Below, in pieces: positions 1 to 64,000 of a stretch of 64,000 nt of DNA (the first letter of the stretch is position 1; each line of letters begins with the position of its first letter). The notes beneath the pieces were generated by a model. It was not told where the DNA came from. It did not search any database and saw nothing but the letters and a program-made list of their open reading frames with translations. The stretch spans positions 1 to 64,000 of the forward strand of contig NZ_NKXO01000008.1 in the NCBI RefSeq assembly GCF_002843425.1, written 5' to 3'. Source of the DNA: Raineya orbicola. Lineage in GTDB: Bacteria > Bacteroidota > Bacteroidia > Cytophagales > Thermonemataceae. A program made the position numbers and the translations under genes.

Positions 1-149
1 GCTATAAGTATTTTTTTTATACCTCACAAAAAAACAATAAGGATTTTCTTAATGATGAAATCTTTCTTAATTTTGTTAAATTAAACGCCGTCAATATCCA
101 CTAATTCATAACTTGGCGGTCATATTGTAATATTTCAACTCAAAAAATA

Positions 150-926
150 ATGAAAACCAAACCTTTGATTTTGATTTCCAATGACGACGGCATTACTTCA
201 AAAGGTATAAGAACACTGGTAGAACTAATGTCTGAACTGGGCGAAGTAGTGGTGGTAGCTCCTGATAAGCCCCAATCGGGAATGGGACACGCTATCACGG
301 TAAATGAAAGCCTACGCCTGTACAAAACAGATGTTTTTGAGGATTTGGGCGTAGAGGCTTACGAGTGTTCAGGAACCCCCGCCGATTGTGTAAAACTTGC
401 CAAGCATCACGTTCTCAAAGATAGAAAACCTGATTTGGTAGTAAGCGGTATCAATCACGGTAGCAATATTTCGGTGAATGTTTTGTATTCGGGTACGATG
501 TCGGCGGCAATAGAAGCCGCCATAGAAGGACTTCCCGCCATAGGGTTTTCGCTCTGCGATTATGCCCACAATGCCGATTTTTCTCACATACGCGGGTATG
601 TGAAGCGTATCGCCTCCGAAGCCTTACGGAATGGAATTCCCAAATACGTAGCCCTGAATGTAAATTTTCCTGCAATTATGCAAGGCGAAATCAAAGGCAT
701 TAAAATTTGCAGACAAGCTCGGGCTCGTTGGCAAGAAAATTTTGACGAACGCAAAGACCCTCACGGCAGGCTATACTATTGGCTTGTAGGCGATTTTATC
801 AACGAAGACCCCGGACAAGATACCGATGTATGGGCTTTGGATAATGGCTATATTTCTATTGTCCCCTGCCGTTTTGATATGACCTGTTACGAGAGTTTTC
901 CCGCTATTTCGCAATGGGAGTTGTGA
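150..926 (+). CDS. surE: 5'/3'-nucleotidase SurE
   Basis: Metal-dependent survival protein SurE, which removes phosphate from nucleoside monophosphates (and often short polyphosphate) in the cytoplasm. The N-terminal LISNDDG motif near residue 10 carries the metal-binding Asp pair. The family blocks SGTPADCVKLA (about 73-83), VSGINHGSN (about 99-107) and YSGTMSAAIEA (about 113-123) follow in the usual order. At 258 residues it has normal family length. It begins with ATG and no upstream in-frame alternative is needed. It is convergent with the histidine phosphatase gene, 26 bp away, and has no clear operon partner in the window. Identification is by motif reading, with high certainty. Confidence 0.95.
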   Translation: MKTKPLILISNDDGITSKGIRTLVELMSELGEVVVVAPDKPQSGMGHAITVNESLRLYKTDVFEDLGVEAYECSGTPADCVKLAKHHVLKDRKPDLVVSGINHGSNISVNVLYSGTMSAAIEAAIEGLPAIGFSLCDYAHNADFSHIRGYVKRIASEALRNGIPKYVALNVNFPAIMQGEIKGIKICRQARARWQENFDERKDPHGRLYYWLVGDFINEDPGQDTDVWALDNGYISIVPCRFDMTCYESFPAISQWEL

Positions 927-952
927 AATTTTAGTGAAAGTATGAAATAAAA

Positions 953-1570
953 TTAAGATTTGTTTTTCAAATGTTCAAGGCAATTGTGTCTGATAATCCG
1001 AAACATTGTGCCTGTATGTTGCAAATGATATAGCGAAAGATTGAAATGCTGAAAAATATCCATTTGCGAAAGCGGATAGCCCAGCCACCACGCTAAAAGA
1101 ATACGCATTGCTCTGCCGTGTGAGCAGATAAGTACATTCTTTTCAGGACTTGCAAGCAAAATTTTAGTAAATTCCTCTTGCCTTCGGCGAACTTCTTCGG
1201 GGGTTTCGGCTTCGGCAATTGCTACATTCGTATTACCTGCACGCCACTGATGTATGTAATGCAGATATTCCTGATGTGCTTCTTGGCTGAAAGGTTTTCC
1301 TTCGTGTATGCCCCAACTGATTTCATCTAAACCTTCGTGTGCAAGACAAGCTATGCCTTTTTCTATAAAAGGTAAAACCGTTTGATAGCTTCTTTTGAGC
1401 GTAGAATGATATATTTTTTCAATGGGCAGATGCTGATATTTTTGAAAAAAGGCTTGAGCTTGTTTTCTACCAACATCGTTCAAATCAGCATCAATTCCTC
1501 TGCCTTGTACCATTCCCTTGCGATTGTAGTCGGTTTCTCCGTGCCGAATGAGATAAATGTTCTTAACCAT
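953..1570 (-). CDS. histidine phosphatase family protein (phosphoglycerate mutase-like)
   Basis: Member of the branched histidine phosphatase (GpmB/CobC-type) superfamily. The catalytic phosphohistidine motif RHGETDYN is at residues 9-16, and the second conserved His lies in the SHGRAMR block near 150, as in the family. Length (205 aa) is typical. The substrate cannot be decided: phosphoglycerate mutase, alpha-ribazole phosphatase and sugar-phosphatase members share these motifs. It is the last gene of a minus-strand cluster with ribH, whose stop lies 14 bp upstream, so co-transcription is likely. A role in riboflavin metabolism (dephosphorylating the pyrimidine intermediate) would be only a guess from position. 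Confidence 0.88.
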   Translation of the reverse strand: MVKNIYLIRHGETDYNRKGMVQGRGIDADLNDVGRKQAQAFFQKYQHLPIEKIYHSTLKRSYQTVLPFIEKGIACLAHEGLDEISWGIHEGKPFSQEAHQEYLHYIHQWRAGNTNVAIAEAETPEEVRRRQEEFTKILLASPEKNVLICSHGRAMRILLAWWLGYPLSQMDIFQHFNLSLYHLQHTGTMFRIIRHNCLEHLKNKS

Positions 1571-1584
1571 AACTTGTCAAAACC

Positions 1585-2061
1585 TTAAAAATGTATCATC
1601 TTGATTGCCGTAATAGCGGCTTCTTCGCCTTTGTTGCCGTGTTTGCCCCCTGCTCTTTCAAGAGCCTGCTCCAAATTGTTGGTCGTAAGCACTCCAAAAA
1701 TAACGGGCTTATTATGCTTCAAACCCACTTGCATAATGCCTTCGGCAACAGCCTGAGCAATAAAATCAAAATGCCTTGTTTCGCCTTGTATAATGCACCC
1801 AATCGCAATGACAGCATCAATATCGGCTCTTTGAGCAAGCCACTGCGAAGCCAATGGCAATTCAAAACTTCCTGCTACTCTTTTGATGACGATGTTTTCT
1901 GTTTTTGCACCATAATTTTGTAAAGTTTTGGTAGCACCGCTTAAAAGTGCCTCTGTAACTTCGCTATTCCACTCTGCTACAACTATCCCAAAACGCTTGT
2001 GGCTTACATCTGCCACATTTACTGGTGAATATTCGCTTAAATTTTTTAGGTGAGTTGCCAT
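1585..2061 (-). CDS. ribH: 6,7-dimethyl-8-ribityllumazine synthase
   Basis: Lumazine synthase, penultimate step of riboflavin synthesis. It condenses 5-amino-6-ribitylamino-uracil with 3,4-dihydroxy-2-butanone 4-phosphate and normally forms a 60-mer or pentamers. Visible family blocks are RFGIVVAEWN (about 23-32), VAGSFELPLA (about 62-71), IAIGCIIQGETRHFDFIA (about 86-103, with the catalytic His of the RHFD segment) and FGVLTTNNLEQALERAGGKHGNKGEEAA near the C-terminus. The length of 158 aa is standard. It sits between the MNT nucleotidyltransferase gene (19 bp upstream) and the histidine phosphatase gene (14 bp downstream), all on the minus strand. Confidence 0.97.
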   Translation of the reverse strand: MATHLKNLSEYSPVNVADVSHKRFGIVVAEWNSEVTEALLSGATKTLQNYGAKTENIVIKRVAGSFELPLASQWLAQRADIDAVIAIGCIIQGETRHFDFIAQAVAEGIMQVGLKHNKPVIFGVLTTNNLEQALERAGGKHGNKGEEAAITAIKMIHF

Positions 2062-2080
2062 AATTATCCTTGACTATTTT

Positions 2081-2377
2081 TTAGTAGAGTTTCTGCTTGT
2101 TGCTATCAATATGATTTTTTAGAAGTGGGTTTCTAATGGCTCTTTCTTCCAATAAATCTATCTTTCGTTGTACAATCTCTTCAAGCATTTGTTTGAAAGA
2201 AAAATAAAGGTCTGTGTAACGGAAAGGGTCGTTTTCACTAAAATCAATCAAAAAATCAATATCAGAAGTATCATTGAAGTCTTCTCTCAAAACAGAACCA
2301 AACACATACAAAGACTTTACGTTATTTTGCTCACAAAGTTTTTGTATCTGTTTTATTTTTTCTTCTTTCAGTTTCAT
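2081..2377 (-). CDS. MNT-type nucleotidyltransferase domain protein
   Basis: Small minimal nucleotidyltransferase. The motif GSVLREDFNDTSDIDFLIDF (GSxxR then DxD) is the catalytic signature of the MNT/KNTase fold. Such proteins usually act as antitoxins that AMPylate a HEPN toxin partner. No HEPN gene is adjacent: the next gene downstream, 19 bp away, is ribH. The reading frame extends six codons further upstream to 2395, but a TATTTTTG promoter-like box covers 2393-2400 on this strand. The Met at 2377 (98 aa) is therefore the better start. Whether it regulates anything, or is a remnant of a toxin-antitoxin pair, cannot be told. Confidence 0.8.
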   Translation of the reverse strand: MKLKEEKIKQIQKLCEQNNVKSLYVFGSVLREDFNDTSDIDFLIDFSENDPFRYTDLYFSFKQMLEEIVQRKIDLLEERAIRNPLLKNHIDSNKQKLY

Positions 2378-2392
2378 AAATAAGTTTTGTTG

Positions 2393-2400
2393 CAAAAATA
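2393..2400 (-). promoter_or_regulatory. -7 box for the MNT/ribH cluster
   Basis: TATTTTTG on the minus strand matches the Bacteroidota -7 consensus TAnnTTTG, 15 nt before the ATG at 2377. No good TTTG is seen at the expected -33 distance, so this is moderate evidence. It would drive the MNT, ribH and phosphatase genes. Confidence 0.45.
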
Positions 2401-2515
2401 ATCATTCTTGCTAATAATTGAGCATTTTTCAAGGTAATTCAACAATAATTTTAGATTTTGATAACGTTTTTTCGGAAAAAAATGTTTTATTTGCAGGTAG
2501 CTAAATACAGCGGAA

Positions 2516-3208
2516 ATGCAAACGGATTTAGCAACACTCCGCAAAATTGTCAAGCAAGGTGAAGGATTGAACGTAGAGTTCAAACTCAAAACCAAACACC
2601 CCGAAAAAATTGTTCGTGAGGTAGTTGCCTTTGCCAATACCGATGGAGGTATGCTCATTATTGGCGTAAGTGATGATAGGCAAATTATCGGTGCAAAATT
2701 CCCCGAAGAAGATGAGTACATCTTGAAAAAAGCCATTGCCGAATACTGCTTTCCTGAAATTTCTTATCAAATAGAACGCTTACCTCTTGATGAAGACTCC
2801 GAACGCGAAGTTTTATTGTTTCATATTCCTAAAAGCGAAAGCCTACCCCACCAGATTATCAAGGGCGAAGACAAAGGCAAAGTATATGTACGCGTGGGCG
2901 AACAAAGTATACAAGCCAGCAAAGAAATGCGTAGCTACCTGAAAGAGCGTAAAAAAAATAAAAATTACCGCTTTCATTATGGCGAAAAAGAACACAAACT
3001 AATGCAGTATTTGGCTTCGCACCCCATTATCACCGTAAAGCAATTTTCTAAAATAGCAGGGATTTCACCTCAAACCGCCTCTCGTACTTTGGTACTTCTT
3101 ACACTTGCAAAAGTTCTGAAAGTCAATGCAAAAGAATGTGAAGATGAGTTTTCTTTGAGTGAGGATTTTGAGAAAATTACACAAAAAAATACCACTTTGG
3201 CAAGCTAA
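2516..3208 (+). CDS. AlbA_2 (Schlafen-type) domain protein with C-terminal winged helix
   Basis: The N-terminal half (about residues 12-130) matches the AlbA_2/divergent AAA_4 family: GEGLNVEFKLK, then VREVVAFANTDGGMLIIGVSDD, then a GKVYVRVGEQSIQAS block typical of the domain's end. The C-terminal part (about 160-215, EHKLMQYLASHPIITVKQFSKIAGISPQTASRTLVLL) reads as a winged helix-turn-helix. Proteins of this type are usually called putative transcriptional regulators; AlbA_2 is also found in Schlafen-like nucleases and phage defence proteins. At 230 aa it is shorter than the common ATP-binding versions (400-500 aa) because the middle region is missing. It is divergently placed from the MNT/ribH cluster. 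Confidence 0.75.
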   Translation: MQTDLATLRKIVKQGEGLNVEFKLKTKHPEKIVREVVAFANTDGGMLIIGVSDDRQIIGAKFPEEDEYILKKAIAEYCFPEISYQIERLPLDEDSEREVLLFHIPKSESLPHQIIKGEDKGKVYVRVGEQSIQASKEMRSYLKERKKNKNYRFHYGEKEHKLMQYLASHPIITVKQFSKIAGISPQTASRTLVLLTLAKVLKVNAKECEDEFSLSEDFEKITQKNTTLAS

Positions 3209-3287
3209 TTGTCTTTGAAATATAAGCGTGTTATTCTTTTACTCACGCTGATTGTTTATCGTTTTCTAACTTAAGCCCCAAAATTGT

Positions 3288-4427
3288 ATGAAAAAGTTTT
3301 TACTTACTCTAATGTCTTTTTTGAGCATTATGATTGTTTTGCAAGCTCAAAATCGTTGCTCTCGCCCGCTAGCAAATAGCCTGTTTCAACAACGCAAACA
3401 GCAAATAAGTGCAATTGGCAATGAAGCCCGCAAATTACAAGAGACAGTACGCTTTTCGCAAGATAATTGCCTTTCTGCTGAGCAAATTCGTGAGCTGATG
3501 TCTTTGTTTCGTGAAGAACAAAATCGCCTTGCTCTTGCCGAAAATGCTTATGCTACCGTCTTTGACCCCGAAAACTATTACGTAGTGTATGACGGCTTTA
3601 CGAAATTTTCTTCGGTAGTGATTTTATATGATTTCATCAACAAAGGGGGAACGCCTATCAATATTTATCCTAATAATCCCACAAATCCCAACAATCCTAC
3701 AAACCCTGTAAATCCTACTAATCCTAATAACCCCGATTTTACGGGTTATCCACTTTACAACTACCCTGACTATCAAAATTATTGGGGGACTAAAAATTGT
3801 TCTGCTCCTATCTCTGAGAGTGTGTTTCAGAACCTTGCTATGCGAGTACGCGGAGCTATGAATGAAAATATGCGTTTTAATGCCGTTCGGCAAGCTGTAC
3901 AAAGCAATTGCTTGGCAGTTTCTCAACTGATGCGACTGGTTTCTTTGCTCAATAATGAAAACAATCGTTTAGAGGCAATGCGTCTTTCTTATCCCAACAT
4001 TTATGATGTCGGAAATTTGCTCACCGCCTCACAAGTTTTTCAGAATCGTGTGAATTATCAGCAATGGGAAGCATTTTTACAGCAAAATCAAACAGGAAAT
4101 CCTAACAACACTTTGCCCGGTACGCCCTGCGTGGTAAGTAACAACGAATATGCCAATATTGTGCAATCCATTCGCCGTGAAAACATATCCGATAACCGAA
4201 TGAGAGTAGCTAAAAATATCACACGCAATTTCAATTGCTTTTCGGTAGAACAAGTACGAGGTATCGTAAAACTTTTTAATTTTGATGAGCAACGCCTTGA
4301 AATCGCTAAATATCTCTACGAATACACGTCTATTGAAGAACGCCGTCAATACTTTATGGTAGCCAATGAATTTTCGTTCAGTAGTACTCGCGAAGAGCTA
4401 CAAGAGTTTATCAACTCACAAAGATAG
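3288..4427 (+). CDS. secreted protein with three DUF4476 repeats
   Basis: A cleavable signal peptide is visible (MKKFLLTLMSFLSIMIVLQAQ, cut near residue 21). Three homologous blocks follow, at about 22-118, 167-260 and 277-378. Each has a conserved Cys, a Phe, a second Cys in the form NCLSxxQ, and a segment of the type LMxLFxxExxRLxxAxxxY, the DUF4476 pattern. The first two blocks are joined by a low-complexity Asn/Pro/Thr linker at about residues 124-150. The two Cys per block could form a disulfide after export. Its function is unknown, and the family is largely restricted to Bacteroidota. A terminator hairpin follows the stop. Confidence 0.8.
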   Translation: MKKFLLTLMSFLSIMIVLQAQNRCSRPLANSLFQQRKQQISAIGNEARKLQETVRFSQDNCLSAEQIRELMSLFREEQNRLALAENAYATVFDPENYYVVYDGFTKFSSVVILYDFINKGGTPINIYPNNPTNPNNPTNPVNPTNPNNPDFTGYPLYNYPDYQNYWGTKNCSAPISESVFQNLAMRVRGAMNENMRFNAVRQAVQSNCLAVSQLMRLVSLLNNENNRLEAMRLSYPNIYDVGNLLTASQVFQNRVNYQQWEAFLQQNQTGNPNNTLPGTPCVVSNNEYANIVQSIRRENISDNRMRVAKNITRNFNCFSVEQVRGIVKLFNFDEQRLEIAKYLYEYTSIEERRQYFMVANEFSFSSTREELQEFINSQR

Positions 4428-4448
4428 ATCATTAAATTTTATATTTTG

Positions 4449-4484
4449 TGCTTACGATTTTTTCTTTCGTAGGCATTTTTTTTT
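4449..4484 (+). terminator. intrinsic terminator after the DUF4476 gene
   Basis: A 9-bp stem, TGCTTACGA (4449-4457) with TCGTAGGCA (4467-4475) and one G-T pair, is followed by a run of nine T. It lies 22 bp after the stop at 4427. Confidence 0.75.
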
Positions 4485-4503
4485 GAATTTTGTGACTAAA
4501 ATC

Positions 4504-4534
4504 TTTGTTTTTACTTCTGAAAATCTTACATTTG
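4504..4534 (+). promoter_or_regulatory. promoter TTTG-N19-TACATTTG
   Basis: TTTG at 4504-4507 and TACATTTG at 4527-4534 are 19 bp apart, a full match to the Bacteroidota sigma-A promoter. The ATG of the next gene begins only 4 bp after the box, so its mRNA is probably leaderless or nearly so. Confidence 0.75.
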
Positions 4535-4538
4535 AAAA

Positions 4539-5078
4539 ATGAAACACAACACTCATTTCGACGCAAACAACGCTTTGAGCATCAAAAAGTATTTGAAAGA
4601 AAATAATTTGCGTTGGGTATATAACCCCAATGAAGAACAAGACGAGGAAACTGCTTACTTTTTTTTCATAGGCAAATATAAAGATAAAGAAGTTTTGTTT
4701 GATGTAGCCCTTATGCCTTTGCATTTGCATTATATGGCAGTTTTGGAAGAGAAAGCTGATGAAGAGGCTCAAAAAATATTTCCTGATTACAAAGGTTATG
4801 AAAGCCAACTTTCTGAAAAACGTTGGGAAGAAATCTGGGAATATAAAGCCGAAATTATTGCAGAATTAGAAGCCGAAGGCGAGCTAAAAGTACAAGAGTT
4901 TATTGAATATGATGACGAAGACTACGAAGCTGAAGATGCTTTTGTGCTGATGACCGTAGCCCTGAACCGAGATAAAATTGATAAAACTGAAATTGAAACT
5001 TTTATCAAAAACTACCAAGAAGGTTCTTTGCAATTGGATAAAAATTTGTATTCGTTTAGTTTAGAAGAGGAAGAGTAA
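4539..5078 (+). CDS. acidic protein of unknown function
   Basis: 179-residue cytoplasmic protein without signal peptide or membrane segment, very rich in Glu and Asp. The acidic stretches are near residues 27-32 (EEQDEE), 127-137 (YDDEDYEAED) and the C-terminal EEEE. The N-terminal half has a mixed beta-type pattern (TAYFFFIGKYKDKEVLFDVALMPL) and I do not recognise a family. The start is fixed by the strong promoter directly in front of it; the next internal Met would cut away the most ordered region. It is 41 bp upstream of the large sensor gene on the same strand, so the two may be co-transcribed. Confidence 0.7.
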   Translation: MKHNTHFDANNALSIKKYLKENNLRWVYNPNEEQDEETAYFFFIGKYKDKEVLFDVALMPLHLHYMAVLEEKADEEAQKIFPDYKGYESQLSEKRWEEIWEYKAEIIAELEAEGELKVQEFIEYDDEDYEAEDAFVLMTVALNRDKIDKTEIETFIKNYQEGSLQLDKNLYSFSLEEEE

Positions 5079-5119
5079 GTTGCTTGGCTTTTATGTTTTG
5101 AAGTTAAAAAATTAGGTAT

Positions 5120-7264
5120 ATGAAAATATCTTTTCGTAGGGTTCAAACAAAAATTTTACTTTCCTTTTTACTTCTTATCACACTGGCAGGGGTAATTGGA
5201 GGGATTGCCTTTTTGTATCAAGGAAGTATCAATCGCTATCAAGCCTACAAAGACGATCTGAATGAATTAAGACACCTGATGGCTCAAATAGATGTTTTGC
5301 AGAAAGATTTTATTGTAGTAGATGCTCGCGATGAGGTTTTTATGGGAAGCGGTAAAAGTAAAAATATCACGCTCATTGAAACCAATATCAGAGAAAGTAA
5401 AAAACTACTTGCCCGCCTCAACGAAAACCCTACTACCAAAGAGTTTAATCTTAACCAAAAAATTCAAGCCCTTACCGAAGCTCGTGAAAAATACAATCGC
5501 CTTTTTGAATTGCTCCGTAAAAGAATTAGAGAAAGAGGGTTCAAAAGTTTTGGTATGGAGGGCAGAATGAGAGATTATGTGCATTTCTTAGAAAAAGTTG
5601 ATGTAGATAAGGAGCTTGTTTTGCAACTCCGAAGGCACGAAAAAGACTTTTTCTTGCGTAAAGATTTAGATTACAAAACTAAACTCCACCAAACTGCCGA
5701 TAAACTCAAACGTAAAATCGTAGATAGCCCCCTTGATGATAAACGCAAGGAGACTTTTATGGAATATATCGCCGACTATGAAAAAATGTTTGATTTGATT
5801 GTAGAAATAGAGCAAGAAATCGGTTTTGATAGCAAAAAAGGGTTGCGTGGGGAACTTGCCAAAATCTATGAACAAATCAATAACGAAGTACAATCGCTTT
5901 TTGAGGTAATTTCATTCTATGTTGAAGGGCTCATTTTCAGAGCTCGCCTCATTGTAATTGCCGCTCTCATCATTATGCTTGTTACAGGCGGATTTTTTGC
6001 GGTGTATTTCTCTTTTAGTATTTCACAACCTATTATTGTACTGGATAGAGTTGCCAAATCTGTTGTAAAAGGTTTGCGTAGCCAAGACGAGTTTTTAGAC
6101 AGAATAACCACCGATGACGAAGTAGGCGACCTTGCCAAAAACTTCAAAATTATGCTTCAAAAATTGCGAACCAGTATTCAAGAAGCAGAACAACGCAACG
6201 AACAACTCCAAGAATTTATCAGTCAAGAAAAGCAACGCAGTTGGGAAAATGAAGGTTTTGCAGTGTTCGGCGAAATTTTGAAAAACAACAACGACAATAT
6301 CGTTAAGCAATCTTATGAAATTATCACCGAACTCACCAAACGTACTAATTCCGTACAAGGAGGTTTGTTTATTGTAAGCGGTAGCGATGAAGCTCCCTAC
6401 TTAGAACTTACTGCCGCTTATGCTTATGATAGACAAAAATACCTCAAAAAACGAATCAATTTTGGTGAAGGACTTATCGGTGAAACTTGGCGTGAAGGAG
6501 ATACCAAACTAATTACTGATATTCCCGAAGATTACACTTTCATCAAATCGGGTACTGGAATTCTGAAACCTACGGCTATTCTGATTGTACCCATTAAAAC
6601 CGATGAAAAAATTGAAGGTGTTTTGGAACTTGCCTCTATGCAAGTCTATGAACAATACGTCATTGACTTCATTGAACGTCTTTCTCGCCGTATTGCTACC
6701 AATATTGCCGCTGTAAAAGCCAACGAGAAAAACCTCAAACTCCTTGCAGAAGCCCAAGATTTCAATAAGCAAATTGAAGAAAAAGAATTAGAATTGCAAA
6801 GACGTGTAAAAGAGTACGATACTTGGATGCAAGAATTTGAAGCCAAATTGAACAATGTTTCCGAAGAATCGGCTATTTTTCAAATGATTTTAGGTAAAAT
6901 CTATGATGGTATTATTATCACAGACGAAAAATTTACCATTCTGAAAGTAAATACCTTTATTTTGCGAAAGTTTCGCTATAAACGAAGTCAATTAGAAGGG
7001 CAATCCGTAGATGTACTCATAGAAGCCGATTACAAAAATATCATTGACCTCAAAGACCGCAAGTTCCAACTCAATTACAAGGTTCTCAACAAGCGTACCA
7101 CAGGAAAAATCATTGACCAATTCGGAAACCAAACTTTGGTGCAAATGGTGGCAGGAAAATTGGAAGTAGAACGCAAAATCTTTTACGTTTTCCTATTCAA
7201 TGAACTTTCGCAAGAAGACGTTGCTATGTTCAATAAAGGAGATAGTTTCCTTTCTCAAAATTGA
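5120..7264 (+). CDS. membrane sensor protein: HAMP-GAF-coiled coil-PAS, no output domain
   Basis: 714 residues. TM1 is near 10-33, a periplasmic helical domain spans about 34-270, TM2 is near 272-298, and a HAMP-like linker (DEVGDLAKNFKIMLQKLR) ends near 345. A GAF-type domain (about 395-540) contains FGEGLIGETWREG and ILIVPI. A coiled coil follows (about 540-590), then a PAS-like domain (about 590-695: IYDGIIITDEKFTILKVN). The protein stops there, with no HisKA/HATPase, GGDEF or methyl-accepting segment. Its output must pass to a partner, or the protein is a signalling scaffold. No kinase or regulator gene is adjacent. A strong bidirectional terminator follows the stop. Confidence 0.82.
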   Translation: MKISFRRVQTKILLSFLLLITLAGVIGGIAFLYQGSINRYQAYKDDLNELRHLMAQIDVLQKDFIVVDARDEVFMGSGKSKNITLIETNIRESKKLLARLNENPTTKEFNLNQKIQALTEAREKYNRLFELLRKRIRERGFKSFGMEGRMRDYVHFLEKVDVDKELVLQLRRHEKDFFLRKDLDYKTKLHQTADKLKRKIVDSPLDDKRKETFMEYIADYEKMFDLIVEIEQEIGFDSKKGLRGELAKIYEQINNEVQSLFEVISFYVEGLIFRARLIVIAALIIMLVTGGFFAVYFSFSISQPIIVLDRVAKSVVKGLRSQDEFLDRITTDDEVGDLAKNFKIMLQKLRTSIQEAEQRNEQLQEFISQEKQRSWENEGFAVFGEILKNNNDNIVKQSYEIITELTKRTNSVQGGLFIVSGSDEAPYLELTAAYAYDRQKYLKKRINFGEGLIGETWREGDTKLITDIPEDYTFIKSGTGILKPTAILIVPIKTDEKIEGVLELASMQVYEQYVIDFIERLSRRIATNIAAVKANEKNLKLLAEAQDFNKQIEEKELELQRRVKEYDTWMQEFEAKLNNVSEESAIFQMILGKIYDGIIITDEKFTILKVNTFILRKFRYKRSQLEGQSVDVLIEADYKNIIDLKDRKFQLNYKVLNKRTTGKIIDQFGNQTLVQMVAGKLEVERKIFYVFLFNELSQEDVAMFNKGDSFLSQN

Positions 7265-7266
7265 TA

Positions 7267-7310
7267 AGCAAAAAGAGCTTTTTCTCTCTGCAAAGCTCTT
7301 TTTGCTTTTT
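7267..7310. terminator. bidirectional terminator
   Basis: A perfect 15-bp stem, AGCAAAAAGAGCTTT (7267-7281) with AAAGCTCTTTTTGCT (7292-7306), is flanked by T on the plus side. It lies between the convergent sensor and ferredoxin genes and ends within the stop region of the ferredoxin gene. Confidence 0.85.
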
Positions 7311-7581
7311 ATAGCTTAATTTCAAATAAATCTTGAATATTTTTTTGCCACTCTTTTTCAGAAAAATCAATGAGCCAACGATTTTGAGGCTGAAAGCAAA
7401 CCACAGGAGCAAATTTGCATCGCCCTGTACAATCTGTTTTCAAAATTTCTACCTGATGATGCAAATGGCTCTTTTTCAAGGCATCTTTCAAGTCTTTGTA
7501 ATAGTCTTTGTTATATTTTCGGCATTTACTTCCCATACACATACAAACTACTTGGGAAGGTAATTCATATTTTTTGCTCAT
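7309..7581 (-). CDS. thioredoxin-like [2Fe-2S] ferredoxin
   Basis: 90-residue protein with the four-Cys layout of (2Fe-2S) ferredoxin domain proteins: VCMCMGSKC near the N-terminus, and DCTGRCKFAPVVCFQP about 35 residues later. These are cytoplasmic electron carriers related to the 24-kDa NADH dehydrogenase subunit fold. The open frame runs upstream to 7683, but the Met at 7581 (MSKKYELPSQ) leaves the usual short N-terminus, and the longer frame would overlap the upstream gene. It starts 10 bp after the end of the 123-aa unknown gene, probably as one operon. The redox partner is unknown. Confidence 0.82.
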   Translation of the reverse strand: MSKKYELPSQVVCMCMGSKCRKYNKDYYKDLKDALKKSHLHHQVEILKTDCTGRCKFAPVVCFQPQNRWLIDFSEKEWQKNIQDLFEIKL

Positions 7582-7591
7582 TCTTAATCTT

Positions 7592-7963
7592 TTAAGCAAT
7601 AGAACAATTTTCCGTTTCAAAAGCACTGATAGCAAGTTCGTGCAAGAGGCTATTGAGTTCCAAAAAAGCCTTTGCCCCTGCAAGCAAATCTTTCAAATAA
7701 TATACTTCACAAACTTCTAACTGATAGATTTGGTCATTTTGGGGTAAATAGATAATTTCTACATCAAAAGCTCTTTCTATGCGTTCCAGCATTACATTTA
7801 GGTTGATTTGAGCAATCACTCGTCCAAAATCTTTGAATTGCTGGAATGTGAAAAAAGTAGTTGTTCCGCCAAACTCAACAATAAATTTATGAGTATTTTC
7901 GCACTGATAAATAACTCCTTTTTTATTGCGATACAACTCTACCCACGAGGCTTTGCTTTTCAT
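7592..7963 (-). CDS. conserved hypothetical protein
   Basis: 123 residues, no signal peptide or membrane helix. The N-terminal part reads as a beta sheet (GVIYQCENTHKFIVEFGGTTTFFTFQQFKDF), followed by a helical C-terminal half. The FTFxxFxxF pattern occurs in small unnamed Bacteroidota proteins, but I do not assign a function. A full promoter lies directly upstream, and the ferredoxin gene follows by 10 bp. The shared operon suggests a redox or iron-related role, which is inference only. Confidence 0.68.
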   Translation of the reverse strand: MKSKASWVELYRNKKGVIYQCENTHKFIVEFGGTTTFFTFQQFKDFGRVIAQINLNVMLERIERAFDVEIIYLPQNDQIYQLEVCEVYYLKDLLAGAKAFLELNSLLHELAISAFETENCSIA

Positions 7964-7980
7964 TTTTACAAAAATTTTAA

Positions 7981-8012
7981 CAAAGTTAAAGGTTATTTAG
8001 AAAAAATCCAAA
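7981..8012 (-). promoter_or_regulatory. promoter TTTG-N20-TAACTTTG
   Basis: On the minus strand, TTTG (8009-8012) and TAACTTTG (7981-7988) are 20 bp apart. The box ends 17 nt before the ATG at 7963. Confidence 0.7.
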
Positions 8013-8040
8013 TAAAAACAGATGATTTTTGTAATAAATT

Positions 8041-8070
8041 TTTGTAAAGTGTGATATTTTGCTACCTTTG
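8041..8070 (+). promoter_or_regulatory. promoter TTTG-N18-TACCTTTG
   Basis: TTTG at 8041-8044 and TACCTTTG at 8063-8070 match the -33/-7 consensus. The ATG at 8093 lies 22 nt downstream. This rules out the longer frame that opens at 8051. Confidence 0.72.
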
Positions 8071-8092
8071 CAGGTTAATAAATACAAAGGCT

Positions 8093-8521
8093 ATGAACCC
8101 AATATTACAGACACTCCAAAGTTTTATCAATCAACCTATTCCTGATTTTGCCCCGCCTGTGCTCAAATGGATAAATGGAACGCTTAAACACATAGAGGAA
8201 GGTTCTGCTGAAATGCACATTTTGGTACGTGAAGATATGTGTAACCCATTAGGGCTTCTTCACGGAGGCGTGCAAGCACTCATTCTGGACGAAGTAATCG
8301 GTATGACGGTAGCGGCAATGGAAAAGCCTTATCCTTCGGTTTCTATCAATTTGTCAGTAGATTTTATCGGCAAAGCCCAAAAAGGCGATACCATTGTGGC
8401 TAAGGCTGTTGCTATTCGTAAGGGAAGACAAATTATTCAGATGAAAGGAGAAATTCTACACCCCAACGGCACACTCATTGCTCAAGCTACTTCCAATATG
8501 CTCAACCTTTTACCAAAATAA
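8093..8521 (+). CDS. PaaI-family hotdog-fold thioesterase
   Basis: 142-residue single hotdog-domain protein. The central helix region MCNPLGLLHGGVQALILDEVIGM (about 51-73) carries the HGG motif and the acidic residue (Asp in LDE) that acts in PaaI/YdiI-type acyl-CoA thioesterases. The end of the protein, ATSNMLNLL, is also family-like. The start is placed downstream of the promoter at 8041-8070. The acyl-CoA substrate cannot be read from the sequence. It is a monocistronic unit in front of the ribosomal pair rpmI-rplT, which has its own promoter. Confidence 0.85.
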   Translation: MNPILQTLQSFINQPIPDFAPPVLKWINGTLKHIEEGSAEMHILVREDMCNPLGLLHGGVQALILDEVIGMTVAAMEKPYPSVSINLSVDFIGKAQKGDTIVAKAVAIRKGRQIIQMKGEILHPNGTLIAQATSNMLNLLPK

Positions 8522-8534
8522 TCTTGCATAGATT

Positions 8535-8566
8535 TTTGGGTAAAATAAAAAATTTTACTAACTTTG
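8535..8566 (+). promoter_or_regulatory. promoter TTTG-N20-TAACTTTG for rpmI-rplT
   Basis: TTTG at 8535-8538 and TAACTTTG at 8559-8566 are 20 bp apart, 38 nt before the rpmI ATG. infC, which often precedes rpmI, is not here. Confidence 0.75.
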
Positions 8567-8604
8567 CCCCCTCAAAATTTCTGTTCAACTAAACTTGTAC
8601 GAAA

Positions 8605-8799
8605 ATGCCCAAAGTAAAGACCAATTCGGGTGCGAAAAAGCGTTTTCGCATCACAGGCACTGGTAAAGTTCGTCGCAAGCACGCTTACAAAAATCACATT
8701 CTTACCAAAAAAGAAACCAAACAGAAGCGTCGTTTGTCGCATTTTACCCTTGTTTCAGATGCCGATATGCCCCGTGTGAAGGCACTTTTGAATCTTTAA
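8605..8799 (+). CDS. rpmI: 50S ribosomal protein L35
   Basis: 64-residue basic protein with the L35 pattern: [24 protein letters not shown] at the start, [16 protein letters not shown] in the middle and the ending PRVKALL. It binds 23S rRNA in the large subunit. It is followed after 96 bp by rplT, the standard pairing. infC is absent upstream, so the unit starts from its own promoter just before the gene. Confidence 0.97.
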
Positions 8800-8895
8800 T
8801 TCACACAAAATTTTATTTGGTTCTATGGTTTCACCCGATTTTTTGGCTAAAAGTTTGCTTTTGCAACGCCAAAAATCAAAAAACAACAAAAAATT

Positions 8896-9249
8896 ATGCC
8901 ACGTTCAGTTAATGTAGTAGCCTCTCGTGCTAAAAGAAAAAAAATGATGAAGTTTGCCAAAGGTTTTTTTGGCAGACGTAAAAACGTTTGGACAATTGCC
9001 AAAAACGCCGTAGAAAGAGCTTGGCAATATGCCTACCGCGATAGAAAACAACGTAAAAGAGATTTCCGCCGCCTTTGGATAGCTCGTATCAATGCGGGAG
9101 TTCGCCAATACGGACTTTCTTACTCGCGTTTTATGGGTATGTACAACAAGGCAGGTTTAGCAATGAACAGAAAAGTACTTGCTGATTTGGCAATGAACCA
9201 CCCCGAAGCCTTCAAAGCAGTAGTGGATAAAGTAAAACAATCAGCATAG
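8896..9249 (+). CDS. rplT: 50S ribosomal protein L20
   Basis: 117-residue basic protein, a normal length for L20. It has the family start [16 protein letters not shown], the conserved [12 protein letters not shown] block (about 21-32) and the central stretch [22 protein letters not shown]. It is an early assembly protein of the 50S subunit. In other bacteria L20 represses its own operon by binding the mRNA; the 96-bp rpmI-rplT spacer could hold such a site, but I see no clear pseudoknot. A terminator follows the stop. Confidence 0.97.
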
Positions 9250-9257
9250 AAAACATC

Positions 9258-9287
9258 AAGCCTCTGATACAAACAGAGGCTTTGTTT
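9258..9287. terminator. bidirectional terminator between rplT and kup
   Basis: A 9-bp stem, AAGCCTCTG (9258-9266) with CAGAGGCTT (9274-9282), is followed by T-rich sequence on the plus strand. The kup stop codon lies 6 bp beyond on the other strand. Confidence 0.82.
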
Positions 9288-11249
9288 TTACTGCACACGT
9301 GTTAGCGTTATATCACGAATCGGGTTAATTACCAGTGGCACTTTTTCAATGGTTACAAGGCTGGTATCCAAGCCAAACCATTTTTCAGGAGAGGCAGTCC
9401 AGTTCTTTATGGCAATATCGGTATTTAGAATAAATTGCTCCATAAAGGGCAAATCATTATCCGAAGAAAGCACTTCTTCCAAAATAACAAAGCGAAAATC
9501 ACCAATTACATTTCTACCTTTGAGTGAATGATAACGACTGCGAACATCTATTTCGCCATTTCGCACCATATCCTGAATAACTAATCGCAAAAACAAACTC
9601 ACTTTTTGTTCTACACGGAAACCTAAACGAAATTCCACTTTCACTAAATCATTATCGGCAATAATTTTCGCTCTATACTCCATTGTATAAGGCTCGTCGG
9701 TTACTTCAATATGCACAAACCAGTAAATATCGGCACGTTTGGGCTGTTTTTGTAAAATGGAATAAATAATTTTCTGTTCCACTTTGTCATCGCTTCGCAT
9801 CGTACTTAAAAAAACAAGATGCGTAGCATATTTAGGTACGCTGATGTCTTTACTCAATTCTTTGATTTGTTCCAAGTAATCTGTAATTTTTACATATTCG
9901 GTAAGTCTTCGCTTAATTTCAACAGCTTGGCTACGCACCCACATTACAAATAAAATTGCAGAAGCTATCACAAATGTAACGTACCCTCCGTGAGCAAATT
10001 TGATAAGGTTTGTAAAACAAAAAGATAGTTCAATAGAAGCGTAAATCAGCACAAAAATTACTATCCCCCATAAAGGTACCCGCCTCAATTGTAAAAAATA
10101 CAAAAGCAAAATGGTTGTCATCAGCATAGTAGTAGTCACTGCAAGTCCATAGGCGGCTTCCATTGCCGCCGACTCCTTGAAAAACCATACCACCCCTGTA
10201 CAACCCAAATAAAGTATGGTATTGACACTGGGTATGTACAACTGCCCTTTGAACTTGGAAGGATAATTAATTTTTAATTTGGGGAAAAGATTGAGCCGAA
10301 TAGCCTCGCTGACAAGCGTGAATGAACCTGAAATAAGGGCTTGACTGGCAATAATTGCCGCCAAAGTAGCAATAATTACGCCTGTAATCACAAACCATTC
10401 GGGCATTATGCCATAAAAAGGATTGATACCACTTTTGATTTTAGGTAGTGATATAAGCCAAGCTCCTTGTCCAAAATAATTCAGCAAAAGCATTGTCTTC
10501 ACAAAGCCCCAACTCACTCTCACATTCCCTCTACCACAATGCCCCAAATCCGAATATAATGCCTCTGCCCCCGTGGTACAGAGAAAAACAGCTCCAAGTA
10601 ACCAAAAACCATTCGGCATTTGGGTAAGCATTTGATAAGCGTAGTACGGATTGATAGCTTTCAGGATTTCAGGATAACGTACAATCTGAAAAATTCCTAA
10701 AATCCCCAGCATACTGAACCACACCAGCATAATAGGTCCAAAGCTCTTGCCCACAAAGGATGTCCCGAAACGTTGCAAAAAGAAAATAAACGTGATTATC
10801 AGCGTAGCAAGCACCAAGATATGCGTTTGTTTTATATCAGGATTGATTTGCCTCAAACCCTCAATCGCCGAAACTACTGAAATAGGCGGTGTGATAATCC
10901 CATCGGCAAGAAGCATAGAACCGCCAATCATAGCTACCACTACCAACCACTTTGCACGTCTGCGTACTAGTGTATAAAGCGAAAAAATACCCCCTTCACC
11001 TTTATTATCGGCTCGTAAGGTAATTACTACGTATTTGAGTGTGGTTTGCATCGTAAGCGTCCAGAAAACTGCCGAAACTGCACCAAAGATGAAATCCTTG
11101 TTAGCCACTCCTCCGTTTTTTTCAATCGTACTAATTACCGCCGACATCACATAGAGCGGTGAAGTACCAATATCGCCAAAAATAATTCCTAACGTAACTA
11201 ACGCCCCTGCCACCGAAAATTTGTGCAAATCTTTTTGGTCGTGTCCCAT
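9288..11249 (-). CDS. kup: Kup-family potassium uptake transporter
   Basis: Inner-membrane K+/H+ symporter of the KUP/HAK/KT family. The N-terminal segment LVTLGIIFGDIGTSPLYV is diagnostic. It is followed by the DNKGEGGIFSLYTLV block, about twelve hydrophobic helices, and a hydrophilic C-terminal cytoplasmic domain of roughly 200 residues. At 653 aa from the Met at 11249 it matches the family; a Met nine codons upstream (11276) is possible. It is convergent with rplT and divergent from the PAS histidine kinase gene. No regulatory partner is visible. Confidence 0.95.
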   Translation of the reverse strand: MGHDQKDLHKFSVAGALVTLGIIFGDIGTSPLYVMSAVISTIEKNGGVANKDFIFGAVSAVFWTLTMQTTLKYVVITLRADNKGEGGIFSLYTLVRRRAKWLVVVAMIGGSMLLADGIITPPISVVSAIEGLRQINPDIKQTHILVLATLIITFIFFLQRFGTSFVGKSFGPIMLVWFSMLGILGIFQIVRYPEILKAINPYYAYQMLTQMPNGFWLLGAVFLCTTGAEALYSDLGHCGRGNVRVSWGFVKTMLLLNYFGQGAWLISLPKIKSGINPFYGIMPEWFVITGVIIATLAAIIASQALISGSFTLVSEAIRLNLFPKLKINYPSKFKGQLYIPSVNTILYLGCTGVVWFFKESAAMEAAYGLAVTTTMLMTTILLLYFLQLRRVPLWGIVIFVLIYASIELSFCFTNLIKFAHGGYVTFVIASAILFVMWVRSQAVEIKRRLTEYVKITDYLEQIKELSKDISVPKYATHLVFLSTMRSDDKVEQKIIYSILQKQPKRADIYWFVHIEVTDEPYTMEYRAKIIADNDLVKVEFRLGFRVEQKVSLFLRLVIQDMVRNGEIDVRSRYHSLKGRNVIGDFRFVILEEVLSSDNDLPFMEQFILNTDIAIKNWTASPEKWFGLDTSLVTIEKVPLVINPIRDITLTRVQ

Positions 11250-11385
11250 AATTGAATTTTTACGATTGTTTTTCAAAAAATTTGTATTTTAGTGCCAAAT
11301 TAAAGGCTTTTTTGGCATATTTTGAAAAAATATTTCAAAAAACACTAAACGCCTGTTTCATAATACATAAACAAACTTTGCTATT

Positions 11386-13680
11386 ATGCTTTCTGATGCA
11401 GAACAAATGCTTACAATATTGGGCGATACCTGTGCAGGAATAATCATTGATGAAAAAGGATTTCTTTTGCAAGCCAATGCGGTAGCTCAACGAATTTTTC
11501 AACTATCAAGCAAACACTTGAAGCAGTTTAGTTTTCTAAAAAATTGCTTAAATGAGTCTTTGGTAGAAAACCTACCCACAAAAACTTGGACAGGCGACTT
11601 GAGCTACAAAGTTTCTGAAAAGCCTTTTTTTACGCAAATTATTCCCTTTACAGAGTCTAAACAATGGCTTTGGGCAATATATCCGCAAATTTCGGAAACA
11701 GGAAGCTACATCGCTCCTAAACTGCAAAAAGCACTGCAAGAAATCAGCGAAGGTGTTTTATTTGTTGATATTGAAAGTGGCAGTATTTTACAAGCCAATA
11801 ACTCTGCTTTGAAATATTTGCGTTACAACAATTTAGAAGAAATTCGTACCAAAAAATTTACAGAAATTGAAAATGACCTTATCCAACAAAAAAGTTCTAA
11901 TGCTTGGAAGCGTTTCCTGATTGAAATAAAACAGCGTAACCCCGAACCCTACGAGATGATTTCGCTTTTTCAACAAAAAGATGGCTCTACCATCCCTGTA
12001 AAAGCGGAAGTTTTTTATGACGAAAACGATGGAGAGGCTTATGTGTGTGTAGTTTTTCGGGATATTAGCAGTCAGGATAAGTTCGTGGAGGAGCTATTGG
12101 ACAGCCAAAATAAGAAATTCCAGCTACTCATAGAAAATTTAGAAGACTCTGTTCTTTTGCTAGATGAAGCCGCTACCATTTTATATGCCTCGCCTGCGGC
12201 TCATAAAAGTTGGGGCTTTCAGAGTAATGAACTACACGGCGAAAATTTTTTTGATTTAGTTCATCCTTACGATTCTTCACTGGCTCAAAAAATCTTTTTT
12301 GAAGTCATCAATACACGCCGAAAGCTATTTCGCACCACTTTTCGCATTGTGTTCAAAGATGGCTCTGCCCATTGGATGGAAATAAAAGCCAAAAATCTGC
12401 TTCGCGAACCTACTATCAATGCTGTTTTGGTCATTATTCATAATGTAACGCAACAAACCCTTGCCGAAGAGAAAATCATTCAAGCTCTTGAAAATGAAAA
12501 ACGCCTCAATGAAGAACTTGCCAAACGCGAGGAACGCCTGAAAAACACTCTGGAACTGGTACGCCAAAAAGAAAACGAACTCAAAAAAGCTAACCAAGTT
12601 CTGGAAGATGCTCAAACTTTTGCCAAAATGGGGTCTTGGTATATCAATACCAAAACAGGCGAAATTTTTTGGTCAAGACAAACTTTTATTTCCTTCGGAA
12701 TGAACCCCGATACCGACAAAGCCCCTAATGGCAGGCTGGAGCTTAAAACCCTCATACACCCAGATGATAGAACTAAACTCGCCGAACATTTTGATAAAAT
12801 TGTCGCAGGAGAAATTGATAACTACGAGTTAGAACTTCGCCAATATCAGAAAAACCAAGATAGTTACAAATGGTTTCTTACCAAAGCACAGGCTATCAAA
12901 GAAAATGGCGAATTGATAGGAGTTTCGGGCATTACACTGGATATTCACGAAAGAAAAATTGCAGAAGAAAAAATTCGTCAGGCGAATGAGGAGCTAAGCA
13001 AAGCCAATTCGGAGTTGGATAGATTTGTGTATAGTGTTTCTCACGATTTAAGAGCCCCTATCTCTTCACTTTTGGGGCTTATCCAACTTGCCCGTATGAC
13101 CGACAATATGTCCCAAATTCAAGAGTATTTAGGTTTGCAAGAAAAAAGTATCCGCCGATTGGATAACTTTATCAAAGATATTTTAGACTACTCTCGGAAT
13201 GCTCGTTTGGATATTCAACCAGAACTTATTAACTTTCAAGAACTTATTGAAAATTGTTTTGAACAATATAACTATATGGAAAACTCCAAACGTATTTCAA
13301 AACTCATTGAAATCAAGGGAAAAATGCCCTTTTATTCCGATAAAAGCCGTTTGAATATTGTTTTCAATAATCTGCTTTCCAATGCTATCAAATATGCCAA
13401 TATGCGTCAGCAAGAGCCTTTCATTGATGTAAAAGTAGAAGTTACACGCAAACAAGCCAAAGTAATTATACAAGATAACGGCATAGGTATTCATAAAGAC
13501 CACTTAGATAAGGTATTCAATATGTTCTACCGAGCCAATGATATGCTGGCAGGCTCAGGTTTAGGCTTGTACATCGTGAAAGAAGCTATCAACAAATTAG
13601 GCGGTGAAATCTCTTTGGAGTCAGAACTTGGTAAAGGGACAAGGATACATTTTGTTGTTCCGAATTTGGCAAAAAGTTAG
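11386..13680 (+). CDS. cytoplasmic multi-PAS sensor histidine kinase
   Basis: 764 residues without membrane segments. Four PAS-type regions are seen at about 8-100, 112-235, 240-355 and 410-525, with a coiled coil near 360-405. A HisKA domain follows, with the phospho-acceptor in SVSHDLRAP (His553), then HATPase_c with N box NNLLSNAIKYAN, G1 DNGIGI and G2 GSGLGLYIVKEA. All kinase boxes are intact. No response regulator is encoded nearby, so it is an orphan kinase. The signal is unknown; multiple PAS domains suggest a cytoplasmic redox, ligand or energy cue. ruvA follows after 44 bp. Confidence 0.92.
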   Translation: MLSDAEQMLTILGDTCAGIIIDEKGFLLQANAVAQRIFQLSSKHLKQFSFLKNCLNESLVENLPTKTWTGDLSYKVSEKPFFTQIIPFTESKQWLWAIYPQISETGSYIAPKLQKALQEISEGVLFVDIESGSILQANNSALKYLRYNNLEEIRTKKFTEIENDLIQQKSSNAWKRFLIEIKQRNPEPYEMISLFQQKDGSTIPVKAEVFYDENDGEAYVCVVFRDISSQDKFVEELLDSQNKKFQLLIENLEDSVLLLDEAATILYASPAAHKSWGFQSNELHGENFFDLVHPYDSSLAQKIFFEVINTRRKLFRTTFRIVFKDGSAHWMEIKAKNLLREPTINAVLVIIHNVTQQTLAEEKIIQALENEKRLNEELAKREERLKNTLELVRQKENELKKANQVLEDAQTFAKMGSWYINTKTGEIFWSRQTFISFGMNPDTDKAPNGRLELKTLIHPDDRTKLAEHFDKIVAGEIDNYELELRQYQKNQDSYKWFLTKAQAIKENGELIGVSGITLDIHERKIAEEKIRQANEELSKANSELDRFVYSVSHDLRAPISSLLGLIQLARMTDNMSQIQEYLGLQEKSIRRLDNFIKDILDYSRNARLDIQPELINFQELIENCFEQYNYMENSKRISKLIEIKGKMPFYSDKSRLNIVFNNLLSNAIKYANMRQQEPFIDVKVEVTRKQAKVIIQDNGIGIHKDHLDKVFNMFYRANDMLAGSGLGLYIVKEAINKLGGEISLESELGKGTRIHFVVPNLAKS

Positions 13681-13724
13681 CCCTCCGTTGGTTTTTTTAT
13701 CTTGTTAAACCAAACTATAAAGCA

Positions 13725-14321
13725 ATGTTCGCTTACGTACGTGGAATACTCACACACAAAGAGCATACTCACGCCATTGTTGAAACCGCAGGCGTGGGAT
13801 ATTTTATTAGAATTTCTTTACATACTTACAGCCTACTTGGTGAAGTAGAAAAAGAAGCCTTTTTACATACGCATTTGCAGGTGCAAGAAAATGCTCACAA
13901 TCTTTTTGGCTTTGCAGAACTTTCTGAAAAAAAATTATTTTTAGAACTTATCAATATTTCAGGCATTGGTGCCAACACTGCTTTGGTAATGCTCTCTTCG
14001 GCAACTCCTACCGAAATTCAGCAAGCTATTGCCAATGAAGATATTAAAACCCTACAAGCAATTAAGGGTATAGGGGCTAAAACAGCTCAAAGAGTTATTT
14101 TGGAGCTTAAAGACAAAATGAAAAAAGAGTTTTTGGCAGAAAGCGGAAAAACCACCCAACCCGTACCTTTTTACAGGTCTGTAAAGGAAGAAGCTGTTAC
14201 GGCACTTGTCGTTTTAGGGCTTGCTCGCAATATTGCCGAAAAAAACGTCGAAGCAATTCTCAAACTTAAAGACGGGAATGCTACGGTGGAAGAGGTCATC
14301 AAATTAGCTCTAAAAATGTAA
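13725..14321 (+). CDS. ruvA: Holliday junction branch migration protein RuvA
   Basis: 198-residue DNA-binding subunit that tetramerises on four-way junctions and recruits the RuvB motor. The OB-fold start MFAYVRGILTHKEHTHAIVETAGVGYFIRIS is followed by the two helix-hairpin-helix motifs, with LINISGIGANTALVML (about 78-93) and LQAIKGIGAKTAQRVILELKDK (about 109-130). The C-terminal RuvB-binding domain includes EEAVTALVVLGLA. ruvB and ruvC are not in the window, which is common in this phylum. Confidence 0.96.
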   Translation: MFAYVRGILTHKEHTHAIVETAGVGYFIRISLHTYSLLGEVEKEAFLHTHLQVQENAHNLFGFAELSEKKLFLELINISGIGANTALVMLSSATPTEIQQAIANEDIKTLQAIKGIGAKTAQRVILELKDKMKKEFLAESGKTTQPVPFYRSVKEEAVTALVVLGLARNIAEKNVEAILKLKDGNATVEEVIKLALKM

Positions 14322-14332
14322 TCCAAAACAAT

Positions 14333-14364
14333 TTTGAACGCCAAAGATTATTTTGTTACTTTTG
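14333..14364 (+). promoter_or_regulatory. promoter TTTG-N20-TACTTTTG for the MBOAT gene
   Basis: TTTG at 14333-14336 and TACTTTTG at 14357-14364 are 20 bp apart. The TTG start codon lies 19 nt after the box, which supports it as the true start. Confidence 0.72.
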
Positions 14365-14383
14365 TTGAATAAAATTTATATTC

Positions 14384-16216
14384 TTGAATTTACAAGACTT
14401 TTTCAACTTTTTCACCTACAATACTGCCACGCCTTGGGACTTTCTACAAGAAAGCTTTTGGATTGCTTTTGGCTTGCTTTTTCTGCTATTTTCTATCACT
14501 TACCAAAAGATTGCTCTGCGAAATTTTATTTTGCTCATATTTAGTCTTTTCTTTTACTACAAATCTAGTGGTTTTTACTTTTGGCTTCTTGTTTTCAGCA
14601 CTATCACAGATTTTTATTTCGCTATTTGGATTGAAAAAACCCAAAAACGCTTTCTTAAAAAAACTTTTTTATTTTTGAGCGTAATTTGCAATTTGGGGAT
14701 TTTAGCCTATTACAAGTATGCCTACTTGCTGACTAATTTCTTGAACAGGCTTTTGGGAACACATTGGCTTGCCAAAGATTATTTGGCTGAGCTCACAAAC
14801 ACACTTACAGGCTCAAATTTTGATGTTAGCCAGATATTTTTACCCGTAGGAATTTCTTTTTACGTGTTTCAGACTTTGAGCTATACAATAGACGTGTATA
14901 GAGGCAAAATTTCTGCCACACGAAATTTGCAAGATTTTGCACTTTTTGTGAGCTTTTTTCCTCAACTTGTAGCAGGTCCCATAGTACGAGCTACCGAATT
15001 TTTACCCCAAATTCAAAATCCTTATGAGGTAGAAAAGAAAGAGGTTAGTCAGGCTTTATGGCTTATTTTGGCAGGAATGACCAAAAAAATCCTCGCCGAT
15101 TACATCAGTGTAAATTGGGTGAGCCGAACTTTTGAAAACCCCTACACTTATTCAGGCTTTGAACATCTGATAGGCGTATATGGCTTTGCTATACAAATTT
15201 ACTTTGACTTTTCAGGTTATACCGATATTGCAATAGGATTGGCTTTACTTTTGGGTTTTCGTTTGCCATTAAATTTTCTTAAACCCTATCATAGTATCAA
15301 TATCACAGAATTTTGGCGACGTTGGCACATTTCGCTATCTTCTTGGCTTCGTGATTATTTGTATATCTCTTTGGGTGGTAATCGTAGAGCTTCATTTTTT
15401 ACTTATCTTATGCTGTGGGTGGGGATAGCCATTGCACTGCTTCTGGACGGATTAGAGCCAGCCTCACTTTTTTTTGGAGGTTTGAGTGCTATTTTTTGGC
15501 TTTTTTGGATTCGCAAGTTCAAAGATTTTTGGGGATATGCGGGTTTGCATATTTTAGTAATTTGGGCGGGCTTTCTTTACACCCAACAAGCCTTCATTAG
15601 TTTTTTTAGCATTATATTTGTGTTTTTGATGTGGCTTTCTGCTATTTGGAGCAGTAACCGAAGGCTCACGTTAAGTACCGATGCTAATCTGATGCTCACA
15701 ATGCTTTTGGGAGGGCTTTGGCACGGAGCGGATCTGCGGTTTATAGTATGGGGAGCTATGCACGGCTTGGCTTTGGGAGTACATAAATCTTGGATACCTA
15801 TTTCCGAAAAATTTAGCCTGAAAAAAAGTAAACTTTGGAACTTTATTTCGCTAATTCTTACATTTCATTTTGTTTGTTTGACTTGGGTATTTTTTAGAGC
15901 AAATCCTATTGAAGTAGGTAATGGCAAAGTGATTTCTGCCTTTGAGGTGGCTCAGATTATACTATTCAAAATCACCAAGCAATTTGCTTGGGAAAGTATT
16001 TGGGAAATTGTTGTAGCATACCAAAATGTCCTCGGTATGATGTTTTTAGCTTATTTTCTGTACTTTTTGCCCCCAAAATGGAAACTTTTTTTACAAGAAA
16101 AATTCACACAAACTCCCGATTGGGCAAAAGCTACGCTTATTTCTTTGTGGATAATATTTTTTTATTACCAAGTACGCTCTTTGCAAAATCAGCCATTTAT
16201 CTATTTTCAATTCTGA
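14384..16216 (+). CDS. MBOAT-family O-acyltransferase (AlgI/DltB-like)
   Basis: 610-residue polytopic membrane protein. The family blocks are visible: FLPVGISFYVFQTLSYTIDVYRG, FFPQLVAGPIVRA, YFDFSGYTDIAIG, ITEFWRRWHISLSSWLRDYLYISLGGNR, and the active-site segment GGLWHGADLRFIVWGAMHG with the catalytic His. It transfers acyl (often acetyl) groups to exported polysaccharide or teichoic-type acceptors. The first codon is TTG, and no in-frame ATG lies before the family core. An SGNH-type partner protein, commonly next to alginate O-acetylation genes, is not present. A terminator follows the stop. Confidence 0.92.
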   Translation: MNLQDFFNFFTYNTATPWDFLQESFWIAFGLLFLLFSITYQKIALRNFILLIFSLFFYYKSSGFYFWLLVFSTITDFYFAIWIEKTQKRFLKKTFLFLSVICNLGILAYYKYAYLLTNFLNRLLGTHWLAKDYLAELTNTLTGSNFDVSQIFLPVGISFYVFQTLSYTIDVYRGKISATRNLQDFALFVSFFPQLVAGPIVRATEFLPQIQNPYEVEKKEVSQALWLILAGMTKKILADYISVNWVSRTFENPYTYSGFEHLIGVYGFAIQIYFDFSGYTDIAIGLALLLGFRLPLNFLKPYHSINITEFWRRWHISLSSWLRDYLYISLGGNRRASFFTYLMLWVGIAIALLLDGLEPASLFFGGLSAIFWLFWIRKFKDFWGYAGLHILVIWAGFLYTQQAFISFFSIIFVFLMWLSAIWSSNRRLTLSTDANLMLTMLLGGLWHGADLRFIVWGAMHGLALGVHKSWIPISEKFSLKKSKLWNFISLILTFHFVCLTWVFFRANPIEVGNGKVISAFEVAQIILFKITKQFAWESIWEIVVAYQNVLGMMFLAYFLYFLPPKWKLFLQEKFTQTPDWAKATLISLWIIFFYYQVRSLQNQPFIYFQF

Positions 16217-16265
16217 AATTTCGCCGAGAAAATTACAAGTTTCACCGAGAAAATTGATAAAAATC

Positions 16266-16286
16266 AGCAAGTAAGGCTTGCTTTTT
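16266..16286 (+). terminator. intrinsic terminator after the MBOAT gene
   Basis: A short stem, AGCAAG (16266-16271) with CTTGCT (16277-16282), has a 5-nt loop and is followed by T5. The promoter of the next gene overlaps its right arm. Confidence 0.6.
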
Positions 16287-16308
16287 ACAAATAAATCCTT
16301 TACATTTG
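16278..16308 (+). promoter_or_regulatory. promoter TTG-N20-TACATTTG for the small paralog pair
   Basis: TTG at 16278-16280 and TACATTTG at 16301-16308 fit the consensus. The first paralog gene starts 36 nt further on. Confidence 0.62.
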
Positions 16309-16344
16309 AAATGTCTTTTGTTAAATCTCAAAAATGCTACTGCT

Positions 16345-16581
16345 ATGAAAGTGTCTGCATTAAAACTGAAATCTTGGAGCGAAGAAGTAATTTCGCCACT
16401 TGCTTGGCAAAGAATTATTTTGAAGGCTTTGCCTACGCTCAAAGAAATGGGCTTTGAGCTAAATGCCCTGATGAATCCGTCTGAAACGCTTATACTTTCA
16501 GAGAAGGCTTTTGAAGTAATTGATGCAGTTGTAAAAGAATTGTATCAGACTGAAATTTTACCCGAACTTGTAACCGCTTAA
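16345..16581 (+). CDS. small protein of unknown function, paralog 1
   Basis: 78-residue protein starting MKVSALKLKSWSEEV. It is clearly homologous to the next gene: both have a LKxW segment, an AWQRI block near residues 20-24 followed by xxKxL, an NP dipeptide and a KE(L/M)YQ segment near the C-terminus. There is no signal peptide or membrane helix, and the pattern is mostly helical. The frame is open further upstream to 16306, but the promoter box lies at 16301-16308, so the Met at 16345 is the start. I do not recognise the family. The spacing of 4 bp to the second copy indicates one operon. Confidence 0.72.
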   Translation: MKVSALKLKSWSEEVISPLAWQRIILKALPTLKEMGFELNALMNPSETLILSEKAFEVIDAVVKELYQTEILPELVTA

Positions 16582-16585
16582 TACA

Positions 16586-16813
16586 ATGAATGCTCTCAAA
16601 ATTAAAGAATGGTGCGATGCCAACATTACACCTATGGCTTGGCAAAGAATAGTAATGAAAAATTTAGACCTCTTCAAAGCCAAAGGATGGGGACTGGCAG
16701 AAGCCAATAACCCCAATGCAGGAATGATGTTGGATACCGCAATGATAGATGCCATCAAAAACTCTATCAAAGAAATGTATCAAATGGAACTTCCCGAAAG
16801 CGTACTCGCTTAA
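16586..16813 (+). CDS. small protein of unknown function, paralog 2
   Basis: 75-residue protein, tandem homolog of the preceding gene. Shared elements are NALKIKEW, the MAWQRIVMKNLDLFKAKGW block, the NNPN turn and IKEMYQMELPESV at the end. The two copies have diverged by roughly half of their positions but kept length and order, which suggests selection on both, perhaps as a heteromer. A strong terminator follows at 16860. No neighbour gives a functional clue; the gene next to it encodes a DUF1015 protein with its own promoter. Confidence 0.72.
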   Translation: MNALKIKEWCDANITPMAWQRIVMKNLDLFKAKGWGLAEANNPNAGMMLDTAMIDAIKNSIKEMYQMELPESVLA

Positions 16814-16859
16814 TGATACATTCCATAAGCATAATTGAGTTATAATATTTAAGTATCAC

Positions 16860-16892
16860 AGGAAGCGTTTTCAAGAAAATGCTTCCTTTTTT
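16860..16892 (+). terminator. intrinsic terminator after the small paralog pair
   Basis: A 13-bp stem with one G-T pair, AGGAAGCGTTTTC (16860-16872) with GAAAATGCTTCCT (16875-16887), has a 2-nt loop and is followed by T5-6. Confidence 0.85.
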
Positions 16893-16900
16893 GCTTTATA

Positions 16901-16933
16901 TTTGAGGATACATTTTTCTTTTTTGTATTTTTG
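16901..16933 (+). promoter_or_regulatory. promoter TTTG-N21-TATTTTTG for DUF1015
   Basis: TTTG at 16901-16904 and TATTTTTG at 16926-16933 lie directly after the terminator. The ATG at 16950 is 16 nt downstream, so the frame extension to 16902 is not coding. Confidence 0.65.
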
Positions 16934-16949
16934 CCCAAAAACTTACAAA

Positions 16950-18257
16950 ATGGCTGAAATTATACCTTTTAGGGCTTGGCGATATGCTCCTCATTTACCT
17001 ATTGATGAACTCACTTCTCCCCTTTTTGATGTAGTTTCTGAAAAGCAAATCAAAGCTCTGTATGCCCAAGAGTATAATAGTATTCATCTTTCTGTACCTG
17101 CAATGGGGGTGAGTTATCAAGAAATCGCTGATTTACAAGAAAAATGGAAAAAAGAAGGTGTACTTCGCCAAGATGAATTGCCCGCCATATACGTGTATTA
17201 CCAATATTTTTCTTTGCCCAACTCCAATAAAACTTTTTGCCGTAAAGGTTTTATTGCAATGGTACGCATTTACGAATGGAATGAAAATCAGATTTTAAGA
17301 CACGAAAACATACTCCCTCATTCTGTCAATGACCGCATAGAACTACTACGAGCTACTCAAATGAATATCGCTCCTACTCACGGACTTTATACTGATACAT
17401 TGCACCAACTTGAGCCTTTTATGGACGAAAGTATGCTCGCTCCTATCTACGAAACCGAAGATTATCAGGGGGTTAGAGATGTATTAAGCATCATTCAAGA
17501 TGCCCGAATAATTGCCAAATTTCAGGAAGTAATTGCTCAATCTAAAATTATCCTTGCCGATGGGCATCATCGTTATACGAGTTCTTTGGAATACGCCAAA
17601 GAAATGCGTAAGAAAAATCCTCATCACACGGGCAAGGAAATCTACAACTACCACCTGATGTATTTTACCAATACCGAAAGTGATGATTTGAAAATCTTGC
17701 CTACTCACCGATTAGTACAAGATTTGCCTAATTTCAATGAACAGAACCTTATTGATAAACTACACCAATATTTTGATATAAAGCCTGTCATTGAACCCGA
17801 AACTTTGGAAGAAGTGATTGCGGGCAAAACTTGGACTTTTGGCTTGGTTACACAAAATCTTTCTTGCAAAATTCGCCTCCGTGCCGAAGTTTTAGACCAA
17901 ATGACTTGGCATTTTCCCGAAGTGGTGAAACGTTTAGATTTAACCATTTTACACTATTTTGTGCTTTACAAAGTTTTGGGCATCAGCAAAGAAGAACAAC
18001 AACAAGGCAAGTATCTTTCTTTTGTTCGGAATTTTCACGAGTGTTTGGAAAAAGTTGAACATCAAAAAGCCCAAATTGCTCTCATCACACAAGGCGTAAG
18101 CATTGAAGAGGTAAAAAAAGTATGCGAAAGCGGTTATACAATGCCTCAAAAATCTACATATTTTTACCCAAAAGTAGTGTGTGGTTTTGTATTTGCAAGC
18201 ATTACCGAAAGCGAAAATGCCACTATGGCGGATAAATTTTTCAGAAAAACCTCTTAA
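16950..18257 (+). CDS. DUF1015 family protein
   Basis: 435-residue cytoplasmic protein of the DUF1015 (COG4198) family. Family features are IIPFRAWRYAP at the N-terminus with LTSPLFDVVSEKQ, the central ILADGHHRYTSSLEYA block and the MMYF/LMYFTNTESDDLKILPTHRL segment. The GHHRYT motif resembles the catalytic region of ParB/Srx-like folds, but the biochemical role of the family is not established. It is often found near serine or D-3-phosphoglycerate dehydrogenase genes in other genomes; neither is seen here. rsmG follows after 16 bp and is probably co-transcribed. Confidence 0.85.
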   Translation: MAEIIPFRAWRYAPHLPIDELTSPLFDVVSEKQIKALYAQEYNSIHLSVPAMGVSYQEIADLQEKWKKEGVLRQDELPAIYVYYQYFSLPNSNKTFCRKGFIAMVRIYEWNENQILRHENILPHSVNDRIELLRATQMNIAPTHGLYTDTLHQLEPFMDESMLAPIYETEDYQGVRDVLSIIQDARIIAKFQEVIAQSKIILADGHHRYTSSLEYAKEMRKKNPHHTGKEIYNYHLMYFTNTESDDLKILPTHRLVQDLPNFNEQNLIDKLHQYFDIKPVIEPETLEEVIAGKTWTFGLVTQNLSCKIRLRAEVLDQMTWHFPEVVKRLDLTILHYFVLYKVLGISKEEQQQGKYLSFVRNFHECLEKVEHQKAQIALITQGVSIEEVKKVCESGYTMPQKSTYFYPKVVCGFVFASITESENATMADKFFRKTS

Positions 18258-18273
18258 AACTTTCAAACTTTGT

Positions 18274-18906
18274 ATGTCTGTTGCATTGATAGAGAAATAT
18301 TTTCCCAATCTTTCAGAAAAGCAAAAACAACGTTTTGAGGCACTTTTGCCACTTTATCAGAACTGGAACGCTAAAATCAACGTGATTTCACGCAAGGATA
18401 TGGACGAATTTTACACACATCACGTCCTTCATTCTTTGGGAATTGCCAAAATAATAATGTTTGAACCTATGACAATGGTGCTTGATGTAGGCACGGGGGG
18501 GGGCTTTCCGGGCATTCCGCTCGCTATTCTGCAAGAAAAAGTAGAATTTCACCTCATTGATTCTATCGGTAAAAAAATAAAAGTAGTAGAAGGGGTTGCA
18601 AAAGAACTTGGTCTTGAAAATGTGCAATATCGTCAGATTCGTGCCGAGCAAGTAGAAAACAATATGTATGACTTTGTTTTAAGCCGTGCTGTTACGCAAG
18701 CTGATGTTTTTGGGGAGTGGGTAAAAAATAAATTTAGCAAAAACCAATATAATAAACTTCCTAATGGCATTCTACATCTCAAAGGAGGGGATTTGACCGA
18801 AGAGCTTGCTAAAATCAAGCGGAAATACAAAATTTTCAATCTTTCAGACTTTTTTCAAGAACCTTTCTTTGAAACCAAGAAAGTAGTGTATATCCCTCGC
18901 TTTTAG
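18274..18906 (+). CDS. rsmG: 16S rRNA (guanine(527)-N(7))-methyltransferase RsmG
   Basis: 210-residue SAM-dependent enzyme that methylates G527 of 16S rRNA. Loss of this activity gives low-level streptomycin resistance in other bacteria. Visible features are YFPNLSEKQKQRFEALLPLYQNWNAKINVISRKD at the N-terminus, the SAM motif LDVGTGGGFPGIPLAI (about 71-86) and SRAVTQ near 137. The Met at 18274 gives the family N-terminus; the frame is open further upstream inside the previous gene. The SAM motif is encoded by a run of nine G (18495-18503), a slippage-prone tract. A terminator and a convergent tRNA gene follow. Confidence 0.95.
   Translation: MSVALIEKYFPNLSEKQKQRFEALLPLYQNWNAKINVISRKDMDEFYTHHVLHSLGIAKIIMFEPMTMVLDVGTGGGFPGIPLAILQEKVEFHLIDSIGKKIKVVEGVAKELGLENVQYRQIRAEQVENNMYDFVLSRAVTQADVFGEWVKNKFSKNQYNKLPNGILHLKGGDLTEELAKIKRKYKIFNLSDFFQEPFFETKKVVYIPRF
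18495..18503. repeat. G9 homopolymer inside rsmG
   Basis: Nine consecutive G encode Gly-Gly-Gly of the SAM-binding loop. It is by far the longest G run that I noticed in this AT-rich window. Confidence 0.9.
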
Positions 18907-18923
18907 TCAGAATAACAAATAAA

Positions 18924-18957
18924 AAAACGCCTTCATTGCGTTATGAGGCGTTTTTTT
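18924..18957. terminator. bidirectional terminator between rsmG and tRNA-Gln
   Basis: The stem ACGCCT/AGGCGT has a 13-nt loop, with A-rich sequence before it and T7 after it. It serves rsmG on the plus strand and tRNA-Gln on the minus strand. Confidence 0.78.
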
Positions 18958-18958
18958 G

Positions 18959-19029
18959 TTGCCCGAGCTGGATTCGAACCAACACACGCAGAACCAAAAT
19001 CTGCAGTCCTGCCATTAGACGATCGGGCA
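18959..19029 (-). tRNA. tRNA-Gln (TTG anticodon)
   Basis: A cloverleaf can be drawn on the minus strand. The acceptor stem TGCCCGA/TCGGGCA is 7 perfect pairs and starts with U1 as in many tRNA-Gln. The D arm follows. The anticodon stem GCAGA/TCTGC has loop TTTTGGT (anticodon TTG), and the T arm has loop TTCGAAT. The discriminator base is A. No CCA is encoded, since the sequence after the discriminator reads CAA. Confidence 0.95.
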
Positions 19030-19041
19030 ATCATTTTTTAG

Positions 19042-20853
<1,812 letters not shown>

Positions 20854-20898
20854 GCAAACTATTTCGCAACAAGATTTCTTTTTTTGCGTTAAATCTTG

Positions 20899-20906
20899 TA
20901 AGTTTG
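20899..20906 (+). promoter_or_regulatory. -7 box TAAGTTTG for the DUF4290 gene
   Basis: A TAAGTTTG box lies 18 nt before the ATG at 20925, with an imperfect TTTC 20 bp upstream as the -33 element. It excludes the TTG at 20904 as a start. Confidence 0.5.
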
Positions 20907-20924
20907 AGGCTTAAAACCGCAGTT

Positions 20925-21605
20925 ATGTACGAATACACGAGCAGTGATACCGTAATACTCAAAGAGTACGGCAGAAACATTCAGAAAATGGTGGAATATC
21001 TCAAAACTATTCCCGATAGGCAAGAACGTACCGAAAAAGCCTATCTGGTAGTAGAAATGATGAAGCAAATCCACCCAAATTTCAAAGAATTTCAAGAAAC
21101 ACCAAGCAAATTTTGGGACGATTTGTTCATTATTGCCCAATTTGATTTAGATATTGATGCCCCCTACCCTATGCCCGAAAAAGATATGCTTGGCAAAAAA
21201 CCCGAACGCGTAGCGTATAGCACCAATAATATCAAGTTTCGGCATTATGGGAAAAATATTCAGTTGCTTGTGCAAGCCGTAGCCCACTTACCCGAAGGCG
21301 AAAGAAAAAAAGAGTTGGAAGCACACCTTTTCAATCTGATGAAATCCTTTCATCAGGCTTGGCAAAAAGATAATATTGAAGATAGCGTACTCGTAGAGCA
21401 AATCAAAGACCTTTCTGACGGAGCTATCCAATGCAATCTTGACGAACTCTATGGCAACCCTATCGTGAGCAGTTCGCAAGAAACGAAAAACCTAAAAGCC
21501 ACAAACACAAGCAGTAGCAATCATAACAAGAAAAACAAAAAAAATGCCTTCAATGGCAATAAAAAAAATAAAAACTGGAACAACAAAAACAAGGGGAAAT
21601 ATTAA
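20925..21605 (+). CDS. DUF4290 family protein
   Basis: 226-residue cytoplasmic protein. The first 170 residues match the Bacteroidota family DUF4290: SDTVILKEYGRNIQKMVEYLKTIPDRQERTEKAYLVVEMMKQIHP, then FDLDIDAPYPMP, and a second half beginning FRHYGKNIQLLV. The C-terminal 45 residues are a disordered basic tail rich in Lys and Asn (KKNKKN repeats), suggesting nucleic-acid or ribosome contact. The function is unknown. It lies between pyrG and a GT2 gene. A near-palindromic AT-rich sequence follows the stop (21630-21660) and may act as a weak terminator. Confidence 0.85.
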   Translation: MYEYTSSDTVILKEYGRNIQKMVEYLKTIPDRQERTEKAYLVVEMMKQIHPNFKEFQETPSKFWDDLFIIAQFDLDIDAPYPMPEKDMLGKKPERVAYSTNNIKFRHYGKNIQLLVQAVAHLPEGERKKELEAHLFNLMKSFHQAWQKDNIEDSVLVEQIKDLSDGAIQCNLDELYGNPIVSSSQETKNLKATNTSSSNHNKKNKKNAFNGNKKNKNWNNKNKGKY

Positions 21606-21689
21606 GAGGTTCAAAAGGCTTAAGGGCTCAAAGTTTGAAAGTTCAAGGTTTGAAACTTTGACTACTAACCTCAATCTTCCAAACATACG

Positions 21690-21697
21690 TAAGTTTG
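21690..21697 (+). promoter_or_regulatory. -7 box TAAGTTTG for the GT2 gene
   Basis: A TAAGTTTG box ends 7 nt before the ATG at 21705, so the transcript would have almost no leader. No TTTG is seen at the right -33 distance. Confidence 0.45.
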
Positions 21698-21704
21698 CTC
21701 ATCA

Positions 21705-22436
21705 ATGTCCGATGCACTGATAATTATTCCTACATACAACGAAATAGAAAATATTGAGGCTATCATTCGTAAAATTTTTTCGCTTGTATTGCCTTTCGAT
21801 TTACTTATTGTAGATGATGGCTCTCCCGATGGTACTGCCGAAAAAGTAAAAGATTTACAAAAAGAATTTGCAAGCAGGCTTTTTTTGGAACAACGTACAG
21901 GTAAGCAGGGTTTAGGCACAGCTTACATTCACGGCTTCCGTTGGGCTTTGCAAAGAAATTATGAGTATATTTTTGAAATGGACGCCGATTTTTCGCATAA
22001 CCCCGATGATTTAGTGCGTTTGTATCGTACTGCCTCGCAAGAAAATTACGATTTGGTGATAGGTTCTCGTTACGTTTCGGGTGTAAATGTTGTCAATTGG
22101 CCTATGAAGCGAGTTTTGATGTCTTATTTTGCAGGTAAATATGTGCGTTTTATTACAGGTATGCCCATTTCCGACCCTACGGCGGGTTTTAAGTGTTATC
22201 GCCGAAAAGTTTTAGAAACCATTGATTTAAATAAAATCAAATTTGTAGGCTATGCTTTTCAGATTGAAATGAAGTTTCAGACGTGGAAATATGGTTTCCG
22301 TATCAAAGAAATTCCCATTATTTTCACCGAAAGAGAGCGAGGCGTTTCCAAAATGAGTTTCAAAATCTTCAAAGAGGCTTTTTGGGGGGTTATTTCTCTC
22401 AAAATCAGTAGTTTTTTCAAAAAATATCAAGTTTAG
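21705..22436 (+). CDS. polyprenol monophosphomannose synthase-like GT2 glycosyltransferase
   Basis: 243 residues, the single-domain Dpm1-like form without C-terminal membrane helices. Motifs are ALIIIPTYNEIENI (N-terminus), VDDGSPDGTAEKV, KQGLGTAYIHGFRWAL, the metal-binding DADFSHNP, GSRYVSGVNVVNWP and ISDPTAGFKCYRR. It transfers a sugar (mannose or similar) from a nucleotide donor to a polyprenyl phosphate at the inner membrane, supplying periplasmic glycosylation. The exact sugar is uncertain. Its TAG stop lies inside a perfect 15-bp hairpin. Confidence 0.9.
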   Translation: MSDALIIIPTYNEIENIEAIIRKIFSLVLPFDLLIVDDGSPDGTAEKVKDLQKEFASRLFLEQRTGKQGLGTAYIHGFRWALQRNYEYIFEMDADFSHNPDDLVRLYRTASQENYDLVIGSRYVSGVNVVNWPMKRVLMSYFAGKYVRFITGMPISDPTAGFKCYRRKVLETIDLNKIKFVGYAFQIEMKFQTWKYGFRIKEIPIIFTERERGVSKMSFKIFKEAFWGVISLKISSFFKKYQV

Positions 22437-22467
22437 CGACAACATCGCTAATAGCGATGTTGTCGCT
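22435..22467. terminator. 15-bp perfect hairpin at the GT2/pyrB junction
   Basis: Arms at 22435-22449 and 22453-22467 pair without mismatch around a 3-nt loop. The arm includes part of the GT2 stop codon. No T-run follows on either side. It sits where a convergent terminator is expected, 10 bp before the pyrB stop. Confidence 0.6.
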
Positions 22468-22477
22468 GATAGCTACT

Positions 22478-23395
22478 TCAATTACTTTGAGCAAGTAGGT
22501 ACAGCACCGCCATACGGATAGCTACACCATTTTCTACTTGGTCTAAAATAATAGAGTGTGGGCTATCGGCTACATCGCTACTCAATTCTATGCCTCTATT
22601 GATAGGACCTGGGTGCATTATGATAATTTCCTTATCCAACTCTTCCAATAGCTTTCTGTTGATACCAAAATAAAGTGTATATTCTCGCAACGAAGGGAAA
22701 TACTTGATTTGTTGCCTTTCCAATTGAATACGAAGCACATTGGCTACCTCACACCAACGCAAAGCCTCGCGTACATTGTAAGTAATTTTCACGCCCAAAT
22801 CCTTGGCATATTTGGGAATAAGTGTAGCAGGAGCACAAAGCATTATTTCTGCCCCCAGTTTTTGCAAAGCAAAAATATTAGAAAGAGCGACACGAGAGTG
22901 TAAAATATCGCCAATAATTGCCACCTTTCTGCCTGCCACCGAACCCAACTTTTCTTGAATGGAAAAACAATCTAAAAGAGCCTGCGTAGGGTGTTCGTGT
23001 GTGCCATCGCCTGCATTGATGATATTAGCTTTGATGTGTTTGGCTAAAAAATGAGGCGAACCAACGCTACTATGACGCATCACGAGCATATCTACTTTCA
23101 TTGCCAAAATGTTATTCACCGTATCCAGCAAGGTTTCTCCCTTCTTTACCGAACTCCCCGAAGCCGAAAAATTGATTACATCAGCAGAAAGACGCTTTTC
23201 AGCAAGCTCAAAAGAAAGACGCGTACGCGTAGAATTTTCAAAAAACACATTGGCAATGGTTACATCTCGCAAAGAAGGTACTTTTTTAATAGGACGATTG
23301 ATAACCTCCTTGAAGTAACGAGCTGTTTCAAAGATTTTTTCAATATCCTTTTCGGTAATGTTTTTTATTCCCAAAAGATGTCTGGTGGAAAGCAT
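22478..23395 (-). CDS. pyrB: aspartate carbamoyltransferase catalytic subunit
   Basis: 305-residue enzyme of de novo pyrimidine synthesis; it joins carbamoyl phosphate and L-aspartate. The carbamoyl-phosphate loop FFENSTRTRLSFE (about 51-63), the motif GDGTHEHPTQALLD (about 128-141) and HPGPINRG near 257-264 are intact. Standard length. No regulatory subunit pyrI is adjacent. It lies 8 bp downstream of the TPR/PBP1 protein gene and is probably transcribed from that gene's promoter. That links a periplasmic protein and pyrimidine synthesis in one operon, likely without functional meaning. Confidence 0.96.
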   Translation of the reverse strand: MLSTRHLLGIKNITEKDIEKIFETARYFKEVINRPIKKVPSLRDVTIANVFFENSTRTRLSFELAEKRLSADVINFSASGSSVKKGETLLDTVNNILAMKVDMLVMRHSSVGSPHFLAKHIKANIINAGDGTHEHPTQALLDCFSIQEKLGSVAGRKVAIIGDILHSRVALSNIFALQKLGAEIMLCAPATLIPKYAKDLGVKITYNVREALRWCEVANVLRIQLERQQIKYFPSLREYTLYFGINRKLLEELDKEIIIMHPGPINRGIELSSDVADSPHSIILDQVENGVAIRMAVLYLLAQSN

Positions 23396-23403
23396 ATAAT
23401 TTT

Positions 23404-25155
23404 TTACTTTTCCTTTTTAGGTTTGGGTTTTACTTCAACGGGTTCTGTGCTTAAAGGGTTTGCCACTACTAACTTCTTATCCAAAAATTTCAAAATAGGC
23501 ACGTATTGATTATCTCTTTCGCTTTCGGTGAAAAGATAGCCCCTGAATGTCTTTTTGAAATCTTCACTTTCCACAATTTTTTTGTAAAAATCTCGTGGAT
23601 AAAGATGCAGGTATTTTACAAAAGAAATCATCACATCATAGCCTTTGTGGCTGGCAACAGGAGGGGCAGACATATTGCTGTATATTTCTACAAATTTTAC
23701 TCTTTGATTGTATTCTACTCTGAATGGCTCTCTATCGCCGCTCAGACGTGTATAGTCAGGGTCTATGAAATGAACATTTTGCTTTTCTAAATCCGCAGGT
23801 TTGAGTTCAGGAATTTTACGCCAAGCAAGCGTGGTAAGAATCGGCACATTGGGTAACTTTTCCTTCATTATTTCCATTATTTTCTCGGCGGCGGCTTGAC
23901 TGGAACTTGTTACGAAAATATAATTTACGTCTTTATATTCAGGATTAGAAAGTATTTGTTCTATTTGTGGTATCGTGGTAACTGAAATTTTGTGTTGATG
24001 TAAAATTTTACCCCCTAATTTTTCTAATTCGCTTTTGTGAGCATTCAGCAATTTCAATTCTTCAGGCAATTCGCTATGGAAAATGATTACATTTTTACCA
24101 AAAGTATTCACAGCAAACCGAGCCGACTGCCTGCCTTGCGTTTCTATGGAAGGTTGCAAAAAAAACGCATTTTTACTTTTCAAAAATTTTGGGTTGGTCA
24201 GAAATGGATTGATGATAGGAATATCTTTTTTCTCAGCAATTTCAAGGGCTTTGGCAAAATCTTCATCGTAGAAAGGTCCTACGAACATATCAATTTTTAC
24301 AAATTCATTATTTTTATACATCAATTCCAAAGTATCAGGATTTTGATAAACATCATATACCACAAGGCGAGTAGGCTTTTTGAGGGTTGTATCCAATATT
24401 CGTTGAGCTATTCTCATTCCTTGATAAAAATCTATGGAAAGATTCGTGGCGGGAGTGCGTTTTTTGGGGTCTTTATATTCTTTGAAGTTAATTGGCAAAA
24501 ACAATGCAATATTCAATGTATCGGACTTTCGGCGATAAACGTTTTTTTCTACTCTTTGCAAACGTACATTTTCAGGCTTTTCCAAATTATATTTTTGTAC
24601 AAGCTCCTCCAAAAGTTCTAAATCTTTGATGTTATCAACTTCTGTGGCTAATTTATCTACCAGAATTTGAGCTATGGTTTTATCGTTGGGATAAACAATT
24701 TGTAAGTTTTTCAGCACCGAAACTTCCCTTTTCCCCAAATAATGAGCCTTCATCACTTCGGCTTTGGCTTTCAGCGAGCCTCTGATTTTTTCAACATAAC
24801 TCAAGGCAATATTATCTTCTTTTCGCTCAAAGGCAATATTGGCTTGCAGATACAAAACTTCTTGCATTTTATCCCATTGCGGATATTGCTCGGAAAGTTT
24901 TTCTAATAGTTTTTCAGCTTCTTTCCATTTTTTAAGATAAAAATAACAGAGTGCTGAATAATAATGAGCATACTCCTGATAGATATTCCCTTTACTTTTT
25001 TTCAGTAGGGGGTCAAAAGCTAAAAGAGCTTCCTGATAGTCTTTGTTATTGAGAAAAGTTTTGGCTTTCTGATATTGCTCTGCAAGTTTTTTGTTTTGAG
25101 CAATCACACTAATTGAAAAGAAACTCAAACAAACAATAATTAAAGTTTTTTTCAT
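23404..25155 (-). CDS. exported TPR protein with C-terminal PBP1 (Leu/Ile/Val-binding type) domain
   Basis: 583 residues. A signal peptide (MKKTLIIVCLSFFSISVIAQ) is followed by a helical TPR region at about 21-195. A periplasmic-binding-protein type 1 fold (about 210-555) starts LNIALFLPINF and contains FYQGMRIA, DMFVGPFYDEDFAKALEIAEKKDIPIINP and VNYIFVTSSSQAAAEKIMEIM. There is no lipobox Cys. The order TPR then PBP1 is that of LpoA, the outer-membrane activator of penicillin-binding protein 1A in gammaproteobacteria. Similarity is architectural, not shown by sequence alignment. Other possibilities are a peptidoglycan-linked sensor or ABC-type binding protein; no transporter genes are nearby. 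It is the first gene before pyrB. Confidence 0.75.
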   Translation of the reverse strand: MKKTLIIVCLSFFSISVIAQNKKLAEQYQKAKTFLNNKDYQEALLAFDPLLKKSKGNIYQEYAHYYSALCYFYLKKWKEAEKLLEKLSEQYPQWDKMQEVLYLQANIAFERKEDNIALSYVEKIRGSLKAKAEVMKAHYLGKREVSVLKNLQIVYPNDKTIAQILVDKLATEVDNIKDLELLEELVQKYNLEKPENVRLQRVEKNVYRRKSDTLNIALFLPINFKEYKDPKKRTPATNLSIDFYQGMRIAQRILDTTLKKPTRLVVYDVYQNPDTLELMYKNNEFVKIDMFVGPFYDEDFAKALEIAEKKDIPIINPFLTNPKFLKSKNAFFLQPSIETQGRQSARFAVNTFGKNVIIFHSELPEELKLLNAHKSELEKLGGKILHQHKISVTTIPQIEQILSNPEYKDVNYIFVTSSSQAAAEKIMEIMKEKLPNVPILTTLAWRKIPELKPADLEKQNVHFIDPDYTRLSGDREPFRVEYNQRVKFVEIYSNMSAPPVASHKGYDVMISFVKYLHLYPRDFYKKIVESEDFKKTFRGYLFTESERDNQYVPILKFLDKKLVVANPLSTEPVEVKPKPKKEK

Positions 25156-25240
25156 TGGTTGAAGATTTACGGCTCAAATTTACAACAAGTTCAAAAATAT
25201 TTGATAACACTTTCAGTCTTATTTTTCAAAATTACATTTT

Positions 25241-25271
25241 TTTGATAATACAAACAAAAAGGCTAACTTGC
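25241..25271 (+). promoter_or_regulatory. promoter TTTG-N19-TAACTTGC
   Basis: TTTG at 25241-25244 lies exactly 19 bp from TAACTTGC at 25264-25271, a variant of the -7 box also seen before the GT9 gene. It places the start of the YCF48-like gene at 25324, not at the ATG at 25273. Confidence 0.55.
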
Positions 25272-25323
25272 AATGTCTTTTTTCAAAAAAACTTTGTTTT
25301 TACTGAAATACAAACAAAAAATT

Positions 25324-26346
25324 ATGCAAAAATATTTACTTGCTTTGTTGCTATTCCTTTCTGCGGTTACTTTTTCGCAGGAATTAGAGGTGATTTTACA
25401 AAATCCTGTTTCAGAAAACAATTTTAGGGGGTTGTGGGTAGTTGATGAAAATGTAGTTTGGGCAAGTGGTACGAAAGGCACAATCATTAAAACTACCAAC
25501 GGCGGAAAAAGTTGGCAAAACTTGCCAATCAAAGGCTTTGAAGACAAAGATTTTCGGGATATTGTTGCTTTTGATGAAAAACGAGCCTTTGTTATCAATG
25601 CAGGTTCGCCTGCTTATATTCTCAAAACCACTGACGGCGGTAACAATTGGCAAATAGTGTATCAGGATACTTCTAAAAACGCATTTTTGAATGATATTGG
25701 ATTTTTTGGAGAAAAAATTGGTTTTGTTTTCGGAGACCCTGATAACGAAGCTAATTTTACTTTGCTTAAATCTGAAGACGGAGGCAATACTTGGACAAAT
25801 ATTGGGAAAAATTTACCCAAAGCACAAAAAAATGAAGCGGGGTTTGCGGCAAGCGGTACGATTATGCGTTTCAGAGAACCTTCGCATATCTGGATAGGCA
25901 CTGGTGGGGGCGAAAAAGCTCGTATTTTGCTTTCAACTGATTTAGGAAATACTTGGCAAAGCGTAGAAGTGCCTATTTTGAGTGGAAAAGCTTCACAAGG
26001 AATTTTTTCGGTAGTTTTTCAGGATTTGAAAAATGGTGTTGCCGTAGGCGGTGATTATACACAACCCAATTTTTCCGAAAAAACCGCAATTTACACTTCT
26101 GATGGAGGCAAATCTTGGAAAATTGCCAAAATACCTCCCAAAGGTTATCGTTCTTGTGTTTCGTACATACGTAAGAAAACCTACATTGCCGTAGGTTCAA
26201 ATGGCATAGATTTTAGCAAAGACGGAGGAAAAAAATGGAAAAATATCTCAACCGAAGGGTTTCATACGGTACGTTTCATTCGTGAAGGGAACATTGGTTG
26301 GGCAATAGGAAATAAAGGAAAACTTGCTAAAATCATTCTGAAATAA
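25324..26346 (+). CDS. secreted YCF48-like/BNR beta-propeller protein
   Basis: 340 residues with a signal peptide (MQKYLLALLLFLSAVTFSQ). At least six repeats of the Asp-box/sialidase type follow, of the form KTTNGGKSWQN, KTTDGGNNWQ, KSEDGGNTWTN, STDLGNTWQS, TSDGGKSWK and SKDGGKKWKN. This indicates a beta-propeller of the YCF48/Hcf136 or sortilin type. Bacterial members are annotated as photosystem II assembly-like or oxidoreductase, but no enzymatic function is established. It is extracytoplasmic, with no T9SS tail at the C-terminus. A CoA transferase gene follows after 29 bp on the same strand. Confidence 0.83.
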   Translation: MQKYLLALLLFLSAVTFSQELEVILQNPVSENNFRGLWVVDENVVWASGTKGTIIKTTNGGKSWQNLPIKGFEDKDFRDIVAFDEKRAFVINAGSPAYILKTTDGGNNWQIVYQDTSKNAFLNDIGFFGEKIGFVFGDPDNEANFTLLKSEDGGNTWTNIGKNLPKAQKNEAGFAASGTIMRFREPSHIWIGTGGGEKARILLSTDLGNTWQSVEVPILSGKASQGIFSVVFQDLKNGVAVGGDYTQPNFSEKTAIYTSDGGKSWKIAKIPPKGYRSCVSYIRKKTYIAVGSNGIDFSKDGGKKWKNISTEGFHTVRFIREGNIGWAIGNKGKLAKIILK

Positions 26347-26375
26347 AACTAAAACATAAACCCTAAAATTTTGCT

Positions 26376-27572
26376 ATGAGCAAACGCCCTTTAGAAGGTA
26401 TCAGAATTTTAGATTTAAGCAGACTTTTGCCCGGTCCTTTGGCTACTATGTTTATGGCAGATATGGGGGCAGAAGTTATCAAAGTTGAAAACCCTTCGCA
26501 ACCCGACTATGTACGCAATTTCCCGCCTGTCTATGAAGCTGAAGGTAAAGAATTTTCAGCAAACTATTTAGCTTTCAATCGGTCTAAAAAAAGCTTAACC
26601 TTGGATTATACCCAACCTGAAGGCAAGGAGATTTTTTGGAAACTTGTACAAACAGCAGATGTAATAGTAGAGCAATTCCGTCCGGGATATTTGGATAAAT
26701 TGGGCATTGGTTACAACGAAGCCCAAAAAGTAAATCAAAAAATCATTTATGTTTCTATCACAGGCTACGGACAAACAGGCTCATATAGCCATTTAGCTGG
26801 GCACGACCTCAATTATTTAAGTTACTCGGGTATTTTAGGCTTGATTGGCGAAGCAGGCAAAGCCCCTTCGCTTCCTGCTGTACAACTTGCAGATATTGCG
26901 GGCGGTTCTTATATGGCAATGATTGGAACACTTGCGGCTTTGCAAGCTCGCACCCATACACACAAAGGGCAACACGTAGATATTTCAATGACCGAAGGCG
27001 TTATGCCCCTTCTAATTGTCCCTTTTACGCATTATCAAGCTACAAAACAAGCTCAAAAACGTGGTGAAACACCTCTTTCGGGGGCTTTTCCTAATTACAA
27101 TGTCTATATGTGTAAAGACGGCAAATACATCTCACTTGCCACATTAGAGCCTAAATTTTGGATAAAATTTTGCAACATAGTACAAAAACCTGAATTTTTA
27201 GGCTTTGCTATGCCCCAAGAACCCGAAGAGATGCAAAAAAATAAAGCTACTCTGCAAACCTTTTTTCTAACACAAGAAAGAAACTACTGGCTCAAATTAA
27301 GCCAAGAACACGATTTACTCATTAGCCCTGTGTATGAAATAGACGAAATTGAACAAGACAAGCACCTGCAAGAACGCAATATGTTCATAAAAATGCAACA
27401 CCCCCAAATTGGCGATGTCCTTTCTTTGGCTTTTCCGATTAAATTTTCCGAATCTCCTACATTTCCGCAAAATATAGCTCCCGAATTGGGTGCAGATACC
27501 GAAAAAATTTTGCAAGAAATAGGCTTTTCTACTACTGAAATTGAAAAATTCAAAAGCCAGAATATTGTTTGA
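26376..27572 (+). CDS. CaiB/BaiF family CoA transferase (alpha-methylacyl-CoA racemase-like)
   Basis: 398-residue class III CoA transferase. N-terminal features are LEGIRILDLSRLLPGPLATMFMADMGAEVIKVE, then FNRSKKSLTLD, EQFRPGYLDKLGIGY and SITGYGQTGSYSHLAGHDLNYLSYSG, with the catalytic Asp in GHDLNY. This last segment, plus LADIAGGSYMAMIG, fits the racemase-like branch. The substrate is not known; candidates are formyl/succinyl-CoA transfer or 2-methylacyl-CoA epimerisation. It is probably in the same transcript as the YCF48-like gene upstream. No beta-oxidation genes are near. Confidence 0.9.
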   Translation: MSKRPLEGIRILDLSRLLPGPLATMFMADMGAEVIKVENPSQPDYVRNFPPVYEAEGKEFSANYLAFNRSKKSLTLDYTQPEGKEIFWKLVQTADVIVEQFRPGYLDKLGIGYNEAQKVNQKIIYVSITGYGQTGSYSHLAGHDLNYLSYSGILGLIGEAGKAPSLPAVQLADIAGGSYMAMIGTLAALQARTHTHKGQHVDISMTEGVMPLLIVPFTHYQATKQAQKRGETPLSGAFPNYNVYMCKDGKYISLATLEPKFWIKFCNIVQKPEFLGFAMPQEPEEMQKNKATLQTFFLTQERNYWLKLSQEHDLLISPVYEIDEIEQDKHLQERNMFIKMQHPQIGDVLSLAFPIKFSESPTFPQNIAPELGADTEKILQEIGFSTTEIEKFKSQNIV

Positions 27573-27640
27573 AAAGTAAAAAACACAGCAAATATGAACT
27601 TTTTGAGTTGCTTTTTCGTTTAACCTAAAAAAATACGCTT

Positions 27641-27919
27641 ATGAAAAAAATCGCATTGGCTTTGTCCCTTTTCGCTTTGGTGAGTGGAACGGTAGTGGTA
27701 GCTTCAACTTTCAACAATGCTGAAAGCACAGAATTTATCTTCAAGAAAAAGAAGAAAAAGAAAAAAGGCTCTTGCTGTACCACAGAGAGTAAATCATCTT
27801 GTAGCACAGAAAAGAAAGATGCCGCCGCCACTACTACTGAAACCAAAGACGGCAAATCTTGCTCTACTGCCACCACCGAAAAGAAAAGCGGTTGCTGTTC
27901 AAGCAAAAAAGTGCAGTAA
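27641..27919 (+). CDS. small exported Lys/Cys-rich protein
   Basis: 92 residues: a signal peptide (about 1-22, ending near VVVASTF), a run of eight Lys at residues 35-42, then a Ser/Thr/Lys-rich tail. Cys are arranged CC (45-46), C (54), C (74), CC (85-86), a symmetric pattern. There are no hydrophobic segments after the leader. The mature peptide is strongly basic and disordered. It could bind metal, heme or anionic polymers, but I know no family with a proven role. The frame has a clear signal peptide and a terminator directly after the stop, supporting a real gene. Confidence 0.7.
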   Translation: MKKIALALSLFALVSGTVVVASTFNNAESTEFIFKKKKKKKKGSCCTTESKSSCSTEKKDAAATTTETKDGKSCSTATTEKKSGCCSSKKVQ

Positions 27920-27926
27920 AGACCTC

Positions 27927-27955
27927 AAAAAACCTTCAAAATTGAAGGTTTTTTT
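27927..27955 (+). terminator. intrinsic terminator after the Lys/Cys-rich gene
   Basis: The stem AACCTTCAA (27931-27939) with TTGAAGGTT (27942-27950) continues into T7 and is flanked by A on the left. Confidence 0.85.
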
Positions 27956-27972
27956 ATTGAATTTTTACGTTT

Positions 27973-29157
27973 ATGCAAAATTTAAATGAACTTCAAACCC
28001 TGCTTAAACAATGCTTAAATGTTTCTTGGGAAAAATTACCTTTTGTACTGCAAAAATACCCCGCCCCATTGCGGAAAATGCTGATAGAACAAATTGAAGG
28101 TAGAAAAAAAATACAGCATAAAATTCCTTCTTGGCAGAAAATTTCAGATTTGCTTTTCCCTGCTACTTTGAGCGTAGAACAATGCTCTTCCGAAAAAACC
28201 GCCTTTTTCAAGGCAAATTTACTTTCAGGCAAAACCCTGATAGACCTTACAGGGGGCTTTGGCGTAGATACTTGGGCTTTCGCTCAAACCTTTGAAAAAG
28301 TGTGGTATGTAGAAAAAAATCCTGATTTGTTTCAAATTACCAAGCATAATTTTGAAGTTCTTGGGCTTACAAATGTTTCTCTACATAACCAAACGGCACA
28401 AGATTTTTTACAAAATTTTCACGAAAAAGTAGATAGTATTTATTTAGACCCCGCCCGCCGTGATAAACAAGGCAAATCTATTGCTCAAATCACCGATACA
28501 GAACCCAATATTTTAGAGCTTTTACCCCAACTTTTTGAAAAAACAGAAAAAATTCTACTCAAAACCTCTCCTATGTTTGAAATCAAAGAGGCTTTGAAAA
28601 TTCTACCCAACGTAGCAAGTGTTTATGTTGTGAGTGTTCAGAACGAGTGCAAAGAAGTGCTTTATCTTTTACAAAAAAATACTCAAACCCAATGGCACAA
28701 CGTCCCTATTCATACTTACAATTTGCTTGAAAATCAAACAGAGAGCTTTACAGCCACTTATGCAAAGGAAAGCGAACTATCAGTAAATTTGGCTAATACC
28801 CTTTCGGAGTATTTGTACGAGCCTAATTCTGCTATCTTGAAAGCAGGTTTTTTCAAGAGCATCGCTGAAAGATTTGCCTTGCAAAAATTACACCCTCACA
28901 CACATTTATACACACATAAAGAAATCATAACAGATTTTGCGGGAAGGATTTTTAGAGTAAAAAAGATGTTAAGTAATCCCCAAAGAGAGCTTGCTGAAAT
29001 AGGCTCAAAATGGAATATTTTAGCAAGAAACTATCCACTTTCCGTAGCAGAGATTTGCAAAAAATACAAACTGCAAGAAGGTGGAAATGAGTTCCTAATA
29101 GCAACTACAATGCAAGACAATAGAAAAGTACTTGTTTGGGCAGAAAGAATTGTATAA
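27973..29157 (+). CDS. THUMP-like domain class I SAM-dependent methyltransferase (PG_1098 type)
   Basis: 394 residues. A helical N-terminal region (1-75) precedes a Rossmann methyltransferase core with LIDLTGGFGVDTWAFA (about 89-104, SAM site), the acidic Glu in VWYVEKNPD, and the YLDPARRDKQGKS block (about 155-167). A PG_1098 ferredoxin-like / THUMP-like C-terminal half runs from about 280 to the end (AILKAGFFKSIAERF, LHPHTHLYT). It is likely an RNA-modifying enzyme, though its target is not established. The family is widespread in Bacteroidota as a single chromosomal gene. The restriction-modification pair follows on the same strand. Confidence 0.85.
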   Translation: MQNLNELQTLLKQCLNVSWEKLPFVLQKYPAPLRKMLIEQIEGRKKIQHKIPSWQKISDLLFPATLSVEQCSSEKTAFFKANLLSGKTLIDLTGGFGVDTWAFAQTFEKVWYVEKNPDLFQITKHNFEVLGLTNVSLHNQTAQDFLQNFHEKVDSIYLDPARRDKQGKSIAQITDTEPNILELLPQLFEKTEKILLKTSPMFEIKEALKILPNVASVYVVSVQNECKEVLYLLQKNTQTQWHNVPIHTYNLLENQTESFTATYAKESELSVNLANTLSEYLYEPNSAILKAGFFKSIAERFALQKLHPHTHLYTHKEIITDFAGRIFRVKKMLSNPQRELAEIGSKWNILARNYPLSVAEICKKYKLQEGGNEFLIATTMQDNRKVLVWAERIV

Positions 29158-29211
29158 AGTCATTGTTAGTACAAACCCAATAAAAATGTAAATTTCAGAA
29201 AATAAGTGATT

Positions 29212-29994
29212 ATGAATTATTGGACAGAATTAAGCATAGAGTATGCTAATCAAAAATCTTATCTTGATGATTTATTTCAAGTATATCCTACTATTCCCGA
29301 AGGCATTAGGGAAATCAATCAAACAATTTGGAAAAAGGTAGAACAGGCTTTTGAAAGTCAAGATAATATTTCGCTTATCAGAGAACTACTCAAATTGGAT
29401 TTATTTCCTATCAAAGACAGCTATATTGCTTTTTTGAAAAGAGATAGTTCCGCCATAGAGAGAAATCCTAAAACAATAAACCGAATTTGTGGAAGATTAT
29501 ACGAAATGGGACTTGAAAAAATTTTTGAAAAATGCACAGAGCCGAAGGAAACTAATCGGCAAATTGGACCTTTATTTCGCAGATGGCTTAACAAAAGAAC
29601 ATTAGGCATACAACCTGTTGGATTAGATAAATTTATAAGTTCTGATGAAGATGCCATTTTAGAAGGCAGTGATCAAGAACTGGCTAATTTTGCCCGAAAT
29701 GTTTTGAACTATCAACGAGAAAAAGGGCTTGACTTTGTAGCACGCTTCAACAAGCAGTATATTATAGGTGAAAGCAAATTTTTAACAGACTTTGGTGGGC
29801 ATCAAAATGCACAATTTGCAGATGCCATAGCTACTTTGCAAACCCCAAACGTGAATGCTATAAAAATCGCTATTCTTGATGGAGTGCTATACATCAAAGG
29901 AGAAAATAAAATGTATAAAGAACTTACCACTAAATACAAAAATTACAATATTATGAGTGCTTTGGTGTTAAGGGAATTTTTATATCAACTTTAA
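29212..29994 (+). CDS. putative type II restriction endonuclease
   Basis: 260 residues from the ATG at 29212; a GTG two codons earlier is the alternative. The C-terminal half contains a PD-(D/E)xK-like site: Asp174 in GLDFVARF, then Glu187-x-Lys189 in IIGESKFLTDFGGHQNAQFADA. The ESK and GGHQ spacing is common in type II endonucleases. The N-terminal half is helical. I do not assign a recognition sequence or a family name. The main argument is its partner: an adenine-type DNA methyltransferase starts 38 bp downstream. Codon use looks more AT-rich than in the neighbouring genes, which fits acquisition by transfer. Confidence 0.78.
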   Translation: MNYWTELSIEYANQKSYLDDLFQVYPTIPEGIREINQTIWKKVEQAFESQDNISLIRELLKLDLFPIKDSYIAFLKRDSSAIERNPKTINRICGRLYEMGLEKIFEKCTEPKETNRQIGPLFRRWLNKRTLGIQPVGLDKFISSDEDAILEGSDQELANFARNVLNYQREKGLDFVARFNKQYIIGESKFLTDFGGHQNAQFADAIATLQTPNVNAIKIAILDGVLYIKGENKMYKELTTKYKNYNIMSALVLREFLYQL

Positions 29995-30032
29995 GGACTT
30001 TTGTATATCTTTACAAAAAGAAAACAAAACCT

Positions 30033-31166
30033 ATGTTTTTGAATTATCCAAATAAAAAAACAGAAAGTAAGATTTACACACAAATTCCTGATAGCGAGTT
30101 TATTAAAAGCAATAACGAAGTAAGTCCAAATAAATTAATTTTTGGAGAAAACTCGCTTGTAATTAAAAACTTAATAGAGAAACAAGGTTTAGCAGGCAAA
30201 ATAGACCTTATTTACATAGACCCGCCTTTTGCTACCAATAATACTTTTACCTTTTCAGAAAAAAGAACAAGTACCATTAGCAATGAAAAAAATGGAAAAA
30301 TTGCTTATTCGGATAAACTGCAAGGGGCAGAATTTTTAGAGTTTTTACGTGAAAGATTAGTTTTGCTTAAAGTGCTTTTATCAGAACAAGGTTCTATTTA
30401 TTTGCACACAGACTATAAAATTGGACATTATGTAAAAATCATTATGGACGAAGTTTTTGGTATAGAAAATTTTAGAAACGACATTACGCGTATAAAATGC
30501 AACCCTAAAAACTTTGCAAGAATAGGTTATGGCAATATCAAAGATTTAATTTTGTTTTACTCCAAAGGTGAGAACCCGATTTGGAATGAACCTAAAACGC
30601 CTTACACAGAAGCAGATAAAATCAAACTTTTCCCTAAAATAGATAAAAACGGCAAAAGATATACAACTATCCCATTACACGCTCCCGGTGAAACGCAAAA
30701 TGGTAAAACCTCCCAAAGTTTCAAAGGAATATTTCCCCCCAAAGGCAGACACTGGCGAACCGATGTAGTTACATTAGAACTTTGGGACGAGCAGGGGCTT
30801 ATTGAGTGGTCGGATAATGGAAATCCACGAAAAAAAATTTATTTAGACGAACAAGATGGAAAGCGAGTTCAAGACATATGGGATATGAAAGACCCTCAAT
30901 ATCCGTTATACCCCACAGAAAAGAATTCTGAATTGCTGGATTTAATTATTAAAACTTCTTCCAATCCTGAAAGTTATGTATTGGATTGTTTTTGTGGTTC
31001 AGGAACTACTTTGAAATCGGCACATCTTTTAGGCAGAAATTGGATAGGCATAGACCAATCCGAGCAAGCTATCAAGATTTGCATAAAAAAGTTAAATAGC
31101 ATTACAGGAGACATATTCACAACAAAACCAACTTACGAAATAATCAGATGTGAAGAAAAAAGATAG
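30033..31166 (+). CDS. beta-class DNA methyltransferase of a type II restriction-modification system
   Basis: 377 residues. The catalytic motif IV DPPF (residues 63-66, in LIYIDPPFATNN) comes first, and the SAM motif I FCGSGTT (320-326, in LDCFCGSGTTLKSAH) is near the C-terminus. This is the beta-class order of N6-adenine and some N4-cytosine enzymes. A long target-recognition region (about 140-280) lies between, with VWDMKD/DIWDMKDPQYPLYPTEK before motif I. It follows the putative endonuclease gene and should protect the host from it. The specificity cannot be read. It is convergent with cysD, 56 bp apart. Confidence 0.92.
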   Translation: MFLNYPNKKTESKIYTQIPDSEFIKSNNEVSPNKLIFGENSLVIKNLIEKQGLAGKIDLIYIDPPFATNNTFTFSEKRTSTISNEKNGKIAYSDKLQGAEFLEFLRERLVLLKVLLSEQGSIYLHTDYKIGHYVKIIMDEVFGIENFRNDITRIKCNPKNFARIGYGNIKDLILFYSKGENPIWNEPKTPYTEADKIKLFPKIDKNGKRYTTIPLHAPGETQNGKTSQSFKGIFPPKGRHWRTDVVTLELWDEQGLIEWSDNGNPRKKIYLDEQDGKRVQDIWDMKDPQYPLYPTEKNSELLDLIIKTSSNPESYVLDCFCGSGTTLKSAHLLGRNWIGIDQSEQAIKICIKKLNSITGDIFTTKPTYEIIRCEEKR

Positions 31167-31222
31167 TTTCTGTTTGTTGTTGGTATTCTGTGAATAGGTT
31201 ACCAATAAATGTATAAATTTTG

Positions 31223-32125
31223 CTAAAAATACCCTTCCTTTTTTCTATCCTCCATAGCGGTTTCCGAGATTTTGTCGTCCATACGCAGACCTCTTTCCGA
31301 AATGGCAAGACTTTCAATTTCAGCAATAACTTTTTCAATGGTATCGGCAGTGCTTTCAATGGCGGCAGTGCAGGTCATATCACCTACGGTGCGAAATCTG
31401 ACGTTTTTTTCTGCCAAAATGTCGCTTTCATCAGTAAAAATAAACTCGGCATAGGGCAAAATTTGTGAGCCTCTGATAATACACTTGCGTTTATGAGCAA
31501 AATACAAAGCAGGCAAAGCAATATTTTCTCGTAAAATATACCGCCAAACATCTAATTCTGTCCAATTGCTCAAAGGGAAAACACGCATATTTTCGCCCTT
31601 GTGAAGTCTGCCATTGTAGATGTTCCAAAGCTCAGGACGCTGGTTTTTGGGATTCCATTGCCCAAACTCATCACGAGGCGAAAAAACTCTTTCTTTGGCA
31701 CGAGCTTTTTCTTCATCGCGACGAGCACCACCTATGCAGGCATCTAATTCATATTTTTCAATGGTTTCAAGTAAAGTAACGCTTTGTAAAGTGTTTCTGC
31801 TTGCTCCTTTTCCTTTTTTTTCTACTACTGTACCTCTATCAATAGAATCCTGAACATAGCCTACAATCAGTTCTGCACGAATATTTTTAACCAAATTGTC
31901 GCGAAAAATAATGGTTTCAGGGAAGTTATGCCCTGTATCTATATGCACAAGCGGAAAAGGAAAAGGCATAGGATAAAAAGCCTTGCGTACCAGATGAACC
32001 AAAGTGATAGAATCCTTTCCACCCGAAAAAAGCAATGCAGGTCTTTGAAATTGCCCTGCCACTTCTCTAATTATATGAATGGATTCCGCTTCTAAAATAT
32101 CCAAATATTTCCAATTGTTTGGCAT
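31223..32125 (-). CDS. cysD: sulfate adenylyltransferase subunit 2
   Basis: 300-residue PP-loop ATP pyrophosphatase subunit of ATP sulfurylase; with the GTPase CysN it makes APS from sulfate. The P-loop-like SGGKDSITLVHL (about 34-45), FPLVHIDTGHNFPET and the block NWTELDVWRYILRENIALPALYFAHKR are diagnostic. The C-terminal RFRTVGDMTCTAAIESTADTI completes the domain. cysN usually follows directly but is absent: the next sequence downstream is the restriction-modification pair in opposite orientation. CysN must be elsewhere or replaced. Confidence 0.96.
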   Translation of the reverse strand: MPNNWKYLDILEAESIHIIREVAGQFQRPALLFSGGKDSITLVHLVRKAFYPMPFPFPLVHIDTGHNFPETIIFRDNLVKNIRAELIVGYVQDSIDRGTVVEKKGKGASRNTLQSVTLLETIEKYELDACIGGARRDEEKARAKERVFSPRDEFGQWNPKNQRPELWNIYNGRLHKGENMRVFPLSNWTELDVWRYILRENIALPALYFAHKRKCIIRGSQILPYAEFIFTDESDILAEKNVRFRTVGDMTCTAAIESTADTIEKVIAEIESLAISERGLRMDDKISETAMEDRKKEGYF

Positions 32126-32140
32126 AATGTTTGTTTTTTA

Positions 32141-32148
32141 CAAAAGTA
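32141..32148 (-). promoter_or_regulatory. -7 box TACTTTTG for cysD
   Basis: TACTTTTG on the minus strand ends 15 nt before the cysD ATG. Several T-runs lie upstream but none gives a perfect -33 spacing. Confidence 0.5.
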
Positions 32149-32252
32149 GAAATTTTTTGCAAAAAAATTCTCCAAAAAATTTGTTTGTCTAAAATAAAAT
32201 TTGCAAGATTGCCAAAAAAAGGAAAGAAATGCTAAAATGTTGTAACCATATT

Positions 32253-32320
32253 GCCAAAAGTATTTACAGAGCTTCAAAGCGTGAAGTGCTTGTGCCTTTT
32301 GGCTCGCCCTTTGGTTCAGG
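32253..32320 (+). ncRNA. structured leader RNA candidate
   Basis: GCCAAAAG (32253-32260) pairs with CTTTTGGC (32296-32303). Inside, a second stem with bulges joins ACA-AGC-TTCA to TGAA-GCT-TGT. Directly after this, GGTTCAGG (32313-32320) is complementary to CCTGAACC at 32368-32375, which is the left arm of a terminator. Such competing pairing is the layout of an attenuator or riboswitch-like leader. No known riboswitch class is recognised. No clear promoter was found on this strand. Confidence 0.45.
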
Positions 32321-32365
32321 AAATTGCTGATGTATTTAGAATAAAAAACTTTATTCATAAAAGCA

Positions 32366-32396
32366 AACCTGAACCACTCAAAGTTCAGGTTTTTTT
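32366..32396 (+). terminator. intrinsic terminator in front of a small ORF
   Basis: A perfect 9-bp stem, AACCTGAAC (32366-32374) with GTTCAGGTT (32383-32391), has an 8-nt loop and is followed by T7. It lies 25 bp upstream of an ORF start, not after a gene on this strand, so it points to attenuation or to the end of a small RNA. Confidence 0.75.
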
Positions 32397-32420
32397 GTTT
32401 CACCCTTAAATTTAACCGCT

Positions 32421-32612
32421 ATGGAAAACTTAATCAAAACCAACAAATGCCCTACAATTTGGCTCGGTGTGGATACTATGGTGCAAAACCAAGCCCATAG
32501 CGAAGCCCTTATCGTAGAAACTCGCCCCGATTTAGATGGTGATAACTTTAATACATCTATTGAGGGGGGAGATAGCGATAAAGAAATCGCTTGCTCGGAA
32601 GGTAAAGGATAA
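32421..32612 (+). CDS. small acidic ORF of unknown function
   Basis: 63 residues starting MENLIKTNKCPTIWLGVDTM, with an acidic Gly/Ser-rich C-terminal half and two Cys (residues 9 and 57). There is no signal peptide or membrane helix. It is placed between a leader with a terminator and a strong terminator at 32699, which makes it the only candidate product of this unit. Codon choice looks like real coding sequence, but no family is recognised and an overlapping open frame exists on the other strand. It may be expressed only when the upstream terminator is disarmed. Confidence 0.45.
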   Translation: MENLIKTNKCPTIWLGVDTMVQNQAHSEALIVETRPDLDGDNFNTSIEGGDSDKEIACSEGKG

Positions 32613-32691
32613 TTGGCTTTGTTTTGAATAATATAGCCAACAAGTAGCAATTTCACTCATAGCAAAGATTTAAAAAATCTTGATAAGTTAA

Positions 32692-32738
32692 GCCAAAAAA
32701 GCAATGCCCTCCAACGAATTAGAGGGCATTTTTTGGCT
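32692..32738. terminator. long bidirectional terminator
   Basis: AGCCAAAAAA then ATGCCCTC on the left pairs with GAGGGCAT then TTTTTTGGCT on the right, interrupted by a two-base bulge. It can end the small-ORF transcript (plus) and the Spy-like gene (minus). Confidence 0.82.
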
Positions 32739-32752
32739 TTGTAGGGAGGCTA

Positions 32753-33280
32753 CTAAATTTCATCTTCTACCTCATCAAGCACCATTTCTTCAAAATCTTC
32801 ATCATTTTCAAGAAATCCCGAGTCTTGTTTATTTAATTTTTTACGCATCTGGCGACGCTTTTCCATTCGTTTTCTCATTTTTTCTTTTCGCTCTTGCTTT
32901 AATTTTTCATATTCAACTTTTTGCTGATTGTTGAGCAAGGCTGAAATATTTTGGTCTCTTTGTTGGTTAAGTTCCCTGACTTGTTTGGCATAAAATCCTT
33001 TTTCTGGTTTTTCGCCACGTTCTCTTTGAGCCTTGGCTTCTTTGCGTAATCTATCAATTTCGCGAGCTGTGTTGAGATTGATTTGATAGATTTGCTCCTT
33101 TTGCTCTCCGTTCAAGCTCAAACGCTTTGTCAGGTTGTTGGTAAGGATTTTAGCACGCTCTTCGGGAGTTTTAGGTTGGAAATTGCGATTATTTTTTCGC
33201 ATCGGCATTCTTTGTGCCTCGGCAACAAAAAATACGCCCCAAATAATAAGAAAAACAAAACTGAATGCAGATTTTTTCAT
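32753..33280 (-). CDS. periplasmic Spy/CpxP-like helical protein
   Basis: 175 residues from the Met at 33280 with a clear signal peptide (MKKSAFSFVFLIIWGVFFVAEAQ). The mature part is almost entirely charged helix. It has an LTNNLTKRLSLNGEQKEQIYQIN block and a later LLNNQQKVEYEKLKQERKEK block, the pair of LTxxQ-like repeats seen in Spy/CpxP and Bacteroidota DUF4890-type proteins. The C-terminus turns acidic (DEDFEEMVLDEVEDE). A chaperone or envelope-stress role is plausible by family only. The frame extends upstream to 33343 without a leader-like sequence, so the later Met is chosen. Confidence 0.72.
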   Translation of the reverse strand: MKKSAFSFVFLIIWGVFFVAEAQRMPMRKNNRNFQPKTPEERAKILTNNLTKRLSLNGEQKEQIYQINLNTAREIDRLRKEAKAQRERGEKPEKGFYAKQVRELNQQRDQNISALLNNQQKVEYEKLKQERKEKMRKRMEKRRQMRKKLNKQDSGFLENDEDFEEMVLDEVEDEI

Positions 33281-33352
33281 AAGACTATAATTTAAGTGAT
33301 TTATTGCTTTGATGTAAAACACAGCCTGAGGTTTAATGGACATTTTGAAATT

Positions 33353-34633
33353 TTACAAGTTTAGTAAATCTTGCCCTATATCTTTGCGAAAGTATTTGTT
33401 TTCAAAGCTAACACACTGGGCGGCTTTTTGGGATTTCTGAATGGCGTTGGGCAAATTTTCGGCAAGGGCAGTCAGAGCCATTACTCTGCCACCATTCGTG
33501 AGCAGTTTGCCGTTTTCTTGTTTAGTGCCTGCGTGAAAAATCAAAGCATTTTCAATTTGCTCTAAATTTTTGATTTCTTTGCCTGTTTCGTAATTTTCGG
33601 GATAGCCTGCCGATACTACAATCGTTGTAACAGCAGTTTCAGGCTTCATTTTCAGCTCTATTTCATCAAGTTTTTGCGTAGCCGTAGCCAAAAGCAATTC
33701 TACTAAATCGTTTTCAATTCTTGGAAAAACGACTTGCGTTTCAGGGTCGCCCATTCGGCAGTTAAACTCAATGACATAAGGCTCATTACCTACTTTCATC
33801 AAACCAATAAACAAAAAACCTACGTAAGCAATATTTTTCGCTCGCAAGGCTTGCAGAGTAGGTATAACAATTTTTTGCTCAACTTTCTGCATAAAAGCCC
33901 TATCAGCAAAAGGCACGGGAGAAACAGCCCCCATTCCACCTGTATTTAGTCCTGTATCATTTTCGCCTATGCGTTTGTAATCTTTGGCTTCGGGGAGAAT
34001 TTTGTAATTTTTGCCGTCAGTAAGTACAAAAACAGAAAGTTCTATGCCTTCTAAAAATTGTTCAATCACTACTTTTTCGCTTGCCTTGCCAAATTTTTTG
34101 TCCAAGAGCATTTCTTTAAGAGCCTTTTCGGCGTGGCTGTACGTGGGGCAAATCAGTACGCCTTTTCCTGCGGCAAGTCCATCGGCTTTGAGTACAATCG
34201 GTAAAGAGTGGTTGTAGATGTATTGCAAGGCTTTTTCAAAATCATCAGCCCCAAAAGAATGATAGCTTGCCGTTGGAATTTGAAATTCAAACATTAATTG
34301 TTTGGCGAAATCCTTACTACCTTCCAACATTGCCCCTGCCTGCGAGGGAGCTATGAGGTGAATATGCTCCAAATCCTTTTGATTTTTGAAAAAATCCCAA
34401 ATACCTGCTACCAGAGGTTCTTCGTTGCCTACCACAAGCATTTGAATATTTTTTTCTTTGCAAAAAGTTGATAAAGCAGAGAAATCAGTAGGTTTGATAG
34501 GTACATTTTCAGCGATTTGAGCAGTGCCTGCATTGCCTGTGGCAACATACAATTTTTTACACAAAGAGCTTTGAGTGATTTTCCACGCAAAGGCGTGCTC
34601 TCGTCCTCCCGAGCCTAAAAGCAAAATGTTCAT
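33353..34633 (-). CDS. purD: phosphoribosylamine--glycine ligase
   Basis: 426-residue GAR synthetase, second step of purine synthesis, an ATP-grasp enzyme. Seen are the N-domain LLLGSGGREHAFAWK, then PSQAGAMLEGSKDFAKQLM, the ATP-grasp VLKADGLAAGKGV, VIEQFLEGIELSVFVLTDG and AKDYKRIGENDTGLNTGGMGAVSP, and the metal site VIEFNCRMGDPETQVVFPRI. It is of normal length and complete. It is a single gene here; purM/N are not nearby. Heptanucleotide repeats occupy the space before its start. Confidence 0.97.
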   Translation of the reverse strand: MNILLLGSGGREHAFAWKITQSSLCKKLYVATGNAGTAQIAENVPIKPTDFSALSTFCKEKNIQMLVVGNEEPLVAGIWDFFKNQKDLEHIHLIAPSQAGAMLEGSKDFAKQLMFEFQIPTASYHSFGADDFEKALQYIYNHSLPIVLKADGLAAGKGVLICPTYSHAEKALKEMLLDKKFGKASEKVVIEQFLEGIELSVFVLTDGKNYKILPEAKDYKRIGENDTGLNTGGMGAVSPVPFADRAFMQKVEQKIVIPTLQALRAKNIAYVGFLFIGLMKVGNEPYVIEFNCRMGDPETQVVFPRIENDLVELLLATATQKLDEIELKMKPETAVTTIVVSAGYPENYETGKEIKNLEQIENALIFHAGTKQENGKLLTNGGRVMALTALAENLPNAIQKSQKAAQCVSFENKYFRKDIGQDLLNL

Positions 34634-34651
34634 AGCTTGTACAGATGATTA

Positions 34652-34690
34652 GTATTGAGTATTGAGTATTAAGTATTAAGTACAAAGTAC
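34652..34690. repeat. heptanucleotide repeat GTATTRA, about 5.5 units
   Basis: The sequence runs GTATTGA, GTATTGA, GTATTAA, GTATTAA, GTACAAA, GTAC between purD and the RMD1-family gene. A second heptad run of the RRGAARY type (on the minus strand) follows at about 34716-34746. Confidence 0.85.
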
Positions 34691-34759
34691 CTTTGGAAAT
34701 CCACCAATAAACAATCCTGCTTCCTATTTCTTGTTTCCTACTTCTTGCGATTCTGTGTT

Positions 34760-35560
34760 TTAATGCGACCATAGCTTGCGAAGCCATTCACTAAAAAAAA
34801 CATTCAGCACTTCTACCAAAATCAAAATAATGATAATCCATTCCAAACGAGAGCTTTCGCGATGTTGGAGCAAATCGGTAAGCAAGACTAAATTTTCCTC
34901 TACAATTCGCAGACGATAGTCCAAATCACGAAAACGCGGGCTGATGTCAAAATTATCTTTGAGCTGTCGGTGCAGGCGTTGCAGTTCTTCATTGTCCCAA
35001 ACAATGTTGGGGTCGTCAAGAATGTAAAGGTTATCAATAATGCTATTTTTGATGTTTTTAACTTTCCCGATAAATTTGAGCAAATCACGTTTAGAGATTT
35101 TCACCTTGCCAAATTCCTCCAATTGGTCAATATAGACTTTACTGGCATTAAGAATTTCAAGGCTTAAAGTCTCGTAATAATCCATAGCCACCGATTGAGC
35201 CACATTGAGCGTGATAATACGAATTGCATCTAACTGAATTTGAGGCAGTGTGATAGAGTCGTTTTTTACTATGGCTCGCGAGAGAGATTTATCTACTAAA
35301 AGCGTAAAATAATCATTTACATCAAGATTGACGGGATTTTCAGCGTATTTCTTGATAAAATCAAGCAGATTGCTTTTGCCTACGGCATCATAACCTACAA
35401 AAACTACTACACCATAGCTGAAAACGTGTAGAAAGCGTTTTTCTTCTTCCTCAACATAAAAAATATCCCAACTGCTGGCGTGAGCAGGCTCGTGCAGGAA
35501 ATCGTTGCGAAAACGTTTCAGATGAATTGTTTCTGCTATTTGGTAGGCATCAATGAGCAT
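34760..35560 (-). CDS. RMD1/YagE family protein (DUF155)
   Basis: 266 residues. The N-terminal region (about 35-70) has the family's FLHVFSYGVVVFVG segment. The middle has NDSITLPQIQLDAIRIITLNVAQSVAMDYYE, followed by a helical stretch with DLLKFIGKVKNIKNSIIDNLYILDDPNIVWDNEELQRL. A single C-terminal membrane helix (about 240-258, LEWIIIILILVEVLNVFF) ends the protein, as in RMD1 members of yeast mitochondria and bacteria. The family is linked to sporulation and cytoskeletal or mitochondrial membrane functions in yeast; its bacterial role is unknown. It lies 47 bp downstream of porQ, same strand. Confidence 0.85.
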   Translation of the reverse strand: MLIDAYQIAETIHLKRFRNDFLHEPAHASSWDIFYVEEEEKRFLHVFSYGVVVFVGYDAVGKSNLLDFIKKYAENPVNLDVNDYFTLLVDKSLSRAIVKNDSITLPQIQLDAIRIITLNVAQSVAMDYYETLSLEILNASKVYIDQLEEFGKVKISKRDLLKFIGKVKNIKNSIIDNLYILDDPNIVWDNEELQRLHRQLKDNFDISPRFRDLDYRLRIVEENLVLLTDLLQHRESSRLEWIIIILILVEVLNVFFSEWLRKLWSH

Positions 35561-35607
35561 AAAAAATTGAGATTTTACGAAATTAAAGGATTTTTGTATG
35601 AGTTTTT

Positions 35608-36633
35608 TCAGAAATCATTCAAGTTTTTACTCAAACTTATGCAGGTAAGTCCTCTGCGGGCAAAACCTGCACGCGTGAAAGCTATTTCATAACCCTTTAC
35701 CCTAAAAGCCAAACCTCCCGAAAAACCCGCTAACGCTGTAATTTCCTTGAATTTAAGCTCTTGGTTGCGTAAATGATTGTATCCTAAACGCAAATGGAAA
35801 TTTTTATGCAAAATAATTTCTGTTCCAAAAACAAAATGGCGAAATAAGTTATTAGCAAAGCTAATCTTGCGGGTTTGGGTTTGCCCTGTCAGGGGGTCTG
35901 TGGTAATGGCAAAGGCGGGGTCGTTGTAAGAAATATCCCAACGATACAAATGATAAGCCGTAACCGAAAAACGAAAAGGCATTTTGTAGGGCTTGAAGGA
36001 TAAGCCTAAACGTACATCAAAAGGCATTCGTAGGGTATAATTGGGCAAATACTTTTTGAAAACACCGCCCAAATTAGCAATTACTAAACCCGCTCTAAAA
36101 TCTTTTTCAGGGTGTTTGAAACTTACGCCTAAATCAGTGGCTATGCCAAAAGCATTGTAAGAAGCAATCTGCGAACCAACGAGTTTGAAATTTACTCCGA
36201 ATTGGAAATTATCCGCCTGAAAAGATTTTCCCAAAGTAAGGGCATAATCGGCGGCTAAAAATTCGCCTATAACGTTACCCGCTTCATCAGTTTCTTGAAT
36301 TTTGCCATAACGAATATACTGCAAACCTGCTCCAACTACACCAACTTTGCCACCAAAATCGTGGGCATACGCAAGCAAAAAATGGGGCATTCTGCCAAAA
36401 AAAGGACTATAATTCAGTGAAGCAACACCTGCCATTGAGCTATCCAATACGGCGGGGTTACTCAAAAACATATTCACATCTGCCTGAGCCAAACTCACAT
36501 TCGCTCCTCCCAACCCCATTATACGCGGATTGGCGGAAATATCTAAAAACTCAAAAGAAGTTCTACCCCCGATTTGAGCCGAAAGCGAATGAATACCCAA
36601 AACTACAAGTAAAATGACAAGCCGAACTTTCAA
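35608..36633 (-). CDS. porQ: type IX secretion system protein PorQ
   Basis: 341 residues from a TTG codon at 36633, which gives the signal peptide MKVRLVILLVVLGIHSLSAQ. An ATG 14 codons upstream lies before the promoter box and is rejected. The mature protein is a beta-barrel of the FadL/PorP-type fold: GGRTSFEFLDISANPRIMGLGGANVSLAQADVNMFLSNPAVL is the PorQ family N-terminus, followed by repeated amphipathic strands. PorQ works at the outer membrane with PorU, PorV and PorZ, which attach T9SS cargo to the surface. Cargo genes are in this window (46189-48756, 52017-53954, 63092-64000). Confidence 0.88.
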   Translation of the reverse strand: MKVRLVILLVVLGIHSLSAQIGGRTSFEFLDISANPRIMGLGGANVSLAQADVNMFLSNPAVLDSSMAGVASLNYSPFFGRMPHFLLAYAHDFGGKVGVVGAGLQYIRYGKIQETDEAGNVIGEFLAADYALTLGKSFQADNFQFGVNFKLVGSQIASYNAFGIATDLGVSFKHPEKDFRAGLVIANLGGVFKKYLPNYTLRMPFDVRLGLSFKPYKMPFRFSVTAYHLYRWDISYNDPAFAITTDPLTGQTQTRKISFANNLFRHFVFGTEIILHKNFHLRLGYNHLRNQELKFKEITALAGFSGGLAFRVKGYEIAFTRAGFARRGLTCISLSKNLNDF

Positions 36634-36650
36634 GGTTTTGCAATTTTTGC

Positions 36651-36658
36651 CAAAGATA
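36651..36658 (-). promoter_or_regulatory. -7 box TATCTTTG deciding the porQ start
   Basis: TATCTTTG on the minus strand ends 17 nt before the TTG at 36633. The ATG at 36675 lies upstream of it. A TTTG at 36673-36676 is only 14 bp away, so the -33 box is unclear. Confidence 0.55.
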
Positions 36659-36699
36659 CAAAAGATGTTGCACAAATTTGCTAAACCTTGAAGTAAATT

Positions 36700-37053
36700 C
36701 TATGAGCTTGCATTTTCTTGCAAAGCCTCCCAATATTCAACAGCCCTGCGAAGATGAGGAATAACAATTGTTCCACCGATAAGGTTGGCAATAGCAAACA
36801 CCTCAAATACTTCCTGCGTAGTAAGTCCTAATTCTTTGCATTTCCCTAAATGATACCTCACACAATCATCGCAACGCAAAACCATAGAACAAGCCAAAGC
36901 AATCATTTCTTTGGTGGCTACGCTCAATGCTCCTTCGGTATAGCAATTCGTATCTAAATTGAAAATCCGCTTGATAACCAAATTATCCGCATCAAGGATT
37001 TTTTGGTTCATTTTACTTCGGTAAGCGTTAAACTCTTCTACTAATTTGCTCAT
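36700..37053 (-). CDS. AhpD-like carboxymuconolactone decarboxylase family protein
   Basis: 117-residue all-helical protein with the CMD/AhpD motif: VLRCDDCVRYHLGKCKELGLTTQEVFEVFAIANLIGG (about 59-95). The CxxCxxxH arrangement is the redox or proton-relay site of AhpD-type alkylhydroperoxidases. It belongs to the small stand-alone subfamily and its substrate is unknown. It could assist a peroxiredoxin, but the peroxiredoxin in this window is 18 kb away. hemH lies 57 bp upstream on the same strand. Confidence 0.88.
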   Translation of the reverse strand: MSKLVEEFNAYRSKMNQKILDADNLVIKRIFNLDTNCYTEGALSVATKEMIALACSMVLRCDDCVRYHLGKCKELGLTTQEVFEVFAIANLIGGTIVIPHLRRAVEYWEALQENASS

Positions 37054-37110
37054 AGCTGAAAAAAAATTTAGGTTTAAAGGGTGAGAGTTTTTATCTATGA
37101 CTAACCAAAA

Positions 37111-38214
37111 TTATTCTTTTTCCTCTGCAATAACTTGCAACATCAAATCTAATGCCTTGGGCTTGGTAGTGCGTTCTAAGACCATTTGTCGTAGCAGTTC
37201 TATCCAAGTAGGGCTATCGTTCAGACTTTCTACGAGTTGCCAATGCTCCCCGCCGTACTCTTCAAAAAGTTCTTTGTATTCTTCACCTACTTCAATAGTA
37301 GTTTCCAAACAATCGGCAACGAAAGAAGGTGAAAAAGCAAGTACACTTTTTTTGCCTTCTTGGGCAAGTTTTTTTACGACGTCTTCCGTGTAAGGCTGTA
37401 TCCATATGGCTTTTCCCAAACGCGACTGAAAAGCCGTACTATAACTGCCTTCGGGCAAATTGAGAGCTTTTGCCAGCAATCTTGTTGTAGCAAAACACTG
37501 ACTTCTATAACAAACCGAATTTTTAGCATTTAGACTACTGCAACAGCCTATTTCAGCAGTATTGGCGTGTGTGAGGCAATAATTATGCTTATCTGCCTTG
37601 CGAATTTGTCTTTCGGGCAAGCCGTGATAAGTAAAGAGATAGTGGTCGTAAGGGTGGGCTTCAATGTGTTTTCTGCCGAGTTCTGCAAAAGCCTTGATAA
37701 AAAGCGGGTGTTGATAGAATTGCTGTACAAACTCCACCGCAGGAATAGTTTGCCAGCGGCTCAATTCTTTCATTACGGCTTCTTTTACCGAACCCGTAGT
37801 AGCCGAAGCGTACTGCGGAAATAAAGGAATAATGATAAGTTTTTCCCAATGTTTGCCCTCAAATTCTTTCAAAACTGACTTGATGCTTGGTTTTTGGTAA
37901 CGCATTGCAAGTCTGACGAAATATTCCTCGCCCAAAGCCTCTTGCAAAAGTGCTTGGGTGCGAAAGCCGTAATATTTGAGCGGAGAGCCTTCTTGCGTCC
38001 AGACTTTTTGATAAACTTTTGCGGACTTAGGTGCCCTGAAATTGGCGATTATCAAATTTACCAGCAACCAACGGGAAAGCAGAGGAATGTCTATGACACG
38101 CTTATCCATCAGAAATTCACGTAAATACCTGCGTACATCAGGCACACGTGGCGAATCGGGAGTACCTAAATTGACGAGCAAAACACCAAAACGAGGAGAA
38201 ACAGAAAGTTCCAT
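37111..38214 (-). CDS. hemH: ferrochelatase
   Basis: 367-residue enzyme that inserts Fe2+ into protoporphyrin IX, the last step of heme synthesis. Family blocks are FGVLLVNLGTPDSPRVPDVRRYLREFLMDKRVI at the N-terminus, IPLFPQYASATTGSV, the active-site His in FTYHGLPERQI, and SPSFVADCLETTIEVGEEYKELF with the second metal-binding acidic region. Normal length, no C-terminal Fe-S extension. It forms a short minus-strand group with the AhpD-like gene. Heme O synthase is also encoded in this window, at 58.1 kb. Confidence 0.97.
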   Translation of the reverse strand: MELSVSPRFGVLLVNLGTPDSPRVPDVRRYLREFLMDKRVIDIPLLSRWLLVNLIIANFRAPKSAKVYQKVWTQEGSPLKYYGFRTQALLQEALGEEYFVRLAMRYQKPSIKSVLKEFEGKHWEKLIIIPLFPQYASATTGSVKEAVMKELSRWQTIPAVEFVQQFYQHPLFIKAFAELGRKHIEAHPYDHYLFTYHGLPERQIRKADKHNYCLTHANTAEIGCCSSLNAKNSVCYRSQCFATTRLLAKALNLPEGSYSTAFQSRLGKAIWIQPYTEDVVKKLAQEGKKSVLAFSPSFVADCLETTIEVGEEYKELFEEYGGEHWQLVESLNDSPTWIELLRQMVLERTTKPKALDLMLQVIAEEKE

Positions 38215-38306
38215 AGAGGTTGAAGCTAATTTTCAAACACAAAAACCATCTATCTGCAAAGAAAGTTTGCAAAAAGATGATTTTTGAGAAAATATCTACC
38301 AAAAAT

Positions 38307-38747
38307 TCAGAAAGGTAAATCGTCGCTAGGGCTACTTTCTACGGTAGGAGGTACGTAAGGGGTATTATCTTCTTGACTATTAGAAGAAGTATTTTCGGTA
38401 TTTGACGTATTACCTCCGCCCAAGCCACTACCCAAAAGCGTTAAGTTTTGCCCTATAACTTCGGTAATATAGCGAGTTTGTCCGTCTTTTTCATAAGAAC
38501 GAGTAGCGAGCTTTCCTTCAATAAATACTTGTTTGCCTTTTTTTACGTACTTTTCAATCACATCAACCACAGGACCCCAAAATACAATATTATGCCATTC
38601 TGTTTTTTCCACAGGTTTGCCCTCACGGTCTTTGTATTTTTCAGAAGTTGCTAGCGGGAAAGTTGCTTTTCTACCCGATTCAAAGGAAATAATATCAGGG
38701 TCTTTGCCTACATTGCCAATCAGGATTACTTTATTTACGCCTGCCAT
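38307..38747 (-). CDS. ssb: single-stranded DNA-binding protein
   Basis: 146 residues. The OB fold starts AGVNKVILIGNVGKDPDI and continues with FPLATSEKYKDREGKPVEKTEWHNIVFWG, KKGKQVFIEGKLATRSYEKDGQTRYITEVI. A Gly/Asn/Ser/Thr-rich flexible linker (about 105-138) follows, and the acidic partner-binding tip DDLPF ends the protein. It binds ssDNA in replication and repair as a tetramer. Alone in its unit, it is divergently placed from the small lipoprotein gene. Confidence 0.97.
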   Translation of the reverse strand: MAGVNKVILIGNVGKDPDIISFESGRKATFPLATSEKYKDREGKPVEKTEWHNIVFWGPVVDVIEKYVKKGKQVFIEGKLATRSYEKDGQTRYITEVIGQNLTLLGSGLGGGNTSNTENTSSNSQEDNTPYVPPTVESSPSDDLPF

Positions 38748-38849
38748 ACATATTGATTTTTTGAACTAAATACAAAACTTCATAAAGTTATACATAATTT
38801 GCTTTTTGGCAAAATTTCATAAAAATTTTTTTTGAAAATAGCTTTTCAG

Positions 38850-38880
38850 TTGGAACTTTACCAAAGGATTTTTATTTTTG
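38850..38880 (+). promoter_or_regulatory. promoter TTG-N20-TATTTTTG
   Basis: TTG at 38850-38852 and TATTTTTG at 38873-38880 match the consensus, 16 nt before the ATG of the lipoprotein gene. Confidence 0.65.
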
Positions 38881-38896
38881 TAAAAATTGAAATTCA

Positions 38897-39250
38897 ATGT
38901 TTCGTTATATCGGGTTATTTTTGCTTCTGCTGATAGGTTTTTCGGCTTGTGTGAAACCTTGTAAAGTACAAGGTTGTAAAATGATACACGATCACGTGCA
39001 TTTCTTCGGTGCCGAACGTGGCGATGGCAGAATGGCTACCAAAGAAGAAGCCCTACAAGAAGGTAATTTGCAAGTAGTCTCGGGTATGCCCTGGTACCGC
39101 AGGCTTTTTAAGAAAAATTATTATACCGAAAATGGTTTGAAGTACAAAAATTTCAATTGGCATCAACACCGAGCCCGAAACAAAGAAGATTGGCATACTT
39201 TTTCAGGTAAAGCCAAATATCCGGGCAAAGAAAAAACTATGAAAGAGTAA
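38897..39250 (+). CDS. small lipoprotein of unknown function
   Basis: 117 residues with a lipoprotein leader (MFRYIGLFLLLLIGFSAC; lipid Cys18). Early Cys at 22 and 27 and the segment HDHVHFFG follow. The rest is basic and aromatic (RRLFKKNYYTENGLKYKNFNWHQHRA). The His and Cys near the N-terminus could bind metal, but this is only suggestive. I do not recognise a family. It has its own promoter. The region after it (to 39613) holds one copy of a GC-rich palindromic repeat and no gene. Confidence 0.7.
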   Translation: MFRYIGLFLLLLIGFSACVKPCKVQGCKMIHDHVHFFGAERGDGRMATKEEALQEGNLQVVSGMPWYRRLFKKNYYTENGLKYKNFNWHQHRARNKEDWHTFSGKAKYPGKEKTMKE

Positions 39251-39613
39251 AATATAACATAATTTAATTTATAAACGTGAGTTATGAAGTCAAGTAACTG
39301 AAAAACACAAATTTAAGAATAAAAAATTATTGAGCTTTTTACCAAAATTTGCCATTTCTTAACCTCACCCCCAACCCCTCTCCAAAGGAGAGGGGAGTTA
39401 TACACCTGAAAAGCATAAACTTATGTATAAGTTGCTATTTTTTTCAAAAATTAAATAAGCAAATGAAATTCAAGCAAATTATTGAAAAGCAGGCTTTTGA
39501 TTTCATAATTCACGTTTTATAAGCATCTAAAAATCAATAGTTTTGTTTTTTTATCCGATGTCTTATCTCTAAATATCTAACCCAAATCTCAATAATTACG
39601 AGTAAATCAGTTT
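39251..39613. other. gene-free stretch with one palindromic repeat
   Basis: 363 bp, very AT-rich. At 39361-39395 it contains one copy of the repeat built on the stem CCCCTCTCC with loop AAA. Near-identical short sentences (TAATTCACG and reverse forms of CGTGAATTA) occur around 39276 and 39506. No ORF, clear promoter or terminator is seen before the ABC transporter genes. Confidence 0.7.
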
Positions 39614-40507
39614 ATGAGTGTCTTACAAGTAAATGCTCTTTCCAAAAACTTTGGCAATATTCAAGCATTAGACCAAGTCTCTTTTGAAGTACCCCAAGGA
39701 AGTGTTTTCGGCATACTCGGACCCAACGGCAGTGGGAAAACTACCCTACTTGGCATCGTAACAGAGGTTCTGAAAGCCTCAGCGGGTAATTTCCTTTGGT
39801 TTGGCAAGGTGGCAAGTGCCACTATTCGCAAGCAAATAGGCACTCTTTTGGAAACCCCAAATTTTTACCCTTATCTTTCGGGCTATGATAATTTACTTTT
39901 GCGACAAAAAATCCATCAGAGGGGTTCTCTCAAAGACATTCAAGAGGTTTTGGAAGTGGTAAAACTTTCTGAAAGAGCCAAATCACCCGCCAAAACATAC
40001 AGCTTGGGAATGAAACAAAGACTTGCCATTGCCGCCTCGTTGCTCGGCAAACCCCAAGTTCTCATTTTAGATGAACCCACCAACGGATTAGACCCTGCAG
40101 GTATTGTAGAAATTCGTGATTTGATTTTAGAGCTTCGTGAGCAAAACTATACCATTATTTTAGCAAGTCATTTACTTGATGAGGTTGAAAAGGTTTGTAC
40201 CCATACAGCTATTCTCAAACAAGGCAAACTGCTCTCCTATGGTAAAGTTGATGAAATTTTAGGAAAGGGGCTAACAATTGAAATCGCAAGCAGTTCCCTG
40301 ACAGAATTAGCCAATTTTCTGCAAAATAAATTCCCACAAGCAACTATCAAGAAAGAAAATGAGGTGCTGCAATTAGTGATTGAAACCGATAGCATTAACC
40401 TTGCTTCTCTGAACCAATCCTGCTTTGAAAATGGCATAATTTTGCATCATCTTGCTTTACGAAGAAAAACCCTTGAAACAGCCTTTTTAGAACTAACAGA
40501 AAATTAA
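39614..40507 (+). CDS. ABC transporter ATP-binding protein
   Basis: 297-residue ATPase of the CcmA/DrrA-type (ABC-2 exporter) class. Walker A is GPNGSGKTT (about 35-43), the signature is YSLGMKQRLAIA, Walker B is VLILDEPTNGLDPAGI, and the H-loop is ILASHLLDEVEKVC. The C-terminal 80 residues form the usual accessory part. It pairs with the permease gene that starts 39 bp downstream. The substrate is not known; such two-gene systems export lipids, drugs or serve gliding and sporulation. GldA, the gliding ATPase, belongs to the same class, but the permease does not look like GldF. Confidence 0.92.
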   Translation: MSVLQVNALSKNFGNIQALDQVSFEVPQGSVFGILGPNGSGKTTLLGIVTEVLKASAGNFLWFGKVASATIRKQIGTLLETPNFYPYLSGYDNLLLRQKIHQRGSLKDIQEVLEVVKLSERAKSPAKTYSLGMKQRLAIAASLLGKPQVLILDEPTNGLDPAGIVEIRDLILELREQNYTIILASHLLDEVEKVCTHTAILKQGKLLSYGKVDEILGKGLTIEIASSSLTELANFLQNKFPQATIKKENEVLQLVIETDSINLASLNQSCFENGIILHHLALRRKTLETAFLELTEN

Positions 40508-40546
40508 ACAAGATTTAGAAAACACTTTTTTAACTTACAGGCAGAT

Positions 40547-41347
40547 ATGTTAAGATTTTTACAACTGGAATGGTTCAAAATACGCAGTAATAGGGCATTT
40601 TGGATTATTTTATTCTTGAATTTACTTGCTTTCGTAGGTTTTTTGCAGGTGATTGCTAATACCTATCGTAATGTAACATCATCGGAAGAAAAGAATGGCA
40701 AAATAGAGATATTGAGACCTTTTTTTGAAAAACCATTCAGTTATCCTGAAATTTGGCAAACTTCTGCTTTTTTTCTTTCATTTCTTGTGCCACTTTCGGC
40801 TATTTTAGTTATTTTGAACATCAATAACGAATGGAGCAGTAAGATGCTCCGCCAGCATATCATTGAAGGACTTAATAGAAAAGAGTTTTTGCTCTCAAAA
40901 CTTATATGGCTTTTAGTGCTAACTTTGATATTTACTTTTTTCTATGTGCTTGCTAATTTATTTGTGGCATCAGGAGAATGGGAATTTTCTAATACGATTT
41001 TTTACTTTGCAATCCTTTTGTTTACTCAATTAAGCATAGCTTTTGTGGTGGCTTTATGGATAAAACGCTCTGTACTGGCAGTAACGATATTTATCGCCTA
41101 TATGCTTATTGCCGAGCCACTGCTTATATGGTTTCTGAAAAAAAATGGATTAGATTCTATTGTACCTTTTCTGCCTCTTGAAGTTTCTGACAGATTGATT
41201 TTACCCCCCGAAGTTTTTAAGTTTTTTTCTCCCGAAGAGTACAAAAAAAGAACAGATGCTATTCAAGAGCAGATATTTTACACAATGCTTGAAAGTACCT
41301 TGCTTTGGGTATTTACATTTTGGAGATTTGAGAAAAAAGATTTGTAA
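40547..41347 (+). CDS. ABC-2 type transporter permease
   Basis: 266 residues with about six hydrophobic helices: near 18-35, 75-95, 120-145, 150-170, 180-205 and 240-258. The N-terminus (MLRFLQLEWFKIRSNRAFWIIL) is typical of ABC-2 permeases, and a long extracytoplasmic loop lies between helices 1 and 2. It forms the membrane part for the ATPase gene just upstream. Its stop is only 1 bp from the stop of the convergent VWA gene, and no terminator is seen between them, so read-through antisense is possible. Confidence 0.85.
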   Translation: MLRFLQLEWFKIRSNRAFWIILFLNLLAFVGFLQVIANTYRNVTSSEEKNGKIEILRPFFEKPFSYPEIWQTSAFFLSFLVPLSAILVILNINNEWSSKMLRQHIIEGLNRKEFLLSKLIWLLVLTLIFTFFYVLANLFVASGEWEFSNTIFYFAILLFTQLSIAFVVALWIKRSVLAVTIFIAYMLIAEPLLIWFLKKNGLDSIVPFLPLEVSDRLILPPEVFKFFSPEEYKKRTDAIQEQIFYTMLESTLLWVFTFWRFEKKDL

Positions 41348-41348
41348 A

Positions 41349-42455
41349 TCAAATATTTTTCTTCCGATTGCGTTGATAATCCTCAAAAATATAGTGTCCA
41401 AGTCCTTTGAGCGAGCTGTAATAGGCTCTCCCCTGATTTACTTGCGTAAATTCTCTGACAAATTCCTGTAAATAAGGGTCAGAAGCAATCATAAAAGTAG
41501 TGATAGGAATTTTTAGCCTACGGCATTGAGCCGCCAAATTGAGCGTTCGGTTTAAAATTTTTCTATCCAAACCAAAGCTATTTTTGTAATATCGCAAACC
41601 TTCTTTGAGGCAAGTAGGTTTGCCATCGGTTATCATAAAAATCTGTTTATTGGCATTTTTACGTCTGCGGAGCAAATCCATAGCTAGTTCCAAACCTGCT
41701 ACGGTGTTGGTATGATAGGGACCCACTTGCAAATAAGGTAAATCTTTGATAGAAATTTGCCAAGCATCATTACCAAACACAATGATATCCAAAGTATCTT
41801 TGGGGTATTTGCTTGTAATGAGTTCGGCAAGAGCCATTGCTACTTTTTTGGCAGGTGTAATTCTATCTTCGCCGTACAAAATCATAGAGTGAGAAATATC
41901 AATCATCAGCACGGTGGAAGTTTGTGCTTTGTACTCGGTTTCAATAATTTCCAAATCCTCGTGAGTGAGGAAAAAATCCTCGTAACCGTGATTGATTTGG
42001 GCATTACGAATAGACTCTGTGAAGGCAATATTATCTAACTCATCACCAAATTCAAAATTTCTTTTTTCTACTCCTCTTTCGTCCCCTACTCCTGATTTTT
42101 TAGTTTGATGGTTGCCCGGTTTGGCTTTTTTGAGCTTTCCAAAAATTTCTTCCAAAGCATTACGGCGAATATTCTGCTCGCTTTTGGGGGTAATTTGCAA
42201 AACACCTGCTTTTTGCGGATTTTCTTCTATGTAACCTTTTCGCTTCAAATCTTCAATAAAATCGCCTATGCCGTAGCTATCATCGGTGAGTTGGTATTTT
42301 TTATCTAAATTGTTGAGCCAAGCCAGAGCTTCGGCTACATTGCCCCCTGTCATACTGACAAGTTCTAAAAAAAGTTTGAGCAAAGATTCAAATTTGGCTT
42401 TGCCTTGCTGTATTTGCTCATCAGGGGTATATTCGGTAAAACGATAGCCAATCAT
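41349..42455 (-). CDS. von Willebrand factor A domain protein
   Basis: 368 residues. An N-terminal helical part (1-150, with a wHTH-like GIGDFIEDLKRKGYIEE stretch) precedes a VWA domain at about 178-360. The metal site DISHS (Asp186, Ser188, Ser190) is intact, followed by the Thr/Asp of FMITDGKPT. This CobT/ChlD-like architecture normally works with a MoxR-type AAA+ ATPase, but no ATPase gene is adjacent. It is cytoplasmic, with no leader. It lies 75 bp downstream of the GT9 gene. Confidence 0.88.
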   Translation of the reverse strand: MIGYRFTEYTPDEQIQQGKAKFESLLKLFLELVSMTGGNVAEALAWLNNLDKKYQLTDDSYGIGDFIEDLKRKGYIEENPQKAGVLQITPKSEQNIRRNALEEIFGKLKKAKPGNHQTKKSGVGDERGVEKRNFEFGDELDNIAFTESIRNAQINHGYEDFFLTHEDLEIIETEYKAQTSTVLMIDISHSMILYGEDRITPAKKVAMALAELITSKYPKDTLDIIVFGNDAWQISIKDLPYLQVGPYHTNTVAGLELAMDLLRRRKNANKQIFMITDGKPTCLKEGLRYYKNSFGLDRKILNRTLNLAAQCRRLKIPITTFMIASDPYLQEFVREFTQVNQGRAYYSSLKGLGHYIFEDYQRNRKKNI

Positions 42456-42530
42456 TGGATTTGCTGTTTGGGTGAGTGATTTCTCTGCTATTAAACACTC
42501 TTTACAAGAAAATGGTTTGAGCCGAAAAGG

Positions 42531-43490
42531 TTAAATTTCAAACTTCAAATCGTTCATACATTTGAAATGTTTTTTAGGGCAGGTGTGTTTGCCCAAACGA
42601 GAACAAGGACGACAATTCAGACTTTTATTTTCAATAATTTGGTGGGGCGTTTGATAAGGGTAAAGCCCCAATTCGGGAGTGGTACTGCCGAAAATCATAT
42701 ATACTTTTTTCTGAAAACAAGCGGCAATGTGTGTAAGCCCTGTATCGTGTCCATAGACCATTTCGGCTTGGCTCACTACCCAAGCCGATTGCATCAGATT
42801 GAGCTTTCCACATAAATTCCACACCAGATTAGTTTTGTTTGTTAAAAAGTACCTCTCAATTTCCTCACCTGCGGCTTCATCTTCTTTGCCGCCTATCAGA
42901 ACAACGGGCAAAGGCATTTGCTTACAGAATTCTATGATTTTCGTGTTAGGCATTTTTTTAGTGGCATAGCTTGCCCCAATGACAAAAGCAATAAATTTTT
43001 CTTGAAATTTAGGAGGAAAAAAATCTTTGCCCAAGTGATATTTTTCAGGGATATGCAATTCTAAACCTTTGCTATCAGGTTGTACGCCCAAAGGGGTAAT
43101 GGTTTCAAAATATCTATCTACAACGTGATTAGTGGGCATTTTGTTGATTTTGAAATTAACGAGTAACCACTTTTGCCAACGCAATTTCCGATAGCTTCTT
43201 GCAGGAACATTCCATAAGGCTGTTTTTATGTAAAAACTTCGCAAATTGTTGTGTAAATCAATGATGTAATCAAATTTTTCTTTTCGCCAAAGGCTGATAA
43301 GTTGCGAAAGACTTTTTTCACCAAGTAGATGTAAAGTGTCAATGTTAGGATTTACCTCAAAAAGTGGTGCGTATTGCTTTTTGGTTACAAAATGCACTTC
43401 ACAGGCAAGCTGTGTTTTTAGGCATCGCAAAATGGGGGTTACCCAAATACAATCTCCAATAGACGAAAAACGAATAACTAATACTTTCAA
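42531..43490 (-). CDS. glycosyltransferase family 9 (heptosyltransferase-like)
   Basis: 319 residues from a TTG codon at 43490, giving the classic GT9 start MKVLVIRFSSIGDCIWVTPIL. The frame is open to an ATG at 43535, upstream of the promoter. Further features are the YDYIIDLHNNLRSFYI block, AFVIGASYATKKMP, VVLIGGKEDEAAGEEI, and the sugar-nucleotide site VVSQAEMVYGHDTGLTHIAACFQKKVYMIFGSTTPELGLYP. It adds heptose or a similar sugar to the lipopolysaccharide core at the inner membrane. No other LPS genes are adjacent. Confidence 0.9.
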   Translation of the reverse strand: MKVLVIRFSSIGDCIWVTPILRCLKTQLACEVHFVTKKQYAPLFEVNPNIDTLHLLGEKSLSQLISLWRKEKFDYIIDLHNNLRSFYIKTALWNVPARSYRKLRWQKWLLVNFKINKMPTNHVVDRYFETITPLGVQPDSKGLELHIPEKYHLGKDFFPPKFQEKFIAFVIGASYATKKMPNTKIIEFCKQMPLPVVLIGGKEDEAAGEEIERYFLTNKTNLVWNLCGKLNLMQSAWVVSQAEMVYGHDTGLTHIAACFQKKVYMIFGSTTPELGLYPYQTPHQIIENKSLNCRPCSRLGKHTCPKKHFKCMNDLKFEI

Positions 43491-43505
43491 AGTTGTTTTT
43501 TTGCC

Positions 43506-43537
43506 GCAAGTTAGCTCTTTTCTGCAAGTAAGCAAAA
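43506..43537 (-). promoter_or_regulatory. promoter TTTG-N19-TAACTTGC for GT9
   Basis: On the minus strand TTTG lies 19 bp from TAACTTGC at 43506-43513. The box ends 15 nt before the TTG start at 43490. The same variant occurs at 25264-25271 with the same spacing. Confidence 0.55.
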
Positions 43538-43541
43538 TGAC

Positions 43542-44339
43542 TTACATTCGGGCTTGGGCTTCCTGTGGATAGGCGGGCGGTGTTGGCGGGCTATGTAAGC
43601 GAGGTTTTAGGACGGGTTGCGGTTTTTCCTGTTTTTTGACAATTACAGGGGCAGGCGTTGGAATTTTTTCATCTTTTTTAGTAATAAGGGGCTTATTTTC
43701 TTTTTTAGGCACAGAAAAAGTACTACGTGGCGAGCCTGTGAGCTTACGTTCAAAATCTTGGACTTTTTTCACCATATCCGAAAAATCGCCTAAATCAGGG
43801 TCTTTTTCTTGTTTTACTTTGATTTGCAAAACGTGAAAATGATTCTTATCGTGTTTGTATTCTTCACCTTCAAAAAGATTTACACGTTTAACGTGTTTGG
43901 GCAAACGATTGAAATGTATTTCGCAGGTAAAAATTTCATTAGCTACAATATCTTCGTAATCTAACTGAGAATTACCCGCAATAGAGCTTGCCATTAACTT
44001 GCCATTGCGACGAATATTTTTGATATCAATAAAATGAAAAGCCTCGTCAGAATTGAAATGATTTTCCAGATACCATTTTTCGTGATGATATTTGCCAAAA
44101 AAAGTAACTTTTGTAATGGTATAAAAATTTTTGAATAAGGATTTTGTTTCTTTGGGCATTGAGTTGGCTACATAGCGAAAATGAATAATCATTCGTTTAT
44201 CGGTGTAGTCAATTTTATCAATCATATAATCGGGGTGCCATTTCTTGTATTCAGGCTTGTAGTCGGTGTAACTACTTTGAGCCAGAATGGTTGAATAGCT
44301 TAGAATAAACAAGAATATGACCCAATAATTTCTCAGCAT
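43542..44339 (-). CDS. secreted protein of unknown function with proline-rich tail
   Basis: 265 residues. A signal peptide (MLRNYWVIFLFILSYSTILAQ) is followed by a beta-rich domain at about 22-185 (IDKIDYTDKRMIIHFRYVA, TKVTFFGKYHHEKWYLENHF) and a basic, proline-rich C-terminal tail (about 205-265: TPAPVIVKK, PPTPPAYP). It probably resides in the periplasm or on the cell surface. I do not recognise a family. The domain could be of the DUF4384 or similar caspase-like accessory kind, but no motif proves it. A full promoter is present upstream. Confidence 0.68.
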   Translation of the reverse strand: MLRNYWVIFLFILSYSTILAQSSYTDYKPEYKKWHPDYMIDKIDYTDKRMIIHFRYVANSMPKETKSLFKNFYTITKVTFFGKYHHEKWYLENHFNSDEAFHFIDIKNIRRNGKLMASSIAGNSQLDYEDIVANEIFTCEIHFNRLPKHVKRVNLFEGEEYKHDKNHFHVLQIKVKQEKDPDLGDFSDMVKKVQDFERKLTGSPRSTFSVPKKENKPLITKKDEKIPTPAPVIVKKQEKPQPVLKPRLHSPPTPPAYPQEAQARM

Positions 44340-44392
44340 TGTTTCTGATTTTCTGCACGAGCTTTGTTAATTTTACGTGCAAAAATCGCACC

Positions 44393-44424
44393 AAAATTAA
44401 GCCTAAGTTAAGATGATTTCCAAA
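44393..44424 (-). promoter_or_regulatory. promoter TTTG-N20-TAATTTTG
   Basis: On the minus strand TTTG (44421-44424) and TAATTTTG (44393-44400) are 20 bp apart, 53 nt before the ATG at 44339. Confidence 0.62.
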
Positions 44425-44510
44425 AACTATCTTGATTGAAAATAATTTTTTACCAAGAAGTTTTTAGGATTGTAATTTTTTATTTACTATTCGTAAAAAA
44501 ACAAGAAAAA

Positions 44511-45120
44511 AACGTGATTGATAGATTGGATTAAAACACCACCCCCAACCCCTCCTCAGTGAGGAGGGGAGGTGTCATCTCCCCTCCTTTTCAAGGAGGG
44601 GATTAAGGGGTGGTTTATCAAGAAGTATAATTCCAAAGTGTTTTGCAAATGTACAAACCCTTAAAAGTGCATATGAATCACGTTGAAATATGCAACAATG
44701 TACTATCTTTACAAACGTGATTGATAGATTGGATTAAAACACCACCCCCAACCCCTCCTCAGTGAGGAGGGGAGGTGTCATCTCCCCTCCTTTTCAAGGA
44801 GGGGATTAAGGGGTGGTTTATCAAGAAGTATAATTCCAAAGTGTTTTGCAAATGTACAAACCCTTAAAAGTGCATATGAATCACGTTGAAATATGCAACA
44901 ATGTACTATCTTTACAAACGTGATTGATAGATTGGATTAAAACACCACCCCCAACCCCTCCTCAGTGAGGAGGGGAGGTGTCATCTCCCCTCCTTTTCAA
45001 GGAGGGGATTAAGGGGTGGTTTATCAAGAAGTATAATTCCAAAGTATTTTGCAAATGTACAAACCCTTACAAAGTGCATATGAATCACGTTGAAATATGC
45101 AACAATGTACTATCTTTACA
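44511..45120. repeat. tandem array: 203-bp unit, three copies
   Basis: Copies start at 44511, 44714 and 44917 and are nearly identical; the third has one substitution and one extra base. Each contains a GC-rich palindromic core (CCACCCC...GGGGTGG enclosing two hairpins: 44539-44613, 44742-44816, 44945-45019) and, near its right end, TTG-N18-TATCTTTA, a near-consensus promoter. Together with 44340-44510 this is the gene-free stretch before the DCC gene. Apparent ORFs inside it are not genes. Confidence 0.95.
45090..45118 (+). promoter_or_regulatory. promoter-like TTG-N18-TATCTTTA in the last repeat copy
   Basis: TTG at 45090-45092 and TATCTTTA at 45111-45118 (last base off consensus). The copy nearest to the DCC gene lies 60 nt before its ATG. 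The same sequence recurs 203 and 407 bp upstream. Confidence 0.5.
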
Positions 45121-45178
45121 TAAGATTTCCCTAAAAGATTCTTTTAATCCTAAACAACTTCCAAATTGTTTGTCTGTA

Positions 45179-45577
45179 ATGCGAAATCCGATTGTACTTT
45201 TTGATGGTATTTGTAACCTTTGTGAGGGTTCGGTGAAGTTTCTTATCCGAAATGATAAAAAAGATGTATTTCGTTTTGCTTCTTTGCAATCGGAGACAGG
45301 GCAAAAACTTTTGAAAAAGTTTCATTTACCCACACAAAATTATGATTCTTTCGTGCTGATAATAGACGAAAAGATATATTTACGCTCTTCGGCGGCACTG
45401 AAAGTTTGCAGTTTTTTAGGTGGATTTTGGCGATTATGGGGGGTTTTTTGGCTTCTGCCCAAACCTTTACGAGATGCTGTGTATGATTTTGTTGCAAGAA
45501 ATCGTTACAAGTGGTTTGGTAAAAAAAATGAATGTATGCTCCCAACTACTGAAATAAGAAAAAAATTTTTGGAATAA
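45179..45577 (+). CDS. DCC family thiol-disulfide oxidoreductase (DUF393)
   Basis: 132 residues starting MRNPIVLFDGICNLCEGSVKFLIRNDKK. The DGICNLC motif (CxxC at residues 11-14) defines the DCC/DUF393 family of thioredoxin-like proteins. Further family parts are FRFASLQSETGQKLL and YLRSSAALKVCSFLGGFWRLWGVFWLLPKPLRDAVYDFVARNRYKWFG. It is a putative thiol-disulfide oxidoreductase with no proven substrate. The frame is open back into the tandem repeats (to 44978), but the family start is at 45179. Three promoter copies precede it. A terminator follows the stop. Confidence 0.92.
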   Translation: MRNPIVLFDGICNLCEGSVKFLIRNDKKDVFRFASLQSETGQKLLKKFHLPTQNYDSFVLIIDEKIYLRSSAALKVCSFLGGFWRLWGVFWLLPKPLRDAVYDFVARNRYKWFGKKNECMLPTTEIRKKFLE

Positions 45578-45579
45578 AA

Positions 45580-45611
45580 AAGGTCGGTACAACCACCGAC
45601 CTTCCTTTTTT
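45580..45611. terminator. bidirectional terminator
   Basis: The stem AAGGTCGGT (45580-45588) with ACCGACCTT (45595-45603) has T-rich sequence to the right and A-rich sequence to the left. It lies between convergent genes. Confidence 0.85.
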
Positions 45612-45618
45612 ACATTAT

Positions 45619-46050
45619 TTACACTAACTCCAAGAGTAGTAAAACTAAACCTATAATTGTGAAAATAACGCCCAGTGGCCAGAACACAAGCAACAATATA
45701 ATACCGATAATGATGAGAATTAAACCAACAATGCCCAGCTTACCCAAGCCCAATTTGCTTACCTCGCTCTGATTGCTTTGTTTTAGATTCTTTTTGATTC
45801 TTTCACCCTTTACAGCTTTACTGGTAGTAAGAGGGGCATTAGAAATTTCTATGGAGGCAGTTTTCTCTAAGGGTTTTACGGTGCTTACTGAATTGCTAGC
45901 GCTAGCTTTTCCGGAGCTTACTTTTTCTGAAGATAGATTTTCAGCTGTCATTGCGTCCATACGAGCCGCACCCTCAATGTTTTGGGCTATTGTTTTTCCT
46001 ACGAACAAAAACATTAGCAAAATAGCGAAAAGGAAATGGCTTTTTCTCAT
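45619..46050 (-). CDS. small membrane protein of unknown function
   Basis: 143 residues. A signal peptide (MRKSHFLFAILLMFLFVGKTIAQ) leads into a Ser/Lys/Ala-rich soluble stretch (about 24-95). A long hydrophobic hairpin follows (about 105-143: LGIVGLILIIIGIILLLVFWPLGVIFTIIGLVLLLLEL), probably two membrane helices around the Pro-Leu-Gly turn. Similar tails occur in many small Bacteroidota membrane proteins of unknown role. A complete promoter lies 32 nt before the ATG. Confidence 0.7.
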   Translation of the reverse strand: MRKSHFLFAILLMFLFVGKTIAQNIEGAARMDAMTAENLSSEKVSSGKASASNSVSTVKPLEKTASIEISNAPLTTSKAVKGERIKKNLKQSNQSEVSKLGLGKLGIVGLILIIIGIILLLVFWPLGVIFTIIGLVLLLLELV

Positions 46051-46082
46051 AAGAAATCAAGTTTTATGGTTTAACATTGTTG

Positions 46083-46113
46083 CAAAACTAATGTTTCTCT
46101 GCTTTTTTCCAAA
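46083..46113 (-). promoter_or_regulatory. promoter TTTG-N19-TAGTTTTG
   Basis: On the minus strand TTTG (46110-46113) and TAGTTTTG (46083-46090) are exactly 19 bp apart. Confidence 0.72.
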
Positions 46114-46144
46114 TTTTATTGAAAAAACTTTTCCTACCCAAAAA

Positions 46145-46177
46145 CAAAATCCTGAAAGAGCTTCTTTCAGGATTTTG
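46145..46177 (-). terminator. terminator after the T9SS cargo gene
   Basis: A perfect 15-bp stem (46145-46159 with 46163-46177) has a 3-nt loop. On the minus strand it ends in GTTTTTGG, 11 bp after the stop at 46189. Confidence 0.82.
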
Positions 46178-46188
46178 GTAGAAATTGC

Positions 46189-48756
46189 TTACTGCTTTAT
46201 GAGTTTCCGTGCCACTCGCTCTCCGTTAGTTTCTATGAGCAATATGTAAGTACCTTTTTCAAGCCTGCTCAAATCCACGTCCATTGAGCCATTGAATTGA
46301 GGTACTTGATAAGTTTGTACCGCTCTACCCGAAACATCGTACACCACAGCACTGATATTATTGTAAATAGGATTGTTGATTTTTACATTAAAGATGCCAT
46401 TGCTTGGATTAGGGCTGATTTGCAGTTCGGCATCGTTCAAATCCAGAGCAGATACTACCCCACCCGCCGATACCAAGAAGCGGAAAGTAGGAGCATTGGC
46501 TGCATTAGAACGAATAATTACGGTATCAATTTTCGCTCCATTGGCAGGATTGAAACTTACGTTGAAGTTTGCAGTACCTCCATTAGCCGCCACTGATGAG
46601 GGAGCCCCTGAAACCGAGAAAGAAGAGCCATTTGGCGTAGTAATGCTATTGATACCAAGATTCTCGTTTCCGTTGTTTGTGATAGTAAAGGTAGAAGTAA
46701 GATTATTGCCTACTCCCAAGAATGTACCATCACTTGCCATAGTGAGCGTTTTGTTGTTAGGTATATTATTACCCAAGCCCGAAACAGCAATAGTAGGAGC
46801 AGTAGCCACGCCCCCTACACGGAAAGTATAAGGATTTTTACCCGGTACATTGTTGTTGATAGTGATGGTGCTGCTGAATGTACCAAAAGTAGAAGGCTGG
46901 AAGCGTACAACAAAATTGGAGCTACCTGATACAATAGGTGAGCTGGGAGGCGATTGTATGATAAAATTAGCATTAGAAGAAGTTACAGAGGTAATATTGA
47001 GCGGCTGAGTACCCGGGTTAGTAATAGTGAAAGTTCTATCTACAAATGGCGTAGAGGCTACCGAAATGGTACCAAAATCTGTATTATTGGCGACTGAAAG
47101 TACCACACTACCATTAGGAATAAGGATACTATTACCATATACTTCAATATCAGGAGGTACGATAATGCTGACTTCATCTATTCCAATATCATGAACGGTA
47201 GAGCTATAATCAGAGGTGGCACGGAAGCGAATAACCGTTGTAGGAGAACTACTTGTAATGGTAGCCGTTACAAGTGTCCACTGTGTTTGTACCCCTAATG
47301 GATTAGCAGGAGTTGTAGTCAGGGGCGTGAAGGAAAAACCGCCATCTGTTGAAATCAACACTGCTAAGTTGTCAACTCCACCCGGATTGATATAATAGAA
47401 AGATAAAACCTTGTTAAGAGTTGTAGAACTTAGATTTATGTAAAGATCTAATAGCCCATTTGAGCCAGAGGGAGCCCAATAAGAGCAGAAGCGAGCAGAG
47501 CGAGAAGTACCATTTGCACCTGTGGGATTTGAACCATAAGGACTAGATGGAACTGAATTCCAACCGCTTAATGTAGTCGTAGTGTTATCTTGCCTCCATG
47601 ATTGGTTACCCTGACTTGGTGTATTTACCCAAGATGCATCAGGTCTATCCTGTCCAGCAGGAGCCACAACACAAGCAGAGCTTTGCCAAGTAGCCTCAAA
47701 GTTTTGAGAGTAAGGCAGGGTTGCATAAGTAGGTGCCCCCGTAGGAGTTACTGCTGATGTAGTAGTAGAAGGAGTAGTTTGTGAGGAATTGGTACAAGTT
47801 ACCAAGCAACGAAACACTGCACTTACAGCAGGCATTGAAGTGGTTGAGCTGGCAGAAGTAGCTCCAGCGATGTTGTTCCAAGTTGTTCCCCCATCAGTGC
47901 TGTATTGCCATTGGTACGCAATATTAAGAGCCACTACGGGGGGAACACTCAAAGTAATAGGCGAACCCACGCAAGCAGAGGTTGGGGATACGGAAGCAGT
48001 TTGCGTGGGAGGTGTTCCTGAACAAGGAGTAGGAACCGACCAAATGTAAGTGAGACCTGAACTGGGAAGCACAGTTGTTGATAATGTCATCGTAGCCCCA
48101 TTGGTTGTCCCTGCAGCACTTGACGCCCAGTTGGTGGTAGTAGTTCTATTATTGAAATCGGTATTACTATTGCCTCTCAAACCAACCTGAACAGTTCTAC
48201 TGGTTGCATTTTTAACAAAATTTCCATATACAATTCTTATTTCATTAGTGGTTTCAAATAACCTGATTTGAAAGTCAAAATCATCACCAGCTCCGGAGCC
48301 TGTAGAACTATATGAAGCGAAATCAGTCCACTGAATTACCAATACTCTATTTGGTGCTGTGCCAATGGTTTCATATCGTATTTCGCCCGTTGCAGTGCCC
48401 TGTAAATCTCTATTCAATGCGGCTATTACATTATTAGAAGCTCCAGTTGAAATAGCTGTATAGGAATTGGAAACTGTTGCCCCCATAGCTATAAAACCAT
48501 TAGCATTTAGAGAAAAATTGGTATAATTAGTTCCATTATAATTAAAAGTAAAACCTATTGGTTGATTATTGTAATTATTATCATCCACTATTGTACCTGT
48601 ACCTAACACAGTACCCCCCGTTATTGGGGTATAAGTCCCTGTGGCTTGGGAAAAAATATAAGTAGAACTCACCTGCCCCCAGCTTACCGAAGCGGTAAGC
48701 AGTAAAAGCCACGTCCAAAAGTAGTTTTTCCAACTTGTAAAGTATTTGTGTCGCAT
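46189..48756 (-). CDS. T9SS type A cargo protein with choice-of-anchor D domains
   Basis: 855 residues from the Met at 48756; the frame reaches 48816, where it overlaps the promoter. A signal peptide (ending ASVSWGQ near residue 28) is followed by beta-rich adhesin-like modules. The middle (about 250-330) is Ig-like (AYQWQYSTDGGTTWNNIAGA). Residues of about 350-540 look like a jelly-roll module. Two choice-of-anchor D repeats follow (about 545-760: FTITNPGTQPLNITSV and FTITNNGNENLGINSI). The last about 75 residues form a type A sorting domain (QISPNPSNGIFNVKI ... LEKGTYILLIETNGERVARKLIKQ). It is exported by type IX secretion and surface-anchored or released. Function is unknown, probably adhesion. 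Confidence 0.88.
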   Translation of the reverse strand: MRHKYFTSWKNYFWTWLLLLTASVSWGQVSSTYIFSQATGTYTPITGGTVLGTGTIVDDNNYNNQPIGFTFNYNGTNYTNFSLNANGFIAMGATVSNSYTAISTGASNNVIAALNRDLQGTATGEIRYETIGTAPNRVLVIQWTDFASYSSTGSGAGDDFDFQIRLFETTNEIRIVYGNFVKNATSRTVQVGLRGNSNTDFNNRTTTTNWASSAAGTTNGATMTLSTTVLPSSGLTYIWSVPTPCSGTPPTQTASVSPTSACVGSPITLSVPPVVALNIAYQWQYSTDGGTTWNNIAGATSASSTTSMPAVSAVFRCLVTCTNSSQTTPSTTTSAVTPTGAPTYATLPYSQNFEATWQSSACVVAPAGQDRPDASWVNTPSQGNQSWRQDNTTTTLSGWNSVPSSPYGSNPTGANGTSRSARFCSYWAPSGSNGLLDLYINLSSTTLNKVLSFYYINPGGVDNLAVLISTDGGFSFTPLTTTPANPLGVQTQWTLVTATITSSSPTTVIRFRATSDYSSTVHDIGIDEVSIIVPPDIEVYGNSILIPNGSVVLSVANNTDFGTISVASTPFVDRTFTITNPGTQPLNITSVTSSNANFIIQSPPSSPIVSGSSNFVVRFQPSTFGTFSSTITINNNVPGKNPYTFRVGGVATAPTIAVSGLGNNIPNNKTLTMASDGTFLGVGNNLTSTFTITNNGNENLGINSITTPNGSSFSVSGAPSSVAANGGTANFNVSFNPANGAKIDTVIIRSNAANAPTFRFLVSAGGVVSALDLNDAELQISPNPSNGIFNVKINNPIYNNISAVVYDVSGRAVQTYQVPQFNGSMDVDLSRLEKGTYILLIETNGERVARKLIKQ

Positions 48757-48813
48757 AATCATAGAGTTTTTATGTGTGAAACCAAAACAATGCAGAAGTT
48801 TTTTACTAAATGC

Positions 48814-48845
48814 CAAAGCTAAAATATTTTTCTAAAAAGAGCAAA
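48814..48845 (-). promoter_or_regulatory. promoter TTTG-N20-TAGCTTTG at the array edge
   Basis: On the minus strand TTTG (48842-48845) and TAGCTTTG (48814-48821) are 20 bp apart. The -33 box lies inside the first unit of the five-copy array. Confidence 0.65.
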
Positions 48846-49665
48846 AAAAAACAAAGAAATTTTTGCTTTGATGTGTAATATTTTTGTAAGGTGGTCAAAA
48901 TCAGAGATTTTTAACCTCACCCCCTGCCCCTCTCCAAAGGAGAGGGGAAATACCGCACCCCAAACCCCTCTCCAAAGGAGAGGGGGAGGAACTCACCTTA
49001 TAAAGAGCAAAAAAACAAAGAAATTTTTGCTTTGATGTGTAATATTTTTGTAAGGTATTCAAAATCAGAGGTTTTTAACCTCACCCCCTGCCCCTCTCCA
49101 AAGGAGAGGGGAAATACCGCACCCCAAACCCCTCTCCAAAGGAGAGGGGGAGGAACTCACCTTATAAAGAGCAAAAAAACAAAGAAATTTTTGCTTTGAT
49201 GTGTAATATTTTTGTAAGGTATTCAAAATCAGAGGTTTTTAACCTCACCCCCTGCCCCTCTCCAAAGGAGAGGGGAAATACCGCACCCCAAACCCCTCTC
49301 CAAAGGAGAGGGGGAGGAACTCACCTTATAAAGAGCAAAAAAACAAAGAAATTTTTGCTTTGATGTGTAATATTTTTGTAAGGTATTCAAAATCAGAGGT
49401 TTTTAACCTCACCCCTGCCCCTCTCCAAAGGAGAGGGGAAATACCTCACCCCAAACTCCTCTCCAAAGGAGAGGGGGGGAGAAACTCACCTTATCAAGAG
49501 CAAAAAAACAAAGAAATTTTTGCTTTGCTGTGTAATATTTTTGTAAGGTGTTCAAAATCAGAGGTTTTAACCTCACCCCCTGCCCCTCTCCAAAGGAGAG
49601 GGGAAATACCTCACCCCAAACCCCTCTCCAAAGGAGAGGAGGGAGAGAAACTCACCTTATAAAGA
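48836..49665. repeat. tandem array: 164-166 bp unit, five copies
   Basis: Unit starts are 48836, 49002, 49166, 49330 and 49495. Units are nearly identical, with small changes in the outer copies. Each holds two hairpins with stem CCCCTCTCC and loop AAA, a TATTTTTG box on the plus strand and an AT-rich spacer. With 48757-48835 and 49666-49828 it forms a 1.07-kb gene-free stretch. The open frame at 49360-49662 is a by-product of the repeats. Confidence 0.95.
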
Positions 49666-49781
49666 AGGTAAAAAAGATTTAAGAACTAAAAACTCAAAAA
49701 TCCAATCAAAAACATTCGTGCATTCGTGGCTTTTTTTAATCTTAACTGCTCCTGCCCTTGTAAGTCCCCAAAAATACAAAA

Positions 49782-49806
49782 AACCTGTAAGAAAATCTTA
49801 CAGGTT
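49782..49806 (-). terminator. terminator after rpoZ
   Basis: The stem AACCTGTAAGA with TCTTACAGGTT (49782-49792 and 49796-49806) is followed on the minus strand by T6. It lies 23 bp after the rpoZ stop. Confidence 0.82.
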
Positions 49807-49828
49807 CTAACAAGTTATTTTGAAAATT

Positions 49829-50215
49829 TTAATTTTCTATCTCTTCGGGATATTTCCAAGCGAGCTTATCTTCCAGAAATTCCTCCGTAGCAATGGTAGT
49901 AGGTTTGGGCATTTTTTCATAGAATTTGGAAATTTCTATCTGCTCTCTATTTTCAAAAACTTCCTCTAAATTATCAATAGGCGAGGAGAAATCGTTGAGT
50001 TTGGCAGTAAGCTCTTCTTTGGTTTTGGCGGCAATCTGCTTTGCCCTTTGTGCAATAATATACACCGACTCATACACATTACCCGTTTTTTGGGTTATCT
50101 CACGCATATCACGTGTAATCAGCGAAGCCGAAATATTGCTTGGTAGAGGCTTTTTTTCGCTTTTTTCTACAACTTGATTTTTCGCAACACCGTTGCTTTT
50201 GCTTTTTAGTTTCAT
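49829..50215 (-). CDS. rpoZ: DNA-directed RNA polymerase subunit omega
   Basis: 128 residues. The central block ISASLITRDMREITQKTGNVYESVYIIAQRAKQIAAKTKEEL (about 28-69) is the Bacteroidota omega pattern (ITRD ... TGNxYESVxIIxxRAxQI). A basic N-terminus and an acidic C-terminal extension (about 75-128) are normal for this phylum. Omega binds beta-prime and aids assembly of RNA polymerase. It sits in a minus-strand series bamD-rpoZ, an order common in Bacteroidota, but the two genes are separated by a block of palindromic repeats. Confidence 0.9.
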   Translation of the reverse strand: MKLKSKSNGVAKNQVVEKSEKKPLPSNISASLITRDMREITQKTGNVYESVYIIAQRAKQIAAKTKEELTAKLNDFSSPIDNLEEVFENREQIEISKFYEKMPKPTTIATEEFLEDKLAWKYPEEIEN

Positions 50216-50237
50216 ATGTTTTTTGAGTTAATGTTTT

Positions 50238-50346
50238 TTACCTCACCCCCTGCCCCTCTCCAAAGGAGAGGGGAAATACCTCACCCCAAACCCCTCTCCA
50301 AAGGAGAGGGGGAAAACCCCAGCCCTCTCTTTTGGAGAAGGGGGAA
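50238..50346. repeat. palindromic repeat block between bamD and rpoZ
   Basis: Two hairpins with stem CCCCTCTCC, as in the 48.8-49.7 kb array, plus a degenerate third (CCCTCTCTTTTGGAGAAGGG). They lie in the 146-bp intergenic space of a likely operon, so they would be transcribed. Confidence 0.9.
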
Positions 50347-50361
50347 TAGAGGTATTTTGAG

Positions 50362-51183
50362 TTAATTTTGCTGTTGGTTATCAATTTTATTCAATTCAGC
50401 CATTTGGCGAGTTGCCAAAGCAGAAATATCTTGAATCTCTTTCAAATACTTGCTTTGAGGGAATTTGTCCTTGTATTCATCACAAAGCTCTAAGGTTTCT
50501 TGCAATCGTTCTTTTTGCTTACTAAAAATACTTTCACGAGCTAAATTGTAAGCACATTCAATGCGTTTGTATAAAATTTCCTCCATATATGCCGAATCGG
50601 GAAAATCTTTCTGAAAATTAGTCATTGCCTTGATAGCGGCTTTGTAATTGCTGTTTTTGTAATACAAAAGAGCCTGCTCGTAAGCCTTTTTTTCCAATTT
50701 GCTACGCAATTCTTCAATGATTTTGTTTGCCTCTTCGGTTTTAGAGCTTTGCGGATACGTATTTAGGTATCTCTGAATAGACTGAATCGCCTCCAAAGTA
50801 GGCTTCTGGTCTAACTCACTTTCAGGCGATTGGCTGTAGAGCGAAAAAGCGTGCATATACAAACACTCTTCAGCCCATTCGCTACGCGGATAGGTTTCGT
50901 AAAAACGTTTGAAAGTATAAGATGCCATTTCGTACTCTTTATTCTTGAAATAAGCCTGAGCCATCAGATATTGAGCCTTTTCATATTCTTTCTTACCTCT
51001 TAATAAAGGTTCGGTTTCTTCAAGTAAAATCAGAGCTTTGTCGTAAGATTTTTTTTCGTAGTATTCAATAGCGGCATTGTACTTTTCTATTGGGTCTTTG
51101 CTTTTACGAATTTTATTGAATTTGCTACAAGCTCCCAACAAACCTGCTGATAAAATCAGCAAAGTAACCAAAAATTTTTTCAT
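50362..51183 (-). CDS. bamD: outer membrane protein assembly factor BamD
   Basis: 273-residue lipoprotein; the Met at 51183 gives the leader MKKFLVTLLILSAGLLGAC (lipid Cys19), while the frame is open ten codons further into the promoter. The mature part is a series of TPR helices: KYNAAIEYYEKKSYDKALILLEE, KAQYLMAQAYFKNKEYEMASYTFKRFYETYPRSEWAEECLYM, and AYMEEILYKRIECAYNLA. The first 170 residues match BamD/ComL, and the C-terminal part is longer than in E. coli. It functions at the inner leaflet of the outer membrane with BamA in beta-barrel insertion. Confidence 0.93.
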   Translation of the reverse strand: MKKFLVTLLILSAGLLGACSKFNKIRKSKDPIEKYNAAIEYYEKKSYDKALILLEETEPLLRGKKEYEKAQYLMAQAYFKNKEYEMASYTFKRFYETYPRSEWAEECLYMHAFSLYSQSPESELDQKPTLEAIQSIQRYLNTYPQSSKTEEANKIIEELRSKLEKKAYEQALLYYKNSNYKAAIKAMTNFQKDFPDSAYMEEILYKRIECAYNLARESIFSKQKERLQETLELCDEYKDKFPQSKYLKEIQDISALATRQMAELNKIDNQQQN

Positions 51184-51210
51184 AGAAATTTCGCTAAATA
51201 AAAATTCGTG

Positions 51211-51241
51211 CAAAGATAGAAACTTTTTTAATGACTAACAA
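51211..51241 (-). promoter_or_regulatory. promoter TTG-N20-TATCTTTG for bamD
   Basis: On the minus strand TTG (51239-51241) and TATCTTTG (51211-51218) are 20 bp apart, 27 nt before the ATG at 51183. It overlaps the end of the preceding gene. Confidence 0.68.
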
Positions 51242-51596
51242 GTAATTTTTTGGTAGCCACGTTTTTGCCCTCCAAAACAAGGCTGTATAGATACATACCT
51301 GTTTTGAGTTCGGCGGTAGAAATGCTCAAACGATTATTTTCAGCGGAAAGACGATAGGAAGCTACTTCATTGCCTAAAACATCATAGAGAACAATGCGAG
51401 CTTCTACATTCTGAAAAAGCTGATACTGAAAAGTTACACTCTCATTGGCAGGATACGGATAAGGTAAAGAAACACTTATCTGATGATTTTCAAAGAGCTT
51501 ACCTGTTTGCGGAGGGGTAATTTCTACAACCTTGCTCGCACAAGCTAACAATACGTTCAAAACAAAAAATAAAACAATAGGAATAACTTTTTTCAT
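51228..51596 (-). CDS. small lipoprotein consisting mainly of a T9SS type A-like C-terminal domain
   Basis: 122 residues. The lipoprotein-type leader MKKVIPIVLFFVLNVLLACASK (lipid Cys at 19) is followed by a short linker. Then comes a beta-sandwich at about 45-122 with the type A sorting-domain pattern: YPYPANESVTFQYQLFQNVEARIVLYDVLGNEVASYRL, then LSISTAELKTGMYLYSLVLEGKNVATKKLLVSH. Normally this domain is at the end of large secreted cargo; here there is no cargo part. Either it is a surface lipoprotein with a repurposed domain, or a remnant of a longer gene. The reading frame is intact. Confidence 0.72.
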   Translation of the reverse strand: MKKVIPIVLFFVLNVLLACASKVVEITPPQTGKLFENHQISVSLPYPYPANESVTFQYQLFQNVEARIVLYDVLGNEVASYRLSAENNRLSISTAELKTGMYLYSLVLEGKNVATKKLLVSH

Positions 51597-52016
51597 AGTA
51601 CAAAAGTTTATTTTGCAATCTTACAAATTTTATGCAAACTTTTCAAATCTTAAACGCTTTTTTTACAAAAATTATTGGGGTTTTCTATAAAAAATCTTAC
51701 ATTTGTTGGTGAAAGTTTTACTTTTTTGGGGAGTGCAGTTGTTTAGAATTAAAAACACCACCCCCAACCCCTCCTCGTTGAGGAGGGGAGTTTTAGCTCC
51801 TAAAAATCAAAATTTTAGGAGTATGTAATCTCCCCTCCTTTCCAAAGAGGGAATTAAGGGGCGGTTTATCAGGTATAATAAAAGAATATTTTGATTTTGA
51901 ACGACAAATTCGGAAATCTTTTTTTAATCCTAAACAACCTCGTATAAAAGCAAGAAACGGAAAACAAGACTTTTCAAGCAAGTAAAAATTATTAACTCTT
52001 TGGATTAGCATTTTCT
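51597..52016. other. gene-free stretch with a palindromic repeat
   Basis: 420 bp between divergent genes. A core of the CCACCCC...GGGGCGG family lies at 51758-51864, with an extra internal hairpin (CTCCTAAAA with TTTTAGGAG) not present in the 44.5-kb copies. The rest is AT-rich. No gene is seen. Confidence 0.8.
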
Positions 52017-53954
52017 ATGAAAAAAATTTATACCATACTACTCATTTGCTTTTCTTTTGTGCAAATCAATTTTGCCACTCATATTGTAGGCGGTGATGTG
52101 CAAATGCAGTATTTAGGCTCGGGCAATCGTTACCGATTTATTGTTAATTTATATTTTGATGAAATCAATGGTAACCAAGAAGCCGAAGATGCCAATGTGA
52201 TTTTAGGGATTTACAGGCGTCGTAATAATACATTGGTGCAAAGTTTCACCTTACCCAAAACTTCACAGACGCAAGTGCAATACCAAAATGATGCTTGTCA
52301 AAGCCAATTTTTGCGAACTCGCCTGATACGCTACAGCCTTGATGTGGATTTATCGCCTACGAACTACAACGACGACCAAGGCTACTATGCCATTTGGGAA
52401 CGTTGTTGCCGAAACAACGTCATCAGTAATATAGCCAACCCCGGAGCGGCAGGTAGCGTGTTTTATTTATGGTTTCCTGCTATCAACATTGGTGGCTCTG
52501 CTTTTCGCAATAACTCTCCTGCGTTTAGCATACCCAATGGCGATTATTTATGTTTAGGACAAGATTTTGTTACAACCAACTTTTCAGCTACCGATGCCGA
52601 TGGCGACCAGCTCGTCTATTCAATGGTTACCCCCTTCAATGGCTATTCCAGCAGTAGCAGTCCGAATCCTTTTGCTTCGGGAGTGCCATCTTCCTATGGC
52701 TTTCCACCACCTACTATCAATTGGCTTCCAGGATTTTCGGCTAGCAATGCCATTACCAGCAGTGTAGGTATGCCATTAAGCATTGATAGCAACAATGGCA
52801 CTTTGAGTGTCAATCCGAACCGAACAGGGCTTTTTGTGTTTGCAATTCGTTGCGAAGAATTCAGAGGAGGTGTAAAAATAGGCGAAAGTCGCCGAGAGTT
52901 TCAGTTTTTGGTGCGTGAATGTAGAACTAACTCGCCCCCTACGGTATCTTTACCTTTGCCCAATAACCCTTCTCAAAACTACGTAGAAGGCGATACGCTC
53001 ACCATTGATGCCAGCAATGATGCCAATTTGTGCTTTAATTTCAAAATTACTGATAGCCCCAACGAAAATATCAGCAAAATTACAGCCCGCAAAATTAGCG
53101 GTAATTTTAACTTCCGTAGCAATCCTTTCAAGGTAACCACTACACGAACCAATGGACAAGGGGTCGCTTTTGTAGAGTTTTGTTGGATAAAGTGCCTTTA
53201 CAGCCGAAATGCTGACGATATTTTTGTGTTTGAAGTCATTGTACAAGATGATGCTTGCCCACGCCCTGGTGCCGATACGCTTCGTGTAAAACTTCGTGTA
53301 TTGCCGAAAAATAATGCCCCACCTATCCTAAACATTTTGCAAAGCACCCCAAATGTCAATATTGCCCAAAAAATAATTCGGGTTCAGGTAGGAGAACTGA
53401 TTGAAATAGTTTTTCAAGGAACTGATGCCAATAATGACGAACTCGTTTTAGAAATGCTTATCAATGGTGATACTACCAATATTTTGGGTTTTACTTTGTT
53501 AGATAGCATACGCCGCAATGGTTATTTAGTTTCAAAATTCCGTTGGCAACCCGACTGCCGAACCATTAGCCAAAATGGTGAAGTACAAAATTATGATATT
53601 GATTTTATTTTGCGAGAAAAAAACAACGAATGCGATGAAAGCAATACCAAAGTTTCTTTTAAGCTCATTTTAGAAGATAAACCCGTGGATTTGAGCGAAT
53701 TTCTGCCCGCCAATATTTTTACCCCCAACGGCGATGGCATCAATGATGAATATTTCTTGCATAATTTGCCCGAAGAAAATTGCTTTTACCGCTTTGCTTC
53801 TATCAAAATCTACAACCGATGGGGCAAAATGGTTTTTGAGTCTTCTGACAAAAATTTCCGTTGGAATGGCGAAAACCTACCATCAGGCGTATATTTTTAC
53901 CTCATTGACTACCAAAATACCACCTACAAAGGTACGCTGACGATAATGTATTAA
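52017..53954 (+). CDS. T9SS type B sorting domain-containing surface protein
   Basis: 645 residues. A signal peptide (MKKIYTILLICFSFVQINFA) is directly followed by THIVGGDVQMQYLGSGNRYRF, a start found in many gliding-type surface proteins. Beta-rich modules and cadherin-like stretches run to about 555. The last about 85 residues are the gliding-motility-associated C-terminal domain (type B): FLPANIFTPNGDGINDEYFLHNL, then FASIKIYNRWGKMVFESSDKNFRWNGENLPSGVYFYLIDYQ. It is exported by type IX secretion. It has several Cys pairs (for example CCRNN near 129), which suggests disulfides. Function is unknown; adhesin or gliding accessory are possible. Confidence 0.9.
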   Translation: MKKIYTILLICFSFVQINFATHIVGGDVQMQYLGSGNRYRFIVNLYFDEINGNQEAEDANVILGIYRRRNNTLVQSFTLPKTSQTQVQYQNDACQSQFLRTRLIRYSLDVDLSPTNYNDDQGYYAIWERCCRNNVISNIANPGAAGSVFYLWFPAINIGGSAFRNNSPAFSIPNGDYLCLGQDFVTTNFSATDADGDQLVYSMVTPFNGYSSSSSPNPFASGVPSSYGFPPPTINWLPGFSASNAITSSVGMPLSIDSNNGTLSVNPNRTGLFVFAIRCEEFRGGVKIGESRREFQFLVRECRTNSPPTVSLPLPNNPSQNYVEGDTLTIDASNDANLCFNFKITDSPNENISKITARKISGNFNFRSNPFKVTTTRTNGQGVAFVEFCWIKCLYSRNADDIFVFEVIVQDDACPRPGADTLRVKLRVLPKNNAPPILNILQSTPNVNIAQKIIRVQVGELIEIVFQGTDANNDELVLEMLINGDTTNILGFTLLDSIRRNGYLVSKFRWQPDCRTISQNGEVQNYDIDFILREKNNECDESNTKVSFKLILEDKPVDLSEFLPANIFTPNGDGINDEYFLHNLPEENCFYRFASIKIYNRWGKMVFESSDKNFRWNGENLPSGVYFYLIDYQNTTYKGTLTIMY

Positions 53955-53965
53955 ATTTGGAGACA

Positions 53966-54042
53966 GGAAACAGGAAACAAGAAGCAAGACACAAGAAGCA
54001 AGAAGCAAGAAGCAAGAAACAAGAAACAAGAAGCAAGAAGCA
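53966..54042. repeat. heptanucleotide repeat RGAARCA, 11 units
   Basis: The sequence runs as GGAAACA twice, AGAAGCA, AGACACA, AGAAGCA three times, AGAAACA twice and AGAAGCA twice, without phase breaks. It lies between the type B cargo gene and the DUF2061 gene. A related run is on the opposite strand at 34716-34746. Confidence 0.9.
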
Positions 54043-54070
54043 GGAGAATAGAGAAATTCAAAATTTCGCT

Positions 54071-54078
54071 ATCTTTGA
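54071..54078 (+). promoter_or_regulatory. -7 box TATCTTTG for DUF2061
   Basis: TATCTTTG ends 16 nt before the ATG at 54095. The -33 region falls at the end of the heptad run and lacks a TTG. Confidence 0.5.
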
Positions 54079-54094
54079 AGCCAATTTTTGAGCA

Positions 54095-54526
54095 ATGCGT
54101 AGAAGTTTAGCAAAAGCAATCAGTTGGCGAATTACGGGTTCGGTAGATACCTTTGTAGTAGGTTGGCTTTTTACCCAAAATATTCCTACGGCTACGGCGA
54201 TAAGTGTTATTGAGTTTGCCAGTAAAATCCTCTTGTACTATCTGCACGAAAAAACTTGGGAAAAAATAGCTTGGGGTAAAAAGGAAAACACCGAAAGCCA
54301 TACCCGAAGTTTTGTGAAGGCTTTTAGTTGGCGTATAGTAGGAACACTGGATACTATGATTATTTCGTTTTTCCTTACTAAAAAACTTATTTGGGCTCTC
54401 CAAATTGGAACGGTAGAATTCTTTTCCAAAATCTTTTTGTACTACTTGCACGAAAGAATTTGGCAATACCTGAGCTACAAAAGACTAAAATCGCAAAAAA
54501 AAGAAGGCTTTACTAGTAAAGTGTAA
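54095..54526 (+). CDS. protein with two DUF2061 repeats
   Basis: 143 residues made of two homologous halves: RRSLAKAISWRITGSVDTFVVGWLFTQNI ... VIEFASKILLYYLHEKTWEKI (about 2-62) and RSFVKAFSWRIVGTLDTMIISFFLTKKL ... TVEFFSKIFLYYLHERIWQYL (about 73-134). Each is a DUF2061 unit with the SWRI(x)GxxDT motif and two membrane helices; the usual protein has a single unit. It is an inner-membrane protein of unknown function, in some genomes near sulfate assimilation genes. It is convergent with the peroxiredoxin gene. Confidence 0.88.
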   Translation: MRRSLAKAISWRITGSVDTFVVGWLFTQNIPTATAISVIEFASKILLYYLHEKTWEKIAWGKKENTESHTRSFVKAFSWRIVGTLDTMIISFFLTKKLIWALQIGTVEFFSKIFLYYLHERIWQYLSYKRLKSQKKEGFTSKV

Positions 54527-54533
54527 AGCCTTC
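54503..54533 (-). terminator. terminator for the peroxiredoxin gene
   Basis: The stem GAAGGCTTTAC (54503-54513) with GTAAAGCCTTC (54523-54533) is followed on the minus strand by T8. The hairpin overlaps the last codons of the DUF2061 gene. Confidence 0.78.
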
Positions 54534-54543
54534 GCCGTGATTC

Positions 54544-55203
54544 TTACTCTTTCACTACTTTTTTAGAAAGATAGAAGTCAATCACTTCGTATTCGGTATT
54601 GGCGAGGCGTTCGTTCATTTCGTCAAGAGTTTTGGGTGCAGGCACAATCACTTTGTCGCCGGGTTGCCAATTCAAAGGAATAGCTACCTTGTGCTTATCG
54701 GCAAATTGAAGGGCTTTCAAGGCACGCAAGATTTCGTCCATATTACGTCCTACGCTCAAAGGATAGTACATAATCAGACGGATTTTCTTTTCGGGGTCAA
54801 TGAAGAAAACAGCTCTTACTGCGGCGGTTTCGCTTTCGTTGGGTTGCAACATTCCGTAAAGTTTGGCAACTTTCATATCCAAATCGGCAATAATAGGGAA
54901 ATTGAAATATACACCTGTTTTTTCGCGTACATTATTTACCCAAGCAAGATGCGAATGGATACTATCAATGCTCAAGCCAATAAGTTCGGTATTGAGAGCA
55001 TCAAACTCGGCTTTGCGTTGAGCAAATCCGCTCATTTCAGTAGTGCATACAGGCGTAAAATCCGCAGGGTGCGAAAATAAAATCACCCATTTACCTTTGG
55101 CAAATTCAGAAAATTTGATTTTTCCCATAGTGGTTACTGCCTCAAAATCAGGGGCATTATCGCCTATACGAGGCATTGCATAAACTTTTTCTTGTGCTTC
55201 CAT
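54544..55203 (-). CDS. 1-Cys peroxiredoxin (Prx6 family)
   Basis: 219-residue cytoplasmic peroxidase. The active site is FSHPADFTPVCTTEMSGFA with the peroxidatic Cys. The arrangement MYYPLSVGRNMDEILRALKALQFADKHKVAIPLNWQPGDKVIVPAP is the Prx6-type C-terminal half. No second resolving Cys is seen, so an external thiol would recycle it. Standard length. The reduction partner is not adjacent. A -7 box (TAAATTTG at 55233-55240, minus) lies 29 nt upstream of the ATG. Confidence 0.95.
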   Translation of the reverse strand: MEAQEKVYAMPRIGDNAPDFEAVTTMGKIKFSEFAKGKWVILFSHPADFTPVCTTEMSGFAQRKAEFDALNTELIGLSIDSIHSHLAWVNNVREKTGVYFNFPIIADLDMKVAKLYGMLQPNESETAAVRAVFFIDPEKKIRLIMYYPLSVGRNMDEILRALKALQFADKHKVAIPLNWQPGDKVIVPAPKTLDEMNERLANTEYEVIDFYLSKKVVKE

Positions 55204-55296
55204 ATAAATATGTTTTTACATTTATTTATCAACAAATTTAACAGGTATTTCTGTGTTTTAGAAAATTATTTTTTCTATTGTTTTGATAGATTTTAT

Positions 55297-57969
55297 CTAT
55301 AAAGATAAGAGTTTTGGAGCTTTTTCCAGCACCTTGCTAATTCCACTACTATCGCTACCTCCTGCTGTGGCGAAGAAATTTTGCCCTCCACCACCGCCTC
55401 TAATTTCTTTGGCAAGTTCTTTGATAATTTTGGAGGCATCTAATCCCTTTTCTTGTACCAAATTTTCAGAAATCATTACAGCGATTTGCGGTTTTTCTTG
55501 AATGTTTGCCACCAAAACAGCCACCAAGTTTTCTATCTGATTTTTGAGTTCAAAGGCAATTTGTTTCATCAAATCTGCATTTGCCACCTGAATTTGAGCA
55601 ACAAGCAAATGGATACTACCAATTTTTTGTAAATTTTCTTTCAAAATTCTCTGTTTTTCGGCTTGGGCTTGTGTTTGCTCGTAACTTTCAACTTTCTTTT
55701 CAAGTAGATTTTTTTGTTCATTAAGTTGCTGAACAGCTTTCAGTAAATCTTTGGGATTTTTGAGCATTTCACGAATTTGTTCCAAAAGTTTTTCTTCGTT
55801 ACGCACCCAATTTTCAGCTTCCAAAGCCGTAATGGCTTCAATACGCCTTACTCCTGCCGAAATAGAACTTTCTGAAATAATCTTAAAAAATCCAATTTCC
55901 CCCGTAGCAAGCACGTGAGTGCCCCCACAAAGCTCACGAGAAAAGGTTTCATCAAAAGTAATGACACGCACAAAATCGCCGTATTTTTCACCAAAAAGAG
56001 CCGTAGCACCTAATTTTTCGGTAGCTTCTTTGAGCGGAACATTGCGGCGTTCGTCAAGAGTGATATTTTGGCGAATTTTTTCATTGACTATCCGCTCAAT
56101 TTGCTCAATTTCGGCATCGGTAAGTTTAGCAAAATGCGAAAAATCAAAACGCAAGAGCTTATCGCTCACTAATGAACCTTTTTGCTGTACGTGATTGCCC
56201 AAAACTTTACGCAAAGCGGCGTGAAGCAAATGCGTAGCCGAATGATTTTTACGAGTAAGCAGTCGTTTCGGTTCATCAATTTGAGCTATCACCTCTGTAT
56301 TGGGGTTTTGCTCTAAAACTTGAATAAATTTTTCGCAATGTTTGTCCTCAGAGATATGAATGATAAGGTCATTTTCCTTTTTGGTATCTTGAATGAAAAT
56401 TTTTTCTTGGGTGTTGGATATGGTGAAAGTCCCCGAATCGCCTATTTGCCCACCACTTTCGGCATAGAAAGGCGTTTTATCCAATACGAAATGATAAAGG
56501 GTTTTATTTTTTTCTTTTACTTTACGATAACGCAAAATTTTAGCAGTGCTTTGTGCATAATCATAGCCAATAAACTCCACATCAGCGTGATTTTGAGCAA
56601 GTATCACCCAATCTGAGGCTTCTTGGGCTTGTGCTTTGCGAGAGCGTTCTCGCTGAATTTCTAACTCTCTTTCAAAGCCTTGTGTATCAATGGAAAGCCC
56701 TTTTTCTTTGGCAATCAGAGCTGTTAAATCCACAGGAAAGCCGTAAGTATCGTAAAGCTCAAAAACGAGTTTTCCCTCTAAAACCTTTCCTTCTTTCAAA
56801 TTTTCATTTTTGGCAAGTGCCTGCGAAAGGGTTTGCAAGCCGTTTTCCAAAGTTCGCAAGAATGATTTTTCTTCCTCTAAAATCACATTTTGTACAAATT
56901 TTTCTTGGGCTTTGAGTTCAGGGAACACGTTTTCAAATTGAGAAGCTAAAAGCGGTACAATTTCATTAAAGAAAGGTTCTTTGAAACCCAAATACGAATA
57001 CCCATAACGCACCGCCCTACGCAAAATACGGCGAATCACATAGCCCGCACCCGTAGCGGCAGGCAATTGCCCATCGGCAATGGTAAAGGCTACGGCTCGG
57101 ATATGGTCGGCAATTACACGCAAAGCCACATCTGTTTCTTTGCTTTTGCCATAAGTGGTATGAGCCTTTTGAGCTACAAAAGAGATGATAGGCTGAAAAA
57201 TATCGGTATCGTAATTTGATTTTTTGCCCTGAATAGCCATACAAAGCCGTTCAAAGCCCATACCTGTATCTACGTGTTTGGCAGGCAAAGGTACAAGCGA
57301 ACCATCGGCTTTGCGTTCGTATTGCATAAAAACATTGTTCCATATTTCAATGACGAGCGGATTATCTTTATTTACCAGCTCTCTGCCCGCTATTTTCTGA
57401 ATTTCTGCTTCTTCCCGTAAATCAATGTGAATTTCCGTACAAGGACCACAAGGACCTACCTCGCCCATTTCCCAAAAATTATCCTTTTTGCTACCAAACA
57501 AAATTCTTTCTTCGGGCAAATATTTTTTCCAAATCTCGTAGGCTTCGGTATCTTTGGGGAGGTTTTCTTTTTCATCGCCCTCAAAAACTGTGGCGTAGAG
57601 CCTTTCTTTGGGGAGTTTGTAAACTTCGGTAAGCAACTCCCAAGACCAAGCAATGGCTTCTTCTTTGAAATAATCGCCAAAAGACCAATTACCGAGCATT
57701 TCAAATAAAGTATGATGATAGGTATCGTGTCCTACATCTTCCAAATCGTTGTGTTTGCCTGTTACACGCAGACATTTTTGCGTATCGGCAATACGAGGGG
57801 CAATAGGAGGTTTAGTACCTAAAAAAAAGTCTTTGAACTGAGCCATACCCGAATTGATAAACATCAGAGTGGGGTCATTTTTGAGTACAAGCGGAGCCGA
57901 AGGGACAATCAGATGCCCTTTATTTTTGAAAAAATCTAAAAATTGCTGGCGAATTTCGTGGGAAGTCAT
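55297..57969 (-). CDS. alaS: alanine--tRNA ligase
   Basis: 890 residues from the Met at 57969; the ATG at 57999 overlaps the promoter and is rejected. The class II core has RQQFLDFFKNKGHLIVPSAPLV, NSGMAQFKDFFLG and GKHNDLEDVGHDTYHHTLFEMLGNWSFGDYFK. The editing domain carries HSATHLLHAALRKVLG (HxxxH) and the metal-binding Cys-x-x-x-His in CGGTHVLATGEIG. The C-terminal oligomerisation part ends in the Gly-rich GGGGGQNFFATAGG. It charges tRNA-Ala and clears mischarged Ser and Gly. Complete, with no anomaly. Confidence 0.98.
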   Translation of the reverse strand: MTSHEIRQQFLDFFKNKGHLIVPSAPLVLKNDPTLMFINSGMAQFKDFFLGTKPPIAPRIADTQKCLRVTGKHNDLEDVGHDTYHHTLFEMLGNWSFGDYFKEEAIAWSWELLTEVYKLPKERLYATVFEGDEKENLPKDTEAYEIWKKYLPEERILFGSKKDNFWEMGEVGPCGPCTEIHIDLREEAEIQKIAGRELVNKDNPLVIEIWNNVFMQYERKADGSLVPLPAKHVDTGMGFERLCMAIQGKKSNYDTDIFQPIISFVAQKAHTTYGKSKETDVALRVIADHIRAVAFTIADGQLPAATGAGYVIRRILRRAVRYGYSYLGFKEPFFNEIVPLLASQFENVFPELKAQEKFVQNVILEEEKSFLRTLENGLQTLSQALAKNENLKEGKVLEGKLVFELYDTYGFPVDLTALIAKEKGLSIDTQGFERELEIQRERSRKAQAQEASDWVILAQNHADVEFIGYDYAQSTAKILRYRKVKEKNKTLYHFVLDKTPFYAESGGQIGDSGTFTISNTQEKIFIQDTKKENDLIIHISEDKHCEKFIQVLEQNPNTEVIAQIDEPKRLLTRKNHSATHLLHAALRKVLGNHVQQKGSLVSDKLLRFDFSHFAKLTDAEIEQIERIVNEKIRQNITLDERRNVPLKEATEKLGATALFGEKYGDFVRVITFDETFSRELCGGTHVLATGEIGFFKIISESSISAGVRRIEAITALEAENWVRNEEKLLEQIREMLKNPKDLLKAVQQLNEQKNLLEKKVESYEQTQAQAEKQRILKENLQKIGSIHLLVAQIQVANADLMKQIAFELKNQIENLVAVLVANIQEKPQIAVMISENLVQEKGLDASKIIKELAKEIRGGGGGQNFFATAGGSDSSGISKVLEKAPKLLSL

Positions 57970-57996
57970 AAGGCGTAATAAGTCGTTTTTTGGAGG

Positions 57997-58028
57997 CAAA
58001 AGTAAAACTTTTAAGATTGAAAAACAAA
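57997..58028 (-). promoter_or_regulatory. promoter TTTG-N20-TACTTTTG for alaS
   Basis: On the minus strand TTTG (58025-58028) and TACTTTTG (57997-58004) are 20 bp apart. It places the alaS start at 57969. Confidence 0.75.
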
Positions 58029-58108
58029 GTAAAATTTTACAGAGAAAAGGAACAAAAAGAAGTTTTTAGAAGTTTTTTGCTATATTTGCCACAAATTTTT
58101 AAGCAGGA

Positions 58109-58996
58109 ATGTTGAGCGTATCTACCCCGAAAACCTATAATATCAGCAAAACGAAGGCTTATTGGTTACTTTTGAAACCTCGTTTGTCGTTTTTGGTAGC
58201 TTTTTCGGCATCTTTCGGATATATTTTCGGAAAAACTCCCCCTTTTGATTGGATTGCTTTCTTGGCACTTACTTTGGGCGGTTTTTTAGTTTCAGGGGCT
58301 TCGGTAACTATCAATCAGATTTTAGAAAAGGATTTGGATAAAATAATGACCCGCACCCAAAATCGTCCTTTGCCCTTGGGTGCTTTGCAGATAAGCGAAG
58401 CTATTCGTTTTACTATATTTACACTTTTGGTAGGCATTACACTTTTAGCAACCTTTACCAATACACTTACAGCACTTTTATCACTGCTTTCTGTTTTTTT
58501 GTATGGCTTTGTCTATACGCCACTCAAACGCAAAGGCTCTTTTGCTGTTTTTGTTGGGGCAATACCTGGAGCTTTGCCTCCGCTTTTGGGCTGGACAGCG
58601 GCAACCAACCAAATTTCTTTTGAGGCTCTGATTATCTTTGCAGTGCAGTTTATTTGGCAATTTCCTCATTTTTGGGCAATTGCTTGGGTTTTAGATGAAG
58701 ATTATCAGAAGGCGGGATTTCGCTTGCTCCCCTCGCGTGAAGGTAGAAGCCTCAATTCGGCTATTCAAATAATGATTTATACCCTTTTCTTAATACCAAT
58801 CAGCTTGCTACCCGCTTTGTTCGGACTTACAGGTATCAAATCGGCAATTGTGGTAACGGCGGCGGGTTGCCTGTTTGCGGCTCAAAGTTTTGCCTTGATG
58901 AAAGACCAAACGCCACGTTCGGCTCTGCGAATTATGTTTGGTTCATTCTTGTATCTCCCTATCGTACAAATAGCTTATTTGCTGGATAAAGTTTAG
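58109..58996 (+). CDS. ctaB: heme o synthase (protoheme IX farnesyltransferase)
   Basis: 295-residue UbiA-family prenyltransferase with about eight membrane helices. It attaches farnesyl to heme b for cytochrome oxidases. The prenyl-diphosphate and Mg motif NQILEKDLDKIMTRTQNRPLPLG (about 70-92), the YTPLKRKGSFAVFVGAIPGALPPLLGW block and WQFPHFWAIAWVLDEDYQKAGFRLLPS are all characteristic. A -7 box (TATATTTG at 58081-58088) lies 20 nt upstream. No oxidase subunit genes are adjacent. Confidence 0.94.
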   Translation: MLSVSTPKTYNISKTKAYWLLLKPRLSFLVAFSASFGYIFGKTPPFDWIAFLALTLGGFLVSGASVTINQILEKDLDKIMTRTQNRPLPLGALQISEAIRFTIFTLLVGITLLATFTNTLTALLSLLSVFLYGFVYTPLKRKGSFAVFVGAIPGALPPLLGWTAATNQISFEALIIFAVQFIWQFPHFWAIAWVLDEDYQKAGFRLLPSREGRSLNSAIQIMIYTLFLIPISLLPALFGLTGIKSAIVVTAAGCLFAAQSFALMKDQTPRSALRIMFGSFLYLPIVQIAYLLDKV

Positions 58997-59283
58997 GAAA
59001 GTTCTGTATTTTCTCATTACAAGCAAAACCACATCGTTAAGAGGAATCTTACAAAATTTCAATGGTGTGAAAATTAGATTTTTGCGTTTTTTCTTGCAAA
59101 TTTTCCTTTAATTTCCTTTTTTGCTCTCAGTTTTTTTTAGCACTTTTGTACCCCTTACTCCACTAAAAACATATAAAAACTGAACGCTTTGTACCCTTTT
59201 TAGAAAAGGTGTAGGTTGTTTTTGTCAAAAACTTTATAATTCTTTTTACCGTGCTTAAAACTACAACTCATAATTATCCCTCG

Positions 59284-60729
59284 ATGAATAAAGATTGTAA
59301 GAGTGTTTGGGAAAATTGTTTGAAAACTATACGGAGTTCTCTGCCCGAACACACTTTCAACACGTGGTTCGTGCCTATTGTTCCTTTGAGTTTGCACAAC
59401 AATACCCTTACTATTCAGGTACCTAGCCCCTTTTATTACGAATACATAGAAGAGAACTATTTAGAAATTTTACGAAAAGCCATAGACAAAGAGTTAGGTC
59501 CCGAGGGGAAGTTGGAATATTCGGTGGTGGTAGATAAAGGCAATGCCCAGAGCTTGCCCAAAACAATGACCGTGCCCAATACCAAAATTGAATTGGATAT
59601 CAAACCCCTTGAAAACAAAACAAACCCCGATTTGCAGAAAAGAAAAATGCAAATCTTGAAAGAGTATGAAAGTTTTTTTAGGGATATTCAGTTCAATGAA
59701 AATTATACCTTTGATAATTTCGTAGAGGGCGATTGTAACCGCTTGGCTCGTGCCGCAGGGCTTGCTGTTGCCAAAAAGCCGGGGGTAACGGCTTTCAATC
59801 CATTGATGCTCTATGGAGGGGTGGGTTTGGGAAAAACACACTTGGTTCAGGCAATTGCTAATCACGTTAGGTTCAATTCGCCCGAAAAAATTGTGGTGTA
59901 TGTTTCTTCCGAAAAGTTTGTCAATCAATTTATTGATGAAATCAAGAACGATAAAATCCAAAAACTTACCAACTTCTACCTGCAAATAGATGTGCTGATT
60001 ATTGATGATGTGCAGTTTTTGGCGGGCAAGGTAAAAACCCAAGAAATGTTTTTTCATATATTTAATCATTTGCATCAGCACGGTAAGCAAATCATAATGA
60101 CCAGCGACCGCCCTCCCAAAGAATTGCAAGGTTTGGAAGATAGACTTCTTTCTCGGTTCAAATGGGGGCTTACTGCCGACTTGCAACAACCCGATTTTGA
60201 AACAAGAGTAGCTATCATTCTGAAAAAATTGCAAAATGAAGGGATTGAAATTAGCTACGATGTAGTAGAATATTTGGCTCATAACATTGATAGCAATATC
60301 CGAGAACTTGAAGGCGTGATTGTTTCGCTACTGGCACGCTCTAATCTGGAACGCCGAGAAATTGATTTGCAACTAGCTCGCGAAACCATTAAGCACATTA
60401 TCCAAAAAGTAGATGAACGCCGTCCCGAAACGGCTGATGTAGATATTGAAAACATACAGAAAGCGGTTTGTCAATATTTTAATGTCAAAGAAGAAGATAT
60501 CAAAGGCAAGAGCCGAACACAAAATATTGTCAAAGCACGCCAAATCGCAATGTATCTCTGCAAAGAATATACAGAACTTTCCTTGAAGGCAATTGGTTAC
60601 CATTTTGGCGGCAGAGACCACAGCACCGTTATTCACGCAATCCAAACCATCAGCGACTTGATAGAAGTAGATAGCTCAGTTCGGCAAGATGTGAATGCCT
60701 TGATGAAAATTATTGGCAAAAACGAATAA
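59284..60729 (+). CDS. dnaA: chromosomal replication initiator DnaA
   Basis: 481 residues from the ATG at 59284 (MNKDCKSVWENCL), the usual Bacteroidota start; a GTG 11 codons upstream is possible. Domain I runs over about 1-85. The AAA+ domain has Walker A GGVGLGKTHL (near 178-187), Walker B VLIIDDVQFLAGK and the sensor/Arg finger LLSRFKWGL. Domain IV ends with the DNA-binding signature GGRDHSTVIHAIQTI. It initiates replication at oriC. The 287 bp upstream (58997-59283) are AT-rich, but I find no cluster of TTATCCACA-type boxes, so the origin is not located here. comA follows after 19 bp. Confidence 0.97.
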   Translation: MNKDCKSVWENCLKTIRSSLPEHTFNTWFVPIVPLSLHNNTLTIQVPSPFYYEYIEENYLEILRKAIDKELGPEGKLEYSVVVDKGNAQSLPKTMTVPNTKIELDIKPLENKTNPDLQKRKMQILKEYESFFRDIQFNENYTFDNFVEGDCNRLARAAGLAVAKKPGVTAFNPLMLYGGVGLGKTHLVQAIANHVRFNSPEKIVVYVSSEKFVNQFIDEIKNDKIQKLTNFYLQIDVLIIDDVQFLAGKVKTQEMFFHIFNHLHQHGKQIIMTSDRPPKELQGLEDRLLSRFKWGLTADLQQPDFETRVAIILKKLQNEGIEISYDVVEYLAHNIDSNIRELEGVIVSLLARSNLERREIDLQLARETIKHIIQKVDERRPETADVDIENIQKAVCQYFNVKEEDIKGKSRTQNIVKARQIAMYLCKEYTELSLKAIGYHFGGRDHSTVIHAIQTISDLIEVDSSVRQDVNALMKIIGKNE

Positions 60730-60748
60730 AACACCATAACCATTCCTT

Positions 60749-61543
60749 ATGCTTCAACCAACCAATTATTTTATGCACTATTCTTTGCATCACATTCCTG
60801 AACGTACTCAGAAACCCCGCCAAGTAGGTCTGACAATGGTAATGGACAAAGGCTTGAGTGTCAGACAGGTGGAAGACCTTCTTGAAGTAGCAGGCGACTA
60901 TATTGATATGGTAAAGCTCGGCTGGGCTACTTCCTATGTTACGGCTAATCTGAAAGAAAAATTAGCAGTTTATCAATCGGCGGGTATTCCTACGTATTTC
61001 GGCGGAACGCTTTTTGAGGCTTTTATTATTCGCAAGCAATTCGCTGATTATCAGAAACTTTTAGATAAATACCAAATGCCCTATGCCGAAGTTTCCGATG
61101 GCTCTATTGAATTGCCTCACGAAGAAAAATGTAAGTATATCAACGAGCTTTCCAAACAGGTAATTGTGCTTTCAGAAGTAGGTTCCAAAGATGCTGAAAA
61201 AATATTAGCCCCTTACCAGTGGATAGAGCTTATGCAAGCTGAGTTGCAGGCAGGTGCTTGGAAAGTGATTGGAGAAGCACGTGAATCAGGAACGGTGGGG
61301 CTATTTCGCGATTCAGGAGAGGTGCGTCAGGGACTTGTGAAGGAAATTATTCATACTATTCCTTCGGAAAAAATCATTTGGGAAGCTCCTCAAAAATCCC
61401 AACAAGTGTGGTTTGTGAAACTTTTGGGAGCTAATGTCAATTTAGGCAACATTGCCCCCAATGAAGTGATTTCTGTGGAAACTATCCGTTTAGGACTGCG
61501 AGGTGATACTTTTACTCACTTTTTGCCGAAAGATTTGCTCTGA
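60749..61543 (+). CDS. comA: phosphosulfolactate synthase (ComA-like)
   Basis: 264-residue TIM-barrel enzyme that adds sulfite to phosphoenolpyruvate to make (2R)-3-phosphosulfolactate. Known from methanogen coenzyme M synthesis, it also occurs in non-methanogens including Bacteroidota. Conserved segments are GLTMVMDKGLSVRQVEDLLEVAGDYIDMVKLGWATSYV (about 27-64), IPTYFGGTLFEAFI and MPYAEVSDGSIELPHEEK (about 107-124). The product may lead to sulfolactate or cysteate; in gliding Cytophagales a sulfonolipid precursor role is plausible but unproven. ComB/ComC partners are not adjacent. It is 19 bp after dnaA, probably co-transcribed. The Met at residue 9 is an alternative start. Confidence 0.85.
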   Translation: MLQPTNYFMHYSLHHIPERTQKPRQVGLTMVMDKGLSVRQVEDLLEVAGDYIDMVKLGWATSYVTANLKEKLAVYQSAGIPTYFGGTLFEAFIIRKQFADYQKLLDKYQMPYAEVSDGSIELPHEEKCKYINELSKQVIVLSEVGSKDAEKILAPYQWIELMQAELQAGAWKVIGEARESGTVGLFRDSGEVRQGLVKEIIHTIPSEKIIWEAPQKSQQVWFVKLLGANVNLGNIAPNEVISVETIRLGLRGDTFTHFLPKDLL

Positions 61544-61544
61544 T

Positions 61545-62069
61545 TTAAGAAGCCTTCATCAGGCAATCGCACTCAAAAACTTGGTCGGCAAATTTTTTGA
61601 GTATCGGCATTTCTTTACGAGCTAATACTTGTCCTTGGCGGGCTATAAGGTACAAACCTACCAAAATTAAAGTGCATAACCCTGCTACATAAAACCCCCA
61701 AGGCTCTTGTTCTATCATTATTTGTGAAATGCCGAGCATCAAGCTGATAAATATGCTTGTAGAGGCTACTATGAGCAAAAAAGCCACAAGCGTCCATATA
61801 GGCGAAACAGGCGTGAGTAATACTCGCACCAGAGTGGTTTTGTCTTGTAAGTTTTCTTCCAATCCAATTTCCATATAAGGCGTCCAGAGGCGATGTTTGT
61901 GAGCAGGAAAGCGAATTTGAATGTGAAAATCTGTCAATACGCCTGTAAAACCTTCGGGGTTGTTTTCGTTGAGTTCTTTTCGGAACTTCTCAATGATTTC
62001 ATTTCGGCTCATTTCGCTCTTGAAACGAAAACGAGGGCGTAAAGCTAAACTTTGTGCATCCATAAGCAT
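61545..62069 (-). CDS. membrane protein of unknown function
   Basis: 174 residues from the Met at 62069 (a Met two codons later is also possible). The soluble N-terminal part (about 1-95) has beta-type segments: RFRFKSEMSRNEIIEKFRKEL, then IQIRFPAHKHRLWTPYMEIGLEE. Two membrane helices follow (about 97-123 and 129-150), then a short cytoplasmic tail with two Cys (FECDCLMK). The order of a HKRLWTPYMEI-type block before two helices recurs in unnamed Bacteroidota proteins; no function is known. Its stop is 1 bp from the comA stop, convergent. Confidence 0.7.
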   Translation of the reverse strand: MLMDAQSLALRPRFRFKSEMSRNEIIEKFRKELNENNPEGFTGVLTDFHIQIRFPAHKHRLWTPYMEIGLEENLQDKTTLVRVLLTPVSPIWTLVAFLLIVASTSIFISLMLGISQIMIEQEPWGFYVAGLCTLILVGLYLIARQGQVLARKEMPILKKFADQVFECDCLMKAS

Positions 62070-62176
62070 ACTTTTTTCAGCGAAAAAGAGTTTTTTTGTA
62101 AAAGAAAACAATGCTTACCGCAAGCAAGAAAGTTGATTTTTGTCAGATTTTTCATAAATTGCCATTTTGAAAACTT

Positions 62177-63082
62177 ATGCAACTCACGCTTGAAAAAGTT
62201 CGTCAGTTTGGAAATATAGAACTGCTCGCCAAACAGCTCGTAGAGGGCTTTATTACAGGAATGCATCGCTCTCCTTTTCACGGCTTTTCGGTAGAATTTG
62301 CCGAACATAGGCTTTACAATACAGGCGAAAGCACACGCCACATAGATTGGAAAGTTTTTGCCAAAACAGATAAACTTTTTATCAAACGCTATGAAGAGGA
62401 AACGAACTTGCGTTGTCAGATACTTTTAGATGTTTCCTCATCAATGTTTTACCCCAAAGCCACAAAAGGAAAACTGACTTTTTCGGTAATGGCGACGGCG
62501 GCACTTACTTATATGCTCCAAAAACAACGTGATGCCGTAAGCATTGCTACTTTTGACGATAAAATCCTTGAACATACCCCTTGCAAATCAACGCAAATTC
62601 ATTTGCATCAGATTTTTCTTTTGCTTCAAAATTTGCTCAATGCAGAAAGCAATTTGCAAAAAACTTCGGCAACCAAAGTTTTACACGAAATCGCAGAAAA
62701 AATTCATAGACGTTCATTAGTAGTTATATTTAGTGATATGTTTGAAGATGTAGAAAACCCACAAGAATTGCTCACGGCTCTACAACATCTCAAACACCGA
62801 AATCACGAGGTAATTCTTTTTCACGTTACGGATAAAGCCACTGAAAAAGATTTTGCCTTTGAAAATCGCCCTTATGAATTTATTGACTTAGAAACAGGCG
62901 AAAAAGTGAAATTGCAACCACAAGCCGTTAAGGATTTTTACAGAGAAAAAATCTTGCAATTTTCACACGAGCTTAAAATGAAGTGCGGGCAATACAAAAT
63001 AGACTTCATTGAAGTAGATATTGCCCGCCCTTTTGAAGAGGTTTTGTATGCGTATATGGTGAAAAGAGCGAAAATGCACTAA
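62177..63082 (+). CDS. DUF58 domain protein
   Basis: 301 residues of the DUF58 family, a VWA-like fold. Features: FSVEFAEHRLYNTGESTRHIDWKVFAKTDKLFIKRYEEETNLRCQILLDVSSSMFYP (about 38-94), including the ID(W)KVFAKTD block and the metal site DVSSSM, then RSLVVIFSDMFED. The family generally sits next to a MoxR ATPase and Bat proteins (aerotolerance operon); none of these is visible here, as the next gene is an unrelated T9SS cargo. Cytoplasmic, with no leader. Role unknown, probably complex assembly with a MoxR ATPase. Confidence 0.88.
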   Translation: MQLTLEKVRQFGNIELLAKQLVEGFITGMHRSPFHGFSVEFAEHRLYNTGESTRHIDWKVFAKTDKLFIKRYEEETNLRCQILLDVSSSMFYPKATKGKLTFSVMATAALTYMLQKQRDAVSIATFDDKILEHTPCKSTQIHLHQIFLLLQNLLNAESNLQKTSATKVLHEIAEKIHRRSLVVIFSDMFEDVENPQELLTALQHLKHRNHEVILFHVTDKATEKDFAFENRPYEFIDLETGEKVKLQPQAVKDFYREKILQFSHELKMKCGQYKIDFIEVDIARPFEEVLYAYMVKRAKMH

Positions 63083-63091
63083 CGCAATTTG

Positions 63092-64000
63092 TTATTTCTT
63101 TACAACGATTTTTTTCATCACTGCTTCTTCATTTTTATTGTCTTTAATATGCATAAAATAGATACCTTCTTCCAAATTTTGTAAATCTAGCATTTCAGCA
63201 TTGCCTTCAATCAAAGTTCTGCCATATTTATCAATAATTTTGTAGTCTTTGAACTCTCCTTTTATTTTTAAAAATCTATCTGTTGGGTTAGGGGAGACTT
63301 CAACGATTTGTCTTTCAATGCAATTGTCTATTATTATCGTAACTGTTGTTACATTCGAAGAAACTCCACAGAAATTCTGACCAACAATTTGATAAGTGTA
63401 TGTGCCTATGGGAGTGTTTTGCAAGTCTATTTGTATAACATTATTGAAAAACCTAATCGGATTACCATTTAGAGTTCCTATAATATTTTGGCTTCCTTGA
63501 CAAATCAAGGGAATTGTAATTATATTAGGTAATGTAGATGAGCAAAAAGTATAGTTATACGGCGGTGTATTGTCAGGGATAGAAACATCACTCGGTACGC
63601 CAACCCATAAATTTTTTCTGAAAGAACTACTAACATTTACATAACAAGCATTACTCACCACAATAGTGCATTCTATCCAACTTTCTCCACTAAATCCAGA
63701 TATAGCGGTAGCTGTTACAATCGGTGTGTTAGCATTTGTTAAAGTTATTCCAGGTCCAGCTGACCAGGTATAACTAATTGCATCTTGTAAATTGGTAATA
63801 CTATATTCTTTGGGCGAGCTACAAAGAAAGTTGCTCGCTACTCCCGTCGGTTTTATCTCCACAAAATCAAAACCAGTATATTTTTGGCTATAATTGGCGA
63901 AAAATCCATTAGGAAAAGGATTCATTGTAGAAAGTGAGATGTTACTGCCATTACAGCTGATAAAGTTAGCATTTCCATAAAAACGTCCACCTACTACAAT
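63092..64000 (-). CDS. T9SS type A cargo protein, C-terminal part (runs off the window)
   Basis: At least 302 residues. The frame stays open to the right edge without a stop, so the N-terminus lies beyond position 64000; the Met at 63925 is internal. The visible part has PKD/Ig-like beta modules (ISYTWSAGPGITLTNANTPIVTATAISGFSGESWIECTIVVSNAC, TYTYQIVGQNFCGVSSNVTTVTI). A type A sorting domain of about 70 residues ends it (VEVSPNPTDRFLKIKGEFKDYKIIDKYGRTLI ... LEEGIYFMHIKDNKNEEAVMKKIVVKK). It is a secreted or surface-anchored protein, function unknown. It is convergent with the DUF58 gene. Confidence 0.85.
   Translation of the reverse strand: MVVGGRFYGNANFISCNGSNISLSTMNPFPNGFFANYSQKYTGFDFVEIKPTGVASNFLCSSPKEYSITNLQDAISYTWSAGPGITLTNANTPIVTATAISGFSGESWIECTIVVSNACYVNVSSSFRKNLWVGVPSDVSIPDNTPPYNYTFCSSTLPNIITIPLICQGSQNIIGTLNGNPIRFFNNVIQIDLQNTPIGTYTYQIVGQNFCGVSSNVTTVTIIIDNCIERQIVEVSPNPTDRFLKIKGEFKDYKIIDKYGRTLIEGNAEMLDLQNLEEGIYFMHIKDNKNEEAVMKKIVVKK

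Follow-up and report, generated by a model that had tools for sequence, protein, structure and literature searches.

Gene order and features of the locus

The unit described here occupies positions 32229 to 32736 of the window, by which we mean the whole 64,000-nucleotide stretch of Raineya orbicola DNA that was analyzed. In plus-strand order it comprises a leader ORF, a terminator, a small ORF (ORF2), and a second terminator, and it is flanked by cysD, which is encoded divergently on the minus strand and has a Pfam PAPS_reduct match, and by a converging gene (32753 to 33343). When the sequence was rechecked, every element listed in the first-pass annotation was present at its coordinates; its remark that the first terminator does not follow any gene on that strand was wrong, as the 33-codon ORF at 32229 to 32330, which it had not seen, precedes the terminator. 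The features are as follows.

32126-32228: divergent control region from cysD to the leader ORF, conserved in three species
32229-32330, plus strand: leader ORF (uORF) of 33 codons, MLKCCNHIAKSIYRASKREVLVPFGSPFGSGNC, with the stop TGA at 32328-32330
32253-32303, plus strand: hairpin GCCAAAAG/CTTTTGGC within the leader ORF, arms 32253-32260 and 32296-32303
32313-32320, plus strand: antiterminator 5' arm GGTTCAGG, leader codons 29-31 (GGT TCA GGA)
32324-32328 with 32362-32366, plus strand: extension of the antiterminator helix, TTGCT with AGCAA
32365-32396, plus strand: intrinsic terminator, 10-bp stem 32365-32374/32383-32392, loop of 8, T7 at 32390-32396
32368-32375, plus strand: CCTGAACC, shared partner, either antiterminator 3' arm or terminator 5' arm (from state folding and from pair counts)
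32421-32612, plus strand: ORF2, 63 codons, genus-restricted small protein
about 32703-32736, plus strand: strong unit-end terminator (GCCCTC/GAGGGC), with a similar stem in G001

Only ∼24 nt separate the T run of the first terminator from the start of ORF2 in the window (∼37 nt in G002), a gap that can hardly accommodate a separate promoter, and thus ORF2 should depend on read-through. The plus-strand unit must have its promoter within 32126 to 32228, where inspection by eye found no TAnnTTTG box on the plus strand. On the minus strand (32126 to 32160), TACTTTTG, which lies shortly before the cysD start, fits TAnnTTTG, the Bacteroidota −7 consensus (PMC7366714), and remains TAnnTTTG in G001 and G003; it is likely the promoter that drives cysD away from the leader unit. 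The terminator at about 32703 to 32736 is probably common to the plus-strand unit and the converging gene. Also beside cysD, a Tsp45I-type restriction enzyme and a DNA methylase occupy 29206 to 31166; since the G001 locus has another gene there, this pair looks like an insertion.

ORF2 was present in all four species of the genus examined, with dN/dS values of 0.53, 0.11, and 0.20, which agrees with the earlier proposal that this 63-residue ORF encodes a real small protein. Elsewhere in the order, a search of 390 genomes yielded nothing but weak matches within longer frames. Conserved motifs (KCPT, VQNQAxSE, RPD) mark the N-terminal part, and the C terminus is variable and longer in G002. No Pfam, NCBIfam, or PADLOC family and no significant PHROG or PDB relative was found, and AlphaFold2 gave no confident fold (mean pLDDT of 51). 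Assignment to a known family, phage protein, or defence gene was rejected, given no significant matches and no viral-contig relative, and a second ORF2-like match on G002 contig 3 was dismissed as chance, lying inside a repetitive protein gene.

The leader ORF and its alternative pairings

Orthologues of the leader ORF occur in the sister species G001 and G003 (MLKRCNHIAKSIYKTSKREVFMPFGSPFGSGNC and MQKSYKNIVKTICLTLKCKVFNPFGSPLGSGIC), with equal length, zero indels, and the same stop. Among the window, G001, and G003, dN/dS was 0.13, 0.50, and 0.20, and synonymous divergence was 0.5 to 1.3 (Nei-Gojobori), comparable to that of cysD (0.6 to 1.4); between the window and G001 leaders, 2.8% of random substitution placements gave equally few amino-acid changes. 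On this comparison, the leader ORF evolves as a protein under purifying selection. The folded segment noted earlier at 32253 to 32303 does exist, but it is the body of the coding leader ORF. Its covariation is no better than that of shuffles, of which 296 in 500 do as well, and the hairpin, intact in G001 and with two pairs broken in G003, is probably not an aptamer.

The antiterminator is formed by TGGTTCAGG with CCTGAACCA, lengthened by TTGCT with AGCAA, and has computed energies of −22.7, −20.1, and −22.9 kcal/mol in the window, G001, and G003, versus −12.1, −12.1, and −11.6 kcal/mol for the terminator alone. State folding in these three species bore out the mutually exclusive pairings among GGTTCAGG, CCTGAACC, and the terminator that had been proposed: the antiterminator dominates until the terminator 3' arm is made, and a ribosome footprint at the leader stop abolishes it, so that the terminator forms. 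With the ribosomal P site at codon 22 or earlier, the folding keeps the antiterminator. The leader stop lies 34 nt before the terminator, and the spacing is constant in the three species, with 7 nt between arm and stop and 36 to 37 nt between stop and CCTGAACC. Moreover, GGTTCAGG is identical in G001 and G003, while neighbouring synonymous sites vary and none varies within it, and the terminator (32365 to 32396) is conserved in both and, with a compensated change, in G002.

Such an arrangement is more than chance would give. Freeing the terminator 5' arm costs 10.0 kcal/mol in the window, ranking first of 47 intrinsic terminators (one finder, ∼464 kb of genome), and the same terminator also leads the 47 in the length of the 3'-arm copy lying upstream; by the energy needed to free the left arm, the G002 terminator comes third among 76 (one finder). 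The pattern GTTCRGG..CCYGAAC..GTTCRGG occurs once each in G000, G001, and G003, in every case at the orthologous site and nowhere else; of 55 genomes from outside the genus, 2 contain it.

In G002, the fourth species, the unit sits at another locus, by aroA; the position beside cysD, mentioned earlier, holds for the window but is not essential. Its terminator reads CCCGAAC/GTTCGGG and its upstream arm TTCGGG, with one position changed in all three arms. Across the leaders, 4 pairs are altered on both sides, a level of compensatory change that 2 of 500 shuffles reach in a set of only four sequences, three of them close. The G002 leader frame differs downstream, with its stop 25 nt past the arm, and thus masking by a ribosome at the stop codon does not carry over as drawn. 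An imperfect AT-rich inverted repeat ∼40 bp long, possibly an operator, lies upstream of the G002 leader (L005, 1195 to 1245).

Proposed ribosome-mediated attenuation and rival explanations

A coding leader, mutually exclusive pairings, a geometry fixed in three species, and a conserved ORF2 are all apparent from the sequence comparisons, and we consider it likely that in these Raineya-related bacteria of hot springs the unit at 32229 to 32736 is a leader-peptide (ribosome-mediated) transcription attenuator controlling ORF2, best read as a trp/his-type device without amino-acid codon runs. As in known leader-peptide attenuators, a short coding ORF, a terminator before the target, and an antiterminator overlapping leader codons occur together in the window, G001, and G003. 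The attenuator geometry recognized in the first-pass annotation is supported; its proposal of an undescribed regulatory RNA stands insofar as an attenuator precedes a small protein, but the type is probably that of a leader peptide rather than a riboswitch, as the region is coding and the hairpin unconserved.

As we infer its operation, from transcription through ribosome stalling to the direction and signal of the switch, RNA polymerase would transcribe the leader, and the position of the ribosome on the leader ORF would decide the outcome. A ribosome lagging or stalling in roughly the first 22 codons would leave codons 29 to 31 free to pair with CCTGAACC, the terminator would be blocked, and ORF2 would be made. 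A ribosome reaching the TGA at 32328 would cover the antiterminator arm, the terminator would form, and transcription would stop near 32396. None of the three leaders has a single-amino-acid codon run, which points to general translation as the signal; translation speed or damage, rather than one amino acid, is a plausible candidate that falls a little short of being favored. By analogy with uORFs such as toiL, the leader may sense general translation stress.

The trp, his, leu, and ilv attenuators share with the window a short leader ORF, an arm overlapping its last codons, a terminator before the target, and a decision made by the ribosome, but they have regulatory codon runs and biosynthetic targets, whereas the window has no run and an orphan small protein. 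A run of codons for the amino acid of the target operon, the mark of amino-acid-specific leaders, is thus lacking here, and the target is not a biosynthetic gene. Another known system is the toiL uORF of Escherichia coli topAI-yjhQ, which senses several kinds of ribosome stalling (PMC12121999); like the proposed window leader, it is a general stalling sensor not tuned to one amino acid, but it acts on a ribosome-binding site and Rho, whereas the window switch is an intrinsic terminator. For Bacteroidota, leader-peptide attenuation has seldom been documented, and the textbook examples each respond to a single amino acid. Until it added its own cases from Firmicutes, a 2010 survey knew of no examples beyond Proteobacteria and Actinobacteria (PMC2965389), and for Bacteroidota we found only leader-peptide-like sORFs noted in long 5' untranslated regions of B. 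thetaiotaomicron (PMC7366714).

Three other explanations were weighed. The unit might be a two-peptide operon with a leaky terminator, in which the 33-residue peptide is the product (a signal, toxin, or modified peptide) and ORF2 its partner, the terminator only sets the ratio of peptide to ORF2, and the antiterminator match is accidental or secondary. The peptide end PFGSPxGSGxC is kept beyond the arm in the window, G001, and G003, with synonymous changes around the arm, so that the peptide itself could act; moreover, the conserved N terminus and variable tail of ORF2 resemble a precursor peptide. Against this, the peptide end is lost in G002, where the arm tracks the change in the terminator, no synonymous change falls within GGTTCAGG, the upstream arm copy holds the top rank among the 47 terminators, and no modifying enzyme was recognized among the scanned neighbouring genes. 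We regard such an operon as unlikely.

The chances are slimmer still that the terminator answers to a riboswitch or to some other leader RNA that binds a ligand or a protein, with the leader ORF incidental. The terminator/antiterminator geometry would suit it, and the leader folds better than shuffles (z = −2.9), but the region evolves as codons, the hairpin is unconserved and breaks in G003, and no Rfam family matched. A SAM-II-like match at 32194 to 32245 was set aside as chance (19.8 bits versus 44 required, E of 0.51, first stem unpaired). Least probable, in our judgment, is a stand-alone small RNA or small mRNA ending at 32396, with ORF2 read only by accident. The leader does end in a strong terminator, and attenuator leader transcripts can function themselves, as PMC7298713 indicates for the peTrpL peptide; however, the segment is coding, and ORF2 is co-conserved with its own downstream terminator, the second locus included. 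The small RNA ending at 32396 that had been offered as an alternative is thus expected as the terminated product of the leader but not as a stand-alone RNA.

Similar layouts at RNA-repair genes

A covariance model built from the four leaders was used to search ∼190 genomes and gave weak, individually nonsignificant matches outside the genus. Several of these directly precede RNA-repair genes, and in them the arm is overlapped by a short leader ORF: before RtcB in G117, G192, and G176 and before TROVE in G103 and G052. TROVE identity was confirmed by Pfam and a family search; a family search identified the RtcB copies standing there in G117 and G192, the G176 copy is recognized by its N-terminal sequence only, and the claim for G192 and G176 is limited to layout. 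The model matches L085, L086, L090, and L127 were discarded, as they lie in or across coding regions.

We defined a signature with three parts: a leader ORF of 15 to 60 codons, a distance of 10 to 45 nt from its end to a terminator, and, within its last codons, a copy of 6 nt or more of that terminator's 3' arm. Of 23 terminators that precede the RtcB/TROVE genes sampled, 11 carry it, versus 1 of 33 other terminators at these loci and 3 of 155 terminators from samples of the G000 and G002 genomes, the window's own terminator being among these three (Fisher, 4e-9 and 8e-5 in the two control comparisons). This enrichment also counts in favor of the attenuator reading of the window; the RtcB/TROVE idea arose from the model matches, three of the 11 belong to discovery loci (L147 twice, L243), leaving 8 of 20, and loci that share ancestry are not independent cases. 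The upstream regions of RtcB that were sampled mostly lack a terminator altogether, so that a general control of RtcB was rejected and the attenuator is placed in some lineages only. At the G002 TROVE and G123 RtcB genes, the computed cost of freeing the arm is small. The window itself carries the signature (9-nt copy, 33 codons, 34 nt), and downstream of it, in place of RtcB, TROVE, or a tRNA array, stands ORF2, which matches no family and which none of the tests made supports as an RNA-repair gene. At the thresholds used, neither RtcB nor TROVE was found in the window's genome.

Leader-ORF attenuator layouts were seen before RtcB at L124, L128, L131/L147, L177, and L180 and before TROVE at L129/L132/L243, L230, L241, L242, and L246, spread over several Cytophagales families and with two in tandem at some loci. 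In G002, a model match with a leader ORF and terminator precedes an eight-tRNA array, beyond which more ORFs and then TROVE lie in the same orientation (L253, C1:3342000-3349500). The order in G003 is a leader ORF of 40 codons, a terminator, a 5-tRNA array, and TROVE/Ro60 (L254, C46:2500-6795). The leader peptides at L253 and L254 contain SSGIC and ASGAF, recalling GSGNC/GSGIC of the ORF2 leader. BLASTP found no homology between the window leader peptide and the leaders before TROVE, and their PFG..SGxC resemblance is only a lead. Rfam searches of the window and ten related loci gave nothing at gathering level except tRNAs.

The look-alikes before RNA-repair genes suggest a response to damaged or stalled translation. 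More tentatively, we can picture a Cytophagales class of attenuators without codon runs that would sense stalled or damaged translation and induce RtcB, TROVE/Ro60, and extra tRNA arrays, with ORF2 as a small protein of the same response; we hold this to be possible but doubtful. RNA-repair genes are induced by RNA damage in the RtcR-controlled rtcBA operons (PMC7790460), which have the same target class as the look-alikes, a class to which the target in the window does not belong; a transcription activator governs those operons, whereas the look-alikes are leader-ORF attenuators. If they work as drawn, stalled ribosomes could induce RNA repair directly, and no dedicated activator would be needed. 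Their association with RNA repair makes general translation-stress sensing attractive for the ORF2 leader as well, and if the class is real, its control region would be the first clue to the role of ORF2.

The Pedo-repair RNA (RF01715) is a candidate RNA of Pedobacter, also in Bacteroidota (PMC2864571), and by its name only may be related to RNA repair; a match to it at 32679 to 32792 is chance (17.3 bits versus 150 required). Lastly, the same leader-ORF layout, with the leader ORF MKEAPVLVPHSQKVNIDFLAKGTGIPLHPIWIDI, precedes a thioredoxin-like gene at L088/L089 (G103, G052).
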